DNA of 64,000 bases from Solobacterium sp. (GTDB lineage Bacteria; Bacillota_I; Bacilli_A; Erysipelotrichales; Erysipelotrichaceae). Location of the stretch: the NCBI GenBank assembly GCA_017512725.1, contig JAFWEW010000032.1:186001-250000 (forward strand), read 5' to 3'. Made by a program: the position numbers and the translations under genes. Positions 1 through 64,000 of the stretch are shown in pieces (within the stretch, counting starts at the first letter, position 1; every line of letters begins with the position of its first letter). The notes under the pieces are model-generated. The model ran no database searches, was not told the DNA's origin, and was given only the letters and a program-made list of their open reading frames with translations.

Positions 1-86
1 TGACCTATGAAGAAAAGAACGCGGTATCGCACCGCGGAAAAGCACTTCGGAAACTGGAGGCATGGCTGCGTGAACAAAACAAATAA
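1..86 (+). CDS. rdgB: XTP/dITP diphosphatase (RdgB/HAM1), C-terminal fragment
   Basis: Only the last 27 codons and the TAA stop lie in the window; the first complete codon is at position 3. The readable tail contains EEKNAVSHRGKALRKLE, which matches the conserved KN-x-SHRG-x-AL ending of the RdgB/HAM1 family. These enzymes hydrolyse non-canonical purine triphosphates (XTP, dITP) to keep them out of DNA and RNA. The gene runs in the same direction as the next one and overlaps its proposed GTG start by 17 bases, so the two are probably cotranscribed and translationally coupled. The fragment is short, but the motif is distinctive. Confidence 0.82.
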   Translation, partial: TYEEKNAVSHRGKALRKLEAWLREQNK

Positions 87-750
87 AATACTTTCTGTCA
101 TCTCGGTATTTCTGCTGTCGCTTGCGCTGTTAATGAGCGTGGTTGATTTCTGGTGCTTCCATACACCGTTTTACGAAATGGAATATCAGAAAAACGATAC
201 GTCTGCCTATACCGGCATGAGCAGTGAGGACAATCTGAAAGCCACTATTACTCTGCTGGATTACCTGAAAGACCGTCGGGATGACATTCTTGTTACAGCG
301 AAGGTAAACGGTGTTGAACGGGAAGTTTACAATGAGCGGGAAACCCTTCACATGGTCGATGTCAGACAGCTGTACCAGAATGCGCTTCTGGTACGGAATG
401 TGACGCTGATCTTAGGAATCGTTTTGCTGATCTATGTGCTGGTTTCCTCAAAATGCAGCCTGAAACAGTTCCTTCAGCAGGGATTTGTGAAAGGAAATCT
501 GCTGATCGGGGGCATCGTTCTCTTTGTGGCAGTATGGGCACTGGCTGATTTTAACGCCTTCTGGACAAATTTCCACCTGCTGTTTTTTGACAATGACCTC
601 TGGCTTCTGGACCCAAGAACCAGCATTATGATCAATCTCTTCCCGGGTTCCTTCTTTTTTGATCTCGTGATCCGTATCATTCTGCTGTATGTCGGCATCC
701 TGATAGCGGTTGGAATCTATACGTCTCTGCCGGAAAGGAAGACCGCATGA
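70..750 (+). CDS. TIGR01906/DUF1461 family integral membrane protein
   Basis: A 226-residue membrane protein. The frame is open back to position 7, but GTG at 70 is preferred: GGAGG at 56-60 sits 9 bases upstream, and the protein then starts directly with a hydrophobic segment. Residues 21 onward of the longer version only shadow the rdgB tail. There is an N-terminal membrane helix, an extracytoplasmic stretch of about 90 residues, then three or four further helices. The HMVDVRQLY segment and the late NLFPGSFFFDL segment are typical of the DUF1461 family. The family's function is not established. It overlaps trmL by four bases (ATGA). Confidence 0.8.
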   Translation: MNKTNKILSVISVFLLSLALLMSVVDFWCFHTPFYEMEYQKNDTSAYTGMSSEDNLKATITLLDYLKDRRDDILVTAKVNGVEREVYNERETLHMVDVRQLYQNALLVRNVTLILGIVLLIYVLVSSKCSLKQFLQQGFVKGNLLIGGIVLFVAVWALADFNAFWTNFHLLFFDNDLWLLDPRTSIMINLFPGSFFFDLVIRIILLYVGILIAVGIYTSLPERKTA

Positions 751-1244
751 TCCACGCGGTCCTGTATGAACCGGAGATCCCGCAGAATACCGGAAACATC
801 ATGCGTACCTGTGCTGCCTTTGATGTTCCGCTTCATCTGATCGAACCGCTTGGGTTCTATCTGGATGAAGCCCATCTGAAACGGGCAGGGATGGATTACC
901 GGGATCTGGTGAATGTAACGGTCTATCAGGACTGGGAAGATTTTGCCGGAAAGAACCCCGGCACCTGGTACTTTACGACCCGTTATGGCCATCAGCCTCC
1001 CGACGCTTTTGACTTTACTGCAGAGGAAGAAATCTACTTTATCTTTGGAAAGGAATCGACCGGCATCCCGAAAGAACTGCTTCAACAGCACCGTTCCAAC
1101 TGTATCCGGATCCCGATGGATGCGGGTGCCCGGTGCCTCAATGTTTCCAATACGGCTGCCATCGTATTGTATGAAGCGATGCGCCAGCGGAAATATGCCT
1201 CATTATCCTTTGAAGAAACCCTGAAACCGGGTATTCTTAAATAG
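747..1244 (+). CDS. trmL: tRNA (cytidine/uridine-34-2'-O)-methyltransferase TrmL
   Basis: A 165-residue single-domain SPOUT methyltransferase, the usual TrmL length. It begins MIHAVLYEPEIPQNTGNIMR, the family's N-terminal substrate-binding signature. The C-terminal knot region shows FGKESTGIP and the LNVSNTAAIVLYEA segment that binds S-adenosylmethionine. TrmL methylates the 2'-hydroxyl of the wobble nucleotide in certain leucine tRNAs. The start overlaps the preceding gene as ATGA, implying coupling. No SD stands apart from the upstream coding sequence. Confidence 0.93.
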   Translation: MIHAVLYEPEIPQNTGNIMRTCAAFDVPLHLIEPLGFYLDEAHLKRAGMDYRDLVNVTVYQDWEDFAGKNPGTWYFTTRYGHQPPDAFDFTAEEEIYFIFGKESTGIPKELLQQHRSNCIRIPMDAGARCLNVSNTAAIVLYEAMRQRKYASLSFEETLKPGILK

Positions 1245-1264
1245 TACAGACAAGGAGTTTTGCC

Positions 1265-1465
1265 ATGATAGAAAACATTTCGGACCTGGCTGCTGCAGCG
1301 GCGCTGATCTTTGCGGCCATTGCCGGAATCCTGCTGTTTTACAACACCCTGGTATCCCACCGCGAAGTTTACATGCAGAAGCGGGAAGCACTTTATTATC
1401 GTCTTTTTGAAGAACAGGACGAAGATGAATTCGACGACCGGAACGAACCGTACTACGAAGACTGA
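1265..1465 (+). CDS. Small single-pass membrane protein (66 aa)
   Basis: A small protein with a good SD (AAGGAG at 1251-1256, eight bases before the ATG). Residues about 8-30 form one alanine-rich hydrophobic helix; the remainder is charged and ends in a very acidic tail (EEQDEDEFDDRNE). I do not recognise a family. Its 3' end overlaps the proposed start of the ComK-like gene by 41 bases in another frame, so expression of the two is likely linked. It could anchor or regulate a partner at the membrane, but nothing in the sequence shows that. Confidence 0.6.
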   Translation: MIENISDLAAAAALIFAAIAGILLFYNTLVSHREVYMQKREALYYRLFEEQDEDEFDDRNEPYYED

Positions 1466-1967
1466 CCCGGTACCGCTGGCCGAGTGTGTGAAAACGCTGG
1501 CCATTGAATATGTGCCATCCATCGATCAGTCCGTTCTGTATTTTGGAAATAATCAGATGCTTTATGTACCGATGGCTCCGGAAGACATTCTGGACCACTG
1601 GTGTTCCTGCTGCGGGAGTTCCCTTCGGGGGAGAAGGGATTTTGTGTATCGCATGACCGGGATCGAGATCAAACGGCCCATCCTGATCAGTGAAACACTG
1701 ATGACCATGTTCTTTCCGATGCGCTCCGGGCGGCAGAAGGAATCCAATATCTGGATCTGTGATGATCAGATCATGAAGATCACCTCCGACGGCAGAGCCA
1801 ATACCGTGATCCTGTTCCGCAACGGATACCGTTTAGAGATTCCCTATAATATCCGCATGGTGCAGCGCCAGCGGGAAAACTGCAGCCGCTGCCGGGCAGT
1901 ACTGATGAACCATAAAGAAGATCTGATTGAGCGGCCATTGTATATTGCTGTAAAGGAACTCAACTGA
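1425..1967 (+). CDS. comK: ComK-like competence transcription factor
   Basis: A protein of about 180 residues (B. subtilis ComK has 192). The segment CGSSLRGRRDFVYRMTG, followed by PILIS, a FPMRSGRQKESNIWI stretch and VILFRNGYRLEI, lines up with ComK's YGSSxEGRR, PIPIS, FPTxSPxxxxxxWL and LVLFKNGxxL blocks. ComK binds DNA as a tetramer and activates late competence genes. The frame is open back to 1311, but the residues before about 1425 are a shadow of the small membrane gene. ATG 1425 has only a weak SD (AGGAC); GTG 1488 is an alternative. A five-cysteine set (CSCCG early, CSRC late) could bind metal. comEA and comEC, possible targets, lie 21 kb away. Confidence 0.78.
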   Translation: MNSTTGTNRTTKTDPVPLAECVKTLAIEYVPSIDQSVLYFGNNQMLYVPMAPEDILDHWCSCCGSSLRGRRDFVYRMTGIEIKRPILISETLMTMFFPMRSGRQKESNIWICDDQIMKITSDGRANTVILFRNGYRLEIPYNIRMVQRQRENCSRCRAVLMNHKEDLIERPLYIAVKELN

Positions 1968-1972
1968 CAGTT

Positions 1973-2848
1973 ATGAAAAACGACTCTTCCATACATTTTA
2001 CGAAACGGGATATCCTGACCGTGCTTTCGGTTGTTTTTGCGTCGTTTATCTATTCCATCGGAATCAATTACTTCGTAAAAACAGGGAACCTCTTTCCGGG
2101 GGGCTATGCCGGTATTGCAAGACTGGTTTCTGCCATTGCTGACCATTACTTTCGGGTCGATATCAACTTCTCGGTAATTTACTTCACCCTGAACCTGATC
2201 ACGGCGTTCATAGTCTGGCGCCATGTCGGTCATAAATTCGTCCTGTACTCCGGTCTGTTCTTTACGCTGAGTTCCATCTTTACTGCCGTTCTGCCGGTTT
2301 CGAAGGTCACCGGTGATCTTCTGCTGATCAGTGTGTTCGGCGGCCTGATTACCGGTTTTGCGGTCGGCCTGGTGCTGCGCAACAATGCCAGCTCCGGCGG
2401 TACCGATTTTATTGCAATCTGGATGTCAACGGTATACAACCGTCCGACCTGGAACTACATCATGGCCGGCAACGCGGTGATCCTGATTCTGGCCGGACTC
2501 CTGTTTGGCTGGAACCGGGCACTCTATTCGATCATCTATCAGTTTGTCAGCACGCAGGTCGTCAGTACGATGCACAAGCGGTACAAGTATACCCGTCTGG
2601 ATATCGTTACCAATGTGCCGGATGAAGTCTGCAATGTGATATTCACAAAAACCAGCCACGGGGCTACCAAGGTCCGCTGTGAAGGGGGATACTCCCATGA
2701 AGAACACTGGCTGCTGCTGGTAACGATCAATACCTATCAGCTTTCCGAGGTTATTCAGCATATCAAAAAGGCCGATCCAAAGGCATTCATCACCGTCTGC
2801 AATGTGGAGCGGATCGTCGGAAACTATCATCAGATTCCGCTGGAATAA
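1973..2848 (+). CDS. YitT family membrane protein (DUF161/DUF2179)
   Basis: A 291-residue protein of normal family length. The N-terminal two thirds carry five or six hydrophobic helices, with the family-typical GIARLVS and NASSGGTDFIA segments. The last 80 residues form the soluble DUF2179 domain (TRLDIVTNVPDE... GATKVRCEGGYS). YitT proteins are widespread in Bacillota; their substrate is not firmly known. The gene starts five bases after the ComK-like stop and ends at a strong terminator, closing the first operon. Confidence 0.88.
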   Translation: MKNDSSIHFTKRDILTVLSVVFASFIYSIGINYFVKTGNLFPGGYAGIARLVSAIADHYFRVDINFSVIYFTLNLITAFIVWRHVGHKFVLYSGLFFTLSSIFTAVLPVSKVTGDLLLISVFGGLITGFAVGLVLRNNASSGGTDFIAIWMSTVYNRPTWNYIMAGNAVILILAGLLFGWNRALYSIIYQFVSTQVVSTMHKRYKYTRLDIVTNVPDEVCNVIFTKTSHGATKVRCEGGYSHEEHWLLLVTINTYQLSEVIQHIKKADPKAFITVCNVERIVGNYHQIPLE

Positions 2849-2877
2849 TCCCGTTTCCATTCCCGTAAATACCGTCT

Positions 2878-2905
2878 GGTGTCCCTTGTCCGGGACGCCT
2901 TTTTT
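2878..2905 (+). terminator. Rho-independent terminator after the YitT gene
   Basis: Eight-base-pair stem GGTGTCCC / GGGACGCC with one G-T pair, a six-base loop and six Ts immediately after. It ends the rdgB-to-yitT unit and separates it from mgtE. Confidence 0.88.
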
Positions 2906-2908
2906 GCC

Positions 2909-2937
2909 TTGTAAGCGCGCATGAATAAACGTAAAAT
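2909..2937 (+). promoter_or_regulatory. Sigma-A-type promoter for the mgtE leader and mgtE
   Basis: The -35 is TTGTAA (2909-2914), followed by a 17-base spacer and the -10 TAAAAT (2932-2937), directly after the upstream terminator. The predicted transcript start near 2944 leaves a leader of about 105 bases before mgtE, which contains a small ORF with an ideal SD. Confidence 0.72.
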
Positions 2938-2974
2938 AAGTAGAGGCATTCCGTTCAGAAGGGAGGTGATTTTC

Positions 2975-3100
2975 ATGAGTGATCACATATCAGATCAGGT
3001 TCCGTTATGTACAGTTTTCATGAAAATTAAATCCCGGGAGGTACTGAAATGGACGAAATGTACGAAGAAAAGGAGCTTGATTCCTTTCGCGCCCTGCTGA
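2975..3100 (+). CDS. Candidate mgtE leader peptide (41 codons)
   Basis: An ATG preceded by AGAAGGGAGGTGAT, almost a full match to the 16S anti-SD and the strongest ribosome site seen in this stretch. It opens a 41-codon frame that ends 52 bases inside mgtE, out of frame with it. The peptide starts MSDHISDQVP and its distal part is lysine-rich. Its translation must affect access to the mgtE SD, GGGAGG at 3036-3041, which lies inside the leader. Mg2+-transporter leaders that act through translation are known in enterobacteria (mgtL, mgtP); any similarity of mechanism here is inference. It could instead be a fortuitous short frame. Confidence 0.5.
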   Translation: MSDHISDQVPLCTVFMKIKSREVLKWTKCTKKRSLIPFAPC

Positions 3101-4407
3101 AAAACAAACAATATGCAGGCCTGCGCGGAAAAGCGCAGGATATGAACAATGCGGACCTCGCTTCCATCATGGAACATATGGAAGACGAGGATATGCTCAA
3201 AATGTTCCGTCTGTTCCCAAAGGAACTGGCGGCAGACGTTTTTGCGTTGCTTGACGTCGACAGCCAGCAGTATATCATCACATCACTGTCTGACAAGGAA
3301 GCCGGTCAGGTCATCGATAATCTGTACGCCGATGATGCGGCAGACCTTCTGGAAGAGATGCCTGCCAATATCGTCAAGAAGATTCTGGCCAATGCCAAGG
3401 CAGAAACCCGCAACGATATCAACCATCTCCTGCAGTACCCGGATTCATCTGCCGGCTCGGTCATGACGGTCGAGTTTGTGGACCTGAAGGAGAACATGAC
3501 GGTTCGGGAAGCGCTGGAACGCATCCGGAAGATCGGCATGGATTCCGAGACCGTCAATACCTGTTATGTTCTGAATCCGAAGCGGTTCCTGCTTGGAACC
3601 GTCGCGCTGCGTTACCTCATCATCAACGATGAGAACGAACTGATCGGCGACATCATGCATGAAGAAGTCGTCTCCTGCTATACCAGCACCGACCAGGAAG
3701 AAGTCGCACGGATCTTCAAAAAATATGACTTTGAGGCACTGCCGGTCGTAGACAAGGAAAACCGGATGGTCGGCATTATCACGGTCGACGACGTCATCGA
3801 TATCATGGAACGTGAGACGACCGAAGATATCGAACGAATGGCTGCCATCATTCCGAGCGACAAGCCGTACTTAAAGACCGGGATCTTTGAAACCTGGAAG
3901 AAGCGGATCCCGTGGCTGCTGCTGCTCATGATTTCTGCCACCTTTACCGGCAAGATCATCACCGGCTTCGAGTCCGCCCTCAGCAAGTACATTATTCTCT
4001 CGTCCTTTATACCGATGCTGATGGATACCGGAGGTAACTCCGGCTCACAGGCCAGTGCCGAGGTCGTACGTTCGATTTCCCTCGGACAGGTGGAATTCAA
4101 GGATATTCTGAAGATCGTCTGGAAGGAGATGCGGGTCGGCATTCTCTGCGGTCTGACGCTCAGTGCAGCCTGCTTTGTAAAGTGCCTGATTCTCGATCAG
4201 GCGCCGCTCATGGTTGCCTTTACGGTCTCTCTGACGGTCATCTGCGCAGTACTGTTTGCCAAAACGATCGCTTCCTCTCTGGTACTGATCGTTTCCAAAA
4301 TGAATCTTGACCCTGCGGTCGTTGCTTCACCAATGCTGACGACGATCATTGATGCAATTTCACTTCTGATTTACTTTTCCATCGCAACCGCTGTACTGCA
4401 TCTGTAA
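3049..4407 (+). CDS. mgtE: Magnesium transporter MgtE
   Basis: A 452-residue protein with full MgtE architecture: an N-terminal helical superhelix domain (about 1-130), a pair of CBS domains (about 137-255, with DLKENMTVREALERI and GIITVDDVIDIM), then a five-helix membrane domain from about residue 285. The pore segment PMLMDTGGNSGSQASAEVVRS is characteristic. MgtE is a homodimeric, Mg2+-gated Mg2+ channel whose cytosolic domains close it when Mg2+ is high. The start is supported by GGGAGG seven bases upstream. It has its own promoter and no M-box riboswitch is visible; the leader ORF is the candidate regulator. Confidence 0.96.
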   Translation: MDEMYEEKELDSFRALLKNKQYAGLRGKAQDMNNADLASIMEHMEDEDMLKMFRLFPKELAADVFALLDVDSQQYIITSLSDKEAGQVIDNLYADDAADLLEEMPANIVKKILANAKAETRNDINHLLQYPDSSAGSVMTVEFVDLKENMTVREALERIRKIGMDSETVNTCYVLNPKRFLLGTVALRYLIINDENELIGDIMHEEVVSCYTSTDQEEVARIFKKYDFEALPVVDKENRMVGIITVDDVIDIMERETTEDIERMAAIIPSDKPYLKTGIFETWKKRIPWLLLLMISATFTGKIITGFESALSKYIILSSFIPMLMDTGGNSGSQASAEVVRSISLGQVEFKDILKIVWKEMRVGILCGLTLSAACFVKCLILDQAPLMVAFTVSLTVICAVLFAKTIASSLVLIVSKMNLDPAVVASPMLTTIIDAISLLIYFSIATAVLHL

Positions 4408-4425
4408 CCAAAGAAGGAGTTCCTT

Positions 4426-4875
4426 ATGATTGTTGTCTATACCTCTCCGGGCTGTGCCAGCTGCCGCAAGGTAAAAGCCTGGCTCAAAGACCGAAAGCTT
4501 CCGTTTATTGAAAAAAACATTTTCCGTACGCTTCTCGATGACGAAGAAATCCGTTATCTTTTAATGCGCTCGGAGAACGGCTCCGATGATATTATTTCCA
4601 AGCGTTCCAAAGTACTGCTGGATCAGAAGATTGATCTGGACAGTATGTCTCTGAACGAACTGATCCGGTTCATCCGGGAAAACCCCTCGGTCCTGAAACG
4701 CCCGATCATTGTCGATGAGAAGAGTTTCCAGGTCGGTTATGACAGTGAGGAAATCGGTGTATTTATACCGGAAGAACTCCGGAAGATCGCATTCCGTACC
4801 TGTTCGGAAGACTGCCCGAATTACAGCGGATGCGGTAATGTCCGGGAAGAGGAATGCCAGGAGAAATACTGCTGA
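4426..4875 (+). CDS. spx: Spx/ArsC-family redox regulator with cysteine-rich tail
   Basis: A 149-residue thioredoxin-fold protein of the ArsC/Spx family. It has the redox CxxC (CASC, residues 10-13) near the start, and VLKRPIIVDEKSFQVGY contains the conserved RPI motif. Spx binds the RNA polymerase alpha C-terminal domain to reprogram transcription under thiol stress. The ordinary Spx body ends near residue 120. Here an extra tail carries five cysteines (about 126, 130, 136, 144, 149), which the classical protein lacks. The gene lies 18 bases after mgtE with SD AAGGAG, and its stop overlaps the ydcF-like start. It could be an Spx paralogue rather than the main Spx. Confidence 0.82.
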   Translation: MIVVYTSPGCASCRKVKAWLKDRKLPFIEKNIFRTLLDDEEIRYLLMRSENGSDDIISKRSKVLLDQKIDLDSMSLNELIRFIRENPSVLKRPIIVDEKSFQVGYDSEEIGVFIPEELRKIAFRTCSEDCPNYSGCGNVREEECQEKYC

Positions 4876-5927
4876 TGGATTTTTCCTGGTTCGTCAACAA
4901 CCCCGTTCCTGCAACGGCGCTCGGCTTTCATCTCTTTTTTCTGCTCTGGTTCGTAAACAGTTTTTATTTTAATCGTTATCGGCTGCGCTCCGGCGTGCTG
5001 TTTTTTCTTTGTGTCCTGTCTCTGGCAATGTTTCTGTTTCTTGCCGATCCGACACCGGATCAGATCATCACAACGGTCCTGTTCCTTCTTTCCGTTCTCC
5101 TTGTTCTGCTGGTCATCTTTGGGGGAATCCTGCTGGTGGTTTCCATGCTGTATAACGGTGTTGTACTTCTTCGGAAAGAAGGCTTTTCCGTTCAGAACTG
5201 CCTTTCCCTGATCCTGGTGATCCATCTGATCCTGACCCCGGTTATCATTACCAACTACGATAAGATCCTGCATCATGAAGCGATTGAAATCCTCGTCAGC
5301 ATCAACGGCATCCTTACGATCTATCTGCTGCTGATGGCAATCTTCTATGTGACAAGCGGGATCCTGGTCATCGTGACCTCGCAGCACCGTGCCGTAGACT
5401 ATATCATTGTGCTTGGATGCGGTCTGAAGATGGGAAAGGAAGTAACACCGCTGCTGGCCGGAAGAGTTGATCAGGCGATCCGGCTTTACCGCAAAGCCCC
5501 GCAGCGCTCTTTTCTCGTCATGTCAGGCGGACAGGGGGCTGACGAACAGGTATCCGAAGCAGCTGCCATGAAGACCTATGCCCTGAGCAAAGGTATTGAC
5601 GAAAGCCATATCCTGCTGGAAGAACAGTCGGTCAATACCGCGGAAAACATGGCCTTCTCCAGAAAACTGATCGAATCCCACTGTACTGGCAAATGCAGGA
5701 TTTCCTATGCGACCAACCGTTATCATCAGTTCCGTGCCGGTGCTTATGCACATGATGCCGGAATGAATATCCGGGGCGTCGGAAGCCGGACAAAGACCTA
5801 TTTTGAACAGAACGCGATCATCCGGGAATTTCTGGCGATGGTCCACCGGGACCAGAAGATGCACATGATCTTTCTCTCCATTCTTGTCATGCTGTATCTG
5901 TTTATGCTGTACTCCAACGTATTGTAG
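4875..5927 (+). CDS. YdcF family protein (DUF218) with N-terminal membrane domain
   Basis: A 350-residue protein. The start is taken as ATG 4875, overlapping the previous TGA and preceded by AGGAG at 4859-4863; the frame is open to an ATG at 4854. About five hydrophobic helices (residues 10-170) precede the DUF218 domain, which begins YIIVLGCGLKMGKEVTPLLAGRVDQA and continues with MSGGQGADE and SVNTAENMAFS, the family's core motifs. DUF218 proteins include SanA and ElyC, linked to envelope integrity; the reaction is unknown. One more helix closes the protein. A weak terminator follows. Confidence 0.87.
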   Translation: MDFSWFVNNPVPATALGFHLFFLLWFVNSFYFNRYRLRSGVLFFLCVLSLAMFLFLADPTPDQIITTVLFLLSVLLVLLVIFGGILLVVSMLYNGVVLLRKEGFSVQNCLSLILVIHLILTPVIITNYDKILHHEAIEILVSINGILTIYLLLMAIFYVTSGILVIVTSQHRAVDYIIVLGCGLKMGKEVTPLLAGRVDQAIRLYRKAPQRSFLVMSGGQGADEQVSEAAAMKTYALSKGIDESHILLEEQSVNTAENMAFSRKLIESHCTGKCRISYATNRYHQFRAGAYAHDAGMNIRGVGSRTKTYFEQNAIIREFLAMVHRDQKMHMIFLSILVMLYLFMLYSNVL

Positions 5928-5931
5928 CCAT

Positions 5932-5952
5932 ACGGGTGCCTTGGGCACCTGT
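5932..5952 (+). terminator. Weak intrinsic terminator after the ydcF-like gene
   Basis: A hairpin with GGTGCC / GGCACC core, extended to nine pairs by A-T, C-G and G-T, with loop TTG and a poor U-tract (TTCTGT). It probably ends the mgtE-spx-ydcF unit, with some readthrough. Confidence 0.5.
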
Positions 5953-5960
5953 TTCTGTAC

Positions 5961-5966
5961 TATAAT
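5961..5966 (+). promoter_or_regulatory. -10 box for mnmA, placing the transcript start at the ATG
   Basis: A perfect TATAAT ends seven bases before the mnmA ATG at 5974. No convincing -35 is found at 16-18 bases (TTGGGC at 5941 gives only 14). If the box is used, the mRNA would begin at or next to the start codon, giving a leaderless message. No SD precedes the ATG. Confidence 0.5.
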
Positions 5967-5973
5967 GAGACCC

Positions 5974-7128
5974 ATGAGAAAAATACTGGTCGGTTTATCC
6001 GGCGGCGTGGATTCCGCAGTCGCCGCATATCTTCTGAAACAGCAGGGGGAAGATGTCACCTGCGCTTTTATGCGCAACTGGGACTCTCTGACCAATGATG
6101 ATATTCTCGGCAATCCGACCCTGGAAGAAGATCAGTGCTCGCAGGAAAAAGACTGGGACGATGCAAAGGCTGCGGCAGATCTGCTGGGACTGCCTCTGCT
6201 GCGGATCGATTTTATTGAAGAATACTGGACCGATGTATTTGAACAGTTTCTGAATACGTACCGGAAGGGCAGAACCCCCAACCCGGATATTCTCTGCAAC
6301 CGGTACATCAAATTTGATAAATTTCTGGAATTTGCACGTTCAAAGGGCTTTGATACACTGGCAACCGGCCATTATGCAAAGATCGGTACCTATCACGGAA
6401 AGACAGCTTTAATGAAGGCAGATGACCGCAATAAAGATCAGTCCTATTTTCTGGCGGAGATCAACCGGGACTGCCTGGACTCCATCTGTTTTCCGCTCAA
6501 TGCCATCGACAAGACAGAAGTGCGCCGGATCGCTCAGGAGATCGGTCTTTCCATCGCTGCGAAAAAAGACAGCACCGGAATCTGCTTTATTGGGGAACGG
6601 AAGTTCCGTCAGTTTCTTTCGAATTATCTTCCGATGAAGCCGGGAAAGATCATTGATGTGCACGGCAATACCGTGGGAGAACACCAGGGTGTTCTTTACT
6701 ATACGATCGGACAGCGCAAAGGCTTGAATATCGGCGGTACCGGCCCTTACTATGTCATCGGCAAGAATGTGGAGCGCAATGAGCTCTATGTCGCTAAAAC
6801 GGATGATGAATCCTGGCTTTACAGCAACAGCTGTATCATCACGAACGTCAACTGGCTGGCCGACTGTGATCTGCCGCAGGCCATGCAGGCAAAGTTCCGC
6901 TACCGGCAGGCCGATCAGGAGATCACACTGATACGGCTCGACGAACATACCGCAAAGGCAGTCTATCCCCAGTCGATCCGTTCCGTTACCCCCGGACAGG
7001 AAGCGGTTTTCTATCATGAAGATGCCGTGATCGGAGGCGGTGAGATCGATCAGGTATTCCGGGATGATATAGATCTGTCACTGCGGATCCAGGAATCTGT
7101 AGATGAGGGGATTGCTCATGGACGCTGA
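5974..7128 (+). CDS. mnmA: tRNA-specific 2-thiouridylase MnmA
   Basis: A 384-residue protein of normal length. It starts MRKILVGLSGGVDSAVAAYL, the PP-loop ATP pyrophosphatase motif SGGVDS. Catalytic cysteines fit the family: NPDILCNRYIKF (first Cys) and KDSTGICFIGERKF (second Cys). MnmA thiolates U34 of Lys, Glu and Gln tRNAs, receiving sulfur from a cysteine desulfurase relay. The reading frame is open for 90 bases upstream, but homology starts at this ATG. There is no SD, and a -10 box sits immediately upstream. It overlaps recD2 by 11 bases. Confidence 0.95.
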   Translation: MRKILVGLSGGVDSAVAAYLLKQQGEDVTCAFMRNWDSLTNDDILGNPTLEEDQCSQEKDWDDAKAAADLLGLPLLRIDFIEEYWTDVFEQFLNTYRKGRTPNPDILCNRYIKFDKFLEFARSKGFDTLATGHYAKIGTYHGKTALMKADDRNKDQSYFLAEINRDCLDSICFPLNAIDKTEVRRIAQEIGLSIAAKKDSTGICFIGERKFRQFLSNYLPMKPGKIIDVHGNTVGEHQGVLYYTIGQRKGLNIGGTGPYYVIGKNVERNELYVAKTDDESWLYSNSCIITNVNWLADCDLPQAMQAKFRYRQADQEITLIRLDEHTAKAVYPQSIRSVTPGQEAVFYHEDAVIGGGEIDQVFRDDIDLSLRIQESVDEGIAHGR

Positions 7129-9343
7129 GATCATCCTGCTGGGAAAACCGACGTATATCCTGTTCCGGAACGACGAGACATTTTATACGGTCATGAAGTT
7201 CCGTCTGGAAGACAAAAGTGAAAAGGTCATTACCGTGACCGGTCTTTTGCCGCAGCGGCCGGAAACCGATGTGATTTACCGTATCTACGGTTCCTACATC
7301 GAACACCCGAAATACGGCATGCAGTTCAAGATCGAAGCCATGGAACGTCCGCTTCCAAGTGAAAGTGAGAGCGTCATCCGTTATCTCTGCGGTGTTCAGT
7401 TTCCCGGCATCGGCAAAAAGACGGCCGAAAAGATCGTTTCATTGCTTGGAGATGACTGCCTGACGATGATCCGGCAGGACCCGGAAGTGCTGTATCAGAT
7501 CCCGGGTCTTTCGGCAGAAAAGATCGAAATCATCAAAGAAGGAATCTCTCAGGAAGAAGACGGAATGGCGGATCTGGTCCGTTTTTTGAATGTGCACGGA
7601 ATCGGTGTCCGCAATCTGGTCCGTCTGAACCGTGCATATGGGAAAAAAGCACTGGAAAAGCTAAGAGAGAATCCGTACCGTGTCATGGAAGAATGTGACG
7701 GTTTCGGGTTTAAAACCGCAGACAAGATCGCACTGGCACTTGGTTTTGAAAAAGATGATTTCCGTCGTCTGACTGCTCTGATGATTGCATTGTGCATGGA
7801 TATCTGTGTTTCCAGGGGTGATTCCTACTGTCTGGAAGACGAGCTGTTTGAACGTTTTTACAAGGAAACTGAAATACCTGTATCGGAAGGGACAGCAGAA
7901 ACGGTTCTGGAAGAAGCCATCGGCCGGAAACAGCTGTTTGAAGAAGGGGATAAAGTCTTTCCAATCAGTCAGTACGAAAGTGAAACTACGGCAGCAGAGT
8001 TCCTCAAAGGTTTTCCGTATGAAAAACGGGATCCCTATGATGAACAGCAGCTGGAAGACAGCCTGGAAGAACTGCAGGAAAAAATGAGCATACGTTATGA
8101 CGACTGTCAGATCGCAGCGATCCATGCCTTCTTTGAACATCCGTTTATGATCGTTACCGGGGGACCCGGGACCGGAAAAACAACCGTAGTCCGTGCCCTT
8201 GTGACCCTGTACCGCAAACTGTACCCAGGGGCAACTGTAGTTACTGCAGCTCCAACCGGCAGAGCCGCTAAACGCCTTTCCCAGATGACCGACAATGATT
8301 CGATGACGATCCATTCGCTGCTCAAGTGGGACCTGGAAACCAATACCTTTGGCGTAACAGAAGAGGAACCGCTGTCAGCCGATCTCCTGATCATTGACGA
8401 GTTTTCCATGGTGGATGTCTGGCTGTTTTCCAATCTTCTGAAAGCCTCAAAACGGATCAAACAGATCTGTCTGATCGGTGATGAAGATCAGCTGCCAAGT
8501 GTCGGCCCCGGCTGTGTGCTGCGGGATATCATCCGTGCGGAAGTCGTTCCGCTGTACCGTCTGGAACAGATCCACCGGCAGAAAGAAGGCAGTGACGTGA
8601 TCCGTCTTGCCCATGACATTCACAGCGGGAAAGCAGATTTTGAAGCGCTTACCCATGACGTCGCATTCTTTGAATGTCCCCGCAATGATATCCGTGCCAA
8701 TGTCATTTCCATTGTCGCCAGTGCACTGAACAAGGGATACGACATGAATGATATTCAGGTCATCAGCCCAATCTATAACGGTAATGCGGGCATTGATGTG
8801 CTTAACAATGCCCTGCAGGAATACTTCAACCCCTATGATCCGACCGTAAAACAGATGAAGGTTGGCTATACGACATTCCGGATCAATGACAAGATCCTGC
8901 AGCTCAAGAATCAGCCGGATGATGATGTATACAACGGTGACATCGGAACGCTGGTCGATATCTACGATGCCAGTGAAACGGAGAATCATCAGGCAGTCAT
9001 TGTTGTCCAGTTTGATGAGATCTTCGTAGAATACAGCGGTGAGACACTCTCAAACATTACGCTTGCCTACTGTATTTCCGTTCATAAGAGCCAGGGCAGT
9101 GAGTATCCGATCGTCGTCATGCCGATCAGCTGGCAGTATGCGGTCATGCTGCAGCGGAAACTGCTGTATACCGGAGTGACAAGGGCCCGTCAGTCACTGG
9201 TTCTTCTTGGTGAAAAGTCTGCGTTCATGAAGGGGATTGAAACGCTGGAACGGCACGAACGCAGGACCTGTCTTACCGAACGGCTGTTGCTCGCGTTTCA
9301 GGAAAAACAGCTGGATCAGGCATTTGATGACTGGGAATCATGA
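7118..9343 (+). CDS. recD2: ATP-dependent 5'-3' DNA helicase RecD2
   Basis: A 741-residue RecD-like helicase of the long type found in bacteria without RecBC. ATG 7118 has GAGGGG seven bases upstream and is preferred to ATG 7103. The N-terminal domain has tandem helix-hairpin-helix segments (FPGIGKKTAEKI near residue 95). The SF1B motor begins with Walker A GGPGTGKTT near 348 and Walker B LLIIDEFSMVD near 423, and the C-terminal UvrD-like part includes VHKSQGSEYP and LYTGVTRARQSLVLLG. RecD2 acts in fork maintenance and recombination in B. subtilis and in DNA damage tolerance in Deinococcus. The mnmA-recD2 pairing recurs in Bacillota. Confidence 0.94.
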   Translation: MDAEIILLGKPTYILFRNDETFYTVMKFRLEDKSEKVITVTGLLPQRPETDVIYRIYGSYIEHPKYGMQFKIEAMERPLPSESESVIRYLCGVQFPGIGKKTAEKIVSLLGDDCLTMIRQDPEVLYQIPGLSAEKIEIIKEGISQEEDGMADLVRFLNVHGIGVRNLVRLNRAYGKKALEKLRENPYRVMEECDGFGFKTADKIALALGFEKDDFRRLTALMIALCMDICVSRGDSYCLEDELFERFYKETEIPVSEGTAETVLEEAIGRKQLFEEGDKVFPISQYESETTAAEFLKGFPYEKRDPYDEQQLEDSLEELQEKMSIRYDDCQIAAIHAFFEHPFMIVTGGPGTGKTTVVRALVTLYRKLYPGATVVTAAPTGRAAKRLSQMTDNDSMTIHSLLKWDLETNTFGVTEEEPLSADLLIIDEFSMVDVWLFSNLLKASKRIKQICLIGDEDQLPSVGPGCVLRDIIRAEVVPLYRLEQIHRQKEGSDVIRLAHDIHSGKADFEALTHDVAFFECPRNDIRANVISIVASALNKGYDMNDIQVISPIYNGNAGIDVLNNALQEYFNPYDPTVKQMKVGYTTFRINDKILQLKNQPDDDVYNGDIGTLVDIYDASETENHQAVIVVQFDEIFVEYSGETLSNITLAYCISVHKSQGSEYPIVVMPISWQYAVMLQRKLLYTGVTRARQSLVLLGEKSAFMKGIETLERHERRTCLTERLLLAFQEKQLDQAFDDWES

Positions 9344-9410
9344 ACAGGTAAATGCTGTCAGGAAACTTCAAATAAAGTAATTCAATGTTACTCGAAAGGG
9401 GATTATCGTT

Positions 9411-12350
9411 ATGCGCAGTCTGAAAAGAAAATTGATAACAGGATTAATTGTACTGGCGCTTGCGACAGCTGTGTTTGGCAGGCTTTTAAGAATCGCCATA
9501 CGGGTAATGACGATTTTTGATTACTATGAATCCGAACTCCAGCAGATGGAAGGGCTGCGTGATTCGATTATTACTGGTCTCGAACTTCAGAATAATGTCT
9601 TGAATAATCTGGATGAAGTAAGCCGAAAAAAGACATCGCTTTCCGCTCTTGCCTGTCAATACCGAATCAATGAGAACAATGATAATACTCCTTTCTTCTG
9701 CCAGAGTGGAGCCGTAATCCGTGTGGAAAACAAAACCGTCGCATATCCTTCGGGATTCCCGGAAGAAGTGGAATTCGATGCGGAACTGCTGATGGAACCG
9801 GAAGGGACGTTATATACCTCGCCTTATAAAGATACAGAAACCGGTGAAGAATGCGTGTACTGCGTTAATTATCATCAGCTGGATGAAACTTCCTGGTATA
9901 TCGAATGGAAAGACAACGAAGAGATTCTTGAAGAACAGAGTGAGCTGTTTGATGTGAATAAATATATGAAGGGAATCGAGGAGTCTTCCAAGATGAAGAT
10001 GCTTCTATTCCAGAATTCCGATTCTTCTTCAGACTCTCATCTTCTGCTGTACCGTTCGGAGGGTCTTCCGGACTATTCGACCACGGAGGAATTCGGAATT
10101 GATCAGGAAAAGATTTCATACTGGCTGAATTCCGAGACGGCAGACAAACGCACCGATCTTGAAGTTCTGAAGGTTGATGGCAAACAGTATATGACCTACT
10201 GTCAGAGAATCTCGGAGTTCTCTTCGATCCAGAATATGGTTTTGATTTGCATGAGTCCATACGATGAAACCGCTGCTCTGATTCGGGAACAGATCATCTC
10301 GGTCGTAATACTGTTTCTTTTGATTAGTCTCTTTGCACTGATCTGGTATGGTTCCACACTGATCCTGGTTCGGGATCACAGTCTGAATGAGCGGCAGAAA
10401 GAAGAACTTCGTCCCCGTGCGGTGTTTCGTCGGTTTGGCTCGGTCGTAATCGTGGGAAGTGTGATCATAGCGTTTACTGCGGCTATGTTGTTCTCATTGT
10501 TCAGGTTGTTTTCGGTGTACAACCAGGTGGATACGTCTCTTAAAACACTTGAACAACGCCTGAATCAGAACCAAAGTGAAAAGCTGATGACAGAGACGGT
10601 CATGAAATCCGACTATGAGGATTATGCAGTTCTGATTGGAACAGTTCTCGAGAATAATCCAGACAGTGCCACTGCAGCACAGCTTCAGAACTTCTGTGAT
10701 GTGATCGGTGCGAATTACATCATGTTGTTTGATCGGAACGGAACAGAAGTATTGTCCAATGCACGATACACGGGCCTGACGCTCGGTGCGGATCCACTTT
10801 CCGGAACCCCGGAATTCACAAGGCTTCTCAATGGCGTTCCGCTGCTGTCACAGAACCGGGAGACGATGACCGAAAACGTTCTGATTGGTGTCAGTTACGG
10901 AGAACCGGATGCGGATGGCCATTATCCGTCACTTCTGGTTGCGGTACCTTCCGAAAAGATTTATCAGGGGGCAGCTGAAAATACCGGGAGTATTCTGTCA
11001 TCACTTGTTTATGAAGGGATCCTTTCGTTTGCGGTGGATCCCGAAACCAAAATCATCAAAGCCGCAAGTGAGAGCACGCTGATCGGGAAAAGTGCAGCGG
11101 AACTCGGACTTCCGGAAGCTGCGTTTGTTTCAGGATACCGAGACTTCTTCAAACTGGACGGCATCTCCTACTATGGAGAAAGTGCGGAAATCGAGGGCAG
11201 TATCTACTGCTACGCAGCTGCGCATAATCATATCTATCGGAATGTTATGAGTTATGCATTATGGATCTGGGGATTCACGCTTGTTCTGCTGGGAGTCTTT
11301 ACAGTGGTTCTGCTGTTTGATTACCGGAAGTATTTTGATGACTGGAAGGATGTCGGTGAAGAACTGAAAGAAATACCGGCGGAAAATATTCCCGGATCCA
11401 TTCGTTCCAAATACTCCAAAGATCCTTCGGAACGCTGGAAACCAATGACGATGGACAAAGGAACCCATGCACCCCTGCACCACGCCTTCCTGGCATTGCA
11501 GGCTCTGCTTTTGATCTGTATCCTGATCATCGGGATCCGGGTGACATTCAATTCGTCTGGATCAAGTAATTCTCTGATCAGCTTCATCATTCAGGGGGAC
11601 TGGACAAAAGGATGGAATCTGTTCTCCTTCATCAGTATCCTGTTACTGCTCGGAGAAGTGATTGTTGTTGTAACGATCACCCGTCTCGTTCTGTATCTGA
11701 TAAGCAATGCGTTTGGTACAAGAGGGGAAACGATCTGCCGGCTCCTGGTGAGTCTTGTAAGCTATGGAGGTGTGATCTTCTTTGTCTATTCGGTCTTCTA
11801 TTATCTTGGTTTCCAGCCGAATACCCTGCTGGCTTCACTCGGACTGATGTCATTTGCAGTTTCACTCGGTGCCAAGGATTTGCTTACCGATATCATTGCG
11901 GGGCTTTCAATCGTATTTGAGGGCGAATACCAGGTTGGCGATATTATCGATGTCGGCGGCTACCGCGGCGAAGTACTTGAGATTGGGGTGCGTACTACGA
12001 AACTAGAAGGTCCTGGGGGAAATATCAAGATCATCAGTAACCGGGATATCAAGAATGTCATAAACATGACCCGGAAGAATTCCTGGTATCCGCTGGAAGT
12101 CGTTATTGCCAGTGACCTTCCGCTGGATCAGATCGAAGAAATGCTTCAGAAGAAACTGCCTTCCATCGGGGAATCCATTCCTCAGGTCATCAGCGGCCCG
12201 TACTATAATGGTGTTATTTCTTTCGGCAAGGGAACCGTTACTCTATCAATCATCACCGAATTTAATGAAAAGGATTATCATTACGTCCAGCGTGCACTGA
12301 AACACGCAGTCGCAACCGCATTTGAGGAATACGACATCAGTATCAAGTAA
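9411..12350 (+). CDS. Large MscS-type mechanosensitive channel with extracytoplasmic sensor-like regions
   Basis: A 979-residue protein. Only the last 200 residues match MscS: pore helix ASLGLMSFAVSLGAKDLL near 806, then the beta domain FEGEYQVGDIIDVGGYRGEVLEIGVRTTKL. Ahead of it lie an N-terminal helix (about 8-30), a soluble region (about 30-290), two helices (about 293-316 and 345-370), a second soluble region (about 375-605), and at least four more helices. The two loops resemble extracellular sensing domains in size and placement, but I cannot assign a fold. The SD AAAGGGG lies nine bases upstream. MscS channels release osmolytes on membrane tension; gating by a ligand is a possibility, not shown. 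Confidence 0.85.
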   Translation: MRSLKRKLITGLIVLALATAVFGRLLRIAIRVMTIFDYYESELQQMEGLRDSIITGLELQNNVLNNLDEVSRKKTSLSALACQYRINENNDNTPFFCQSGAVIRVENKTVAYPSGFPEEVEFDAELLMEPEGTLYTSPYKDTETGEECVYCVNYHQLDETSWYIEWKDNEEILEEQSELFDVNKYMKGIEESSKMKMLLFQNSDSSSDSHLLLYRSEGLPDYSTTEEFGIDQEKISYWLNSETADKRTDLEVLKVDGKQYMTYCQRISEFSSIQNMVLICMSPYDETAALIREQIISVVILFLLISLFALIWYGSTLILVRDHSLNERQKEELRPRAVFRRFGSVVIVGSVIIAFTAAMLFSLFRLFSVYNQVDTSLKTLEQRLNQNQSEKLMTETVMKSDYEDYAVLIGTVLENNPDSATAAQLQNFCDVIGANYIMLFDRNGTEVLSNARYTGLTLGADPLSGTPEFTRLLNGVPLLSQNRETMTENVLIGVSYGEPDADGHYPSLLVAVPSEKIYQGAAENTGSILSSLVYEGILSFAVDPETKIIKAASESTLIGKSAAELGLPEAAFVSGYRDFFKLDGISYYGESAEIEGSIYCYAAAHNHIYRNVMSYALWIWGFTLVLLGVFTVVLLFDYRKYFDDWKDVGEELKEIPAENIPGSIRSKYSKDPSERWKPMTMDKGTHAPLHHAFLALQALLLICILIIGIRVTFNSSGSSNSLISFIIQGDWTKGWNLFSFISILLLLGEVIVVVTITRLVLYLISNAFGTRGETICRLLVSLVSYGGVIFFVYSVFYYLGFQPNTLLASLGLMSFAVSLGAKDLLTDIIAGLSIVFEGEYQVGDIIDVGGYRGEVLEIGVRTTKLEGPGGNIKIISNRDIKNVINMTRKNSWYPLEVVIASDLPLDQIEEMLQKKLPSIGESIPQVISGPYYNGVISFGKGTVTLSIITEFNEKDYHYVQRALKHAVATAFEEYDISIK

Positions 12351-12422
12351 ATTTATGTATAAACCGGAAAGAACTCTTGTCTCTTAAGTGCATCTGGGGA
12401 TCGTTCCATTCGAATCAAACAG

Positions 12423-12444
12423 CAGGATTCCGTACCGGATCCTG
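12423..12444 (+). terminator. Stem-loop after the MscS gene, possible terminator
   Basis: CAGGATTCCG / CGGATCCTG pairs over nine positions with one bulged T and loop TAC. No proper U-tract follows (AATGATGTATTTTG), so termination is uncertain. Confidence 0.35.
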
Positions 12445-12491
12445 AATGATGTATTTTGTAATGAATATAAACAGATGGAGGATTTAACTGC

Positions 12492-13073
12492 ATGTATTAC
12501 TATTATCTGAATCCGAACGATCATAATTCCATTGTTCGAATCAATGAGGAGGGAGTCACATCCAGACTGGATCTGTTATATAACGAATGGGTGCCGGTAT
12601 CTGTGATCGACAGCAATAAGCTTCTGTCATTAAACGCGTCCGATGTTCAAATGATTCAGAAGGCATTTGAAATCGCAAACGTGGCACACCGTGATCAGAA
12701 AGATAAAGCGGGCATGGATTATATCAATCATCCGCTGACCGTTGCAGGGCTTTGTACAGGTAACGTAACTGCTATCACTGCCGCTCTGCTTCACGATGTT
12801 GTGGAAGATTCGAAACTGACATTAGATGATCTGAACAAAAAGGGATTCCCGGCAAGTGTCATTGAAGCAGTGGATGCTTTGACACGCCGGAAGGAAGAAC
12901 CGCGGGATGTCTATCTCGAGCGGGTAAAACAGAACCCGACAGCCGTTCAGGTCAAGCTTGCAGATCTGATGCACAACTCCGATCTTTCGAGATTTTCCTC
13001 TCCAAGTGAAAAAGATATTGCACGGGCAGAAACCTATCGGAAGGAGATGGCATTCCTGGAAGACAAAAAATAA
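12492..13073 (+). CDS. HD-domain protein, small alarmone hydrolase-like
   Basis: A 193-residue protein with the hydrolase motifs of the RelA/SpoT family but no synthetase domain. Visible are AHRDQKDKAGMDYINHPLTVA, then ALLHDVVEDS with the metal-binding HD pair, and VKLADLMHNSDLSR. Mesh1/SAH-type proteins remove pyrophosphate from (p)ppGpp. The first 55 residues (MYYYYLNPNDH...) are an additional N-terminal segment of unknown role. SD TGGAGG lies nine bases upstream. Whether it acts on alarmones is inferred from motifs; other HD phosphohydrolases remain possible. Its 3' end is shared with the terminator of the convergent ABC operon. Confidence 0.78.
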   Translation: MYYYYLNPNDHNSIVRINEEGVTSRLDLLYNEWVPVSVIDSNKLLSLNASDVQMIQKAFEIANVAHRDQKDKAGMDYINHPLTVAGLCTGNVTAITAALLHDVVEDSKLTLDDLNKKGFPASVIEAVDALTRRKEEPRDVYLERVKQNPTAVQVKLADLMHNSDLSRFSSPSEKDIARAETYRKEMAFLEDKK

Positions 13074-13094
13074 CACACCCGAAGATGTGTTATT
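13065..13094 (-). terminator. Terminator of the minus-strand ABC importer operon
   Basis: On the minus strand, AATAACACA and TGTGTTATT form a perfect nine-pair stem followed by six Ts (the A6 at 13065-13070). The stem overlaps the last codons of the plus-strand HD gene, so both convergent genes end here. Confidence 0.82.
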
Positions 13095-13104
13095 GAACTG
13101 CCTG

Positions 13105-13911
13105 TTATTTGGAGAGGAGTGCCTGATCGTTGGCGAATTCTTCACCGCTTGCAGCTTCGAATTTTTTCATAAGATCCTCAACCGTGAGGTTCTTTTTTTC
13201 TTCTCCGCGTACATCCAGCAGTACTTTGCCTTCATCCATCATGATCAGACGGTTTCCGATGTTGATTGCATCCCGCATGTTGTGGGTGACCATCATCGTT
13301 GTCAGATGATTTTCCTCGACGATCTCCTTGGTAAGATCAAGTACCAGCTTTGCCGTCTTTGGATCCAGTGCTGCGGTATGTTCATCCAGCAGCAGGATCT
13401 TCGGCTTCTGCAGGGTTGCCATGAGAAGGGTAAGTGCCTGTCTCTGACCGCCAGAGAGCAGACCAACTTTTGTCTGCATCCGATCCTCAAGACCAAGACC
13501 GAGCGTCGCAAGCTTCTCACGGAACATCTGCCGGTCGGCATTCTTAACATTCCAGGACAGGCCGCGCTTCATGCCGCGCCGTGCCGCAAGGGCAAGATTC
13601 TCTTCAATCTGCATGTCTGCCGCCGTACCGGTCATCGGATCCTGGAAAACACGGCCGATGAGATAGGCACGTTTGTAATCCGGAAGACCGGTGACATCGG
13701 TCTCATCGATGAAGATGGATCCCTCATCGATGGGCCATACACCGGCGACCGCATTGAGCATGGTGCTCTTGCCGGCTCCGTTACCACCGATCACCGTGAC
13801 AAAATCACTTTCCTCAAGTTCGAGGTTGACGTGGTTCAGGGCAATCTTTTCATTGATCGTACCGGGATTGAAGGTCTTGCATACATTATTGACTCTGAGC
13901 ATTGTCTTCAT
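13105..13911 (-). CDS. ABC importer ATP-binding protein (Trp/Tyr uptake type)
   Basis: A 268-residue ABC ATPase. It has Walker A GGNGAGKST, signature LLSGGQRQALTLLMA, Walker B KILLLDEHTAALD and the switch histidine in MMVTHNM. ATG 13911 is chosen because GGGAGG ends nine bases upstream; an in-frame ATG at 13920 abuts the SD. Together with the permease and lipoprotein upstream it forms the three-component system annotated in many Bacillota as a putative tryptophan/tyrosine transporter (TrpXYZ-like). It is last in the operon, beginning two bases before the end of the permease stop region, and ends at a strong terminator. Confidence 0.88.
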   Translation of the reverse strand: MKTMLRVNNVCKTFNPGTINEKIALNHVNLELEESDFVTVIGGNGAGKSTMLNAVAGVWPIDEGSIFIDETDVTGLPDYKRAYLIGRVFQDPMTGTAADMQIEENLALAARRGMKRGLSWNVKNADRQMFREKLATLGLGLEDRMQTKVGLLSGGQRQALTLLMATLQKPKILLLDEHTAALDPKTAKLVLDLTKEIVEENHLTTMMVTHNMRDAINIGNRLIMMDEGKVLLDVRGEEKKNLTVEDLMKKFEAASGEEFANDQALLSK

Positions 13912-13912
13912 A

Positions 13913-14857
13913 TTACGCATCCTCCCTGGAAGACTTCATGGAACGCTTGCCGGCTAACCGGAAGGAAGTCTTCGACTTTGCCTGCAGGTTCGGTACCGCA
14001 AGGAAGATGGCAACGACAACTGCGGTCAGAAGTTTCAGATAGTTGGAATCGAGCTTCAGCCAGAGCACGATAACGATGACGAAGTAGTAGATGATGCCGC
14101 CAACCACAACAAAGATCAGACGGCCGGCAAAGTTCAGGTGCTTGCCAAGCAGGGCGTTGCCCAGGACTTCACCGATGATAACTGCCGCAAGACCGATAAC
14201 GATCGCACCGCGGCCCATGTTGATATCCGCAAATCCCTGATACTGGGAAAGCAGTCCGCCGGATAATGCAACAAATCCGTTGGCCATCGCAAAGCCGATC
14301 ACCTTCATGGAATTGATGTTGATGCTCTGGGCTTTGGCCATCTCCTGGTTGCAGCCGGTTGCACGCATGGCGCTTCCGTGCTGGGTGCCGAAGTACCAGT
14401 ACAGAAGGGCAATCAGTGCTGCTGCAAGCAGTCCCGCTGCCAGGATGGAACCGGGAATGTTACGGCTTGTCACATACAGCACATACTTGCCGACCGGGAT
14501 ACCGCGGTTGGCAGCCATGCCCATGATCGCAAGATTGATGGAATACAGGGCAAACTGCGTCAGGATACCGGCCAGGATCGCCGGTATATCAAAGACCGTA
14601 TGCAGGAACCCTGTAACGGTACCGGCAAGAATGCCTGCAATTGCGGCAATCAACAGAGCGACTACCGGATTGACGCCTGCCAGCACCAGCATAACGGTAA
14701 CCGCACCGCCGGTTGTAAAGGAACCGTCAACGGTCAGATCACTGGTACCCAGCAGCCGGAACGTGATGTACACGCCAAGCGCCATGAATCCCCAGATAAT
14801 GCCCTGCGCAATACCGCCGGGAAGTGCCCCAAGCAGATTTCCAAAATTCAAACTCAT
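13913..14857 (-). CDS. ABC importer permease (Trp/Tyr uptake type)
   Basis: A 314-residue, very hydrophobic protein with about eight to nine membrane segments. It belongs to the branched-chain/ribose-type permease superfamily; ITFRLLGTSDLTVDGSFTTGG and the RATGCNQEMAKAQSI cytoplasmic loop (contact for the ATPase) are typical of the subgroup paired with DUF534-like binding proteins. The SD GGAGG lies 11 bases upstream. It sits between the lipoprotein gene and the ATPase gene, behind an intercistronic hairpin. Substrate assignment is by family association only. Confidence 0.86.
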   Translation of the reverse strand: MSLNFGNLLGALPGGIAQGIIWGFMALGVYITFRLLGTSDLTVDGSFTTGGAVTVMLVLAGVNPVVALLIAAIAGILAGTVTGFLHTVFDIPAILAGILTQFALYSINLAIMGMAANRGIPVGKYVLYVTSRNIPGSILAAGLLAAALIALLYWYFGTQHGSAMRATGCNQEMAKAQSININSMKVIGFAMANGFVALSGGLLSQYQGFADINMGRGAIVIGLAAVIIGEVLGNALLGKHLNFAGRLIFVVVGGIIYYFVIVIVLWLKLDSNYLKLLTAVVVAIFLAVPNLQAKSKTSFRLAGKRSMKSSREDA

Positions 14858-14894
14858 AATTCGATAAACCTCCGGGTAATACTTCGAAAATAGA

Positions 14895-14923
14895 GAAAAT
14901 ACGGGGTGTCATTCACCCCGTAT
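14895..14923 (-). terminator. Intercistronic hairpin between binding-protein and permease genes
   Basis: On the minus strand, ATACGGGGTG and CACCCCGTAT form a perfect ten-pair stem with a five-base loop, followed by TTTTC. It lies directly after the lipoprotein gene and before the permease gene. Such partial terminators commonly raise the amount of binding protein relative to the membrane components. Confidence 0.75.
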
Positions 14924-14947
14924 GGAAACACACAGAATGTGATTCTG

Positions 14948-15949
14948 TTATTCCGGCCGAGCTGCTTCTTCGTAATCGGACGGAACGGTGATGCCAAGTG
15001 CCTTGCAGCGTTCTGCGTCATATTTCTTGATCGGGTTCTGGTAGTACTCGATCGGCATTTCGCTGACATTTGATTCACCCTTGAGGATCTTGGCAGCCAT
15101 TGCACCGGTGGTCTTTCCAAGTTCATAGTAATCAATGGAAAGGGTAGCGATGCCGCAGCCGGCCATGATGCCTTCTTCACCGCAGATGATCGGAATTCCT
15201 GCTTCGGAAGCTACCGCATCGATGAGACCGGTATTGGAAGCAGCAGTGTTGTCAGTCGGGATATAGAGTGCATCTACTTCCGAAACAACTTCGGTTGTAA
15301 CAGCCTGTACATCATTGGAATCGGTGAAGGTCTTGACGATAACGGTCTTGCCTTTTGCTTCGAGGCATTCCTTGACGACTTCTGCCTGATATTTGGAGTT
15401 TGCTTCTGCAGAGCAGTAGAGGATACCGATTGTCTTTGCATCCGGTACCAGTTCATCAAACATATCCGCCTGCTTGTCGAGCGGTGCGAGATCGGATGTG
15501 CCGGAGACATTGGTTCCAACGGTTCCGTTGAAGTCATCGATTTCCAGTGCAGTTCCGTATTCGGTAATTGCGGTGCCGAGTACCGGAATATCTGCAGTGC
15601 CGCTTGCTGCTGCCTGAAGGGCAGGTGTAGCAATTGCAAGGATCAGATCGGTCTTTTCGGTTACGAAGCCGGAGACGATGGAAGAGCAGGTTGCGACATC
15701 GCCGGCAGCGTTCTGAACGTTGAACTCAACTGCATCTGCGCCAAGTTCCGCAACCAGTTCATCCTGGAAGCCCTGAGCTGCCGCATCCAGTGCGACATGC
15801 TGGACAAGCTGTACAATACCGACGTTGAACTTTTTGCCGTCGGTGCCTGCAGGTTCGTTACTGCCTGTTCCGGTTCCGGTGCTGCCTGCACATGCAGTCA
15901 TACCGAGACACAGCAGGCCTGAAATCAATACTTTTGTAAATTTTTTCAT
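14948..15949 (-). CDS. ABC importer substrate-binding lipoprotein (Trp/Tyr uptake type)
   Basis: A 333-residue protein with a lipoprotein signal (MKKFTKVLISGLLCLGMTAC, lipobox cysteine at 20). The mature part is the ABC substrate-binding fold of the DUF534-like family: FNVGIVQLVQHVALDAAAQGF, PVLGTAITEYG, TIGILYCSAEANSKYQ and DALYIPTDNTAASN. ATG 15949 is preferred because AGGGGG ends ten bases upstream; the ATG at 15958 would be one base from it. It is first in the operon behind a strong promoter. Amino-acid specificity (tryptophan or tyrosine) is inferred from family annotation. Confidence 0.88.
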   Translation of the reverse strand: MKKFTKVLISGLLCLGMTACAGSTGTGTGSNEPAGTDGKKFNVGIVQLVQHVALDAAAQGFQDELVAELGADAVEFNVQNAAGDVATCSSIVSGFVTEKTDLILAIATPALQAAASGTADIPVLGTAITEYGTALEIDDFNGTVGTNVSGTSDLAPLDKQADMFDELVPDAKTIGILYCSAEANSKYQAEVVKECLEAKGKTVIVKTFTDSNDVQAVTTEVVSEVDALYIPTDNTAASNTGLIDAVASEAGIPIICGEEGIMAGCGIATLSIDYYELGKTTGAMAAKILKGESNVSEMPIEYYQNPIKKYDAERCKALGITVPSDYEEAARPE

Positions 15950-15987
15950 TTGTTTCATTCCCCCTGAAAGTGTTTACACACTCTGAA

Positions 15988-16016
15988 ATTTTATTACACG
16001 AACTATCATTGGTCAA
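15988..16016 (-). promoter_or_regulatory. Sigma-A promoter of the ABC importer operon
   Basis: On the minus strand, -35 TTGACC (16016-16011), a 17-base spacer and -10 TAAAAT (15993-15988). The leader to the lipoprotein start is about 35 bases. No T-box or other riboswitch precedes this operon. The inverted repeat GTGTGTAAACAC lies just downstream of the -10. Confidence 0.82.
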
Positions 16017-16089
16017 TGAGAAAAACTATTTTTCATTGGAATAATATTTAATTTCTTCTGTTCCGCATTGCAGGAAAGAATGCTATGAT

Positions 16090-16317
16090 AACAGTCGAAA
16101 TCTGAGAAGAAGACAAGTAGTGGATCTGCTTCTGTTCTATAGAGAAAAGACGGCTGGTGAAAGTCTTTGGGGGAACGGTCCATGAAGCTGCTTCGGAGAG
16201 CGCCCAATCCGCGCCGCATGCCAGCGTTATCGGCTGAATTAAGTGCGTATTTCAATGAGATACGAAACAGGATGGTACCGCGTGAAGAACGTTCCTGCAT
16301 GTGATGCAGGTTTTTTT
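16090..16317 (+). promoter_or_regulatory. Alanine T-box leader of alaS
   Basis: The universal T-box TGGTACCGCG lies at 16273-16282 inside AACAGGATGGTACCGCG. The AGGA before it can pair with TTCCT at 16292 to make the antiterminator, in competition with the terminator. The TGGT would pair with the ACCA end of uncharged tRNA-Ala, whose discriminator base is A. A GCT (Ala) in ATGAAGCTGC near 16180 is a plausible specifier. TATGAT at 16084-16089 is a possible -10 box. Low alanine charging would thus raise alaS expression. Confidence 0.92.
16294..16317 (+). terminator. Regulated terminator of the alaS T-box
   Basis: CCTGCAT / ATGCAGG, a perfect seven-pair stem with loop GTG, followed by seven Ts. 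It is the alternative fold to the T-box antiterminator. Confidence 0.92.
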
Positions 16318-16333
16318 ATTGGAGGAGAATGCA

Positions 16334-18976
16334 ATGACAGAACAAAAACAGCTGACCGGCAATCAGGTAAGACAGATGTTCCTCGACTTCTTTCAGTCGA
16401 AGGGCTCCATGGTGGAACCGGGCGCAAGCCTGATTCCGCACAATGATCCGACACTTCTCTGGATCAATGCGGGCGTATCGGCCCTGAAGAAGTATTTTGA
16501 CGGAACGGAGAAACCCAAGTGCAACCGCATCTGCAACGCCCAGAAGTCGATCCGTACCAATGACATTGAGAATGTCGGAAAGACCGCCCGTCACCATACG
16601 TTCTTTGAAATGCTCGGAAACTTTTCGATCGGTGATTATTTTAAACAGGAAGCGATTCCCTGGGCATGGGAATTCCTGACGAGTCCGGAATGGGTCGGTT
16701 TTGACCCGAAGCGGATGTATGTCACCGTCTATCCGGATGATGAAGAGGCATATAACCTCTGGATCAAGGTCGGCATGGATCCGTCCCATATCCGCAAGAC
16801 CGAAGACAACTTCTGGGAGATCGGAAGAGGACCTGGCGGACCGGACACCGAACTGTATTATGACCGCGGACCGGAATATGATCCGCAGGGACTTGGTGAA
16901 AAGCTGTTTTTTGAAGATATTGAAAACGACCGGTACATCGAAGTCTGGAACGTCGTATTCTCCCAGTATGACTGCCGTCCCGATGAGATGCCGCGCAGTG
17001 AATACAAGGAACTGCCGCACAAGAACATCGATACCGGCATGGGCCTGGAACGTCTGGTCGCACTGATCCAGAACGGAGAGACCAACTTTGATACCGATCT
17101 CTTCCTTCCGATCATTCGTGCTACCGAAGCCTATGCCAAGCATCCGTATTCCGAGCGGGAATACAAGATGGCTTACCGTGTCATCGCGGACCATATCCGT
17201 ACGGTTACCTTTGCGATCGCAGACGGAGCGATGTTCTCCAATGAAGGCCGCGGCTACGTTCTGCGCCGTGTCCTGAGAAGAGCCGTACGCTATGGAATCA
17301 AACTTGGCATCGAAGGTGCCTTCATGTATAAGCTGGTACAGGTTGTCGCTGACATCATGCAGGATTACTATCCGTACCTGCAGGAGAAAGTGGAACTGGT
17401 TTCCCGCCTCGTCAAGCAGGAGGAAGAAAGCTTCCACCGGACTCTTGCCAACGGCGAGAACCTGCTCAACGAACAGCTGAAGCTCCATGAGGCAGAAAAG
17501 GTACTGCCTGGTGAAGTCGTATTCCGTCTTTACGATACCTACGGTTTCCCGAAAGAACTCACGGCCGAGATCGCAGAAGATGCCGGCTACACCGTCGATA
17601 TGGAAGGCTTTGACCGTGAAATGGCTGAACAGGTACGTCGCGCAAAGGAAGCCAGAGGCAGTGAACAGTCCATGCATGGCCAGTCGGCAGATCTGATGGA
17701 CTTCGAAGAACCTTCCGAGTTTACCGGCTATACCGATACGAGTTCCGTCGGAACCGTTCTTGCGATGTTCAAGGACGGTGTACGGGTAAAGGAACTGACC
17801 GATACCGGTGATGTTATTCTCTCAAAGACCTGCTTCTATGCGGAATCCGGCGGACAGTGTGCCGATACCGGAATTCTTGAAGGAGAAGGTTTCAAGGCAG
17901 AGGTAACGGATGTCAAGAAGGCACCGCACCATCAGCCGCTCCATCATATTGAGATCAAGGAAGGCTGCCTGAAGGAAGGCGATACCGTAACCGGTATCTA
18001 TAATCTGGCAAACCGCCAGCGGACCCGTGCCAACCACAGTTCTCTGCATCTTCTGCAGAGTGCGCTGCGTACGGTACTTGGCGATCATGTTGCCCAGGCC
18101 GGTTCCTACAACTGCCCGGACTATGCCCGTTTTGACTTCAACCATTATGAGAAAGTCAGCGACGAACAGCTGAAGGAAATTGAACGTCTGGTCAACCAGA
18201 TGATCCAGTCGGATGTGGAAGTAGTAACTGAAGTGCTTCCGATCGAAGAGGCGAAGAAAACCGGTGCGATCGCTCTGTTCGATGAAAAATACGGAGACAG
18301 TGTCCGTGTTGTATCGATGGGGGATTTCTCCAAGGAATTCTGCGGCGGTACACATGTTTCGAATACCGGCAGTCTCGGTGTCTTCAAGATCGTCAGCGAG
18401 GAATCCATCGGTTCCGGTGTGCGCCGTATCACCAGCATCACTAAGATGGATGCCTATGAGGCATTCCGCTCAGAAGAAGAATATCTGATGCAGACGGCGG
18501 CTCTGATGCGCCTGAAGAATTTCCAGGGTCTGCAGGAAAAGATCGAAGCATTATTGGAAGAAAACGCTTCTCTTAAGAAAGAAATCGCGGAATCCAAGCA
18601 GAAGGCACTTGCGGCCAATGCCGGAGAACAGGTCAGCAAGGCTGAAACCATCAACGGTCTTTCGGTTCTGATCGTAAAGGCAGACGGTATGGAAACCGGA
18701 GCGATGAAGGGCTATGCCGAAACCCTGCGCAACAAGCTTACAGATGGCCTTGTCTTTGTAAGCAATGTGAACGGCGACAAGATCACCTTCGTATGCGCTG
18801 CTTCCAAGGCGGCCATTGAGAAGGGGCTCAAAGCCGGCGATCTCGTCAAGGCGGCGGCACAGCTGTGTGGCGGCAACGGCGGCGGACGCCCGGATATGGC
18901 CCAGGCCGGCGGCAAGGACATCACTGCTGCAGACAAAGCGCTGGAAGAAGTCCGCAGCCGGATCACAAATGCCTGA
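16334..18976 (+). CDS. alaS: Alanyl-tRNA synthetase
   Basis: An 880-residue class II synthetase of normal length. ATG 16334 has GGAGGAG seven bases upstream; the frame opens earlier, inside the T-box terminator. The catalytic core has NDPTLLWINAGVSALKKYF and KTARHHTFFEMLGNFSIGDYF. The editing domain has HSSLHLLQSALR (HxxxH) and FCGGTHVSNTG (CxxxH), which bind zinc and clear Ser/Gly-tRNA-Ala. The C-Ala oligomerization domain ends the protein with the GGGRPDMAQAGG loop. It is the first gene of the alaS-ireB-ruvX cluster found in many Bacillota. Confidence 0.97.
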   Translation: MTEQKQLTGNQVRQMFLDFFQSKGSMVEPGASLIPHNDPTLLWINAGVSALKKYFDGTEKPKCNRICNAQKSIRTNDIENVGKTARHHTFFEMLGNFSIGDYFKQEAIPWAWEFLTSPEWVGFDPKRMYVTVYPDDEEAYNLWIKVGMDPSHIRKTEDNFWEIGRGPGGPDTELYYDRGPEYDPQGLGEKLFFEDIENDRYIEVWNVVFSQYDCRPDEMPRSEYKELPHKNIDTGMGLERLVALIQNGETNFDTDLFLPIIRATEAYAKHPYSEREYKMAYRVIADHIRTVTFAIADGAMFSNEGRGYVLRRVLRRAVRYGIKLGIEGAFMYKLVQVVADIMQDYYPYLQEKVELVSRLVKQEEESFHRTLANGENLLNEQLKLHEAEKVLPGEVVFRLYDTYGFPKELTAEIAEDAGYTVDMEGFDREMAEQVRRAKEARGSEQSMHGQSADLMDFEEPSEFTGYTDTSSVGTVLAMFKDGVRVKELTDTGDVILSKTCFYAESGGQCADTGILEGEGFKAEVTDVKKAPHHQPLHHIEIKEGCLKEGDTVTGIYNLANRQRTRANHSSLHLLQSALRTVLGDHVAQAGSYNCPDYARFDFNHYEKVSDEQLKEIERLVNQMIQSDVEVVTEVLPIEEAKKTGAIALFDEKYGDSVRVVSMGDFSKEFCGGTHVSNTGSLGVFKIVSEESIGSGVRRITSITKMDAYEAFRSEEEYLMQTAALMRLKNFQGLQEKIEALLEENASLKKEIAESKQKALAANAGEQVSKAETINGLSVLIVKADGMETGAMKGYAETLRNKLTDGLVFVSNVNGDKITFVCAASKAAIEKGLKAGDLVKAAAQLCGGNGGGRPDMAQAGGKDITAADKALEEVRSRITNA

Positions 18977-19036
18977 TTCCTTTCTACACTTTTGAATAAA
19001 TTAAGATAGAATAGTTAATAGAAGTGGAGGTGTCCC

Positions 19037-19306
19037 ATGAGTAATATTGATATTTCACCGACAGTAAGTTTTGACGCTGATCATATTCGCCGTGAAAACA
19101 TACGGCAGGTGCTGATGCTGGTGCGTTCTGCACTGGAGGAGCGCGGCTATAATGCGATCAATCAGCTTGCGGGGTACCTGATTTCCAATGATCCGGCTTA
19201 CATTTCTTCCCATAAGAATGCACGCTCGATCATTCAGTCGGTAGAACGGCATGAGATCATTGAAGAGCTTGTCCGCTTCTATCTGGAAGAGAACAACGAA
19301 GAATGA
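19037..19306 (+). CDS. ireB: IreB family regulatory phosphoprotein (UPF0297)
   Basis: An 89-residue protein, the family's normal size. ALEERGYNAINQLAGYLISNDPAYISSHKNAR is the conserved core, cited here in the stretch 19132-19230. In Enterococcus, IreB is phosphorylated by the PASTA kinase IreK and influences cephalosporin resistance. SD GGAGGTG lies seven bases upstream. The stop overlaps the ruvX start as ATGA, and the alaS-ireB-ruvX-DUF1292-mltG order is a well-known conserved cluster, which strengthens all five assignments. Confidence 0.93.
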   Translation: MSNIDISPTVSFDADHIRRENIRQVLMLVRSALEERGYNAINQLAGYLISNDPAYISSHKNARSIIQSVERHEIIEELVRFYLEENNEE

Positions 19307-19728
19307 TCTATCTCGGCCTTGATCTTGGCAGTGTGACCTGCGGCGTCAGCCACAGTGATACCGGCTTTATCGCAAGTCCGCTTACAACGATCCGCTTCCG
19401 GCCGAATGATTATGATTCTGCCCTGGACCAGCTGCTTGTGCTGATCCAGAAAGAAAAACCGGATCTTATCGTGCTTGGGTGGCCGCTGCTGGAAAACGGC
19501 GACCGCGGGGAACGGGCACAGATCTCGGAAGAATTCGGAAGGGTGCTGGAAGAGGAATCCGGCGTGAAGGTCGTGCTTCAGGATGAACGCAATACGACAA
19601 GTGAATCCGAAGCGATTCTGATCATGGCGGATGTCTCCCGGAAAAAACGCAAAAAAGTAATTGACCGGATGGCAGCCGTTCGGATTCTGCAGTATTATCT
19701 CGACGCAAATCAGGGGAAAGGCGATTAG
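19303..19728 (+). CDS. ruvX: Holliday junction resolvase-like protein YqgF/RuvX
   Basis: A 141-residue RNase H-fold protein. It shows the family blocks YLGLDLGSVTCGVSHSD, VLGWPLLENGDRG and VVLQDERNTTSESEAIL; the acidic residues in these blocks form the nuclease site. The family is linked to pre-16S rRNA 5'-end processing in E. coli and proposed to cut Holliday junctions. It is coupled to ireB by an ATGA overlap. A stem-loop spans its stop codon. Confidence 0.93.
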   Translation: MIYLGLDLGSVTCGVSHSDTGFIASPLTTIRFRPNDYDSALDQLLVLIQKEKPDLIVLGWPLLENGDRGERAQISEEFGRVLEEESGVKVVLQDERNTTSESEAILIMADVSRKKRKKVIDRMAAVRILQYYLDANQGKGD

Positions 19729-19736
19729 TCGCCTTT
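19717..19736 (+). terminator. Stem-loop across the ruvX stop codon
   Basis: AAAGGCGA / TCGCCTTT is a perfect eight-pair stem with loop TTAG (containing the TAG stop) and a partial U-tract CTCTTC. It probably attenuates transcription into the DUF1292 and mltG genes rather than fully stopping it. Confidence 0.5.
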
Positions 19737-19758
19737 CTCTTCATAAAAGGAGGTCTTT

Positions 19759-20004
19759 ATGGATAACCGCCTGATTCTGACCGATGAAACCGGTCAGGAA
19801 ACCGAAATGGAAATCGTTCTCACATTTGATGATGAAGAACATGGCCGCAAATACGTACTGGTCAAATATCCCTCGGAAGAGGAAGAAGATGTATTTGCCT
19901 TTGCCTATGATGATGAGGGGAACCTCGAACCGGTAAGTGACCCGGAAGAGTTTGAGATGTGCCAGGAAGTGCTTGGTGCGTTTGAAGAGGAAAACAATGG
20001 CTAA
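19759..20004 (+). CDS. DUF1292 (YrzB-like) acidic small protein
   Basis: An 81-residue, strongly acidic protein with the DUF1292 pattern: an LTDETGQETEMEIVLTF start, YVLVKYP and a FAYDDEGNLEPVSDPEEFEM block. The function of the family is unknown; it nearly always lies beside ireB and ruvX. SD AAAGGAGG lies seven bases upstream. The stop overlaps the mltG ATG by eight bases. Confidence 0.9.
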   Translation: MDNRLILTDETGQETEMEIVLTFDDEEHGRKYVLVKYPSEEEEDVFAFAYDDEGNLEPVSDPEEFEMCQEVLGAFEEENNG

Positions 20005-21082
20005 GAAGAAACGAAGAAGAAGGAGAAGACTCAGAGTCGGGCGTCTGCTTCTTTTACTGATGATTCCGGTTCTGATTGCAGGCGCAATCCTCTTTTTCAG
20101 TTACCGGAATTCTCTGAAACCGATTCAGAAAGAAAGTGAAGTTGTTACGGTTACGATCCCGGACGGTTCTTCCGTCAAAACGACGGTACAGATCCTGAAG
20201 GATGAAGGTCTGATCCGCAACAAGGACTTTGTATATTTTTATGTGCGTCAGAACAATCTGACGGGCATCAAGTCCGGCACCTATGATCTCGACAAGAGCT
20301 GGGACGTCAAAACGATCTTTGAACATCTCAGTGACAGTTCCAATGCGGCAGTTGACTCCGTCACCGTTACGATCATTGAAGGGGACTGGGCAAAACATGC
20401 GGCCGCAAAGATCGCTGAAGCGACCACGGTTTCCGCGGAAGAGCTTTTGACATTATGGAACGATGAGGAATATCTCCGCTCTCTGATGGAGCGCTATCCG
20501 TTCCTGACCGAAGAGATCTTCAATCCGAATATCCGCTGCCGGCTGGAAGGCTTCCTTGCCCCGAATACCTATGAATTCTATCGGGAGACGGATGCGAAAA
20601 CCGTAACGGAAAAGATTCTCGATCAGCAGCTTCAGGTGTACCAGAAGTACCAGGATGCGATCAATGCGAGTGAATACAGTGTTCATGAGCTGTATACACT
20701 GGCTTCTATCGTTCAGTATGAGGCCGGTAAGCCGGAGGATATGAAAATGATCGCCGGTGTCTTCTACAACCGTCTTGCCATCAATATGGCCCTGCAGTCT
20801 TCGGTAACCGTCTGCTATGCGATGGATGAGGACAAGGGAGAAAACTGGCTTGCGTGTGAAACCAACGCGGATTTCGAGAGCCCGTACAATACCTACAAAT
20901 ATCCGGGACTGCCTCCCGGACCGATCATCAACCCGGGCGAAGAGGCGATTGAAGCGGTCCTGAACCCTACGGACAGTGACTATTACTACTTCATGGCCGA
21001 TGTTGATACCGGTGTGGTCTATTACGGTCGCACGCTTGACGAACACAATGCAAATGTCGCAGCCCATACCAACTACCATTGA
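19997..21082 (+). CDS. mltG: Endolytic murein transglycosylase MltG
   Basis: A 361-residue protein. ATG 19997 follows GAGGAAAA and opens with a very basic cytosolic tail (KKKRRRRRRLR), then one membrane helix (about 13-35), a LysM-like/YceG N-domain and the catalytic domain. YTLASIVQYEAGKPEDM contains the catalytic glutamate, and PYNTYKYPGLPPGPI is the family's conserved late motif. MltG cleaves nascent peptidoglycan glycan chains outside the membrane. It is coupled to DUF1292 upstream and to the NUDIX gene downstream. Confidence 0.94.
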   Translation: MAKKKRRRRRRLRVGRLLLLLMIPVLIAGAILFFSYRNSLKPIQKESEVVTVTIPDGSSVKTTVQILKDEGLIRNKDFVYFYVRQNNLTGIKSGTYDLDKSWDVKTIFEHLSDSSNAAVDSVTVTIIEGDWAKHAAAKIAEATTVSAEELLTLWNDEEYLRSLMERYPFLTEEIFNPNIRCRLEGFLAPNTYEFYRETDAKTVTEKILDQQLQVYQKYQDAINASEYSVHELYTLASIVQYEAGKPEDMKMIAGVFYNRLAINMALQSSVTVCYAMDEDKGENWLACETNADFESPYNTYKYPGLPPGPIINPGEEAIEAVLNPTDSDYYYFMADVDTGVVYYGRTLDEHNANVAAHTNYH

Positions 21083-21540
21083 TGATGGAAAGTACCTGTA
21101 TTTATCTGATTGAAAACGGCCGATGGCTGATGATGTACCGCAATCGCAAACCGGATGACATCAATGAAGGAAAGTGGATCGGGGTCGGCGGGAAAAGCCT
21201 TCCCGGTGAGACTCCCTTAGAGTGCGCGGTTCGGGAATTCCGGGAAGAAACCGGCATGGAACCGAAAGACATGGAGCTGGCCGGCACGGTGGACTTCTGC
21301 TATGACACCCGTGAAACGGAACGCATCCATGTATTCCTTTGTTACGGTGCGGAAGGTGAACTGCGGGAATGCGGGGAAGGAACGTTTGCCTGGATCGAAG
21401 AAAACAAGATTCTGGAACTTCCGCTCTGGGAAGGGGACAAACTCTTTCTGAGGAAGATGATTGACCGGGAAGGGATTCCGTTTCATATGACACTCTTCTA
21501 CGATGACAAAGGCAACCTGCTTAAGGCACAACAGGAATAG
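21082..21540 (+). CDS. NUDIX hydrolase (8-oxo-dGTPase-like)
   Basis: A 152-residue NUDIX protein. The box GGKSLPGETPLECAVREFRE continues to EETGME and satisfies Gx5Ex7REUxEExGU. KWIGVGGK precedes it as in MutT-like enzymes of the 8-oxo-dGTP diphosphatase group. The ATG at 21082 overlaps the mltG stop (TGATG); an in-frame ATG follows directly and TTG lies just before. The substrate is inferred, as NUDIX specificity is hard to read from sequence. Confidence 0.88.
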   Translation: MMESTCIYLIENGRWLMMYRNRKPDDINEGKWIGVGGKSLPGETPLECAVREFREETGMEPKDMELAGTVDFCYDTRETERIHVFLCYGAEGELRECGEGTFAWIEENKILELPLWEGDKLFLRKMIDREGIPFHMTLFYDDKGNLLKAQQE

Positions 21541-21552
21541 GAGACCATTACG

Positions 21553-22179
21553 ATGAACAAACCGATTCTGATTGGCATTGCCGGAGGATCCGCTTCCGGA
21601 AAAACAAGCATTGCGATGAAGATCAAGGATATGTTTTCGGATACGAAATCCGTCCTGATCCTCCGAATGGATGATTACTACAAGGATCAGACACACCTTT
21701 CCATGGAGGAACGCGTTCAGACGAACTACGATCATCCGTTCGCCTTTGACAATGATCTGCTGATCACTCAGCTCAAGGAACTGCTGGCCGGCAGAGCGGT
21801 CGAAAAACCGACCTATGACTTCGTAACGCACAACCGGTCCAATGTCGTAGAACATCTTGAACCGGCGGATGTCATCCTGCTGGAAGGCCTGTTTGTTCTG
21901 GAAAATGAAAATCTGCGGCAGCTGGAAAACATCAAGGTATTTGTCGATACCGAAGCAGACATCCGCTTTATCCGCCGGCTGGTACGCGATGTCAAGGAAC
22001 GCGGTCGTTCTCTGGACAGTGTTGTCAATCAGTATGTGACGACGGTCAGAGTCATGCATTCGACATTTATCGAACCGACCAAGCGGTATGCCGATATCAT
22101 CATTCCGGAAGGCGGTTCCAACACCGTTGCGATCGATCTGCTCGCAACCAAGATCAGCAGTATCATCCGCGGCCAGTAG
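21553..22179 (+). CDS. udk: Uridine kinase
   Basis: A 208-residue P-loop kinase. Walker [15 protein letters not shown] lies at the start, and the lid and substrate blocks [16 protein letters not shown] and [10 protein letters not shown] match bacterial uridine/cytidine kinases. It phosphorylates uridine and cytidine to UMP and CMP in pyrimidine salvage. It follows the NUDIX gene by 12 bases with a weak SD (AGGAGAC). The neighbourhood mltG-udk-greA is common in Bacillota. Confidence 0.95.
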
Positions 22180-22220
22180 ACGCTGTATTTAAAAAAGTAG
22201 ATTCTCTTGAATCGAGAAGC

Positions 22221-22226
22221 TATAAT
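22221..22226 (+). promoter_or_regulatory. Possible -10 box for greA
   Basis: A perfect TATAAT 28 bases before the greA ATG. The hexamer 17 bases upstream is TAGATT, only a partial -35. An inverted repeat ATTCTCTTGAATCGAGAA spans the spacer. Confidence 0.45.
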
Positions 22227-22254
22227 GTAGGACGGGAAAAACAAAGGAGAAACC

Positions 22255-22722
22255 ATGGCAGAGAATAAGATCTATTTGACAGAAGACGGCTTGAAGAAGC
22301 TGCAGGAAGAATACCATAACCTCGTGCATGTCGAGCGTGAAGTTGTAAAAGCGGAACTGAAGGAAGCCCGTTCCCTCGGTGACCTTTCGGAAAACGCGGA
22401 CTATGACGCTGCCCGTGAAAAGCAGGCACAGGTTGAACACCGGATCTCCGAACTGGAAGAAATGCTCAAGAACTATGAGATCATCGATACCAAGTCCGGA
22501 TCCAAGGTCGTTCAGATCGGTTCGACCGTCCGTCTGCAGTTTGAAGATACCAAGGAAGAAGCGGAATACCGGATCGTCGGTACAACCGAAGCAGATCCGC
22601 TTGCCGGTCTGATTTCCAACGAAGCACCGCTGGCTAAGGCAATTCTGGATAAGAAAGCCGGTCAGACCGTTGATGTTCATGCCAAAAAGCCTTACAAGGT
22701 TATGATCATCAAAATCAAATAA
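22255..22722 (+). CDS. greA: Transcription elongation factor GreA
   Basis: A 155-residue protein of standard length. The N-terminal antiparallel coiled coil begins YLTEDGLKKLQEEYHNL and carries the tip acidic motif in DLSENADYDAA; the C-terminal FKBP-like domain has VVQIGSTVRLQ and APLAKAILDKKAGQTV. GreA stimulates RNA polymerase to cleave backtracked transcripts. SD AAAGGAGA lies seven bases upstream. It ends 25 bases before a hairpin that also covers the comEA start. Confidence 0.96.
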   Translation: MAENKIYLTEDGLKKLQEEYHNLVHVEREVVKAELKEARSLGDLSENADYDAAREKQAQVEHRISELEEMLKNYEIIDTKSGSKVVQIGSTVRLQFEDTKEEAEYRIVGTTEADPLAGLISNEAPLAKAILDKKAGQTVDVHAKKPYKVMIIKIK

Positions 22723-22747
22723 CAGGGAAGTTTAACGATTCATTACT

Positions 22748-22795
22748 AAAAGATAAGCAGGAGGGTTCTCTTATGAGACAGCTGCTTATCTTTTT
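22748..22795 (+). terminator. greA terminator-like hairpin enclosing the comEA SD and start
   Basis: GATAAGCAG (22752-22760) and CTGCTTATC (22782-22790) form a perfect nine-pair stem followed by TTTTT; with AAAA upstream the pairing extends to 13. The 21-base loop contains the GGAGG of comEA and its ATG at 22773, and a nested TCTC / GAGA hairpin puts the ATG in a four-base loop. The fold would both terminate greA transcripts and hide the comEA start. Confidence 0.8.
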
Positions 22796-23249
22796 CTGTA
22801 TGCTGGCAACAGCATTCTGTCTGGATTTTCGAACGGCAGATCTTGAGACCATTCAGGGAAGTACGATCACGGTTCAGGTAGAAGGAGAGGTTGCCGATCC
22901 CGGCCCGGTTACCGCACATCCGTATGTGACCGTACAGGAAGTACTGGAAGAAGTGGAAGTCCTGCCGGATGCCGATCTTACCGTGCTGAACCCGGATATG
23001 GTACTCAACGATCATGATGTGCTGCGCATTCCCGCAAAAAAGAACGAATCGGAACCCCAGCGGGTTTCCATCAATACCGGTACGGCAGAAGATCTCTCTA
23101 AGCTTCCCGGCATTGGTCCCTCAACTGCAGAGAAGATCATTCTTTACCGTAATGATCACGGCCTGTTCCAGAAAACTGAAGATCTGATGAATGTTAAGGG
23201 AATCGGCAGAACCAGATATGATGCGATCGCGGATCTTATCACGCTTTGA
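22773..23249 (+). CDS. comEA: Competence protein ComEA (DNA receptor)
   Basis: A 158-residue protein. An N-terminal hydrophobic anchor (about 1-18) is followed by an SLBB domain (TVQVEGEVADPGPVTAHPYV) and a C-terminal helix-hairpin-helix pair (SINTGTAEDLSKLPGIGPST and DLMNVKGIGRTRYDAI) that binds DNA. ComEA captures double-stranded DNA outside the membrane for uptake through ComEC. The SD GGAGG and the start codon lie in the loop of a terminator-shaped hairpin. It overlaps comEC by 32 bases. Confidence 0.94.
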   Translation: MRQLLIFFCMLATAFCLDFRTADLETIQGSTITVQVEGEVADPGPVTAHPYVTVQEVLEEVEVLPDADLTVLNPDMVLNDHDVLRIPAKKNESEPQRVSINTGTAEDLSKLPGIGPSTAEKIILYRNDHGLFQKTEDLMNVKGIGRTRYDAIADLITL

Positions 23250-25149
23250 AGAGGTTTATGACAACGCACTTCCGCTGCTGATCGGAGCCTGGCTGATCCT
23301 GCAGGCAGACCGTTACCGCTGGACAGTAGCTGCACTGGCTCTGATTCTGTATGCCCTGGTTTCAAAAAGCAGACACTTGCTGGTACCGGCACTGATCCTT
23401 TCCGTGTTTCTCATTCCGTTACCCCGTACGGATCCGGATATGCACGAAGGCCGGGTGATAACCGTAAGAGATTCCTATGTCATCGTTCAAAACGGCAATT
23501 CAAGAATGCTTGTTTATACCGCGTCCCGACCAATTCTGGATTCCGTTATCCGTTATGACGGCGTGAGTTCAGCGCTGTATTCTTCGAACGGGTTTTATCA
23601 ATTCGATTTTGCCGCATACTGCAGGCGTCAGGGCATTACCCGCAGTATTTCTCCGGAAACCATCACCGTAATAAAGCCATCCCGTTCTCCGAGGGGATTC
23701 CTGATGAAACGGATCCTGGACAGCGGTTCTCCGCACCGTGATCTCTTGCTGGATATCCTGTTTCAGATCCATGCGAAAGACAACTTTCAGGGAATCTTCC
23801 GGGACCGGGGCTTCTCGCTGGCCGGTGTTCTGCTGTTTCTGAACTGGATCCTGAAATATGTGCTTTGTGACAAACCACGCAAAAGAGTGATCTTATCCAT
23901 TAATATCCTGCTTTGCGGGTTCTTCCATTTCCCGTATCTCCTGACCCGCCGGTTGATCTATGCCGGTCTTATTGCCGCAGGATTAAGCGGAAGGAAGGCG
24001 AAAGCAGTTTCCTTTCTGATCGGCCTTCGTCTTTTCCCATGGGTTGTAAACAGTGCCTCCTTCATTATTCCGGCCGTCTATGCATTTGTGCCGGACCGTT
24101 TGGAACAGAAACGCTTGCACACGCTGTTTTTCGGCATGTCCATGGAATCGGTGCTGTTCCATTCCGTCAATCCCATTGAACTGCTCATCTACCCGTTTCT
24201 GATGCCGGTGACCGGTTTCTTCTGGCTTCTGGCACTTCTGGAAGCAATTACCGGTCTCTCCTTGATTATGCTGGTTCCACTGGCGGATCAGATCCTGTCC
24301 TGCCTCTCCTGGTTCGAAATTCCCGGCAGTCTGATCGGATTTGGACTGCTCTTCTTTCTGTTGTCTCTGCTGCAGATCCGTAATGGAAAACACCGGATGC
24401 GGAGCGCCTGTATACTGTTTCTGCTGTTTCAGCTGCTGGGACTGTTCCATCCGCTTGCCGAGATTACTTTTATCAATGTCGGGCAGGGGGATTCGATCCT
24501 GATCCGGGGTCCCTGTTCCACCTCGGATATTCTGATCGATACCGGAAAACCGAGTCAGTGGAGGGCTGTGGAAACAATGCTGAAGGCAAAAGGCATAAGG
24601 AAACTCGATGCCCTGATCATTACCCATTCGGACAATGATCACAGCGGCAACCAGCAGAATGTAATCGATACGTTTCACCCAAAAACCGTGATCACGGCCC
24701 ATCACGAACCGTTATCCTGCGGGTTCTTAAAACTGTATGATTTAAATCCGATCCAGTCCGATGACGCCAATGAAAGCTCGATTACCGATTACTTCCTGCT
24801 GAACGGAATGCGTATATTCCTGACCGGGGATGCGGATAAGAATACCGAGGAAGCCATCGTTCATCGTTATCCGGATCTATCCTGTGACCTGCTCAAAGCC
24901 TCGCATCACGGCAGCAATACCGGCAACTCAGACCTGCTTCTGAATACGGTAAGACCATATCTGATCATTATCTCCAGCGGTGCTTATTCCATCTATCATC
25001 ATCCAAATCCAAATGTGATCACCCGTTTCAATGCCCGCCGGATCCCTTGGCTGGATACGAAACAGGAAGGGGATATTTCGATCCTCTGTTTTCCCTTTTT
25101 CAACGTGCTTCTTACTGCCGGCGGAAAGATTGATATAATACGTTTGTGA
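23218..25149 (+). CDS. comEC: ComEC/Rec2 DNA-uptake channel with metallo-beta-lactamase domain
   Basis: About 643 residues, somewhat shorter than B. subtilis ComEC (776). A short N-terminal part (reduced DUF4131 region) is followed by the multi-helix competence domain (about 200-380) and a C-terminal metallo-beta-lactamase domain from about residue 410 (FINVGQGDSILIRG, then THSDNDHSGN, LTGDAD and ASHHGS). ComEC moves single-stranded DNA into the cell; its lactamase-like domain is proposed to degrade the other strand. ATG 23218 or 23221 is assumed; no good SD precedes either, consistent with coupling to comEA. Its stop overlaps holA (GTGA). Confidence 0.92.
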   Translation: MMRSRILSRFEEVYDNALPLLIGAWLILQADRYRWTVAALALILYALVSKSRHLLVPALILSVFLIPLPRTDPDMHEGRVITVRDSYVIVQNGNSRMLVYTASRPILDSVIRYDGVSSALYSSNGFYQFDFAAYCRRQGITRSISPETITVIKPSRSPRGFLMKRILDSGSPHRDLLLDILFQIHAKDNFQGIFRDRGFSLAGVLLFLNWILKYVLCDKPRKRVILSINILLCGFFHFPYLLTRRLIYAGLIAAGLSGRKAKAVSFLIGLRLFPWVVNSASFIIPAVYAFVPDRLEQKRLHTLFFGMSMESVLFHSVNPIELLIYPFLMPVTGFFWLLALLEAITGLSLIMLVPLADQILSCLSWFEIPGSLIGFGLLFFLLSLLQIRNGKHRMRSACILFLLFQLLGLFHPLAEITFINVGQGDSILIRGPCSTSDILIDTGKPSQWRAVETMLKAKGIRKLDALIITHSDNDHSGNQQNVIDTFHPKTVITAHHEPLSCGFLKLYDLNPIQSDDANESSITDYFLLNGMRIFLTGDADKNTEEAIVHRYPDLSCDLLKASHHGSNTGNSDLLLNTVRPYLIIISSGAYSIYHHPNPNVITRFNARRIPWLDTKQEGDISILCFPFFNVLLTAGGKIDIIRL

Positions 25150-26153
25150 TTACGGTACTGGAAGGAAAAGAGAGCTATCAGCTGAATGCCAAAAAGAAAC
25201 AGCTGATCAAAAATTCCAAAGCAGAAAGAGAAAACATAACGGTGATCGACGCAAGCGTCCGCACCGGTTTTTCCATGGAAAGCGTACTGAATCTCTGCTC
25301 AACGATCTCACTGTTTGGGGACCGAAGGGTCGTACTGCTGACCAATCCGTATTTTCTCAAAGCAGGTGGTTCTGCCGCGGCAAAACCATCCAAGTCAAAG
25401 AAAAAGCAGACTGCTTCGACTGCAGATCTGCTGGATCAGTACTGTCTTTCTCCAAATCCGGATACCGATCTGATTTTTCTCTGCGACGGATATCTCTGTG
25501 ACAAGCGGACCAAAGAATACAAAGTTCTTTCTTCTCATGCCGGAAAGACCGTCAGTATCATTACCTTTTCCAATCCAAGTCCGTGGGAACTGGATCAGAT
25601 GATCCGCAGGGAACTGAGCGCTAGGAATTTTCATCTCACCCCGGAAGCGCTGAATGAACTCAAACTCCGGATCTCCGACAGTGCAACCGAGTTTTACCGG
25701 ACCCTGGAAAAAATGGAACTTTACGGCGGTCAGGATTTTGATCAAAAAGCCATTGCAGGACTCGTCAGCTATAACCCGGAAGTCAATGTATGGAAGCTCT
25801 CGGATGCCTTTGTCAAAGGCAATGCGGCTTCAGTTATGGAAACCTGGTATGAGCTTCGTGAACATGCGGCGATGGATGTATTCGGCATCCTGCCGACACT
25901 TTCTTACCGGCTGAAGCGGCTGTACTGTGTAAGGAAATGCTATGAAGCCGGCATGTCCATGGAAGAAATCAAATCCCGTACCGGACAGGGATTTCCGGAT
26001 AAAGATCTGGACAGCTGCGGCGGCCATTCCAGCGGGTGGTTCCTGCAGCGGCTGAAAGAACTTGCTGAGATCGATCAGGGAATGAAAACGGGGCAGCTCG
26101 ACGCAACGGACAGTGTGGAACTGTTTCTTCTGAGGAACCTCCATGAGCACTGA
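25146..26153 (+). CDS. holA: DNA polymerase III delta subunit
   Basis: A 335-residue clamp-loader subunit. GTG 25146 overlaps the comEC stop as GTGA, and homology begins at once (ITVLEGKESYQL). Blocks DLIFLCDGYLCDKRTKEYK, PWELDQMIRRELSARNF and NVWKLSDAFVKGNAASVM follow the delta family. The protein opens the beta sliding clamp during loading. comEC followed by holA is a standard order in Bacillota. The stop overlaps the next gene by 11 bases. Confidence 0.92.
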   Translation: MITVLEGKESYQLNAKKKQLIKNSKAERENITVIDASVRTGFSMESVLNLCSTISLFGDRRVVLLTNPYFLKAGGSAAAKPSKSKKKQTASTADLLDQYCLSPNPDTDLIFLCDGYLCDKRTKEYKVLSSHAGKTVSIITFSNPSPWELDQMIRRELSARNFHLTPEALNELKLRISDSATEFYRTLEKMELYGGQDFDQKAIAGLVSYNPEVNVWKLSDAFVKGNAASVMETWYELREHAAMDVFGILPTLSYRLKRLYCVRKCYEAGMSMEEIKSRTGQGFPDKDLDSCGGHSSGWFLQRLKELAEIDQGMKTGQLDATDSVELFLLRNLHEH

Positions 26154-26631
26154 AACACGTCTCTATCATGAACTGGAACCGGTCTATGACCGAAATTCCA
26201 GGGTTCTGATCCTCGGGTCGTTTCCCTCGGTTGTCTCCCGCAAAGAACAGTTCTACTATGCCAACCGGACAAACCGGTTCTGGCCGGTTCTTTCTGCGGT
26301 ATTTGAAGAAGAAATCACAGACCGGAAACAGTTCTGTCTGGACCATCGGATCGCACTATGGGATGTGATCGAAAGCTGTACGATCCATGGATCAAATGAT
26401 GCCTCAATCAAAGATGTACGGCCAAATGATATCAATGGTTTGATTGCTGAGACTTCGGTTCACACGATCGTTACGACCGGCGGGAAAGCGGCAGCACTGT
26501 TCCGAAAGTATATTGTTACGGAAGTCCGGCATATCGCACTTCCCTCTACCTCAGCCGCCAATGCCTCAATGCGGCTGGAACAGTTAATAAAGGAGTATCA
26601 GATTGTACGATCCGTTATTGAAGAAAATTGA
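26143..26631 (+). CDS. DNA-deoxyinosine glycosylase (uracil-DNA glycosylase superfamily)
   Basis: A 162-residue protein. RVLILGSFPSVVSRKEQFYY, then NRTNRFWPVL and ALWDVIESCTIHGSNDASI match the TIGR04274-type hypoxanthine-DNA glycosylases, which remove deaminated adenine. The late PSTSAANASM block is the second active-site loop. It lies inside the comEC-holA transcript, and the start overlaps holA. The next gene starts 29 bases before this one ends. Confidence 0.86.
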   Translation: MSTETRLYHELEPVYDRNSRVLILGSFPSVVSRKEQFYYANRTNRFWPVLSAVFEEEITDRKQFCLDHRIALWDVIESCTIHGSNDASIKDVRPNDINGLIAETSVHTIVTTGGKAAALFRKYIVTEVRHIALPSTSAANASMRLEQLIKEYQIVRSVIEEN

Positions 26632-28780
26632 ACTGCTCGCACCAGCCGGCAATATGGATGCCCTTAAGGCAGCTGTGGAAGGCGGATGTGATGCGGTCTA
26701 TCTAGGGGTAACCAGCTTCAGTGCCCGTGCCTTTGCGGGTAATTTTACGCATGAAGAATTTCTTGAAGCGGTACGCTACTGTCATATCCGCGGTGTAAAG
26801 GTCTATGTGACCATGAATACGCTGGTGTTTGAAGCGGAGATGGAAGCGGCAATGAAGGAAGTGGATTTCCTTTACCATGCCGAGGCGGATGCACTTCTGA
26901 TCCAGGACTTTGGTCTCTTCCACCGGGTGCGCCTGGAATACCCGGACTTTGAGATCCATTGCAGCACCCAGATGCATATCCATAACCCGGCAGGCTGTTC
27001 CTTTATGAAAGAACAGGGTGCCGCAAGGGCTGTCGTTGCCAGGGAAACCCCGATCGAAGTAATCAGAGAATGCGTCAATACCGGAATTGAAATCGAAGTA
27101 TTTGCCTATGGCGCATTATGTGTGAGTTACAGCGGTCAGTGCCTGATGAGCCAGGCGATCAAGAACCGCTCCGGCAACCGCGGAACCTGTGCACAGATGT
27201 GCCGTCTGCGCTTTCATGAAAGCGACGGACAGGTGCGCTGCGGCAGCCGGGAAGGCGAATATGCGCTTGCCATGAAGGACCTGAACCTGATTGAAGAGAT
27301 TCCGCAGCTGATCGAGGCAGGTGTCTGCAGTCTGAAGATCGAAGGACGCATGAAACGCAGGGAATATGTATATCTCGTTACCAGGACATTCCGGGAAGCG
27401 ATCGATGCGTATTATGAAGGAAAACCATACGCCGTTCCTGCAACGCGCCAGAAAGAACTGGATCTGCTGTTTACCAGAGGCTTTACCAAAGGACATGCCT
27501 TTCATGATGACCAGGATGCCCGGATGACATCCTTCCGTCCAAATCACATGGGTGTACAGATCGGTACCGTTCTTTCGTATAAGAAAGGAAAAGTGACGGT
27601 CCGTCTCTCGGATACCCTGACCCAGCATGATGGTCTGAGAATCCTGAATGATCCGATCGATACCGGCCTTACCGCCGTACGGATTGAAAAGAACGGACTG
27701 CTGGTCAATCATGCCTGTGCCGGCGATACCGTGATCCTTGACTGCAATTCCAAGCCGTTTCCAAAACCCGGCCAGCCGCTGCTGAAAACCAGTGATACGG
27801 CACTGCTGGAACAGCTGGATGTAACAATTGATTCCCAGTCCCGGGCGATCCCGGTTACCGTCACGTATCATGCGGCAGAAGGCGAGCCACTCCGGCTGAC
27901 CGCAGCTGATCCGGACGGCAATACCGTAACCGTCTGTTCCGAAAAACCATTGGAACCGGCGAAGAAAGCCCCATTAACACATGAGCGGATCACGGAGGCA
28001 TTATGCAAAACCGCCGGGGAACCCTATACCGTGACGGTACAGAAAAAAACGCTGGATGCGATCTTTCTGCCGGTATCCATGCTCAATGAACTGCGGCGGT
28101 CACTGTTTGAACAGCTTTCGGATCAAAGGGCTTCCCGTTATACAAGAGGGCAGAAATCGGAATACCGGTTCTCAATCAAAGAAAAACCCTATACGTTCCC
28201 AAAGCTTGTGATCAGCGATACCGGTCATGTACTGGATCCCTCGGACCCCTGTGTTGTTCCGGTTCGTCCGGTTGTCGATGAACAGCAGTCTGAGAAACAG
28301 GGTATTGAAAAAGCAGTTCTCTCCCAGCCGGGTGACCTCTGGATGAATATAGCGCATGGACTTGCGGGCATGAGCCTGAATATTACGAATTCCTACGCGG
28401 CTGCGTACCTGCTTTCATTGCCCGGGATCGAAGGGGTTATCTTATCTTCGGAGTGTACCGATACGAATATTGTATTGATCCTGGAAGCGTTTCAGGAACG
28501 CTGCGGGTTCGTGCTTCCAGCCTGCCGGCTTGTCTATGGAAGGCGGGACCTCATGCTCATCCGGGATTACCACGTGAGCGGGAAGTATCTGGAAGATCTG
28601 CAGAACCGGCTGTACCCGGTCATTGAGGAAGGGAACACGACCAGGATACTTGAACCGGAACCCTTTATTTCTGCGAACCCTTCCTGTATGGGAAGTTATA
28701 TAATATTGACGTTAGAGGATAGAAATCAATCTGAAGCAATAAAGGAGGAGGCTTATGAAGAAATTTCTGGAAGAGTTTAA
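26603..28780 (+). CDS. Peptidase U32 family protein with DUF3656-like C-terminus (RlhA/TrhP type)
   Basis: A 725-residue protein starting with TTG: AAGGAG lies seven bases upstream, and the first ATG would remove the conserved IELLAPAGNMDALKAA. The core has GALCVSYSGQCLMS and NRGTCAQMCRLRF, cysteines expected to bind an iron-sulfur cluster, and LFTRGFTKGHAF. U32 proteins of this type hydroxylate RNA: E. coli RlhA modifies 23S rRNA C2501, and TrhP modifies tRNA U34. The length and two-part layout fit RlhA better, but the target cannot be decided from sequence. It overlaps mscL by 26 bases. Confidence 0.87.
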   Translation: MYDPLLKKIELLAPAGNMDALKAAVEGGCDAVYLGVTSFSARAFAGNFTHEEFLEAVRYCHIRGVKVYVTMNTLVFEAEMEAAMKEVDFLYHAEADALLIQDFGLFHRVRLEYPDFEIHCSTQMHIHNPAGCSFMKEQGAARAVVARETPIEVIRECVNTGIEIEVFAYGALCVSYSGQCLMSQAIKNRSGNRGTCAQMCRLRFHESDGQVRCGSREGEYALAMKDLNLIEEIPQLIEAGVCSLKIEGRMKRREYVYLVTRTFREAIDAYYEGKPYAVPATRQKELDLLFTRGFTKGHAFHDDQDARMTSFRPNHMGVQIGTVLSYKKGKVTVRLSDTLTQHDGLRILNDPIDTGLTAVRIEKNGLLVNHACAGDTVILDCNSKPFPKPGQPLLKTSDTALLEQLDVTIDSQSRAIPVTVTYHAAEGEPLRLTAADPDGNTVTVCSEKPLEPAKKAPLTHERITEALCKTAGEPYTVTVQKKTLDAIFLPVSMLNELRRSLFEQLSDQRASRYTRGQKSEYRFSIKEKPYTFPKLVISDTGHVLDPSDPCVVPVRPVVDEQQSEKQGIEKAVLSQPGDLWMNIAHGLAGMSLNITNSYAAAYLLSLPGIEGVILSSECTDTNIVLILEAFQERCGFVLPACRLVYGRRDLMLIRDYHVSGKYLEDLQNRLYPVIEEGNTTRILEPEPFISANPSCMGSYIILTLEDRNQSEAIKEEAYEEISGRV

Positions 28781-29201
28781 GGCATTTGCGTTGAAGGGGA
28801 ACGTGATGGATATGTCCATCGGTGTGATTGTCGGTGCTTCATTCGGCAATATCGTTTCTTCCCTGACAAACAACTTCATCAACCCGCTGATTCAGCTCTG
28901 CACCGGCGGCATTAATGAAGAAGGCGTACAGATCGGCGGATCGTTCAAGATTCTCGGAGTATCATTCAATTACGGTCAGTTTCTCTCGGATGTAATCAAT
29001 TTCCTGATCATGGCATTCATTCTCTTCTGCGTCATCAAAGCAATCAACGCTGCGATGAAGATCGGCAAGAAAGAGGAAGAAGAGGAAGCACCGAAGGAAG
29101 ATCCGGAAGATATCAAGCTCCTGAAGGAAATGCTTGCGATCATGAAGGAACAGAACCCGGAAGCCGCAAAAGCAGCCGAGGCAAAACTGGCCCAGGAATA
29201 A
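28755..29201 (+). CDS. mscL: Large-conductance mechanosensitive channel MscL
   Basis: A 148-residue protein with the two MscL helices. It starts MKKFLEEFKAFALKGNVMDM, and TM1 VIVGASFGNIVSSLTNN carries the pore constriction. A periplasmic loop of about 30 residues separates TM1 from TM2 (FLIMAFILFCVIKAI), and a charged cytoplasmic helix (KKEEEEEAPKEDP) closes it. MscL opens at near-lytic tension to release solutes. SD AAGGAGGAGG lies within the 3' end of the U32 gene. A strong terminator follows. Confidence 0.96.
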   Translation: MKKFLEEFKAFALKGNVMDMSIGVIVGASFGNIVSSLTNNFINPLIQLCTGGINEEGVQIGGSFKILGVSFNYGQFLSDVINFLIMAFILFCVIKAINAAMKIGKKEEEEEAPKEDPEDIKLLKEMLAIMKEQNPEAAKAAEAKLAQE

Positions 29202-29215
29202 GGCATTCAGAACAA

Positions 29216-29247
29216 CAGAGGAAATCCCGTGTTTCCTTTGTTTTTTT
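29216..29247 (+). terminator. Rho-independent terminator after mscL
   Basis: CAGAGGAAA / TTTCCTTTG pairs over nine positions (one G-T), with a seven-base loop and seven Ts. It ends the long alaS-to-mscL gene train. Confidence 0.87.
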
Positions 29248-29326
29248 ATTGTGTACACTGCAGAAAACATTAATATTCACACGGTGCAGAAAGCGGGAAA
29301 TCCGGTGCGGAATCCGATGGTTTATT

Positions 29327-29335
29327 TGCTATAAT
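29327..29335 (+). promoter_or_regulatory. Extended -10 promoter for smc
   Basis: TGCTATAAT matches the extended -10 (TGnTATAAT). No good -35 is present, as is usual for this class. The start would fall near 29342, just upstream of the smc SD AAGGAG. Confidence 0.65.
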
Positions 29336-29360
29336 AGGCATGGCTTTTAAGGAGATAACA

Positions 29361-32315
29361 ATGTTTTTAAAACGGATAGAAATGCAGGGATTTAAATCTT
29401 TTGCGGACAAGACCGTTATTTCATTTGAGCATCCGATTACCGGCGTTGTCGGTCCGAACGGATGCGGAAAATCCAATATAACTGATGCGGTACGCTGGGT
29501 ACTTGGAGAACAGAGCTCCCGGCAGATGCGCGGTGAGAAGATGAGTGATGTCATCTTTTCCGGTTCTGCAGACCGCCGGCCGCTCAATATGGCAGAAGTA
29601 ACGCTTGTTTTTGATAATTCCAACCATATCCTGAACTCAGATAAGGATGAACTGGAAGTCACACGGCGTCTGTTCCGGGATACCGGTGATGCGGAATATT
29701 TGATTAACCGGAACGCGGTAAGGCTTAAGGATGTCGTGGATCTGTTTCTGGATACCGGTCTGGGCAAATCCAGCCTGAGTATCATTTCACAGGGCAACGT
29801 CATTACCTTTGCGGAATCCAAACCGATCGACCGCCGCGGTATTTTTGAAGAGGCAGCCGGGGTAGCGAAATACAAAAAGCGGAAGATGGAAAGCATCTCC
29901 CGTCTTTCCCGTACAAAAGACAACCTGGACCGCAGCAAGGATATCCTGATTGAACTGGAAAAGCAGGTCAGTCCTTTAAAGAGACAGGCCCGCAAGGCTG
30001 AGATCTACCGGGAGAAGAAACAGCGCCTGGAAGAGATTGAAATTGCCGTACTGGTACAGGAGGTGGATGAACTGACTGCTTCGATTGAAGATACCAAAAA
30101 GACACTGTTTGATATTGAAACCAAGAAACAGATCTATTCCACGGATCTTCAGATCGGTGAGACCAAGATCTCCGAGCAGAAGAAAGAAGCCGCAAAACTG
30201 GAGGCAGAGATTGCGGCACTGCAGGAAGATCTCATGCGTACGGTCGATGACATCACCAGTCTTGAACAGCGACGTACGGAAATGGATGAACGCCGCAAAT
30301 ACATCATTGAGACCGGCAACCGGGAAGAAAAGGCAAAGGAGACCAGAGAACTTCTGGAAACCGCGCGGATCGAATACGAAGACCGGAAAGCCCGTCTGGA
30401 TGCGCTCAATACTTCCATTCAGCTGGACAGTGAGAAACTGCGTCAGATCGCCCAGAGCGTATTTGATCTGAGCAATGAATATGAACAGGCCCAGGGGGTT
30501 CTTCGCAGCATGCAGAACCAGCAGGCCTATCTCGAGACCGTTCTGAGAGATCCGTTCAGCAGCGGCAGAAATGCCGGTACCCGTTCCGTCATGGAAAACC
30601 GCAATGCACTGCCGGGCATTCTCGGCGTGATCGGTCAGGAACTGCATGCTCAGGAAGGCTATGAACAGGCGATTTCGGAAGCACTGGGCGGAGCGATGTA
30701 CAATATCGTCACCGCAGATGAAGAAAGTGCCCGCAATGCGATCCGCTTCCTGAAGAAAAACCAGAGCGGCCGCGCGACTTTTCTGCCGGTGAATGTCTGT
30801 CAGAAACGCTATCTTTCCCAGGAGGCTTCGGTTATCTGTGAGAATACCAAAGGCTATCTCGGCACTGCAGCACAGTTTGTGACCTGTGAAGAAACCTTCC
30901 AGCCGGTGGTTGACTATCTTCTGAATAATGTACTGGTCGTGGATTCCATGGAGGCCGGTAATAATCTTTCTTCTCTGACCGGACGGAAATACAACATCGT
31001 TACCACTGATGGGGAAGTCATTCACCGCGGCGGTTCCATGACCGGCGGAAAGATGAAGCGCAGCACGACTCCGATCACGGCCGCACGGGAAGCAGAAGAG
31101 ATCCGCCGTTCCATCGATGCCCAGACTGCAAGGGTTGAACTTGCAAGAAGGGAAAGCGAAAAAGCGATCAGTGAACGCGAAGATATTACCCGCAGACTTC
31201 AGCAGACCCGGATCGACGCCGCAAGTCTTGAACCGGTGGTCGATGCCAAGCAGGCAAAATACGACAAGCTGAAAAACGACCTGGCGCTGCTGGCACCGGA
31301 TCAGCTCAGTGATTCCCTGCCGGAAGAAGAAATCGATGATACGGTCATTCGTCTGAACCGTGCGTATTCGGACCGTGACCGCATTACCTCTGATATCAAA
31401 TCCAAACGGGAACGCCGTCTGGTCATCAACAGTGAGATCGACCGCAAGGAACAGCAGATCCGCCAGCTCCGCAAGGATCAGGAACGTGCAGTTGCGGCAA
31501 TCAATGCGATCCAGGTCGACCAGGGAAGACTCGAGACCAAGATTGAAAACAATCTGCAGCGGCTTGCCAGCGAATATCAGCTGACGTTTGAATTCGCCAA
31601 GACCAAGGTAACGGATACCAGTGTTGAAAACGCACGGGAAGAAGTGCTTCAGCTGCGGGCGGATATTGAACGTCTCGGCAATGTCAACATGGAAGCACCG
31701 GAACAGTACAGTGAAGTCAATGAACGCTATGAATTCCTGAAGAAGCAGATCGATGAACTGACGGCCAGCAGGGACAAGATCCTTGCCGCAATCGAAGAGA
31801 TGGACCGTGTCATGACGACGCAGTTCAAGCAGATGTTTGATCAGATCAATAAAGAATTCAACGATATCTTCCGCAGTCTCTACGGCGGCGGCAAGGCTCG
31901 TCTGATTCTGGAAGATCCGACGGATATTCTCAATACCGGCATCGATATTGATGCCCAGCCTCCGGGAAAAGCGGTTCAGAACAACATGCTGTTTTCCGGC
32001 GGAGAGAAATCCCTGATTGCGCTCTGCGTCCTGTTTGCGATTCTCAAAGTCAAACCGGTACCGCTTGTCATTCTCGATGAGGTGGAAGCTGCGCTCGATC
32101 AGAGCAACGTTGAACGGTTTGCACAGTATCTGCACAACTATACCGACCGTACCCAGTTCCTGGTCGTAACACACCGTCCGGGAACCATGGAGAATGCGGA
32201 TGTGCTGTATGGCGTTACCATGCAGAAACAGGGTGTATCTCAGATGCTGAAGGTTGAGCTGAGAGATGCGATGTCGATGGCGGAAGCGCCGGCGCTGGAA
32301 GGAGCACAGGCATGA
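29361..32315 (+). CDS. smc: Chromosome segregation ATPase SMC
   Basis: A 984-residue protein. ATG 29361 has AAGGAG eight bases upstream and starts MFLKRIEMQGFKSFADK; an in-frame ATG at 29340 lies at the predicted transcript start. Walker A GPNGCGKSN is near residue 31, the hinge about 415-560 (ending GGSMTGGKM), signature LFSGGEKSLIAL near 877 and Walker B VILDEVEAALD near 903. SMC dimers with ScpAB compact and individualise chromosomes. Each coiled-coil arm is about 230-240 residues, against about 320 in B. subtilis (1186 total), so the arms are shorter. It overlaps ftsY by four bases. Confidence 0.95.
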   Translation: MFLKRIEMQGFKSFADKTVISFEHPITGVVGPNGCGKSNITDAVRWVLGEQSSRQMRGEKMSDVIFSGSADRRPLNMAEVTLVFDNSNHILNSDKDELEVTRRLFRDTGDAEYLINRNAVRLKDVVDLFLDTGLGKSSLSIISQGNVITFAESKPIDRRGIFEEAAGVAKYKKRKMESISRLSRTKDNLDRSKDILIELEKQVSPLKRQARKAEIYREKKQRLEEIEIAVLVQEVDELTASIEDTKKTLFDIETKKQIYSTDLQIGETKISEQKKEAAKLEAEIAALQEDLMRTVDDITSLEQRRTEMDERRKYIIETGNREEKAKETRELLETARIEYEDRKARLDALNTSIQLDSEKLRQIAQSVFDLSNEYEQAQGVLRSMQNQQAYLETVLRDPFSSGRNAGTRSVMENRNALPGILGVIGQELHAQEGYEQAISEALGGAMYNIVTADEESARNAIRFLKKNQSGRATFLPVNVCQKRYLSQEASVICENTKGYLGTAAQFVTCEETFQPVVDYLLNNVLVVDSMEAGNNLSSLTGRKYNIVTTDGEVIHRGGSMTGGKMKRSTTPITAAREAEEIRRSIDAQTARVELARRESEKAISEREDITRRLQQTRIDAASLEPVVDAKQAKYDKLKNDLALLAPDQLSDSLPEEEIDDTVIRLNRAYSDRDRITSDIKSKRERRLVINSEIDRKEQQIRQLRKDQERAVAAINAIQVDQGRLETKIENNLQRLASEYQLTFEFAKTKVTDTSVENAREEVLQLRADIERLGNVNMEAPEQYSEVNERYEFLKKQIDELTASRDKILAAIEEMDRVMTTQFKQMFDQINKEFNDIFRSLYGGGKARLILEDPTDILNTGIDIDAQPPGKAVQNNMLFSGGEKSLIALCVLFAILKVKPVPLVILDEVEAALDQSNVERFAQYLHNYTDRTQFLVVTHRPGTMENADVLYGVTMQKQGVSQMLKVELRDAMSMAEAPALEGAQA

Positions 32316-33286
32316 GTTTTCTGGATACACTGAAAGAAAAATTCTCCCGCAAAGACGATAAGGCGATCTATCTTTCCGGCTTCCGGAAATCCAAGGACAG
32401 CTTCGGCAATGCGCTGAACGAGATGAAGCTGAAATATACCGGTGTCAACGATGCCTTTCTGGAACAGCTGACGATCGTTCTGCTTGAAGCAGATGTCGGC
32501 ATTGAACTGGCAGACATGATCTGTGAGAAGCTGCTGGAGACCAGTAAAGAATATGTCAATGTAACGTTTCACTGGGCAATGAACTTCCTCATCCGGACGA
32601 TGAAGGAGATCTATGAGGAAACAGAAGACGCACCGATCCGTTACAATGAGAACGGACCGACCGTCATCTTTCTGGAAGGCGTAAACGGATCCGGTAAGAC
32701 GACGACCTGCGCCAAACTTGCCAAGATGTATATGGATCAGGGAAAGACCGTAGCGTTTGTTGCGGCGGATACCTTCCGTGCTGGAGCGATCGATCAGCTT
32801 GCGGAATGGGGGGAACGCCTGAATGTACCGACTGTAAAGGGGAGGGAAAACGGGGACCCGAGTGCCGCAATCGTTGACGGGTGCCGTTATGCCAAAGACA
32901 ACAACATCGACATTCTGCTCTGTGATACCGCAGGACGGCTTCAGAACAAGCAGGGACTGATGCAGGAGCTTTCCAAGATGAACCGGGTTGCCGGCAAGGA
33001 GATTCCCGGTGCACCGCACAATACCTGGCTGGTACTGGATGCGACAACCGGACAGAACGGACTGTCGCAGGCAGAGATCTTCCATGAAGCGACGGACCTC
33101 ACCGGCATCATTCTGACCAAGATGGACGGTACCGCAAAGGGCGGCATTATCATCTCGATCAAGCACCGTCTCCATCTGCCGGTATACTTTATCGGACTGG
33201 GAGAAAAGCCGGAAGACCTGAGACCGTTCGATCTGGATTCCTACCTGTACAGTATTTCTGAGGATCTTCAGGAACATGTCGGATAA
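32312..33286 (+). CDS. ftsY: Signal recognition particle receptor FtsY
   Basis: A 324-residue NG-domain GTPase without a long acidic A domain, as in many Gram-positives. P-loop GVNGSGKTTT is near 123, followed by DTFRAGAIDQL, DTAGRLQNK near 205, TKMDGTAKGG near 269 and GLGEKPEDLRPFD. FtsY docks ribosome-SRP complexes at the membrane. It is coupled to smc (ATGA) and to ylxM. The smc-ftsY-ylxM order is conserved in Bacillota, usually with rnc upstream and ffh downstream, both absent here. Confidence 0.95.
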   Translation: MSFLDTLKEKFSRKDDKAIYLSGFRKSKDSFGNALNEMKLKYTGVNDAFLEQLTIVLLEADVGIELADMICEKLLETSKEYVNVTFHWAMNFLIRTMKEIYEETEDAPIRYNENGPTVIFLEGVNGSGKTTTCAKLAKMYMDQGKTVAFVAADTFRAGAIDQLAEWGERLNVPTVKGRENGDPSAAIVDGCRYAKDNNIDILLCDTAGRLQNKQGLMQELSKMNRVAGKEIPGAPHNTWLVLDATTGQNGLSQAEIFHEATDLTGIILTKMDGTAKGGIIISIKHRLHLPVYFIGLGEKPEDLRPFDLDSYLYSISEDLQEHVG

Positions 33287-33602
33287 GATCAGAGTCAACA
33301 CGCTGCTGGACTTTTACGGAGCGCTGCTGACCCCGCGGCAGCAGGAGATCTGCCGCTGTTATTATCGGGAAGATCTCTCCATGACCGAAATCGCAGAGAT
33401 CGAATCCATTTCCAGAGCTGCCGTTTCCGATACGGTACGCAAGTGCGAAGCAGAGCTGGAACAGTATGAGCAGGTGCTGAAATGCGTTCAGGCAAGAGAT
33501 GCCCGGACGAAAATCTATGCACGGATGAAACAGGATCCAACCTGTAAAAAATATGTAAACAAACTCATGGAAACAGAACTGATCGGAGGAGAATATGAGT
33601 AA
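33276..33602 (+). CDS. ylxM: YlxM/UPF0122 helix-turn-helix protein (SRP-associated)
   Basis: A 108-residue protein with a sigma-factor region-4-like helix-turn-helix: LLTPRQQEICRCYYREDLSM followed by EIAEIESISRAAVSDTVRKCE. YlxM stimulates SRP activity in Streptococcus (there named YlxM with Ffh) and is nearly always next to ffh. It overlaps ftsY by 11 bases and ackA by eight. Here ackA takes the place of ffh. Confidence 0.9.
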   Translation: MSDKIRVNTLLDFYGALLTPRQQEICRCYYREDLSMTEIAEIESISRAAVSDTVRKCEAELEQYEQVLKCVQARDARTKIYARMKQDPTCKKYVNKLMETELIGGEYE

Positions 33603-34791
33603 GATTATTTCAGTTAATTCAGGTTCATCGTCATTAAAATTCCAGCTGTTTGAAATGCCCAGTGAAACCGTTCTGACAAGCGGTCAGGCTGAGCGCATCG
33701 GCCAGGATATGGGCGTATTTACCATTAAGATTGACGGCGAAAAGAAAGTTAAGGATCTTCCTATTCCGGATCATAAAACGGCAGTTAAGCTGCTTCTGGA
33801 CAGCCTGCTGGAGTACGGCATCGTCAAATCACTGGATGAGATCCAGGGTGCAGGCCACCGTATCGTCCAGGGCGGTTCCTATTTTGACCAGTCCGTTGTT
33901 GCGGATGATTCGGTCGTGGATCGCGTACGTGAGCTTTCCGAACTGGCTCCGCTGCACAATCCGGCACATCTGGTCTGCTATGAGGCATTCCGCAGTGCAC
34001 TGCCGGAGATCGGTCATGTATTTGTATTCGATACCGCATTCCATCAGACTATGGGTCCGGAAAGCTATCTGTTCCCGGTACCGTATGACTGGTATACGCA
34101 GTACCACATCCGCCGCTATGGCGCCCATGGCACCAGCCACTGGTATGTCAACCGCAGAGCAGCGGAACTGATGGACAAGGATGTGGAAACACTGAATATG
34201 ATCACCTGCCATCTGGGCAACGGCGCAAGCATTACCGCGATCCGCAACGGAAAGGTCATCAATACCTCGATGGGTCTGACCCCGCTCGGCGGCATTATGA
34301 TGGGTACCCGCTGTGGTGATATCGATCCGACCGTTGTCTTCTATATGATGAAGAAACTGGAATGCACACCGGATGAGATGGATACGATGCTGAACAAGCG
34401 TTCCGGCATGCTCGGAATCTCCGGTATTTCCAGTGACGCCCGTGACATTCAGGCAGCTGTGGATGAAGGCAATGAACGTGCAATTCTGACTACCAAGCTT
34501 TATACCAACCGCGTCGTCAACCAGGTCGGCGGCTATTATGCAGAACTCGGTCATGTTGACGCACTTGTATTTACCGCCGGTCTTGGTGAAAATGATGCGC
34601 AGACCAGAGAAAGAATCCTGAAGGGACTGGAACAGGCAATGGGTCTTTCCATTGACTATGACCTCAACGCTTCCGTTCGCGGCAAGGAATGTCTGATTTC
34701 CAAACCGGACAGCGAAATCGCAGTCTACATCATTCCGACCAATGAAGAACTGGTAATCGCACGCGATACGTACCGTCTTCTGGGGCAGTGA
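33595..34791 (+). CDS. ackA: Acetate kinase
   Basis: A 398-residue ASKHA kinase of normal length. It starts KIISVNSGSSSLKFQLFEMP, with NPAHL, FDTAFHQTM, YGAHGTSHWYV and CHLGNGAS motifs, and FTAGLGENDAQTRE near the end. It makes ATP from acetyl phosphate in the Pta-AckA route, a main energy step in fermenters. SD GGAGGAG lies four to six bases upstream. No pta is adjacent. Confidence 0.97.
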   Translation: MSKIISVNSGSSSLKFQLFEMPSETVLTSGQAERIGQDMGVFTIKIDGEKKVKDLPIPDHKTAVKLLLDSLLEYGIVKSLDEIQGAGHRIVQGGSYFDQSVVADDSVVDRVRELSELAPLHNPAHLVCYEAFRSALPEIGHVFVFDTAFHQTMGPESYLFPVPYDWYTQYHIRRYGAHGTSHWYVNRRAAELMDKDVETLNMITCHLGNGASITAIRNGKVINTSMGLTPLGGIMMGTRCGDIDPTVVFYMMKKLECTPDEMDTMLNKRSGMLGISGISSDARDIQAAVDEGNERAILTTKLYTNRVVNQVGGYYAELGHVDALVFTAGLGENDAQTRERILKGLEQAMGLSIDYDLNASVRGKECLISKPDSEIAVYIIPTNEELVIARDTYRLLGQ

Positions 34792-34794
34792 TCC

Positions 34795-35745
34795 ATGTGG
34801 CAGTTTGATGGGCTGCTGACCCTCATCGAGTCGTATGACATCATTACGATTTTTCGTCATGAACATCCGGACTGTGATGCGGTGGGAAGTCAGTTTGGCC
34901 TGAAAAACTGGATCAAGGATAATTGGCCGCAGAAGAAAGTTTATGCCCTCGGCATCGAATACTGCCGGCAGGGCCACTGCTGGCCGGAGAGCGATTCCTG
35001 CTGGAACCGGGATATCGAAAACAGCATTGCGATCGTTGTGGATACGGCAAACTTTGAACGGATCGATGATCATTCCTGCCAGCTAGCAGACAAGATCGTG
35101 AAGATCGATCATCACCCCAATCTGCATCCGTTCGGCAACGTGCAGTATGTCTATGTGGAAAGCGCATCGACCTGTGAGATCCTGGCAGATTTCTTCCAGC
35201 AGTGCCCAGATCAGGTCGTGACGCAGAAAACGGCCGAATACCTGTTTCGGGGAATGTTAACGGATACGCTGAGTTTCCGTACAAGCAACACGACTTCACA
35301 TTCTCTGGAGATCGCCGGATGGCTTTCGAGGTTTGGCGTCCGCATTCCGGAATTGAACCGGGAACTGTTCGATCAGTCCATGGAAAACTTCAAGTTCTCC
35401 AACATGCTGAGAAGTTCGGTACAGATCCGGGAAGGCAGACTTGCATACCGTATCGTTTCGGTGCAGGAAATGGAAGAGTGGGACATGCCGATCCGGGAAG
35501 TGAAGAATTTCATTGAGGAATTCGGACATGTCTATGAATTTGAGATCTATGCCATTTTCTGTGAAAAGAAGATCAACGGAGAATCGTATTATGACGGCAG
35601 TCTTCGTTCCAAGCATGTGACGATCAACGATATTGCTGAACAGTTTCACGGCGGCGGCCACGCAAATGCCTGCGGCGTAAAGGATCTTACAAAAGAAGAT
35701 CTGGATACGCTTCTGGATCAGCTTTATGATCGGATTCCGCACTAA
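34795..35745 (+). CDS. DHH-family phosphoesterase (NrnA/bifunctional oligoribonuclease-like)
   Basis: A 316-residue DHH/DHHA1 protein. RHEHPDCDAVGSQFGL is the first metal motif, VVDTANFER the second, IVKIDHHPN the DHH box and FHGGGHANACG the DHHA1 glycine loop. Such proteins degrade nanoRNA and pAp, and some relatives (GdpP, PgpH partner PDE2) degrade pApA. The start is three bases after ackA; the SD is weak (GGGGCAG). Short length and lack of membrane segments exclude GdpP. Confidence 0.9.
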   Translation: MWQFDGLLTLIESYDIITIFRHEHPDCDAVGSQFGLKNWIKDNWPQKKVYALGIEYCRQGHCWPESDSCWNRDIENSIAIVVDTANFERIDDHSCQLADKIVKIDHHPNLHPFGNVQYVYVESASTCEILADFFQQCPDQVVTQKTAEYLFRGMLTDTLSFRTSNTTSHSLEIAGWLSRFGVRIPELNRELFDQSMENFKFSNMLRSSVQIREGRLAYRIVSVQEMEEWDMPIREVKNFIEEFGHVYEFEIYAIFCEKKINGESYYDGSLRSKHVTINDIAEQFHGGGHANACGVKDLTKEDLDTLLDQLYDRIPH

Positions 35746-35767
35746 GAGAATTCGGAATTGTCAAGAA

Positions 35768-35795
35768 TTGAAATGAATTGTTTTCGTGATAATAT
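35768..35795 (+). promoter_or_regulatory. Promoter of the HU gene
   Basis: -35 TTGAAA (35768-35773), a 16-base spacer and an extended -10 TGATAATAT (35787-35795). The combination suggests strong expression, as expected for HU. Confidence 0.78.
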
Positions 35796-35829
35796 TACTC
35801 ACGCATAGAAAAGGAGAAACATAAGAATT

Positions 35830-36114
35830 ATGGAAGCAGTAAACAAAAAGACTATTTCAGAAACGATTGCAGAAAAAAAACATGGCCTGACGAAGAAAGA
35901 AGCAGCGGAGATCGTTGATCTTGTCTTCAAGACCATCGCAGACGGCCTTAAGGATGGTTCTAAAGTAGACATCTCCGGGTTCGGTAAATTTGAAGTAAAG
36001 ACCCGTGCAGCTCGGACCGGCATCAACCCGCAGACCAAGGAAGCGATCCAGATCCCTTCCTCCAAGGTACCGGGATTCAAGGCTTCCAAGAGCCTCAAGG
36101 ACTACGTTCGCTAA
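35830..36114 (+). CDS. hup: HU-type DNA-binding protein
   Basis: A 94-residue histone-like protein. It has KKTISETIAEKKHGLTKKEA, the DGSKVDISGFGKFEVKTRAAR beta-arm base and GINPQTKEAIQIP with the DNA-intercalating proline. HU bends and compacts DNA as a dimer. The SD AAGGAG (35811-35816) is 13 bases from the ATG, longer than usual, so a non-ATG start slightly upstream (ATT 35827) cannot be excluded. It is monocistronic between its own promoter and terminator. Confidence 0.95.
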   Translation: MEAVNKKTISETIAEKKHGLTKKEAAEIVDLVFKTIADGLKDGSKVDISGFGKFEVKTRAARTGINPQTKEAIQIPSSKVPGFKASKSLKDYVR

Positions 36115-36126
36115 TCAGCGCAACAG

Positions 36127-36152
36127 GACGGATCGGTAATGGTCCGTCTTTT
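36127..36152 (+). terminator. Terminator of the HU gene
   Basis: GACGGATC / GGTCCGTC, an eight-pair stem with one T-G pair, loop GGTAAT and four Ts. Confidence 0.78.
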
Positions 36153-36172
36153 CATTACAGGAGTGAAAACAT

Positions 36173-37258
36173 ATGGTAAAACGCATCACAGCACTGTTTC
36201 TTGCCCTGGTGCTTGCAGGGTGTGCAGGCACTTCAGCTCCAGTAACTACGGAAGAAACCGAACCAGCAGAAACACCCTCCGCAGAACCTTCTCCAAGTGC
36301 TTCTGCTGCATCAACCGACGAAGTACCGATTACCGATTCCACAGAACCGGTAGACTACAGCAATCCGGATAACTGGTGCATGTTCGGTACCGGAGATGAG
36401 GATGCCCCGGCAGATGCCTTTATGATACCGGCAACCGTGTATTCTTCCCCAGTCGGAAATATTGATCTGAATGCAGATACGATCCGTAAGGAACAGGCTA
36501 TTGATAATCGTATGGCAGGTATGGTTACGGGTTCCTGCAAAATCTATTCGCCAGCCTACCGACAGGTTACTCTGCTTGCCTATGATGATCCGGATTACGC
36601 AAAATACCGGGATTATGCCTGCCAGGATGTACGGAATGCCTTCCGGTATTATCTCGACAATGTACATGAAGCAGGCAGACCGATCGTCTTCTTCTCCTAT
36701 TCCCAGGGAGCAGAGCTGCAGGTGGAACTGGCCAAGGAATTCTTTGCGCCGGATACCGAAGAAGCTGCTTCCCTCCGGAATGACCTGGTTGGCTTCTATA
36801 ACATCGGCTGGGGTACGGAGAAAGCACTCTTTGAAGAATATCCGAACCTGAAGCCGGCAGAAGGGGCGGAAGATACCGGAGTCATGATCAGTTTTGACTG
36901 TGAAACTCCGGAAGTCGATGATTCTCTGATTCTGCATAAAGGAACGGAATACGTTTCGATCAACCCGATCAACTGGAAGACGGACAGTACAAGAGCAGAC
37001 GCATCCGAAAACCTCGGGGCAGTTCTGACGAATGCCAAAGGGGAGATCAAGTTTGAACAGGCTGCTTTCTGTGGGGCGTATCTGGATGATACAGAGCGCC
37101 ATGCGCTGAAGGTGGATGATCTGGACTACTCGGAATATCCGAATCAGATCCCGATACTGCCGGAAGGCAGCTATCACGGCTATGACATCACATTCTTCTA
37201 CCGGAACCTTGAAGAAAATGTAAATACCCGTGTCAAAGCCTGGCTCGCTGCACACTGA
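36173..37258 (+). CDS. DUF3089 alpha/beta-hydrolase-like lipoprotein
   Basis: A 361-residue secreted lipoprotein. The signal ends in LVLAGC (Cys about 17), then a Ser/Thr/Glu/Pro-rich linker (about 20-60) holds the domain off the membrane. The domain has PADAFMIPATVY, SPAYRQVTL and RPIVFFSYSQGAELQVEL, the nucleophile elbow of DUF3089 proteins. The usual first glycine of GxSxG is serine here (SYSQG). GYDITFFYRNLEENV near the end supplies the likely histidine region. Function is probably that of an esterase, with unknown substrate. SD CAGGAG lies upstream. Confidence 0.85.
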   Translation: MVKRITALFLALVLAGCAGTSAPVTTEETEPAETPSAEPSPSASAASTDEVPITDSTEPVDYSNPDNWCMFGTGDEDAPADAFMIPATVYSSPVGNIDLNADTIRKEQAIDNRMAGMVTGSCKIYSPAYRQVTLLAYDDPDYAKYRDYACQDVRNAFRYYLDNVHEAGRPIVFFSYSQGAELQVELAKEFFAPDTEEAASLRNDLVGFYNIGWGTEKALFEEYPNLKPAEGAEDTGVMISFDCETPEVDDSLILHKGTEYVSINPINWKTDSTRADASENLGAVLTNAKGEIKFEQAAFCGAYLDDTERHALKVDDLDYSEYPNQIPILPEGSYHGYDITFFYRNLEENVNTRVKAWLAAH

Positions 37259-37284
37259 GCGACTACGACTGCTAACGAAACAGG

Positions 37285-37310
37285 AGAACCATCTTCGGAT
37301 GGTTTTCTTT
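37285..37310 (+). terminator. Terminator after the DUF3089 gene
   Basis: GAGAACCATC / GATGGTTTTC stem with a stable TTCG tetraloop, followed by TTTC. It lies 27 bases after the stop. Confidence 0.8.
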
Positions 37311-37528
37311 CGTCTTTCCGAAACAGAGTAATATATGCGGGAGGGTTCTGATCCATTCATTTTGAAAAGGATTGTGATTGTCAGCTTAATTTTGGCGTGT
37401 TTCTAGAAAAATGAAACAAACAGGATTATGATGAGATTGTTCCAGATTTCATGGCAGCCATGAGATCCGTGTTTTTTGTTGTAGTTCATATTCTGTGGAA
37501 AGTGACATCAGGGGTAGGGTCAGATGTT

Positions 37529-38701
37529 ATGATGTACCGGTTTTCAATCTTTTATATCGAAGCAAATCTTGTCTGTTCCGTCGTGTTCGGCATTTTACTG
37601 CTGCACAATTATTTCAATATTGACCGGCAGGAGAAACAGATCAAGTTTGATCAGGTTCTGATTTCCTTTATCTTTTACTTTCTGGTCGACTGTCTCTGGG
37701 CTGCAATCATTGACGGATATATTCCAAAGAGCCGTCCGATGATGATATTTGAATGTTTCCTGATCTATATTTCAATGGCTGCGACAATGTATTTCTGGCT
37801 TCAGTTCGTACTGGCATACGAACAGGTTCCGCACCGCAACCGGAAGATCAATAAATTTGCAGTACTGTTTCCGTTTATTGTTTCCACGCTTGCGATGATC
37901 CTGAACTTTATCCTTGCGCCGGATGTACTTCTGAATGCAAACAACGATACACTTCCTGCCTACAACATTTACCTTGTGGCAGTTCCTTATATCTATATGG
38001 GCGCAATTCTCTTCTACACATTGCGCAAAGCCCATGCGGAAGAAAGCATTTCCGAAAAGCGGAAACATATCTTTATCGGTATTTTCCCGCTCATGGTAAT
38101 TGCCGGCGGTCTGATCCAGATGATGCATCCGTACATTCCGATTTACTGCTTTACCGTACTGATATTGATGTTATTGTTCTACATCCAGTCCATTGAGCTT
38201 CGGATCTCAATGGATCCGCTCACAAATCTCAATAATCGCGGTCAGCTGACCCGTTATGTAGCACAGGAATCGAACCTGCATATGGAAGGCCGTGATACGG
38301 TTCTGATCATGATGGATATAGACGGCTTCAAGCAGATCAATGATACCTACGGACATGCTGAGGGAGACAAAGCTCTGGTACGCGTTTCGAATGCATTAAA
38401 ACGTACGGTTAACAAATACAGCATGCCGATGTTCCTTGGAAGGTACGGCGGTGATGAGTTTATTCTCATTATCCATCCGACCGATCCTGCTGAAACCGAT
38501 CAGCTGATTCAGGAAATCCGGAAAGAGGTTGCGGAAGAAGCAAAGAATATGCCAAACCCGGTTGGTATCAGCATCGGTTATGATACCCTTGGCAAAGAGG
38601 AAAAAACGATTCAGAACTGTCTGCGGCGTGCAGATAATAATCTCTATAAAGACAAGAAAGAACGAAAGAGCCGTGCATCCGAAACTGCAGCACGGTTCTG
38701 A
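37529..38701 (+). CDS. Membrane-bound diguanylate cyclase (GGDEF)
   Basis: A 390-residue protein. The start at 37529 is supported by AGGG nine bases upstream; the frame is open to ATG 37451, whose upstream residues look non-native. About six to seven hydrophobic helices (residues 5-225) form a membrane sensor. The GGDEF domain follows: MDIDGFKQINDTYGHAEGD, then GRYGGDEFILII with an intact catalytic GGDEF. It should make cyclic di-GMP from two GTPs. No RxxD inhibitory site is evident just before GGDEF. No EAL or PilZ gene is nearby. Confidence 0.9.
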   Translation: MMYRFSIFYIEANLVCSVVFGILLLHNYFNIDRQEKQIKFDQVLISFIFYFLVDCLWAAIIDGYIPKSRPMMIFECFLIYISMAATMYFWLQFVLAYEQVPHRNRKINKFAVLFPFIVSTLAMILNFILAPDVLLNANNDTLPAYNIYLVAVPYIYMGAILFYTLRKAHAEESISEKRKHIFIGIFPLMVIAGGLIQMMHPYIPIYCFTVLILMLLFYIQSIELRISMDPLTNLNNRGQLTRYVAQESNLHMEGRDTVLIMMDIDGFKQINDTYGHAEGDKALVRVSNALKRTVNKYSMPMFLGRYGGDEFILIIHPTDPAETDQLIQEIRKEVAEEAKNMPNPVGISIGYDTLGKEEKTIQNCLRRADNNLYKDKKERKSRASETAARF

Positions 38702-38729
38702 CATAGAATCAATACACCAGATAATGACG

Positions 38730-38751
38730 AAGCGGCCTGTATGAGCCGCTT
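38730..38751 (+). terminator. Terminator after the GGDEF gene
   Basis: AAGCGGC / GCCGCTT, a seven-pair stem with an eight-base loop, followed by TATTAATTTT. It lies between convergent genes and may serve both. Confidence 0.65.
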
Positions 38752-38760
38752 TATTAATTT

Positions 38761-39558
38761 TCATTCTGGATAATCCGCATACTCGTTCATGAGCTGCCAG
38801 AGTGGTTCAAACTGATCAAGATCATAGTAGTGCATCATCCGGTAGGCGCTCATTTCATAGGTAGTAAGATTCAGACTGATCCAGGATTCTGTACCGTCCT
38901 TGAAGGTAAACAGAATGCCATTATAGTTGTCTGTTACAAACGTATAGGATTCTTGTGCGATTTTGACGTTGCAGAACGCATCTACAATTTCATCGATAAG
39001 TTCCAGATCAGTAATATCGGCTTCTTCCCGGGCACCCATATGATCAATATAGAACTCGATCCGTGCAGGTTTGTCTTCTTTAATATGGTTGATATGTTCA
39101 TCGTTAATGGCCTGGTACCAATATTCACCCGGTAATGGCAGGTGAACCGGCGGCATTTCTTCTTCAGTCAGCACTTCCGTAATAGTCACATAAGCGGAAA
39201 CCGGCCCATTGCCATTGAATTTATCCTGGAATCCATACTCATGGGTGACGGATTCTCCCGGTTTCAACGGGGTATCCTGGCCATTCCAGGTCGGATTAAC
39301 GGTACAGCGTACGACTCCGGTACGATCCAGGAAGTCTACTTTGTAGCGTACATTCATGACTGGCTCATCGCCCTGATTTGTGATTTCAGATTTCAGATGA
39401 ATGATATGAGACTCTGTTTTCTCGTTGTAATCGACATCAGCAGAAACTGTGATATAAATTCCTTCAACTGCTTTCTCAGCAGAGCCTTTTATATGTTTCT
39501 GGCATCCTCCAGCCATCAGCATTACCGCTGCCACAATCTTCATAAGAGTATTTGTCAT
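38761..39558 (-). CDS. Putative lipoprotein with an Ig-like domain, unknown function
   Basis: About 265 residues. The start is taken at 39558 (MTNTLMKIVAAVMLMAGGC, lipobox cysteine at 19) with AGGT seven bases upstream; the frame is open to 39594. Residues about 35-120 look like a beta-sandwich (HLKSEITNQGDEPVMNVRYK ... KPGESVTHEYGF), similar to domains that describe added N-terminal Ig folds in secreted proteins. The rest (about 150-265) is mixed and includes WISLNLTTYEMSAY. I do not recognise the family. It is the first minus-strand gene after the long plus-strand run. Confidence 0.7.
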   Translation of the reverse strand: MTNTLMKIVAAVMLMAGGCQKHIKGSAEKAVEGIYITVSADVDYNEKTESHIIHLKSEITNQGDEPVMNVRYKVDFLDRTGVVRCTVNPTWNGQDTPLKPGESVTHEYGFQDKFNGNGPVSAYVTITEVLTEEEMPPVHLPLPGEYWYQAINDEHINHIKEDKPARIEFYIDHMGAREEADITDLELIDEIVDAFCNVKIAQESYTFVTDNYNGILFTFKDGTESWISLNLTTYEMSAYRMMHYYDLDQFEPLWQLMNEYADYPE

Positions 39559-39599
39559 TTCAAGTACCTGCACATTTCGTGCTTTTCCTTTCATCTTTA

Positions 39600-40340
39600 A
39601 AACACCAGCACAAAGGAATATGTTGCAAGCCAGAAAATAAAGTAAAAATTGTCAGAAAAGAGGGGAGAGTATGTTGAGAAATGATTTTAAGAAGCAAAAA
39701 ATGATCAGTTCGTCAGAAGTATAGGATCCAGAAGGTCAATTTGGTAAATTCAAAGGTAAACCATAAGAAATACCGATCAATACCAAAACGAAATAAAAAA
39801 GAAATACTAAAATAGATTTTGATTTGTGAATAATTCACAAATAAACATAGATAACAGGGGACTGAAATAGTTTTTTCAACGAAGTAAATGGATAACTGCC
39901 TGGTACCAGAACAGAATAAATACTATTCGTTAAAGAAAGCTGTAAAGGATACTCTTTCATGGTTAAACTGTAACGATCGTTGAACAGTCCCACAATAAAC
40001 TCTCAGACCGTATTTGGGCAATTAATTTCAATAATCAGGATCATCTGGAAATAAACGACTCAATGAGAGCTCTCGAGTAATGAATCAGAAGGTAGTTATC
40101 CATCTAAAATCGTCTCAGCGAGTCTGAGGATGTTCAAAATCAACTGAGCATGTATCGAATAGATCCACGGAATAGTTTCAAGAGACGGTATCGTAAATCA
40201 GAGAAAAATTCAGTGTCATAAGACGACAACTAAACGAATTTCAGACATTAACATGCTGCGATTAATTAATATTACTTCGTATCGATTCAAATATAAAAAA
40301 AGAATCATAAATCGATTCTATGCATCTAAGCCTTTTCATA
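39600..40340 (+). other. AT-rich non-coding stretch left of the dif-like site
   Basis: About 740 bases with frequent stops in all frames and no SD-supported frame longer than about 20 codons. It is clearly richer in A and T than the flanking genes. ATCGATTC occurs twice (40281 and 40311) and ATTACTTCG(T/C)AT twice (40271 and 40345). It may hold remains of lost genes, but I could not identify a protein fragment. Confidence 0.6.
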
Positions 40341-40346
40341 TATATT

Positions 40347-40374
40347 ACTTCGCATAATGTATGTTATGCGATAT
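40347..40374 (+). other. dif: Candidate dif (XerC/XerD) recombination site
   Basis: A 28-base element with Xer-site geometry: left arm ACTTCGCATAA, six-base centre TGTATG, right arm TTATGCGATAT. The inner seven bases of the arms (CGCATAA / TTATGCG) are a perfect inverted repeat. GCATAATGTAT is identical to E. coli dif, and the ACTTC start is typical of Bacillota dif. It lies within 2 kb of the point where gene orientation flips, as a terminus dif should. A plasmid- or phage-type Xer site is the main alternative. Confidence 0.72.
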
Positions 40375-40631
40375 TTTTTTGTATGACTTTAAGCAAGATA
40401 ATATTGTCCTGCTGTTTTATAAAAGGCCGTATGCTGCCATTCGATTGGACGAAGCATACAGCACTCGAATTATTCGATCCGATTAACTTGGATCTTCATA
40501 TTTATGACTTAATAACAAGGCGGGTTATGCAAGGTACGGAAGGCTTCTCTCCCCTCCCAAAGGATAGCCACAATAATCCTGTCGGACTGTTATTCGGTTA
40601 AGCGTTCTAGTTTTGCTGACTGAGAAACCTT

Positions 40632-40796
40632 TTAATCTTTTTTCTTATTTCCAAGAAGAAACAGTATTGCTGTCAGAACAATTTCAAGACCGCTGATTTT
40701 CTTATTCTCTTTATTCTTCTTTTTCAGCATTCTGTTAAAGATCAATGTAAATATGACCAGTAATACCAGATTTACGATTTTTCCGTTCTGTTTCAT
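40632..40796 (-). CDS. Small lysine-rich two-helix membrane protein (54 aa)
   Basis: A 54-codon gene with GGAGAG eight bases before the ATG. Residues about 7-20 (IVNLVLLVIFTLIF) and 39-49 (IVLTAILFLLG) are hydrophobic, separated by the basic RMLKKKNKENKK loop and followed by KKKD. The layout is that of a hairpin membrane peptide with its basic parts inside. I recognise no family. It lies downstream of the giant wall protein on the same strand, beyond a stem-loop, and 258 bases from the dif-like site. It could be a toxin-like or structural peptide; nothing decides this. Confidence 0.6.
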   Translation of the reverse strand: MKQNGKIVNLVLLVIFTLIFNRMLKKKNKENKKISGLEIVLTAILFLLGNKKKD

Positions 40797-40844
40797 AAGT
40801 TGTTCTCTCCGTCGGTTCTGATTGAATTATAGCTTATGCACTCA

Positions 40845-40875
40845 ATGCAAAGCCCGTTTAACACGGGCTTTGCAT
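40845..40875 (-). terminator. Strong stem-loop after the 1590-residue wall protein gene
   Basis: ATGCAAAGCCCGT / ACGGGCTTTGCAT, a perfect 13-pair stem with loop TTAAC. Neither strand has a U-tract after it, so it may terminate poorly, protect the mRNA end, or do both. It sits 28 bases after the giant gene's stop. Confidence 0.6.
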
Positions 40876-40902
40876 CACTCTCTGATTAATCTGTAATAAT
40901 TC

Positions 40903-43900
40903 TTAGTTGTAGTTTTCTTTTTTCAGCAATAATCCTAAGCCTGAAGCACCAAACAGCATCAGAATCATCAGATAGAATGGGCTTACACCTTCATCTGCTG
41001 TCTTTGGAACTGTTCTGCGTGCCGCAGTGCTGTAGCTGTGGAATACGCCATTATTGTCGATATAACCCGGCTGACATGCCTTAGCTGCTTCATTCCAGGC
41101 ATATCCGTTCGGATATCCAGCCATCTGACAGGTAACGACGGATGAAGTATTGGAGTTGCTGGATTTGGAACTTGAGTTGCCTCCTCCAGAGGAATTCTTA
41201 ATAATATTGAAACGAGAAATAACATCATCACTGTTGTTGAATACCGCTCTCAGAGTATGCCAACCAGCACTCAAGTTCTTGAGGTAAGAAGGCTGCAGAT
41301 TAATGATGACACTTCCATGATCCAATGTATAATCAACATCTTTTGTCAGTTTTGTGTTATCTACATATGCATCAACAAAATGGTCAAATGGATCTTCTGC
41401 ACCAGAAGAAGTATCTGTATTATCGATCTCGATCGATAACGGAGAAGTACCGCCTTCTGTCCAGGATGCATCACCGCCATCAATTACTACATAATTCGAT
41501 TTTTCGACAGTTCCGACTGTAATCCAGTGGATATCTTCTGAACGAAGGTCTCCACCCTTCCAGAGAACAAGCTTTTCCGGGTCTGATGTCGAGTCACTTA
41601 CAAAGATAGAACGTGTTCCTACATCTGGTTCAAATTTTTCATCAGGATAATAAATGGCTTGCTTAGAACCCTTCAAACTAATCACAGAATCATCAGTTGC
41701 ACTCAAGAAACCAGCCAGTCCAATTCCGTAATCTCCTTCGATTGCTTCTGCAATAAGCGTACCATTACCGATAACATTAATATTCCCGAGAATCGCAATG
41801 TTATTCCCTTCACTACCTCTTCCAGCAGTTGCTCTTATCCGAGAATTTGTTACACCTTCACTCGTTACAAACATAATATCGATTGCTCCTGGTGTAAAGA
41901 ATGCAAAGGAGTAACTTGCATCTCCAGAAGTTGCTTCAACGATAGAGTCTTTAATAGTAATGCTTATAGGATCAATTGCTGAAGATGTAGTATTATTGCT
42001 CTCATTCATCGCATTACCGGATGTTACAGTCAAGCAGGAATCTTCCACATCGAGACTCTTTGCACTGATTCCAGTACTGCTGTCAGATACATCATCAAGA
42101 GCAATAAATAAATCACTATGATTTTTGACTTCAATCTCTTTTTCCAAAAAGGCAGCAATTCCATAGTTCAGTGTCCCCTTACCTACCAACAATTCTACAT
42201 TTGAGTTATCTATGGTAACTGCACCATTGATACCGACACTTGCTGGCGCAAAGAATTCCTGAGGTCTTGAGTAAGGATATTGATCGTTAAGAAGAGATGC
42301 ATCGATATCGGCATTCATAGTTACATCGGAGGTTTTAATTCTTAATGAATCAAAGTCTCTGATTGTAACATCACCTTTAATACCAACCGCAAAATCATCT
42401 GCTTTGAAATTTGTAAGATCAATATTAAGCTCAGCGTTCTTTGGAAGAGTTCCTAAAAGCTTTAAGTTTGCATTTTCACCGTTTTTATCAACAGCATAGA
42501 TACCTGCAACAGTATCGTATTCATTAAAGATAAGTTTCTTTTTGGCAATAATACTGTTGACTCCATTGACAATGATATTCAGGTTATCTACTTCACTATA
42601 AACTCCTGCAACAATATCGAGTTCTTCTTCAATACCGCCAATAACTTTTTTAACATTAATTTCAGCATTGTCGAGATAGAGTGTATTTGTATCATTGTCG
42701 AATTTTACACTGGCGTTTTCATCACCAAGGACATTTTCCTTATTTCTTTCATTAACCTGGATACCGGATACCCAAATCTTGTAGAAACCATGCTCAGCAA
42801 AATCCATAGCATTATCAGCTGCAGCTCTCGCACTGCTTGCACTAATACTGGCACTGTAATCATTAAACCAAGCTTTTGCATACAGCAGTGAAGCAACAGT
42901 CATTTCTTTTTCTAATACATCAAGCAGCTTTTTGCCAGGATCAAAACTCTCCTGGAATGCCTTATACTTCTCAAGTGCTTCACCAGCTTTTTCATCAGCT
43001 TTCTTAGCAGCTTCATATACCAGCTTTGCATACCCTGCTTTGATCCTTGCGCCAACTTCATCTTCCAATGCAGATAAATAAGCAACTTTACAAATTGCAG
43101 CAAGTGCAACGCTACTCTTTACTTCTTTGAGCTGTTCTTTAATTTCGTCTTTGCTGTCGCCAATTACTTCATTCAGCTTCTCAACCTGCTTGCTATGGTA
43201 TTCTCCTAAGAGTTCACGGATCTTATGACTGATAGCAGACTTTGTTTTTGTAGCGAACGATACATCAGTTAATTCCTGAACAAATTTAATTACATCATCC
43301 GCTTCTAATCCACCCTGCTGGATTTTTGCTATAACTTGAATTGCATCGGTGATAAATGTAACTCCATTCTCTAATGCAGCAAGCTCAATTTCTTCTTCTT
43401 CAGTAATAGTATGGATTGCCTTTTTTAACTCAAGCTGAGCAATGCGTAAATATAAATTCGATACACCAGAATAATCTTCATTTAATACTCCAGTAATTGC
43501 TTGATCAATCAATCCACCTTCGTATTCAGCTTTTACTGAATTCAATTCCGTATTTGTGTCTTTAAGTTCAGATTCTAACCCTTCTTTTTGTGAAGTTACT
43601 TCATTGATTGCTTTCTGAATTTCATTTTTAGCTTCGGTATATCTTTCTAATGCCGCCTGTTCATTGGCACTAGCTGTATCGAACGCATCTAGTTTTTCGT
43701 TTAAATTTGTTTCAGCAATTTCTGCGGTTCTCCAATAACTAGGAATACTAGTTGAATCAAATAGAGCTAATCCTTTTTTCTCAAAATGATATAGTTCTGT
43801 ATCAATAACTTTGACGTACTGCTTTTTCCCTCCAATATTATAGAAATAATATCCTTTATTATCATCATCATTTAATAAAGGGCGAAGAACATTTCCTGCA

Positions 43901-45675
43901 TAGTAGAAACGATTAGAAGCAATATCACCAACTTTAATATCATATGTATCCTGATTTCTTACTGCAATATATTGTGTTTCTGTCGAACCTTCATAACTAT
44001 CAAGATCAGGAAGTTTATCAATTTCCGTCCCTTTTACATTATCAGTTTTATAAAAATCAAGATAGTGTTTTTCAACTCCCGAATCATCGACTGAAGTTTT
44101 TTCGACAACTGTGTAATACCCAGCCGTTCCATCTTCGTACTCTACACGAAGAACATCATCAGTAACAAATTGGGCGTCTGTGACCTTTTTATGTCCTTCT
44201 TGATAGTTTCCAATATTGCTGACAGTAAGAATAGCAAGATCTTGTTTCTCCGCTAAAGTGATCTCACCATTATTCAGCTTATCTGAAAGTGTGGTAATAG
44301 TTTGAGCAATACCAGCTTTTATAGCTTTGTTATGTTCTTCTATTATTCTTTCGGCATTATTATAAATCTCCCAGGCTTCAGCAAGTTCCTGTTCTGCTTC
44401 TTCAAGCTGTTTCTTAGCAACAGGATATTCGGCGTCATCCGCGTCAAGAGCCTCTAATGCCAGTTGTTTCTCAGCAATTACCCCCTCTGCTTCGGCAATA
44501 GCTCCTTGCAGCTCATCTCGCTTATCCTCTAACTCAGATATTTTATCTTCATAAACCTGAGCCTTATTATTTTCTATATCATCAATGATGATTGCCACCT
44601 CATAGGCAACTCCAGATGCAGCAGTGATTGCTGTCTGCTTCGCAATCTTTCCTGCACTATCTGCCACCATATTGGCAAGCTCTTCAATAGAAGCTTTCAG
44701 TGCATCATCAGCAGCTTCAGATAAGCTCTTTGCGATTTCTGTATTTAATTCAGCCTGTTCCTGAGCTGCGATCATTTCATTGTAATAATCTTCAGCAACA
44801 TTCTTTGCAGCTTCTGTTTTCGCCTTTGCTTCAGACAGAGAAATAACGCCAGCGGCAAGTTCATTCTGTACTAATTCTTTTGTTTCTGCATATTCTTTTT
44901 GAGCAGCATCATAAGCGGCAGTTGCTTCAAGTAACTTAGCATATGCTTCTTCTGCCTGTTCGTGTGCAACCTTGGCAGCTTCTTCTGCTTTCGTTGCATT
45001 CTCATCTGCTTCATTCGCATATTCAAAAGCTTCTACCTGAGTATTCGCATTTAAAGTATCGTTGTAATTTTGCTGAGCAGCCTCTTCTGCTTCTTCTGCC
45101 TGATTAACTGCAACTTCTGACTGAATTACATCAATGCCAATTCCAATAACATCTTTGGTAATTTCAATTCCGTCTTTCGCAATCTCTACATCGGCTTTAA
45201 CACCTTCAACAACCGCATTTGCCAAATGATCGTTCGCCTCATCATCTAAACCAATAGCTCCACTTTCATTCTCAACAATCGGCTCTTTATATTCTTCATC
45301 AATTGGCTGAGCAACAACTATCGTTCCGATCTCAGTAGCTCCAGCCTCAATGATTGCACCTTCAACTTGCAAAACATTGACTGAATCATCGGATTCTTCT
45401 GTAAAATTATCAAATCCTTCCGCTAAATAAACTTCCCCTTGCTGTATAACATCCTGTGGATCAATCCCCTGAACCTGATCAAGATTAACATCAGGTGTCG
45501 GAAGTCCCGAATTATCATTCGTTACTACGATATTATTATCCTGCTCATTATTATCCTGAACAGTCGGTTCTACTTCCGGCTCTTCATCAGCCAATACCAA
45601 ACTGGTATGACCAAACAAAATACCCAGACTCAATATCAGGGCAAACAGGAATTGATTCAAACGATTGTTTTTCAT
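40903..45675 (-). CDS. Giant wall-anchored surface protein with coiled coil and beta-helix-like region
   Basis: A 1590-residue protein with a signal peptide (1-29, ending SLVLADEE). Then come an acidic segment, an Ala/Glu-rich coiled coil (about 190-345 and 375-460), a mixed region with SLLNDDDNKGYYFYNIGG-like strands (about 480-640), more coiled coil (about 650-960), a repetitive beta-rich region (about 965-1400) that looks like a parallel beta-helix, and an X2/Ig-like module. A Gly/Ser/Asn linker leads to a paired-cysteine module (CQMAGYPNGYAW ... CQPGY), then VPKTADEG, a hydrophobic helix and KKENYN, a sortase signal with V for L and A for G. Likely an adhesin; the ligand is unknown. Base composition is AT-richer than the core genes. 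Confidence 0.8.
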   Translation of the reverse strand: MKNNRLNQFLFALILSLGILFGHTSLVLADEEPEVEPTVQDNNEQDNNIVVTNDNSGLPTPDVNLDQVQGIDPQDVIQQGEVYLAEGFDNFTEESDDSVNVLQVEGAIIEAGATEIGTIVVAQPIDEEYKEPIVENESGAIGLDDEANDHLANAVVEGVKADVEIAKDGIEITKDVIGIGIDVIQSEVAVNQAEEAEEAAQQNYNDTLNANTQVEAFEYANEADENATKAEEAAKVAHEQAEEAYAKLLEATAAYDAAQKEYAETKELVQNELAAGVISLSEAKAKTEAAKNVAEDYYNEMIAAQEQAELNTEIAKSLSEAADDALKASIEELANMVADSAGKIAKQTAITAASGVAYEVAIIIDDIENNKAQVYEDKISELEDKRDELQGAIAEAEGVIAEKQLALEALDADDAEYPVAKKQLEEAEQELAEAWEIYNNAERIIEEHNKAIKAGIAQTITTLSDKLNNGEITLAEKQDLAILTVSNIGNYQEGHKKVTDAQFVTDDVLRVEYEDGTAGYYTVVEKTSVDDSGVEKHYLDFYKTDNVKGTEIDKLPDLDSYEGSTETQYIAVRNQDTYDIKVGDIASNRFYYAGNVLRPLLNDDDNKGYYFYNIGGKKQYVKVIDTELYHFEKKGLALFDSTSIPSYWRTAEIAETNLNEKLDAFDTASANEQAALERYTEAKNEIQKAINEVTSQKEGLESELKDTNTELNSVKAEYEGGLIDQAITGVLNEDYSGVSNLYLRIAQLELKKAIHTITEEEEIELAALENGVTFITDAIQVIAKIQQGGLEADDVIKFVQELTDVSFATKTKSAISHKIRELLGEYHSKQVEKLNEVIGDSKDEIKEQLKEVKSSVALAAICKVAYLSALEDEVGARIKAGYAKLVYEAAKKADEKAGEALEKYKAFQESFDPGKKLLDVLEKEMTVASLLYAKAWFNDYSASISASSARAAADNAMDFAEHGFYKIWVSGIQVNERNKENVLGDENASVKFDNDTNTLYLDNAEINVKKVIGGIEEELDIVAGVYSEVDNLNIIVNGVNSIIAKKKLIFNEYDTVAGIYAVDKNGENANLKLLGTLPKNAELNIDLTNFKADDFAVGIKGDVTIRDFDSLRIKTSDVTMNADIDASLLNDQYPYSRPQEFFAPASVGINGAVTIDNSNVELLVGKGTLNYGIAAFLEKEIEVKNHSDLFIALDDVSDSSTGISAKSLDVEDSCLTVTSGNAMNESNNTTSSAIDPISITIKDSIVEATSGDASYSFAFFTPGAIDIMFVTSEGVTNSRIRATAGRGSEGNNIAILGNINVIGNGTLIAEAIEGDYGIGLAGFLSATDDSVISLKGSKQAIYYPDEKFEPDVGTRSIFVSDSTSDPEKLVLWKGGDLRSEDIHWITVGTVEKSNYVVIDGGDASWTEGGTSPLSIEIDNTDTSSGAEDPFDHFVDAYVDNTKLTKDVDYTLDHGSVIINLQPSYLKNLSAGWHTLRAVFNNSDDVISRFNIIKNSSGGGNSSSKSSNSNTSSVVTCQMAGYPNGYAWNEAAKACQPGYIDNNGVFHSYSTAARRTVPKTADEGVSPFYLMILMLFGASGLGLLLKKENYN

Positions 45676-45717
45676 AGATTACCTCGCGATTATGCATGTG
45701 AAGAAGACATGCGTACG

Positions 45718-45736
45718 TAAAAGTACTTTTATTATA
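45718..45736 (-). promoter_or_regulatory. -10 box and adjacent palindrome ahead of the giant wall protein gene
   Basis: On the minus strand, TATAAT (45736-45731) abuts a perfect 14-base palindrome TAAAAGTACTTTTA (45731-45718) at the expected transcript start, a good place for an operator. The -35 hexamer is weak. A second hairpin, GCATGT / ACATGC (45694-45712), lies in the leader before the SD GAGGT. Confidence 0.5.
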
Positions 45737-45759
45737 TTGGTATCCTAAGCATCATTTCC

Positions 45760-46640
45760 CGTATAAAATGGTCACAAAAAGGACAAATTTCAAATTTCTC
45801 GGGTAAAAATGTAACAAAATGATTCTGTTTTCATTTCCTATATTTATCGGTGTTTTCAACGCTAATAGTAGTGTACGTAATCATACTTTCAACCGCAAAA
45901 ACTGTATTTTGGGAAAAAATTTTTTGAATAAATTAAATTTATACGAAGAATTCAATTATTTTCCATTTACTTTTCACTTCAGATCGTATTTTTTCATTCC
46001 ATAATCGTTTATTTTTTTGCAAAAGCATGAAAATCACACCTGTGATATTGCGCCTGGAATACTACTTTGAAGTTCCCGTAACAGCTCATTTTCTTTCCTG
46101 AATTCGTTCAAAATTCTGTTCTGTTTTCTATCTCATTTTTCTCCTCTCCGGCAATCAGAAAATCATCTGAATTGAATTTTAAAATCATACAATCTATTTC
46201 TCAAAATCTCCCTGATGAATTTTGAAATTCAAAAAATGAAAATCAAAAATAGTTCTCTTGCGTCAGATCTTGTTTCATGGAAACAGATACATCTCAAATC
46301 GAGTAAACTATCATTTTTTCCTGTTTCACTTCTGCAATCTATGTTCGCAGCTGATATGGAATTTTTTCCTTCTGGTTCAGTAAGATCTCTCTAAAAATCT
46401 TCCTTTGAAATTCAAAAGCCGCATCGATATATAAAAAAATCTTTCTCTTTTTTCCATTAAGTTCCGAAAATGATTTCTGTTTCCAGATTGTTGGAATCTG
46501 ATGTAATACAATGATCGGAATATATAGAAAAACATGCAAAATACACAGAAAATCAATATAAATTCCACTTTTGTGTCTATTTCGTACAGTTATCGGTGAC
46601 ATTAGATTCTTAATATATATGTACTTAGCTATTTTTTTAA
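45760..46640 (+). other. AT-rich divergent intergenic region between the two wall protein genes
   Basis: About 880 bases, very rich in A and T, with no SD-supported frame. Frames of 61-103 codons exist but consist of low-complexity Lys/Ile/Phe residues and lack start signals. Several short inverted repeats are present (for example GAATTTTGAAATTC near 46215). The promoters of both divergent giant genes must lie at its two ends. Confidence 0.6.
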
Positions 46641-46651
46641 GAGGTATCATG

Positions 46652-49600
46652 ATGGAAAATAAACGGATCCTGGAATTTCTGGCAGCCTTACTGGTAAGTA
46701 TCGGGCTTTTATTCGGCCGGACAAATACGGTTCTTGCGGAGGAAAATGATATACCTGAAACATCAGAAACTTCTGCTGTTGAAAATGAACCTTCGGATTC
46801 GAAATCTTCCCCTGCAGATGAAACTGGAAATGATAATACAAATGATAATTTTTATGTTGAGAATGCTCCGGAAGTAATTGAACAGCCAACGGATCCGGAA
46901 GTAACACAGCCTTCTGCAGAAACACCGGATTCTTTTATCGCGCCGGAATATCCGCAGACGTTACCTTCTGATACCACTCAGACTTATATAGATACAGATA
47001 ATAATGTGAATCCTGCTGATCCTGTTACAGAAGTGCTTCCTGCTGCAGAAGGATCAGAAACAATTCAGCCGGAAACGGATACCCCGAATGCCGCTGATCC
47101 GGAAGAATCCTTCCTCAGCGATTCTCCAGCTGATGTGAATGAATCAATTGCTGATAATGAAAATTATATCAGCGACTCCCCTGCTGAACCGGATGAATCG
47201 GTTGATCATACGGAAAATAATGCTCCGATGCTTCGGATGGCTGCTGCTCCTGCAGAGTCTTCCACAGAGAATGCATCTGTTTCAGAGCCTGACCGCAGTG
47301 ACAACTATATTGAAGGCATTGCTTATATGTCGAACCGCCATGAGACCTATGACATGCCGATCAAGTTTATCTATAGTGACAGTTATTTTTATCATGATTC
47401 CACTTCCGATGAGTATGCATATTATCCCGAACTCGCTGCGATGTCCGCTGTTATAGCGAATTCGACCAACCCCAGTTACCGTGCCGGGGGTTATATTTAC
47501 GAAGATGGAGAAATCAAGCGGATTGAAGAGATCGAAGATGCCGTAAGACAAGAGAACGGATCGAAGAATGTTCAGGATCTGTTAAGAACGATCGGATTTG
47601 AGAATATCCAGATCAATGATGCCTATACCAAGATCGGAACTCCGGTCTCTGCCGGTGTTGTCTGCGGCATGAAAAAGATGATTGATGATAATGGAAAGGA
47701 ATTTACTCTGATTGCTTTTATTCCAAGATCAGTTGGATATCTTGGAGAATGGGCAAATAATCCGGAAGTTGGTGAAGGAGGTCCCGATAACAGTAATGAT
47801 CATCTGGGATTCAGTGCTGCCACAATCGATTATATGCTTCCATTCCTTGAACAATATTTAAAAGAAAATAATGTGACTGGTGATCTGAAAATCTGGTCTA
47901 CCGGCATGTCGCGTGGTGGTGGATTGTCTAATACTGCGGTTGCGTATCTGGATGATATGCTCGATGAAAATGGCACAACCGAACAGTTATTCGGAATCGA
48001 AGGTCTTCGGCTGAATCAGAAAGACATCTATTCCTATACCTTTGGTGCTCCGCATGCCGCAAGTGCAACTCATGCAGATATCATTGATGAAAACGGAAAC
48101 CTGGTTCGTAATCCGAAATACAATAACATTCATAATTTTGCGGCAGAATACGACTTCTTAAACCGTGTACTCTACGGAAACTGGAACTTTGACCGTTATG
48201 GAAGAGACACAGAAGTGGCATTGAGTGATGCGGAGGAAAATCTTGCCGAACTTCTTGAGATGTACGCGGTAATTAATAATAAGGATATTTCGGAATTAAA
48301 TGATAAAGATTATATCTATTTAACAGAAGATGGTTCGATCTATTATGAGCCTCTGGAGTTCAGCACGTATTACTGGGGCGATGGTATTTTACCGGAGAAA
48401 ATGGATCTGACCGAGTTCCTGACTGCTTATATGTATAACTTGACCGATACATTTACCAGAGATGAGTTTGCTAACGGCATGCAAAGCGGTTTGCAGATGC
48501 TCGCAAAAATCTTTATCGGTACCCCTCCTGAGAAGTATGGCAATCTCACGACGGATGTATTCCTTGAGGCCGCTAAAACGAAAGCAATGGAGATTGCTGC
48601 AGAAGCAGTGATCGATCTGATGCTGGAAGACACAGATGCGTTACTCGAGCTTCTGAAATATGCTTTGAATCCGCTTGAGACCCTGCCGGATATTTTCCTC
48701 GACGGACTTTACAGTATCGATCTTGCTCCGGACTGGAACTTCACCACCCGTCAGCCGTTTACGGATGAAACCGAAGAAGAAAGACGCGCTATTTATAAAG
48801 ATTACTTACAGACAATGATCAAGCAGGCGCTGAAGGTTCTGCCGCAGGATCTGCTCGGAGTATATGGTTTCTATAAGAGCACCAGCAGCCTCTGGAGCAG
48901 TCATGAGCTGGATGTCTATCTGTCATGGCAGCGGATACTTTCCTCCGAACAGGATAAGGAATACTATCTGGTAAAGCCTACTGCAGCGGAAGCCTGGGGT
49001 TATCGTATGATCACCCTTCCGGAATACGAAGACAATTCAATGCTTATCGTATTGTATGAAGAACCGGAATCTGAAGAAGGTCTCACCATACTGCGGGCGA
49101 TTATTTCCGACGATGATATGATGATGTTCCGCAATCAGGATCACTTTATTCATATGAATGTTGATTCTGCCGGCAGACGTGTACTGTATCTTCGTGCCGA
49201 TAAAGTATATACCCTAGAGTTCATTCCAAAAGAAACGGTTAATACCCATGACTTAAGCATTATTGAATTCTCTTATATGGATTCTCCTGTGATCTATGAT
49301 CCCGCGCATCCGGATTATCAGTTCTTTACCGATGACTATAATGTCGATCTAACTGCCCTTCCTCTGATTTACCTGGAAGATGGTGACACCGTTCTGTCCG
49401 ACCGGATGCTGCTGGAAATCGGAAGGATCTCCTTTGACCCGGTCAGCGGACTTCTGATGACACGCAGCTTAGATTCCTCAAGAACCCTCTCTGCTGCACC
49501 GGTACCTGGTCAATATGGTCACTTTGCGGATTCCTATACCGTATCGAAATACATTCAGCTTGGTGCGGTCGCGGATATCGGCGGATCCGTCAGTGACATC

Positions 49601-50023
49601 ATGGAACTCTTATTCTCCAGCAAAGAAGGTCTGAATACCGAAAAAACAGCGACCCTTACCGCTTCCAGCAGTTCCGGTTACCGGTTCCTTGGCTGGTACC
49701 TGAACGGACAGCTGATTTCCACCGATCCGACGCTTTCCAGAACGTATACGTTCTTTAACCACTCTGAACTGCTGACCGCACGGTTCGAACTGGTTCCTTC
49801 TCCCAAACCGGATCCCAAACCTTCCCCTTCCGGAAAAGGGTCTTCCGCAGTCGCAGACATTCCGGTCGTAGCCAATGGTACGTTCACTTCTGCGGTACAG
49901 CATACCCGTGTGAACCGTGTTCCCAATACCGGTGATGAGAATCCTCTGCACTGGCTGATCCTGCTGTTTGGCAGTCTGGCACTTGCAGTCGGATCGATCT
50001 GCCTGCTCAAGGAAAACGATTAA
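46652..50023 (+). CDS. Wall-anchored lipase-like alpha/beta hydrolase
   Basis: About 1123 residues. ATG 46652 has AGAGGT six bases upstream; ATG 46649 is adjacent. The signal peptide MENKRILEFLAALLVSIGLL resembles that of the divergent neighbour. An acidic Pro/Thr/Ser-rich stretch (about 30-210) precedes a hydrolase domain with IWSTGMSRGGG (nucleophile Ser about 420, GxSxG), SYTFGAPHAAS, EYDFLNRV (likely Asp) and SHELDVYLSW (possible His). Near the end, SGYRFLGWYLNGQ is an InlB-B-like repeat, then a Pro/Lys linker, VPNTGDE, a helix and KEND, a sortase signal. Probably a cell-surface esterase or lipase; the substrate is unknown. Confidence 0.82.
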   Translation: MENKRILEFLAALLVSIGLLFGRTNTVLAEENDIPETSETSAVENEPSDSKSSPADETGNDNTNDNFYVENAPEVIEQPTDPEVTQPSAETPDSFIAPEYPQTLPSDTTQTYIDTDNNVNPADPVTEVLPAAEGSETIQPETDTPNAADPEESFLSDSPADVNESIADNENYISDSPAEPDESVDHTENNAPMLRMAAAPAESSTENASVSEPDRSDNYIEGIAYMSNRHETYDMPIKFIYSDSYFYHDSTSDEYAYYPELAAMSAVIANSTNPSYRAGGYIYEDGEIKRIEEIEDAVRQENGSKNVQDLLRTIGFENIQINDAYTKIGTPVSAGVVCGMKKMIDDNGKEFTLIAFIPRSVGYLGEWANNPEVGEGGPDNSNDHLGFSAATIDYMLPFLEQYLKENNVTGDLKIWSTGMSRGGGLSNTAVAYLDDMLDENGTTEQLFGIEGLRLNQKDIYSYTFGAPHAASATHADIIDENGNLVRNPKYNNIHNFAAEYDFLNRVLYGNWNFDRYGRDTEVALSDAEENLAELLEMYAVINNKDISELNDKDYIYLTEDGSIYYEPLEFSTYYWGDGILPEKMDLTEFLTAYMYNLTDTFTRDEFANGMQSGLQMLAKIFIGTPPEKYGNLTTDVFLEAAKTKAMEIAAEAVIDLMLEDTDALLELLKYALNPLETLPDIFLDGLYSIDLAPDWNFTTRQPFTDETEEERRAIYKDYLQTMIKQALKVLPQDLLGVYGFYKSTSSLWSSHELDVYLSWQRILSSEQDKEYYLVKPTAAEAWGYRMITLPEYEDNSMLIVLYEEPESEEGLTILRAIISDDDMMMFRNQDHFIHMNVDSAGRRVLYLRADKVYTLEFIPKETVNTHDLSIIEFSYMDSPVIYDPAHPDYQFFTDDYNVDLTALPLIYLEDGDTVLSDRMLLEIGRISFDPVSGLLMTRSLDSSRTLSAAPVPGQYGHFADSYTVSKYIQLGAVADIGGSVSDIMELLFSSKEGLNTEKTATLTASSSSGYRFLGWYLNGQLISTDPTLSRTYTFFNHSELLTARFELVPSPKPDPKPSPSGKGSSAVADIPVVANGTFTSAVQHTRVNRVPNTGDENPLHWLILLFGSLALAVGSICLLKEND

Positions 50024-50031
50024 ATGGATTT

Positions 50032-50051
50032 GCATCCTTCGGGATGCTTTT
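50032..50051 (+). terminator. Terminator after the lipase-like gene
   Basis: GCATCC / GGATGC stem with TTCG loop and four Ts. It lies between the convergent lipase-like gene and xerD. Confidence 0.78.
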
Positions 50052-50075
50052 CTTCTGATCAAATGAAAACAGCGG

Positions 50076-50981
50076 TCATTTCAGATCGCTGTCATCTTTT
50101 CCGCCCGGGTGGAACCTGGCATAGCTTTCAAACATCTGCCGGTTTGCCACATGGGTATAGATCTCGGTTGTTTTGATATCCGAATGCCCGAGCATTTCCT
50201 GAATTGCTCGGAGATCCGCCCCTCCCTGCAGCAAATGCGTCGCATAGCTGTGACGCAGTTTATGCGGGGTGATATGTTCCTTGAAGTCCAGTTCCACGCA
50301 TTTATCCCGTAACAGGCTTTCAACATATTCCCGTGTTACCTTCCGTCCGAACCGGTTAATGAAAAAGAGATTCGTGTTTTTGTGCAGATATACCGGACGC
50401 ACCAGATGGTAATACCGCTCTAATACCGTAATCGAACCATTGGGGATCGGTACGATCCGTTCTTTATTCCCCTTACCGAGAATTCTTGCCATGCCGGTCT
50501 CAAGATCCACCCGGTTGACGGTAATGGAGGTCGCTTCGGATACCCTCATCCCGCAGGAGTAGATCAGTTCCAGCAAGGCATGCTGGAACAGCTGTTCCGG
50601 ATTGGAATCATCAAAACTTCCCATCAGCCGGTTGATCTGTTCCACCGTCGCAAATACCGGCAGGCTTTTGACACCCCGGTGCACTTCAATGTTCAGGGAA
50701 GGGTCTTTCTCCCCGTACATGTAGTTCAGGTATTGATGAAAGGAACGGATACTGGCAGACATGCGGGAAAGGCTGGTGCCTTTCTTCGTCATGCTCTGTT
50801 CGATGATGAACCCTTCTACCAGTTCCCCGGATACCTTTTTCGTATCTTTGATGCCTTCCTCTTCCAGAAAGTCCAGATACTGCTTCAGATCACTTTCATA
50901 GGACTTTACGGTTCGGGGAGACTTTCCTTCATTGACGGTCAGTTCCGTCAGGTACCGTTTCAGCGCATCATTCAGCTTCAT
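50076..50981 (-). CDS. xerD: Tyrosine recombinase XerD
   Basis: A 301-residue site-specific recombinase. ATG 50981 has GAGG nine bases upstream; an in-frame GTG at 50996 is less likely. The N-terminal core-binding domain starts LNDALKRYLTELTVNEG. The catalytic set is complete: R146 (CGMRVSE), K170 (GKGNKER), H240 and R243 (HKLRHSYATHLL), H266 (GHSDIKTTEIY) and Y275. XerD with XerC resolves chromosome dimers at dif. It is the last gene of the nusB-to-xerD operon and lies about 10 kb from the candidate dif site. A related integrase role is less likely given the operon. Confidence 0.93.
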   Translation of the reverse strand: MKLNDALKRYLTELTVNEGKSPRTVKSYESDLKQYLDFLEEEGIKDTKKVSGELVEGFIIEQSMTKKGTSLSRMSASIRSFHQYLNYMYGEKDPSLNIEVHRGVKSLPVFATVEQINRLMGSFDDSNPEQLFQHALLELIYSCGMRVSEATSITVNRVDLETGMARILGKGNKERIVPIPNGSITVLERYYHLVRPVYLHKNTNLFFINRFGRKVTREYVESLLRDKCVELDFKEHITPHKLRHSYATHLLQGGADLRAIQEMLGHSDIKTTEIYTHVANRQMFESYARFHPGGKDDSDLK

Positions 50982-52143
50982 CTTTGAATGCCTCACTTGC
51001 CCGCATCAGTTTCAGTCCGCCAAGCTCCTTATTCAGTTCATTGAGAACCGAAATCGTTTCTTCCCTGCGTGCGATCGACGCATCAAACAGGTTGATCTGA
51101 CTGGCCAGCATATCTTCCTTCTCAAAATCCGAGACAGAGATACCGATCAGCCGTACCGGTTCCTGATCCCAGTTGTCATTAAACAGACTGATTGCCTGTA
51201 CATAAATATCATCAGCCTTCCACACCGGTTCCTTTACCCGTACACTGCGGTCCGCATTGGAGAAGTCATAGTATTTGATCCGGATCGAAACAAGACTCCC
51301 GGCCTTCCCTGCTTTCCGAAGCCGTTCCGATAAGGTTCTTGAAAGACTGCGGAACATGCCCCGCAGTTCATCATAATCGGTAAGATCTTCCAGAAAGGTT
51401 TCCGAGATTCCCATGCTTTTGGCATCCCATTCGGTAACGATCTGACGGTCATCATAACCGTTTGCCCTTCGGATCATCTCTTCGGTATTCTTTCCCAGGA
51501 TCGGCCGCAGTTCTTCCGGGTTCTTCCAGTTGGCAAGATCCCCGATCGTATGGATATTCATCTCTTCCATTAACGGCAGAGTCCTTGCGCCGACGCCCCG
51601 CATATCCTTGATTGGCAGCGGCCAGAGCTTCTGAGGAACCTCACGTATCCGCAGTACCGTAATCCCGTTGGGCTTTTTCATGTCGCTTGCCATCTTGGCA
51701 AGGAACAGATTCGGTGCTACTCCAATCGAACAGGAAAGTCCAAGCTCATCCCTGACCCGTTTCTGGATCTGCCAGGCAAGATCCAGAGGCCGGTCCAGTT
51801 TCAGGATGGCATCGGTCATATCGGCATAACATTCATCGACGCTTGCGATCTCCATTGTATCGGTATAGCCGGCAATAATATTCATAAAGTCTTCCGACAT
51901 CTGATGATAGTAATGATAGTGCGGCTGTACGATGATCAGGTCCCGGCAGAGGCGCCGTGCTTCTTCGATTGGCTGAGCACTGTGTACTCCAAAGGCTCTT
52001 GCCTCATAGCTTGCTGTACTGACCACACTTCTTCTTGTCGTACCGCTGACGGCAATCGGCTTGCCTTTCAGGGAAGGATCCAGCAGTACCTCACAGGACG
52101 CAAAAAAAGCATTGAGATCAATATGAAAATAAACCCGGCTCAT
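50968..52143 (-). CDS. dinB: DNA polymerase IV (DinB)
   Basis: A 391-residue Y-family polymerase. YFHIDLNAFFASCE and SVDECYADMTD hold the three catalytic acidic residues; SIGVAPNLFLAKMASDMKKP and the KDMRGVGARTLP helix-hairpin-helix are typical. It copies damaged templates. The start overlaps the recN stop (ATGA), and the end overlaps the xerD start. A C-terminal sliding-clamp motif is not obvious, but INLFDAS at about 350 is a plausible clamp-binding site. Confidence 0.93.
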   Translation of the reverse strand: MSRVYFHIDLNAFFASCEVLLDPSLKGKPIAVSGTTRRSVVSTASYEARAFGVHSAQPIEEARRLCRDLIIVQPHYHYYHQMSEDFMNIIAGYTDTMEIASVDECYADMTDAILKLDRPLDLAWQIQKRVRDELGLSCSIGVAPNLFLAKMASDMKKPNGITVLRIREVPQKLWPLPIKDMRGVGARTLPLMEEMNIHTIGDLANWKNPEELRPILGKNTEEMIRRANGYDDRQIVTEWDAKSMGISETFLEDLTDYDELRGMFRSLSRTLSERLRKAGKAGSLVSIRIKYYDFSNADRSVRVKEPVWKADDIYVQAISLFNDNWDQEPVRLIGISVSDFEKEDMLASQINLFDASIARREETISVLNELNKELGGLKLMRASEAFKDEAE

Positions 52144-53789
52144 GAAAGCTTCTGGTTCCTTTCATACAGCTCTTCTGCCGCTGCCAGAGAAGTTTTTGTG
52201 ACTTCTCCATTGGCAATCATAGCAAGCTGTTCAATGATCTCCCTGCCTTCCAGTTTCCGGACATGGGTATGCGTCCGTTCATTTTCTTCGGATTTGCTGA
52301 CAAAATACTGTGACTGTGCCGTTGCGGCAACTGGCGAAAGATGCGTTACCGCAAATACCTGACAGTCATTCGAGAGTTCCCGCATCTTATGACCGATGGC
52401 AGATGCGACCGGACCGGAGACACCGGTATCGATCTCATCGAAAATGACGGTCTGGATACCCTGAAGTCTTGTAAAGATGACTTTCAGTCCCAGCATCAGC
52501 CTGGACAGTTCACCGCCGCTGGCCGTACGGGAAAGCGGCTTCAGGTCTTCTCCCTTATTCATCGCGATCAGGAACTCGACCCGATCGGTTCCGTTTTCAT
52601 TTGGTTCGCAGTCGGTGATCTCCGTCTTGAACCGGGCTTTTTCCAGCATAAGATCATGGAGATTGCCTGCGATCGCCTGATCCAGTTTCTTACTGCCGGC
52701 CCGGCGCTTCTTCGAAACTGCATCCGCAAGTTTCTGATATTTGCTATAGGCTTTTTCGATCTTCTCATCCATTTCCTTCAGATATTTCTCACGGTCACTG
52801 AACCGGGCAACCTGTGCTTCCAGTTCTGCCTTCCGTGCCAGAATATCGGCGATCGTGTGTCCGTACCGGCGCTTCATCCGCTGGATGAGGAACAGCCGTT
52901 CTTCCATCTCATTGATCTCTTCTTCTGAAAGATCCATGGAATCAAACACATTGCGCAGCTGATCGATCGCATCGGCCCAGCCATAATACGCATCATTCAT
53001 CGCCTCTTTGGCAGAGGAAAACACTTCCCCGTCATCCAGAGACTGGACCAGATGGTTCATTTCATACATCTTTCCGGACAGATCATCATCGTATCCGGAA
53101 ATAATGGAATTCAGACGTTCAAAGGAGGCTTTGACGGATTTGAACTGCCGTTCTTTTTCCATCAGTTCTTCCTCTTCGCCCTCTTTCAGGTCTGCCGCCT
53201 CGATTTCTTCGATCTCATGGCGGAAATATTCGAGATCCGCTTCACTGAAGGTTTCCCGCAGTGCAGTTTCCTTCTCGTTCAGCAGGTCTTTCCATACATG
53301 ATAGGCTTCCCGTACCTGCTGTACTTCGGCTTCTTCCTGCAGATATTCATCCAGCAGATGGATATGCCTTCCGGTATTAAGCAGATACTGGTTGTCCCGC
53401 TGTCCGTGGATATCGATCTCATTCTCGAGAATCTCACGGAACAGGCCGAGCGTAACGATCCGGTGATCGATTCTGGCAGTACTCTTTCCGGAACTGCTGA
53501 GTTCACGGGTAAATGTCACTTCTCCATCGGTCTCAAATCCGGCTTCGTTCAGTTTGCCGACTGCATCTGCATTCGCTGTAAGGTCAAATGTTCCTTCTAC
53601 AATTGCTTTCTCCTTCCCTTTGGCAATCAGCGAAGTGCTGGCGCGATCCGCACAGAGTAAAGAAATAGCGTCGATCAGAATAGACTTACCGGCGCCAGTT
53701 TCTCCGATGAACGCACTGAACCCGGACGGAAAATCCAGATTCAGCTCATCAATCAATACAAAGTTTTTAATATACAGGTGTCTGATCAT
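52140..53789 (-). CDS. recN: DNA repair protein RecN
   Basis: A 549-residue SMC-like ATPase. It starts MIRHLYIKNFVLIDELNLDF with Walker A GETGAGKSILIDAI. The coiled-coil arms occupy about 155-370, and the second half has ASGGELSRLMLGLK (signature), VIFDEIDTGVSGPVA (Walker B) and VTHLSPVAA. RecN acts early in double-strand break repair. It is coupled at both ends by ATGA overlaps with dxs and dinB. The argR gene often found beside recN is missing. Confidence 0.95.
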   Translation of the reverse strand: MIRHLYIKNFVLIDELNLDFPSGFSAFIGETGAGKSILIDAISLLCADRASTSLIAKGKEKAIVEGTFDLTANADAVGKLNEAGFETDGEVTFTRELSSSGKSTARIDHRIVTLGLFREILENEIDIHGQRDNQYLLNTGRHIHLLDEYLQEEAEVQQVREAYHVWKDLLNEKETALRETFSEADLEYFRHEIEEIEAADLKEGEEEELMEKERQFKSVKASFERLNSIISGYDDDLSGKMYEMNHLVQSLDDGEVFSSAKEAMNDAYYGWADAIDQLRNVFDSMDLSEEEINEMEERLFLIQRMKRRYGHTIADILARKAELEAQVARFSDREKYLKEMDEKIEKAYSKYQKLADAVSKKRRAGSKKLDQAIAGNLHDLMLEKARFKTEITDCEPNENGTDRVEFLIAMNKGEDLKPLSRTASGGELSRLMLGLKVIFTRLQGIQTVIFDEIDTGVSGPVASAIGHKMRELSNDCQVFAVTHLSPVAATAQSQYFVSKSEENERTHTHVRKLEGREIIEQLAMIANGEVTKTSLAAAEELYERNQKLS

Positions 53790-55654
53790 ATAATCGGCTC
53801 ACAAGCCTTGGCAATATCATCATACAAGGTGCTGAGATCACAGTGTTCATCTTTTCGCAGCAGATTCGCAGCACCCTGCGGTACATATTCATCGCCGATG
53901 CCGTACCGCTTCAGTTCCAGTTTCAGGTGATGATCATTGCTGTATTCCAGTATAGCAGAACCAAGGCCGCATGCCTTCATATCTGTTTCATAAATCAGTA
54001 CGGGAAGACCGGAAGCTGCGATCGCTTCGATCCTTTCCGTATCCAGCGGTTTGAAGAACCGGCAGTTGATCAGCCGTACCGGCAGCTCATTTACCTTAAG
54101 CTTATTCCGAATCACTTCCACATCCGGCCCGTATGCCAGCACGATACATTTCGGTGCTTCACAGTCATATTCCACAGTCCACTTCAGCGGGATCGTCTGA
54201 TATTCCGTTTCTCCAGAACAGTCCACTTCCCCTCGCGGGTATCGGATCGCAAACGGATGTTCCTGATGCAGTGCGGTATAGATCATGTTGCGTGCTTCTT
54301 CCGCATTCATTGGCTGTGCCAGGATGAGATTTGGCAGCGGCCGCAGGATCCCGACATCAAACACACCATGGTGCGTTTCTCCGTCCGCTCCGACAAGCCC
54401 CGCCCGGTCGATTCCGATCAGCACCGGCAGATCCATCCGGCAGACATCATGGTTGATCTGGTCATAGGCACGCTGCAGGAAGGAACTGTAAACACTGACA
54501 AACGGCCGCATCCCGGAATTGGCAAGACTGGCCGCAAAGGTCATGGTATGTTCTTCTGCAATACCGCAGTCAAAGCTGCGTTCCGGATATTTCGCAAAGA
54601 ACCGGTTCAGAGAACTTCCGTACATCATGGCAGGTGTCAGGGCAACGATCCGCTCATCCTGATCGGCCATTTCTTCGACCGTATCTGCGATACAGGCAGA
54701 CCAGCTTTTAAACCCTTCCGGAACTTCATGAAGAGATTTTCCGGTTTCCCGATCAAACGGCCCGACTCCGTGCCAGTGCCCCTGCAGATCCTTTTCACAA
54801 GGCGCATAGCCGCGTCCTTTCTGCGTGATGACATGGACCACAACCGGATGTTCATGTTCCTTGGCAACATTGAGCACCCGGATCAGATCTCGGAGATTAT
54901 GTCCGTCAACCGGACCGAGATATTCCAGATTGAATTCTCCGAAGATACCCGAATCTATTACGGATTCCCGGAAGGCATCCTTGACGTTTTTCATGCCGTG
55001 ATAAACAACTTTGCCGAAGTCCGATTTGTTCAGCGACTGCTTCATGGAAAGCTTCAGATTGTTGTAAGAGGTTGCGGAACGGAGTCTTGCAAAACCACGG
55101 GTCAGAGCACCGACATTGCTGGAAATGGACATGTTGTTGTCATTGAAGATAATGACCATCTTCCGCTTCTCACTGCCGATCTGGTTCAGAGCTTCCAGAG
55201 ATTCTCCCGAGGCCATTGCGCCGTCTCCGATCACCGGAACGATAAAATAGTCTTCCTTCTTCAGATCTCTTGCCACGGCCATTCCAAGCGCAGCGGATAA
55301 CGCTGTGCTGCTGTGGCCGGCTTCCCATACATCATGTACGCTTTCCTTGCGTTTCTGAAACCCGGACAGGCCGTTATACTTTCGCAGTTCCGAAAAACGG
55401 TTCCCTCTTCCGGTCAGGATCTTATGCGTATAGGACTGATGACCGACATCAAAAAACAGTTTGTCTCTCGGTGAGTCAAACACATAATGCATGGCAATGG
55501 TAAGTTCAATCACTCCAAGATTGCTGGCCAGATGGCCGCCTGTCTTGGAGATACTGTCAATCAGAAACTGCCGGATATCATATGCCAAAAGGGTCAGTTC
55601 ACTGATGCTTTTTCCTTTCAAAAACTCAGGATTTGAGATCGCGGTAAGGTCCAT
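53786..55654 (-). CDS. dxs: 1-deoxy-D-xylulose-5-phosphate synthase
   Basis: A 622-residue thiamine-diphosphate enzyme of normal length. DVGHQSYTHKILTGR, GDGAMASGESLEALN with IIFNDNNMSIS (TPP motif), and the transketolase block IAEEHTMTFAASLANSG followed by DRAGLVGADGETHHG are clear. It makes the first intermediate of the MEP isoprenoid pathway from pyruvate and glyceraldehyde 3-phosphate. It lies directly after ispA, so both supply isoprenoid precursors for undecaprenyl and other lipids. Confidence 0.96.
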   Translation of the reverse strand: MDLTAISNPEFLKGKSISELTLLAYDIRQFLIDSISKTGGHLASNLGVIELTIAMHYVFDSPRDKLFFDVGHQSYTHKILTGRGNRFSELRKYNGLSGFQKRKESVHDVWEAGHSSTALSAALGMAVARDLKKEDYFIVPVIGDGAMASGESLEALNQIGSEKRKMVIIFNDNNMSISSNVGALTRGFARLRSATSYNNLKLSMKQSLNKSDFGKVVYHGMKNVKDAFRESVIDSGIFGEFNLEYLGPVDGHNLRDLIRVLNVAKEHEHPVVVHVITQKGRGYAPCEKDLQGHWHGVGPFDRETGKSLHEVPEGFKSWSACIADTVEEMADQDERIVALTPAMMYGSSLNRFFAKYPERSFDCGIAEEHTMTFAASLANSGMRPFVSVYSSFLQRAYDQINHDVCRMDLPVLIGIDRAGLVGADGETHHGVFDVGILRPLPNLILAQPMNAEEARNMIYTALHQEHPFAIRYPRGEVDCSGETEYQTIPLKWTVEYDCEAPKCIVLAYGPDVEVIRNKLKVNELPVRLINCRFFKPLDTERIEAIAASGLPVLIYETDMKACGLGSAILEYSNDHHLKLELKRYGIGDEYVPQGAANLLRKDEHCDLSTLYDDIAKACEPII

Positions 55655-55662
55655 GATGCCTC

Positions 55663-56499
55663 CTACTTCATGCGTGCTTCAATCGCATCCACCATTTTGA
55701 TGAGTGAAGCAGAATCAAACCCCCTAAATGTTGCAATCTGACTTCTGCAGTCAGAATAAAGCGCTGCCACTTCTGCACGTGAAGCTTCCTCCCCCAGAAG
55801 GTTCACGACAGTGACCTTTTCGTTGCGGGCATCCGAGTTGCTCTTGCCAAGGTCTTCTGCAGTCTTCGTTATATCTAATATATCATCCTGTATCTGAAAT
55901 GCCAGTCCCAGCTTGTCTCCGACTTCATGCCAGGCGTCAATGATCTCATCCGGCTGTCCGGCAATGGCCGCACCGATCATTAACGGAGCCGACAGAAGAC
56001 AGCCTGTCTTGTACTTGTGCACCTTGCGGATATCCGCATAGATACTCGCCGGGTCTTCATTCATATCCAGGATCTGACCGTATACCATACCGTCCGGGCC
56101 TGCCATTTCCGAAAGGATCCGGATGCCTTTTACAACGATTCCGGGATCCAGATCCGCAGATGCCGCAAGATGGAACGCTTCGGTCAGAAGTCCGTCTCCG
56201 GCAAGGATCGCCGTCGCTTCATCAAACTGTTTATGATTCGTCGGGCGTCCCCTTCTCAGATCATCATTATCCATCGCCGGAAGATCATCATGAATCAGAG
56301 AATAGGTATGGATCATTTCGATCGCGCAGGCAAATTCATATCCTTTCATCGGATCGATGCCGTATCCCTTCAGCACTTCAAACAGAAGGTTCGGCCGGAT
56401 CCGTTTCCCGCCGGCCATCAGCGAATACTGCATCGCTTCCTTTACCCGGCTGTCGGTCACAGAGGATAATGCCTTCTCCAGCAGTTCTTCGATATTCAT
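55663..56499 (-). CDS. ispA: Farnesyl diphosphate synthase (polyprenyl synthetase)
   Basis: A 278-residue trans-prenyltransferase. The first aspartate-rich motif is HDDLPAMDNDDLRRG, the second FQIQDDILDITK. MAGGKRIRPNL gives the diphosphate-binding residues. It condenses isopentenyl and allylic diphosphates into FPP (or GPP/GGPP). The start overlaps xseB by four bases (ATGA); xseB-ispA-dxs is a common order. Confidence 0.93.
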   Translation of the reverse strand: MNIEELLEKALSSVTDSRVKEAMQYSLMAGGKRIRPNLLFEVLKGYGIDPMKGYEFACAIEMIHTYSLIHDDLPAMDNDDLRRGRPTNHKQFDEATAILAGDGLLTEAFHLAASADLDPGIVVKGIRILSEMAGPDGMVYGQILDMNEDPASIYADIRKVHKYKTGCLLSAPLMIGAAIAGQPDEIIDAWHEVGDKLGLAFQIQDDILDITKTAEDLGKSNSDARNEKVTVVNLLGEEASRAEVAALYSDCRSQIATFRGFDSASLIKMVDAIEARMK

Positions 56500-56699
56500 T
56501 CGGATTCTCCCTCCGCTTTCGTCAGTTCTTCCACCTTCAGTTCAAATGCCTTCAGCTGATCATCACAGGATTTGATCAGCTTCAGCCCTTCTTCAAACAG
56601 CGCAATCGTTTCATCGAGCGGTGCTTCATTTTCTTCCAGCAGATCGACGATCTCCTGGAGCCGCTCCATGGAAGCTTCAAAGGATTTCGGTTTTGCCAT
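56496..56699 (-). CDS. xseB: Exodeoxyribonuclease VII small subunit
   Basis: A 67-residue protein with the XseB core SFEASMERLQEIVDLLEENE and DETIALFEEGLKLIKSCDDQL. It forms the helical stalk of exonuclease VII with XseA. The stop overlaps ispA, and the start is two bases after xseA. SD GGAGG lies nearby. Confidence 0.94.
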   Translation of the reverse strand: MAKPKSFEASMERLQEIVDLLEENEAPLDETIALFEEGLKLIKSCDDQLKAFELKVEELTKAEGESE

Positions 56700-56701
56700 A
56701 T

Positions 56702-58036
56702 TCAGGATTCCTCCGTTTCTGTAACATTTGCTTTCAGGCTGCCTTTATGCAGCCGCACGCGGATCACATCTCCCGTGTGTACTTCCTCAGCACTACGAAT
56801 GACTCCGTTTTCATTGGAGACAATGCTGTATCCCCGCTCCAGTACTTTCAGGGGCGAATACGCATCGAGAAGGCCTGCCGTCCGGGCAAGCTCCTTCTGT
56901 TTATCCTGCAGCCGGCTGTGTACAGCAGTATCGATTGAGCGGGTTATTTCCTTCAGTCTATTCGCTTCATTTTCCGTACGCCTTCGTACCAGCATCACGA
57001 TCGTATTCTGCTGTTCATTCAGCATCTGCCTTGTCCGGATACTGCCGGTATGAAGCTGACGCAGGAACTGCTGTTCCAGCATATCTTTATACATGCGTTT
57101 ATCGGCAATCATTCGGAACGGATCCCGGAAGGTTCGGCTGTCGCTCAGGCGTTTCAGATCACTGCGTTCCTGTTCCATCCTGAGATCCATTGAATGGATC
57201 ATCTGATCTCTGCTGTCGGCAATCAGACGGTGTACGTCTTTGATATCCGGAGTTGCCCGCTCCGCGGCACCGGTCGGTGTCGGGGCTCTGAGATCGGCCA
57301 CATAGTCAACCATTGTCCAGTCTGGTTCATGGCCGACTCCGGTTATAACTGGCGTATGCATCGCATGGATCGTTCGTGCCAGAGCTTCATCATTGAAACA
57401 CCAGAGATCCTCAGCGCTTCCACCTCCGCGGCAGAGCAAAATCACATCATGGCCGCCCTGATCTGCTTTCTGCAATGCATTAATCAGCGAAGCAGGTGCT
57501 GCTTCTCCCTGTACCAGAGAAGGATATTCCTGCACATGGGCAATCGGCCACCTTCTGCCCAGCGTATTGTACACATCGGCCCGGGCATGAGTCGCACTGC
57601 CGGTAACCAGGGCAATCTTCATCGGATATTTCGGAATCGGTTTCTTATACGCAGGATCAAACAGCCCTTCTTCATTCAGTTTCTTATACAGAGCATCAAA
57701 CAGTGCCTTCAGATCGCCGCTGCCGGCCCGTGCCATTTTCCGTACCGTAAACTGAATCTTGCCCTGCACCGGATAAACGGTCACATTGCCAAGCACCCGG
57801 ATCTTGTCACCGTCTTTGGGGAGAAAGTTTACGAGCAGATTATCGTTCTCCCACATCGTCGCATCGATCCGATTGCGTTCATCCTTTAGCGAAAAATACC
57901 AGTGCCCGCTGGAATGTGCATGAAAATTCGAGACTTCTGCCTCGAGCATCACACCATGCAGGATGGGATTACTGTCGATCGCAGCGGAGATCTGGCGCAG
58001 CAGCCAGGATACCGTGCGGACTTTGAGTTCACTCAT
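56702..58036 (-). CDS. xseA: Exodeoxyribonuclease VII large subunit
   Basis: A 444-residue protein. The N-terminal OB fold has LEAEVSNFHAHSSGHWYFSLKD. The catalytic part has VTGSATHARADVYNTLGRR, LLCRGGGSAEDLWCFND and GVGHEPDWTMVDYVAD with APTPTGAAE. A long coiled coil follows (about 270-390), and LKVLERGYSIVSNE is near the end. The family consensus often has SxxGAAxxD at the ATHARAD position, a mild variation. It is coupled to nusB by a four-base overlap. Confidence 0.94.
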   Translation of the reverse strand: MSELKVRTVSWLLRQISAAIDSNPILHGVMLEAEVSNFHAHSSGHWYFSLKDERNRIDATMWENDNLLVNFLPKDGDKIRVLGNVTVYPVQGKIQFTVRKMARAGSGDLKALFDALYKKLNEEGLFDPAYKKPIPKYPMKIALVTGSATHARADVYNTLGRRWPIAHVQEYPSLVQGEAAPASLINALQKADQGGHDVILLCRGGGSAEDLWCFNDEALARTIHAMHTPVITGVGHEPDWTMVDYVADLRAPTPTGAAERATPDIKDVHRLIADSRDQMIHSMDLRMEQERSDLKRLSDSRTFRDPFRMIADKRMYKDMLEQQFLRQLHTGSIRTRQMLNEQQNTIVMLVRRRTENEANRLKEITRSIDTAVHSRLQDKQKELARTAGLLDAYSPLKVLERGYSIVSNENGVIRSAEEVHTGDVIRVRLHKGSLKANVTETEES

Positions 58037-58407
58037 ATACGGTCAAGAACACCGTTGATCAGCTTATAGCTGTCATCGTCACAGTATTTCTTTGCCAGTC
58101 TTACATATTCATCAATGATGACTGCGGCCTGGACCTGCTTGAGATCAAACTCCGCACAGCCATTGAGCAGGATCGCCTGTTCAATGACGCCGAGCCGGTC
58201 AAACGTCCAGCCTTCAAGCACTTCATCAATATATCCATGGTACCGATCAGTATTGGTGATTGCTGTTTCAATCACCTTGAGAATATATTCATCCACCGAA
58301 GAAGGATCGTCAAAATTCGCCTCAATGAGATCCTTCAACGGACGTTTCATGATCTGGTTCTGATAGGTCGCATACATCGCTTTTTCACGGTTACTGTGTC
58401 TTGTCAT
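58033..58407 (-). CDS. nusB: Transcription antitermination factor NusB
   Basis: A 124-residue all-helical protein. EAMYATYQNQ-like start, GWTFDRLGVIEQAILLNGCA and AAVIIDEYVRLAKKYCDDDSYKLINGVLD-type end (58036-58120) match NusB. It binds boxA RNA with NusE during rRNA transcription. It is the first gene of the operon that runs through to xerD. AGGT lies nine bases before ATG 58407. A TAAAAT near 58430 on the minus strand may be its -10. Confidence 0.92.
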   Translation of the reverse strand: MTRHSNREKAMYATYQNQIMKRPLKDLIEANFDDPSSVDEYILKVIETAITNTDRYHGYIDEVLEGWTFDRLGVIEQAILLNGCAEFDLKQVQAAVIIDEYVRLAKKYCDDDSYKLINGVLDRI

Positions 58408-58515
58408 AGTTATTTACCTGTGCTTATTTTACCTTGTTTTTTATATTTATAAACCCCTTTGCTTTTTCGATATGGACAGGTTGTGCAGAGCAGCTGATTT
58501 TAATCTAATATCGCT

Positions 58516-58521
58516 TATAAT
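58516..58521 (+). promoter_or_regulatory. -10 box placing the transcript start at the DUF5662 ATG
   Basis: A perfect TATAAT ends seven bases before ATG 58529. No -35 with proper spacing is visible, and no clear SD lies between (only AGGT touching the ATG). The arrangement repeats that of mnmA. Confidence 0.5.
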
Positions 58522-58528
58522 TACAGGT

Positions 58529-59101
58529 ATGACGAGACAAGTTCGAAAGACGAATTTCAGCCTCCCGGAACGACTGATCGGGCATCTGAAAACCGTGCAT
58601 ATGCACCGGTCTTTGGTGCGGAAACACTGTTTTGCGTGCGGCCTTTATGTTCAGGGACTGACGCATGATCTTTCCAAATATTCACCCGGTGAACTGATTC
58701 CTTCCATCCGCTATTATCAGGGTTACCGCAGCCCCTATCCGTATGAGAAGGAACTCAAGGGATATTCCATGGGATGGCTCCATCATAAGGGCCGCAATCT
58801 CCATCACTGGGAGTACTGGTATGATACCTTCCCGGACAAAGGCTGGGTGCCGGTAAAAATGCCGGACAAATATCTCGTGGAATCGATCTGTGATCGGATC
58901 GCTGCCTGCAAAACCTACAATAAAGACAATTACAAAGACTCTGATGCCCTGCAGTACTTTCTGACCAAGCCCGACAGCAAATACATGCATCCGGAGACGG
59001 CGGCTTCCATGGAACGCATTCTCCGCATGGTTGCCGAACAGGGAGAAGAAAAGACATTTGCATTTATAAAAGCGTGCCTCAAGAATGGTGCATCGCTCTG
59101 A
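58529..59101 (+). CDS. DUF5662 family protein
   Basis: About 190 residues. The start is taken at MTRQVRKTNFSLP; the frame opens 57 bases earlier, but that part overlaps the promoter. A histidine-rich helical domain: LIGHLKTVHMHRSLVRKHCF, LTHDLSKYSPGE, GWLHHKGRNLHHWEYW and MPDKYLVESICDRIAA. The HD- and HH-type spacing suggests metal binding, as in HD-like phosphohydrolases. The family's function is unknown. It is the only plus-strand gene among minus-strand genes here and is probably leaderless. Confidence 0.82.
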   Translation: MTRQVRKTNFSLPERLIGHLKTVHMHRSLVRKHCFACGLYVQGLTHDLSKYSPGELIPSIRYYQGYRSPYPYEKELKGYSMGWLHHKGRNLHHWEYWYDTFPDKGWVPVKMPDKYLVESICDRIAACKTYNKDNYKDSDALQYFLTKPDSKYMHPETAASMERILRMVAEQGEEKTFAFIKACLKNGASL

Positions 59102-59126
59102 AGACACGCTTAATCAACAATCCTGT

Positions 59127-59154
59127 AAACAGAGACACCTGATCTCTGTTTTTT
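59127..59154 (+). terminator. Terminator between the convergent DUF5662 and DUF4139 genes
   Basis: AAACAGAGA / TCTCTGTTT, a perfect nine-pair stem with a seven-base loop and further Ts on the plus strand. It touches the stop codon of the minus-strand DUF4139 gene, which it may also terminate weakly. Confidence 0.78.
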
Positions 59155-60724
59155 ACTGTGCCGTCCAGCCGCAGGTGCTGCAGGTCCTGCTGCTGAGAAC
59201 CGAACCGCATTCCGGACAGAATTTCGGATAGCCTGCGGAAGCCGATTCCTTCAGTACCTTGTCCTTAGGCCACGATACTTTGTAAGAAAGCGTCAGTACC
59301 TTGGATCCGCCGGCAGGAATGGTAACGGTCTGTTTCAGGAAGCCGGTTTCGTCTTCTTTCTGATAACCGTCTGCCTTGATGAGATCCACCGTTACCGCTT
59401 TGTTTGCGGAGACCGGAATCTGATCTTTGACCAGAACCGTAACTTCACGGCTGAGCGTATTCATGATGGTTGTTTCATAAACATACTCGGTCACATTCTG
59501 TGCTTTCAGCAGAGTTTTCGAAGTCTTCTTCGAGACTTCTTTTGTGCTGATGCGGATGCGTTCTTCTTTCCCCAGAGAAATCGTTTCAAACTCTTCCGAG
59601 TAATCCTGATTCAGAATAACGGTACCCATATACATACCGGAAAGATATACCTTAGCACTGTTTGCCAGCAGGTTCGGCAGTTCTGCGGTCTTTACCTTTG
59701 CGGTGAGATAGGCACTGGCATCGATCCGCGGGCAGGTGCAGACTTCATATTCCGCATCCAGGATCGTCTTCGTCAGATCTGCCATCGATTCTGCTTCTTC
59801 CGAACGGATATTCTGAAGTGCATCCAGTTCAAACTCGGTCATCGTCAAATCTTCGGTTTCTTCCGGTTCCGGCGTTTCCATCATAGCCATCATCGGAGCC
59901 GCATCTTCCATAACCATGTCGTTCATGGCCATCGCTTTTGCGCTTCCCATCATCGCCATGCCGGCCATCTGCCGCCTTGGCTGCGGGCGGTACGGATCCT
60001 GGATATCCAGGAACGTCGTATTCATAACCGGAAGCGTATTGTTTCCGGAAGGATTGCCGGTAAACAGACGGACTTTGATATTTTCCCAGTCTTCCCCGCT
60101 CTTCTGGTTCATGGACGCTCTCAAAAGAAGTTCCAGAGGTCCCTGCCCGTCGGTATGGATTTCATAGACCGGTGACCACCCGGCTCCGTTTTCCACATAA
60201 TGGACTTCCAGCGGATAGCTGCCATCGGCTTCTGCTGAGATCTCGGCGATCATAACCGGTCTGGTCTTCCGCTGGTTCGCATCTTCCAGTTTCTTTTCGA
60301 GTTCTCCGATTTCTTTCGTACAGACAAAGCTCGCTTCCTGGATTTCTTTCAGACGCTGCGGCAGTGCGGAAATATAGGATTCGATTTCTGACGCCGAAAC
60401 ACTGGTTCTGGAAGAGAAGTCTCCGTTGGTCTCCCACAGGCTCTTCTGCAGTTCTCTTGCGGCATTCTCCTGCCGCAGTGCCTCCAGCTTTCCTTCGATC
60501 TCTTTCACTTCCGTATCATCGGAATCCGTTTCAAACCGCATATTCGACATGGTAATGCCCTTGCCGCAGTAAAGCCTTGCGGTGTTCAGATTCGCTCTGG
60601 TACTGATGCCTTTGATCATAAGGGTTTCCGTGCCCTTTGACAGTTCCGCAGTCGCAGTACGTGTGATTTCTGCACCGGATCGGAACAGGTTCACAGAAGA
60701 CGGAATTGTTTGAATGATTTTCAT
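59153..60724 (-). CDS. DUF4139 (MuiA-like) protein with Met-rich insert and C-terminal zinc ribbon
   Basis: A 523-residue protein. The N-terminal DUF4140 part (SSVNLFRSGAEITRTATAEL) is followed by a short coiled coil (about 75-165) and the DUF4139 beta domain (VHYVENGAGWSPVYEIHTDG, SGEDWENIKVRLFTGNP, LNQDYSEEF). Between strands lies a methionine-rich stretch (about 255-290) and an acidic one. The last 20 residues form a zinc ribbon, FCPECGSVL and CSTCG, after VSWPKDKVL. No signal peptide is visible, so the protein appears cytosolic. The family is named for a mucoidy inhibitor; function is unknown. The zinc ribbon is unusual. Confidence 0.82.
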   Translation of the reverse strand: MKIIQTIPSSVNLFRSGAEITRTATAELSKGTETLMIKGISTRANLNTARLYCGKGITMSNMRFETDSDDTEVKEIEGKLEALRQENAARELQKSLWETNGDFSSRTSVSASEIESYISALPQRLKEIQEASFVCTKEIGELEKKLEDANQRKTRPVMIAEISAEADGSYPLEVHYVENGAGWSPVYEIHTDGQGPLELLLRASMNQKSGEDWENIKVRLFTGNPSGNNTLPVMNTTFLDIQDPYRPQPRRQMAGMAMMGSAKAMAMNDMVMEDAAPMMAMMETPEPEETEDLTMTEFELDALQNIRSEEAESMADLTKTILDAEYEVCTCPRIDASAYLTAKVKTAELPNLLANSAKVYLSGMYMGTVILNQDYSEEFETISLGKEERIRISTKEVSKKTSKTLLKAQNVTEYVYETTIMNTLSREVTVLVKDQIPVSANKAVTVDLIKADGYQKEDETGFLKQTVTIPAGGSKVLTLSYKVSWPKDKVLKESASAGYPKFCPECGSVLSSRTCSTCGWTAQ

Positions 60725-60765
60725 ATTGGAAGCTCTCCCTTCTCTCTTCTATGCTCTATAAACAG

Positions 60766-60791
60766 AAAAAGGCAGAACACATGGTCTGCCT
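60766..60791 (-). terminator. Terminator of the TAXI lipoprotein gene
   Basis: On the minus strand, AGGCAGA / TCTGCCT pair over seven positions with an eight-base loop, followed by TTTTT. It lies between the TAXI gene and the DUF4139 gene. Confidence 0.8.
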
Positions 60792-60798
60792 GACCTAG

Positions 60799-61752
60799 TT
60801 AATCTGCCGAAATTCCTTTTGAGGAATAGTATGCCTTCGCGCCGTCATGGAACGGAACCGGAATATGGCTGACCGCACTGGCTTCATCCAGATCAAACGC
60901 GATCTTGACGGAACTTCTGATCCGGTCACGGTTCTCAAAGATCGATCTTGTAACTGCTTCGATCACATCCGGATCGGTATTTTCATTTGTGATCAGTACC
61001 GACATGATCGAAATCGTTTCGATGTCTTCATCCTGTCCTTTATAGGTTCCTGCAGGAATCACGCAGGACTCAAAATAGTCATGTGCACCCAGCAGGGTGT
61101 CACGGATTTCTCCGTCGATCGGAATCAGGCTGATTTCAACTTCTTCTGCGAGGTCTTCCACAATGCCCGAAGGCGTGCCGCTGGTATAGAAAAAAGCATC
61201 AATCTCCCCGTTCTTCAATGCTTCGGCAGCCTCTTTGGTGGACATATTGACTGTGTTGACTTTGTTTTCATTCAGTCCGCCGGCCAGCAGTACCTGGAAT
61301 GCATTCTGTTCCGTTCCGGAATGCTGGTCACCAACCGAGATGGTCGCACCCCATAGACCGGGAAGCGTATTCATTTCAAGATCCTTCCGGGTCACGATCT
61401 GAACCGCTTCGGGATAAAGACCGGCAATCGCACGGAGATTCGTAATCGGCGAATCATCTGCGAAGATCCCTTCTGCATTGACAGCATCTGACAGCATATC
61501 GGCCTGGGTAATCGCAAGCTGGTATTTCTCTGTAACAACCCCGCGGACATTGTCTTCGGAACCATTTGTTTCAACTGCGGTAAACGTCATGCCGTCAATT
61601 GCCTGCGATGCGTTTTCTGCGATCGCATTGGCGACAAAGTAATAATTCGAGGATACCCTCGCCGAACCAATGGAAAAAACATTCGGATTGGTGGATTTAC
61701 AGCCGACGCAGAACGTCATCAGAAGTGACAGAATGATTACTCTCTTTTTCAT
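60799..61752 (-). CDS. TAXI-family TRAP transporter solute-binding lipoprotein
   Basis: A 317-residue protein. The signal ends in CVGC (lipobox cysteine at 18). FSIGSARVSSNYYFVANAIA, QLAITQADMLSDAV, LRAIAGLYPEAVQIV and ISVGDQHSGTEQNA match the TAXI solute receptors, which usually deliver glutamate-like acids to a TRAP permease. No TRAP membrane gene lies on either side, so the partner is elsewhere or absent. TATAAT at 61774-61769 on the minus strand is a possible -10; the SD is poor. Confidence 0.87.
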   Translation of the reverse strand: MKKRVIILSLLMTFCVGCKSTNPNVFSIGSARVSSNYYFVANAIAENASQAIDGMTFTAVETNGSEDNVRGVVTEKYQLAITQADMLSDAVNAEGIFADDSPITNLRAIAGLYPEAVQIVTRKDLEMNTLPGLWGATISVGDQHSGTEQNAFQVLLAGGLNENKVNTVNMSTKEAAEALKNGEIDAFFYTSGTPSGIVEDLAEEVEISLIPIDGEIRDTLLGAHDYFESCVIPAGTYKGQDEDIETISIMSVLITNENTDPDVIEAVTRSIFENRDRIRSSVKIAFDLDEASAVSHIPVPFHDGAKAYYSSKGISAD

Positions 61753-61818
61753 ATTCTTCTATGACACGATTATACCGCACAATGAAATACGATTACATAC
61801 AATCCGGCCGGTTCATAT

Positions 61819-61845
61819 AAAAAAGCCAGGATATTACTCCCGGCT
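61819..61845 (-). terminator. Terminator of gpmA
   Basis: On the minus strand, AGCCGGG / CCTGGCT (one G-T) with an eight-base loop and six Ts. Confidence 0.82.
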
Positions 61846-61867
61846 TCCTGAAATAATAAAGGAGTTT

Positions 61868-62620
61868 TTACTGTTTTGCAGCACCCTGCTTGGCAACTGC
61901 ATCCATCTTGGACTTGAGTTCTGCTTCGCTCATGCCGAGATAGTAATGATTGACGACGTTGAAGTTGTCATCGAACTCATAAACGAGCGGAGAACCGGTC
62001 GGAATGTTGACGCCGATGATCTCCTCATTGGACATGTTGTCAAAGTATTTGACAAGTGCTCTCAGGGAGTTGCCGTGTGCAGCGATCAGAACACGCTTGC
62101 CGGCTTTCATATCTGCCTTGATGACTTCTTCGAAATACGGAACAACACGTTCAACGGTTGTCTCAAGGGACTCGTTCAGCGGGAGTTCTTTCGGATCGAT
62201 GCCGCGGAACATTTCCTGATTCTGCGGAGCACGTTCATCGGTTGTCTCGAGTGCCGGCGGTTTTACATCATAGGAACGTCTCCAGATCTTAACCTGCTCG
62301 TCACCGTACTTTTCAGCTGTTTCAGCCTTGTTGAGACCCTGCAGCGCACCATAGTGGCGCTCATTGAGCTTGTAGGACTTCACAACAGGCAGCCATACAC
62401 GATCCATTTCATCCAGAACATGGTTCAGTGTATGAATCGCACGCTTCAGAATGGAAGTGTAGCAGATGTCAAAGTCATAGCCTTCTGCCTTCAGCAGTCT
62501 TCCAGCAGCTTTCGCTTCTTCATGACCCTTTTCGCTCAGATCAACATCCGTCCAGCCTGTGAACAGGTTGAGCTTGTTCCATTCGCTCTCACCGTGCCGA
62601 ATCAAAACCAGTTTCATCAT
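61868..62620 (-). CDS. gpmA: 2,3-bisphosphoglycerate-dependent phosphoglycerate mutase
   Basis: A 250-residue enzyme of the standard dPGM length. [20 protein letters not shown] has the catalytic His that is phosphorylated, and [27 protein letters not shown] and [14 protein letters not shown] complete the active site. It interconverts 3- and 2-phosphoglycerate in glycolysis. SD AAGGAG lies nine bases before ATG 62620; a second ATG follows directly. It is monocistronic with its own promoter and terminator. Confidence 0.96.
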
Positions 62621-62656
62621 TTTATTTTTCTCCTTAACTTAACTGATGCTGTTCTC

Positions 62657-62685
62657 ATTTTATCATCTGGATATTTCCCATTCAA
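62657..62685 (-). promoter_or_regulatory. Sigma-A promoter of gpmA
   Basis: On the minus strand, -35 TTGAAT (62685-62680), a 17-base spacer and -10 TAAAAT (62662-62657), about 37 bases before the start codon. Confidence 0.78.
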
Positions 62686-62760
62686 TGTACATTTGAGCGC
62701 TTTGACCACATAGCTGACCCAATCGATATCCTTTCCAGGCATCCCTTCTACGGTTCCCGG

Positions 62761-62791
62761 AGGAAGAAAAGAACTTCGGAAAACCCGAAGT
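62761..62791 (-). terminator. Terminator of the IMP dehydrogenase gene
   Basis: On the minus strand, ACTTCGG / CCGAAGT with loop GTTTT, followed by TCTTTTCTT. It lies 14 bases after the stop. Confidence 0.75.
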
Positions 62792-62804
62792 CCCTGTTAA
62801 CTGC

Positions 62805-64000
62805 TTACTTATTGAAATTGTCTTTGTTTTTGACAATGACGTCATGAGCGCCGCCTTCCACAATGGAAGTCGCACTGACCAGGGTCAGTCTTGCCTTCTT
62901 CTGCAGCTCTGCAATGGTATTGGCACCGCAGTTGCACATGGTCGAACGGATCTTTGCGGTTGTCAGAGCGACATTGTCTCTCAGTGTACCGGCATATGGA
63001 ACATAGGAGTCAACGCCTTCCTCAAATGTCAGTTTCTTGTTTCCGCCAAGATCATAGCGCTGCCAGTTGCGGGCACGGTTGGAACCTTCACCCCAGTATT
63101 CCTTGACATAGGTACCGTTAACCATGAGCTTCTCACCCGGTGCTTCCTCAAACCGTGCGAAGTATCTTCCCAGCATGACGAAGTCAGCCCCCATCGCCAG
63201 TGCCAGCGTGATGTGATAGTCATAGACGATGCCGCCGTCGGAACAGATCGGAACATAGATTCCGGTCTTCTTATAATAAGCATCTCTTGCCTTGGCAACT
63301 TCAATAACCGAAGTAGCCTGGCCGCGGCCGATTCCCTTGGTCTCACGGGTGATGCAGATACTGCCGCCGCCGATACCGATCTTAATGAAGTCTGCACCGG
63401 CTTTTACCAGATAGTTGAAGCCGTCTGCATCAACGACATTACCGGCACCGATCTTCACTTTATCGCCGTACTTCTTTCTTACCCACTTGATGACATTTGC
63501 CTGCCATACGGAATAGCCGTCAGAGCTGTCAATAACCAGGCAGTCCACACCGGCATTGACCAGTGCGGGAATGCGTTCTTCATAGTCCCGGGTATTGATT
63601 CCGGCACCGACCATAAAGCGTTTTTCCTTATCCAGGATCTCAAGCGGATGTTCCTTGTGGCTCTCATAGTCCTTGCGGAACACCAGATACAGGAGATGGT
63701 CATCATCATCGACGATCGGCAGCTGATTCAGCTTATGGGTCCAGATAATGTCATTGCACACGGAGAGATCATCTGTTGCTTTTCCAACAACCAGTTTGGC
63801 ACGCTCCGTCATGTATTTTTTGACAGGATCCTTCATGTTCACATGGCCGATGCGGTAATCCCTGCTCGTGATCATGCCGAGCAGCTTTCCGTTGGATGTG
63901 CCGTCATCCGTTACTGCCATCGTGCTGTGGCCGGTTTCTTCCAGGATCTCAAGCATCTCTGCAATCGTGGTATCCGGTGTTACATTGGAATCGGATACGA
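62805..64000 (-). CDS. guaB: IMP dehydrogenase, 5' end beyond the window
   Basis: The last 398 codons and the stop; the frame stays open to the window edge, so the N-terminus is missing. The visible part begins inside the CBS pair ([20 protein letters not shown], then DPVKKYMTE) and continues through the TIM barrel: [32 protein letters not shown], and the catalytic-loop cysteine in [24 protein letters not shown] and [14 protein letters not shown] follow. It oxidises IMP to XMP in guanine nucleotide synthesis. GIGRGQ replaces the more usual GVGxPQ, placing it in a divergent IMPDH group. Confidence 0.92.

Follow-up and report, generated by a model that had tools for sequence, protein, structure and literature searches.

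A chromosomal dif site with an apparently recoded XerD arm, and a correspondingly altered XerD, in a gut Erysipelotrichaceae bacterium

The window analysed here, a stretch of 64,000 nucleotides (G000:C13:186001-250000), belongs to a 2.72-Mb draft genome in 45 contigs, and carries on its forward strand a 28-bp site of the 11-6-11 type. The site, ACTTCGCATAA-TGTATG-TTATGCGATAT, was recovered at 40347-40374 exactly as the first-pass annotation had read it. The left (XerC) arm (40347..40357) is identical in genera with canonical and with altered sites, while the central crossover region of 6 bp (40358..40363) occurs as TGTATA, TGTATG or TGTATC in relatives; the right (XerD) arm (40364..40374) is recoded at dif positions 23-24, here C40369 and G40370, relative to the TTATGTAA of the family. 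The inner inverted repeat is indeed perfect, but it extends over 8 bp (TCGCATAA/TTATGCGA), one more than the seven previously claimed. The arms agree at 9/11 positions; the figure is 7-8 for relatives with canonical sites and 6 for E. coli. Within the window, the 22-bp core had no second match with ≤3 mismatches, and none was found in 100 shuffles; in the 2.72-Mb genome, the 30-mer was single-copy in a search allowing up to 3 mismatches. A degenerate copy of the left arm, ATATTACTTCGTAT (40269..40282, forward strand), was detected 73 bp upstream by a repeat search; it is absent from the flanks of the relatives' sites and is probably a chance occurrence. On the reverse strand, 10 kb from dif (about 25 bp in the relative G012), lies xerD (50076..50996, 306 aa), identified from its open reading frame, HMM scores and a tree, with the specificity motif R-E-Y instead of R-Q-Y. 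Upstream, a gene resembling that of DNA polymerase IV (dinB), so named from reading its sequence (50968..52143, reverse strand), overlaps the start of xerD by 29 bp. A GC-poor stretch adjoins dif (0.35-0.39 versus 0.50, about 40.9-47 kb), and the region 40903-50023 encodes two large proteins of 1590 and 1150 aa, with almost no Pfam matches and probably surface-exposed.

The position of the site is that of a replication terminus. The strand switch already noticed there was borne out by GC skew, which near 38-42 kb drops from roughly +0.05 to roughly -0.1. The skew analysis covered the full contig of the window together with stretches sampled from two relatives whose assemblies are long. In G003, a gapless single contig of 2.62 Mb, cumulative GC skew over the surrounding 100 kb peaked at 1420500, 40 bp from the site (1420540), and in G012 the local maximum (697225) lay about 350 bp from the site (696871); widely spaced coarse samples of both chromosomes displayed the same switch, barring a few local islands. 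The expected coincidence with a skew extremum was thus close in the relatives and looser on the window's own contig, where the GC-skew maximum was at window position 37534, 2.8 kb away, and the AT-skew maximum at 40311, 36 bp away. Conservation of the site among relatives, also proposed as a check, was observed at the skew maximum in G003 and G012. More broadly, the site was present in 49/70 congeners (33/41 among good assemblies), with 0 matches for a reversed-pattern control, and matches with ≤3 mismatches were found in 200/316 genomes of the order. A contig scan with TCGCATAATGTATNTTATGCG returned mostly Erysipelotrichaceae, including Bulleidia extructa and Solobacterium MAGs, whose genus is also that of the window.

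The complement of recombinases is in line with an XerCD/dif system. The genome encodes two XerC/XerD-type Xer paralogs, one near dif and one distant, and an FtsK with a gamma domain (102 bits). The dif-near paralog scored higher with the XerD model TIGR02225 (279.9 bits) than with the XerC model TIGR02224 (264.8 bits), and the distant one higher with the XerC model (323.2 versus 314.7 bits). In the tree, the dif-near paralogs were grouped on one side with E. coli XerD, the Oceanobacillus paralog with an RQG motif and the SAR116 paralogs with RHQ (support 97/94). The origin-side paralog had at first been read as XerD, with a Gly-to-Ser change at residue 222 tracking the arm; a tree test did not support this tracking, and motif, HMM scores and tree together ruled out that assignment in favor of XerC. 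It has been reported that the key motifs are XRX in XerC, RQX in XerD and XKX in XerA (PMC2958812), and that xerC tends to be the gene near dif (Kono et al., PMC3025954); compared with this usual arrangement, the present one is reversed, with xerD near dif. A XerD arm of the form TTATGT(N)A and an RQX motif are likewise replaced here, by TTATGCGA and REY. These two features are typical of XerCD/dif and not strictly defining, as Xanthomonas has a TTATGCGA arm. The 28-mer is the chromosomal dif of a gut Erysipelotrichaceae bacterium: a single site with inverted arms, at the skew switch and conserved at the relatives' skew maximum, in a genome with XerC, XerD and the FtsK gamma domain. The chromosomal role proposed from the first reading therefore stands, and no distant skew extremum in the relatives, second copy or mobile copy was found to contradict it.

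In most other sampled genera of the family and its sister family, the site reads ACTTCGCATAA TGTATR TTATGTAA or a close variant. By contrast with that form, the genus of the window and a group of related ones have a right arm reading TTATGCGA or TTATACGA; TTATGCGA mirrors the XerC arm and differs from TTATGTAA by a change from TA to CG at positions 23-24. The specificity of XerD binding owes much to positions 23 and 24, with XerD Q221 as the predicted contact of base 24 (Carnoy and Roten, PMC2731167). Positions 5, 6, 23 and 24, seldom palindromic in Proteobacteria (PMC2731167), are all palindromic here. The first-pass annotation had regarded the site as a hybrid between the E. coli and Bacillota forms, a view which holds only in small part: its supposedly E. 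coli-like portion, ACTTCGCATAATGTAT, is ordinary arm and centre, found throughout the family and order, also in genera with a canonical arm. Judged from the sequences, the real oddity of the site appears to be a two-base recoding of the XerD arm, with XerD altered to match.

The E. coli dif/XerCD-FtsK system has the same 11-6-11 organization, terminus position, GCATAATGTAT left arm and centre, XerC, XerD and FtsK gamma; it differs in its XerD arm (TTATGTTA versus TTATGCGA), in XerD residue 221 (Gln versus Glu) and in the lower agreement of its arms. Bacillus subtilis Bsdif with CodV-RipX is a Bacillota two-recombinase dif with the same ACTTC start; the present system departs from it by the recoded XerD arm and by xerD rather than xerC lying near dif. 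The dif of Xanthomonas campestris, TCCTGACATAATATACATTATGCGAAAT, naturally has the TTATGCGA XerD arm (PMC2731167), with a different left arm and an arm agreement of only 6/11.

The residue at position 221 of XerD was associated with base 24 of dif in a set of 96 genomes, selected with a pattern in which the left arm was fixed, as was most of the right one. Where base 24 was A or T, residue 221 was Q (26), E (5), V (4), A (2) or M (1), and the one case with C had Q; where it was G, the residue was R (23), K (12), E (18), D (2) or H (2), and never Q. Gln221 thus accompanied A, T or C in 27/27 cases and Arg or Lys G in 35/35, while Glu221 was ambiguous (18 with G and 5 with A, the latter mostly in the sister family). 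Among all columns, residue 221 carried the highest mutual information with base 24, 0.83 bits versus 0.59 for the next. XerC, for its part, has Arg221 in 101/101 genomes, which fits the invariant G that the left arm shows when read on its other strand. Residue 220 was Arg in 29/30 genomes with T at base 23 and in 8/65 with C, a strong association, although the tree has just 4 changes of base 23, too few for a test. Several XerD-arm variants (TTATCCAA, TTATTCAT, TTATACAT, TTATACAA) occur in G214, G215, G226, G229 and G230, whose XerD has Ala, Val or Met at residue 221, perhaps a third kind of specificity.

The rule was also followed outside the order. SAR116 alphaproteobacteria carry sites of the form TTGTCGCATAA TGTATA TTATGCGT, and their XerD motif is RHQ in 4/4 genomes, lacking Gln221 as predicted; as the four genomes form one lineage, this counts as one confirmation. 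His221 is common to SAR116 and to a separate Erysipelotrichaceae lineage (G223/G224). An Oceanobacillus site with the same core misfits the rule, the XerD of that genome having RQG; this site is probably not its dif, which would be another one.

Such an association could have arisen by descent. Because most altered-arm genomes form one clade (about 65 XerD rows), the plain association of base and residue is confounded, and the site could be a dif with a neutrally drifted XerD arm, the protein changes reflecting clade history without meaning for specificity. Within the altered clade alone, however, residue 221 was again the top column (0.57 bits versus 0.29 for the next), and rows with A at base 24 had Q, V, A or M in 10/11 cases. 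A tree computed with the helix columns removed places 11 changes at base 24. Among 8 well-supported independent pairs, 6 changed the same way, 0 the other way and 2 not at all (sign test p = 0.031, a value obtained with 8 pairs, a quick tree and residue classes, RKEDH versus QVAM, that were set after the table was seen). The informative pairs were thus concordant 6/6, as was the outside SAR116 lineage, and neutral drift appears unlikely.

We consider it distinctly unlikely that a single recombinase acts on both near-identical arms, in the manner of XerH, XerS or XerA, the other paralog having another job. Near-symmetric arms are indeed shared with XerA/dif of archaea, XerH/difH and XerS/difSL, and in addition to the 9/11 agreement, an XerC-like xRx motif is frequent in altered-arm XerD, and palindromic sites with the same core are found in Poseidoniales archaea and a Patescibacterium whose Xer, where found, carries xRx. 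Those known systems nevertheless rely on one recombinase, whereas two paralogs occur here, one in the XerC clade and one in the XerD clade, and both genes are kept in nearly every sampled genome. Moreover, residue 221 is an invariant Arg in XerC, whereas in XerD it tracks the right arm, and asymmetry persists in the centre and at bases 9-10. It is extremely improbable that a phage or mobile element uses the site for attachment, in the manner of loxP: the site is single-copy and conserved across genera at the skew maximum, and the contigs of the two-copy genome G040 are those of two near-identical strains. The site is nonetheless the best loxP match in the window (27/34 to P1 loxP), a likeness explained by the ATAATGTAT core common to dif and lox.

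These sequences very probably describe a functional XerCD/dif system in which the XerD arm has been recoded naturally and XerD has changed accordingly. By homology, each recombinase would bind one arm, XerC on the left and XerD on the right; XerD would be activated by FtsK at the division septum, and the pair would recombine two copies of dif, splitting chromosome dimers. The recoding of positions 23-24 would make the XerD arm read like the XerC arm, and residue 221 of XerD would have shifted along with it, from Gln to Glu here and to Arg or Lys in many relatives. Q221 may read A or T at base 24, and R or K (or E or H) may read G or its partner C. As both arms now agree at the bases that classically give XerD its specificity, the choice of arm would have to rest on the outer bases 9-10, the asymmetric TGTATG centre or protein contacts; we infer this, as we do binding and the order of cleavage. 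A more far-reaching proposal, put forward tentatively, is that the clade as a whole possesses a near-symmetric dif with two recombinases retained, arm identity and cleavage order depending not on the bases classically responsible for specificity but on outer bases, the centre, or contacts between proteins or with FtsK, and that XerD may have convergently acquired an XerC-type reading of DNA.

Co-evolution of Xer and dif was proposed earlier in general terms (PMC2731167), and a recoded dif is not categorically new, since this proposal and the TTATGCGA arm of X. campestris were already known. Searches of the open-access literature turned up neither this residue-base code nor, for Erysipelotrichaceae, a near-symmetric dif served by two recombinases. 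With about 60 species bearing a recoded XerD half-site, reversals included, and a single residue tracking a single base, this group offers a natural experiment in tyrosine-recombinase specificity. It brings evolutionary support to the Q221-base 24 contact, hitherto only predicted from the structure of XerD, and makes it testable how XerC and XerD pick their arms when these are nearly identical. In practical terms, dif predictors requiring TTATGT would miss or misread recoded sites.

Other observations concern the sites of further genomes. In G168, a 97% complete genome of the same family (genus g19), no dif match was obtained, nor any XerC/XerD match at E 1e-60; its congeners differ from it, and it may have lost or replaced the XerCD/dif system. 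Several draft contigs stop within about 10 bp of dif (G030:C243, G059:C34, G155:C29, L246, L279), and the assembly may have broken at these points because of elements integrated there. Integrated elements had been suspected from these ends and from two-copy genomes; G040, the one checked, was explained by its strain contigs as above. Beyond bacteria, palindromic GTCGCATAATGTATGTTATGCGAC sites, several with a common flank, occur in marine Euryarchaeota/Poseidoniales (L222, L226, L227, L235, L249, L250, L270, L274, L280, L281, L285) and are candidate archaeal dif sites, with the same core as the window site; in three of the genomes bearing them, the Xer found has an xRT motif. The same core is fully palindromic in L231, L218, L284 and L276, from Patescibacteria and one Oceanobacillus.
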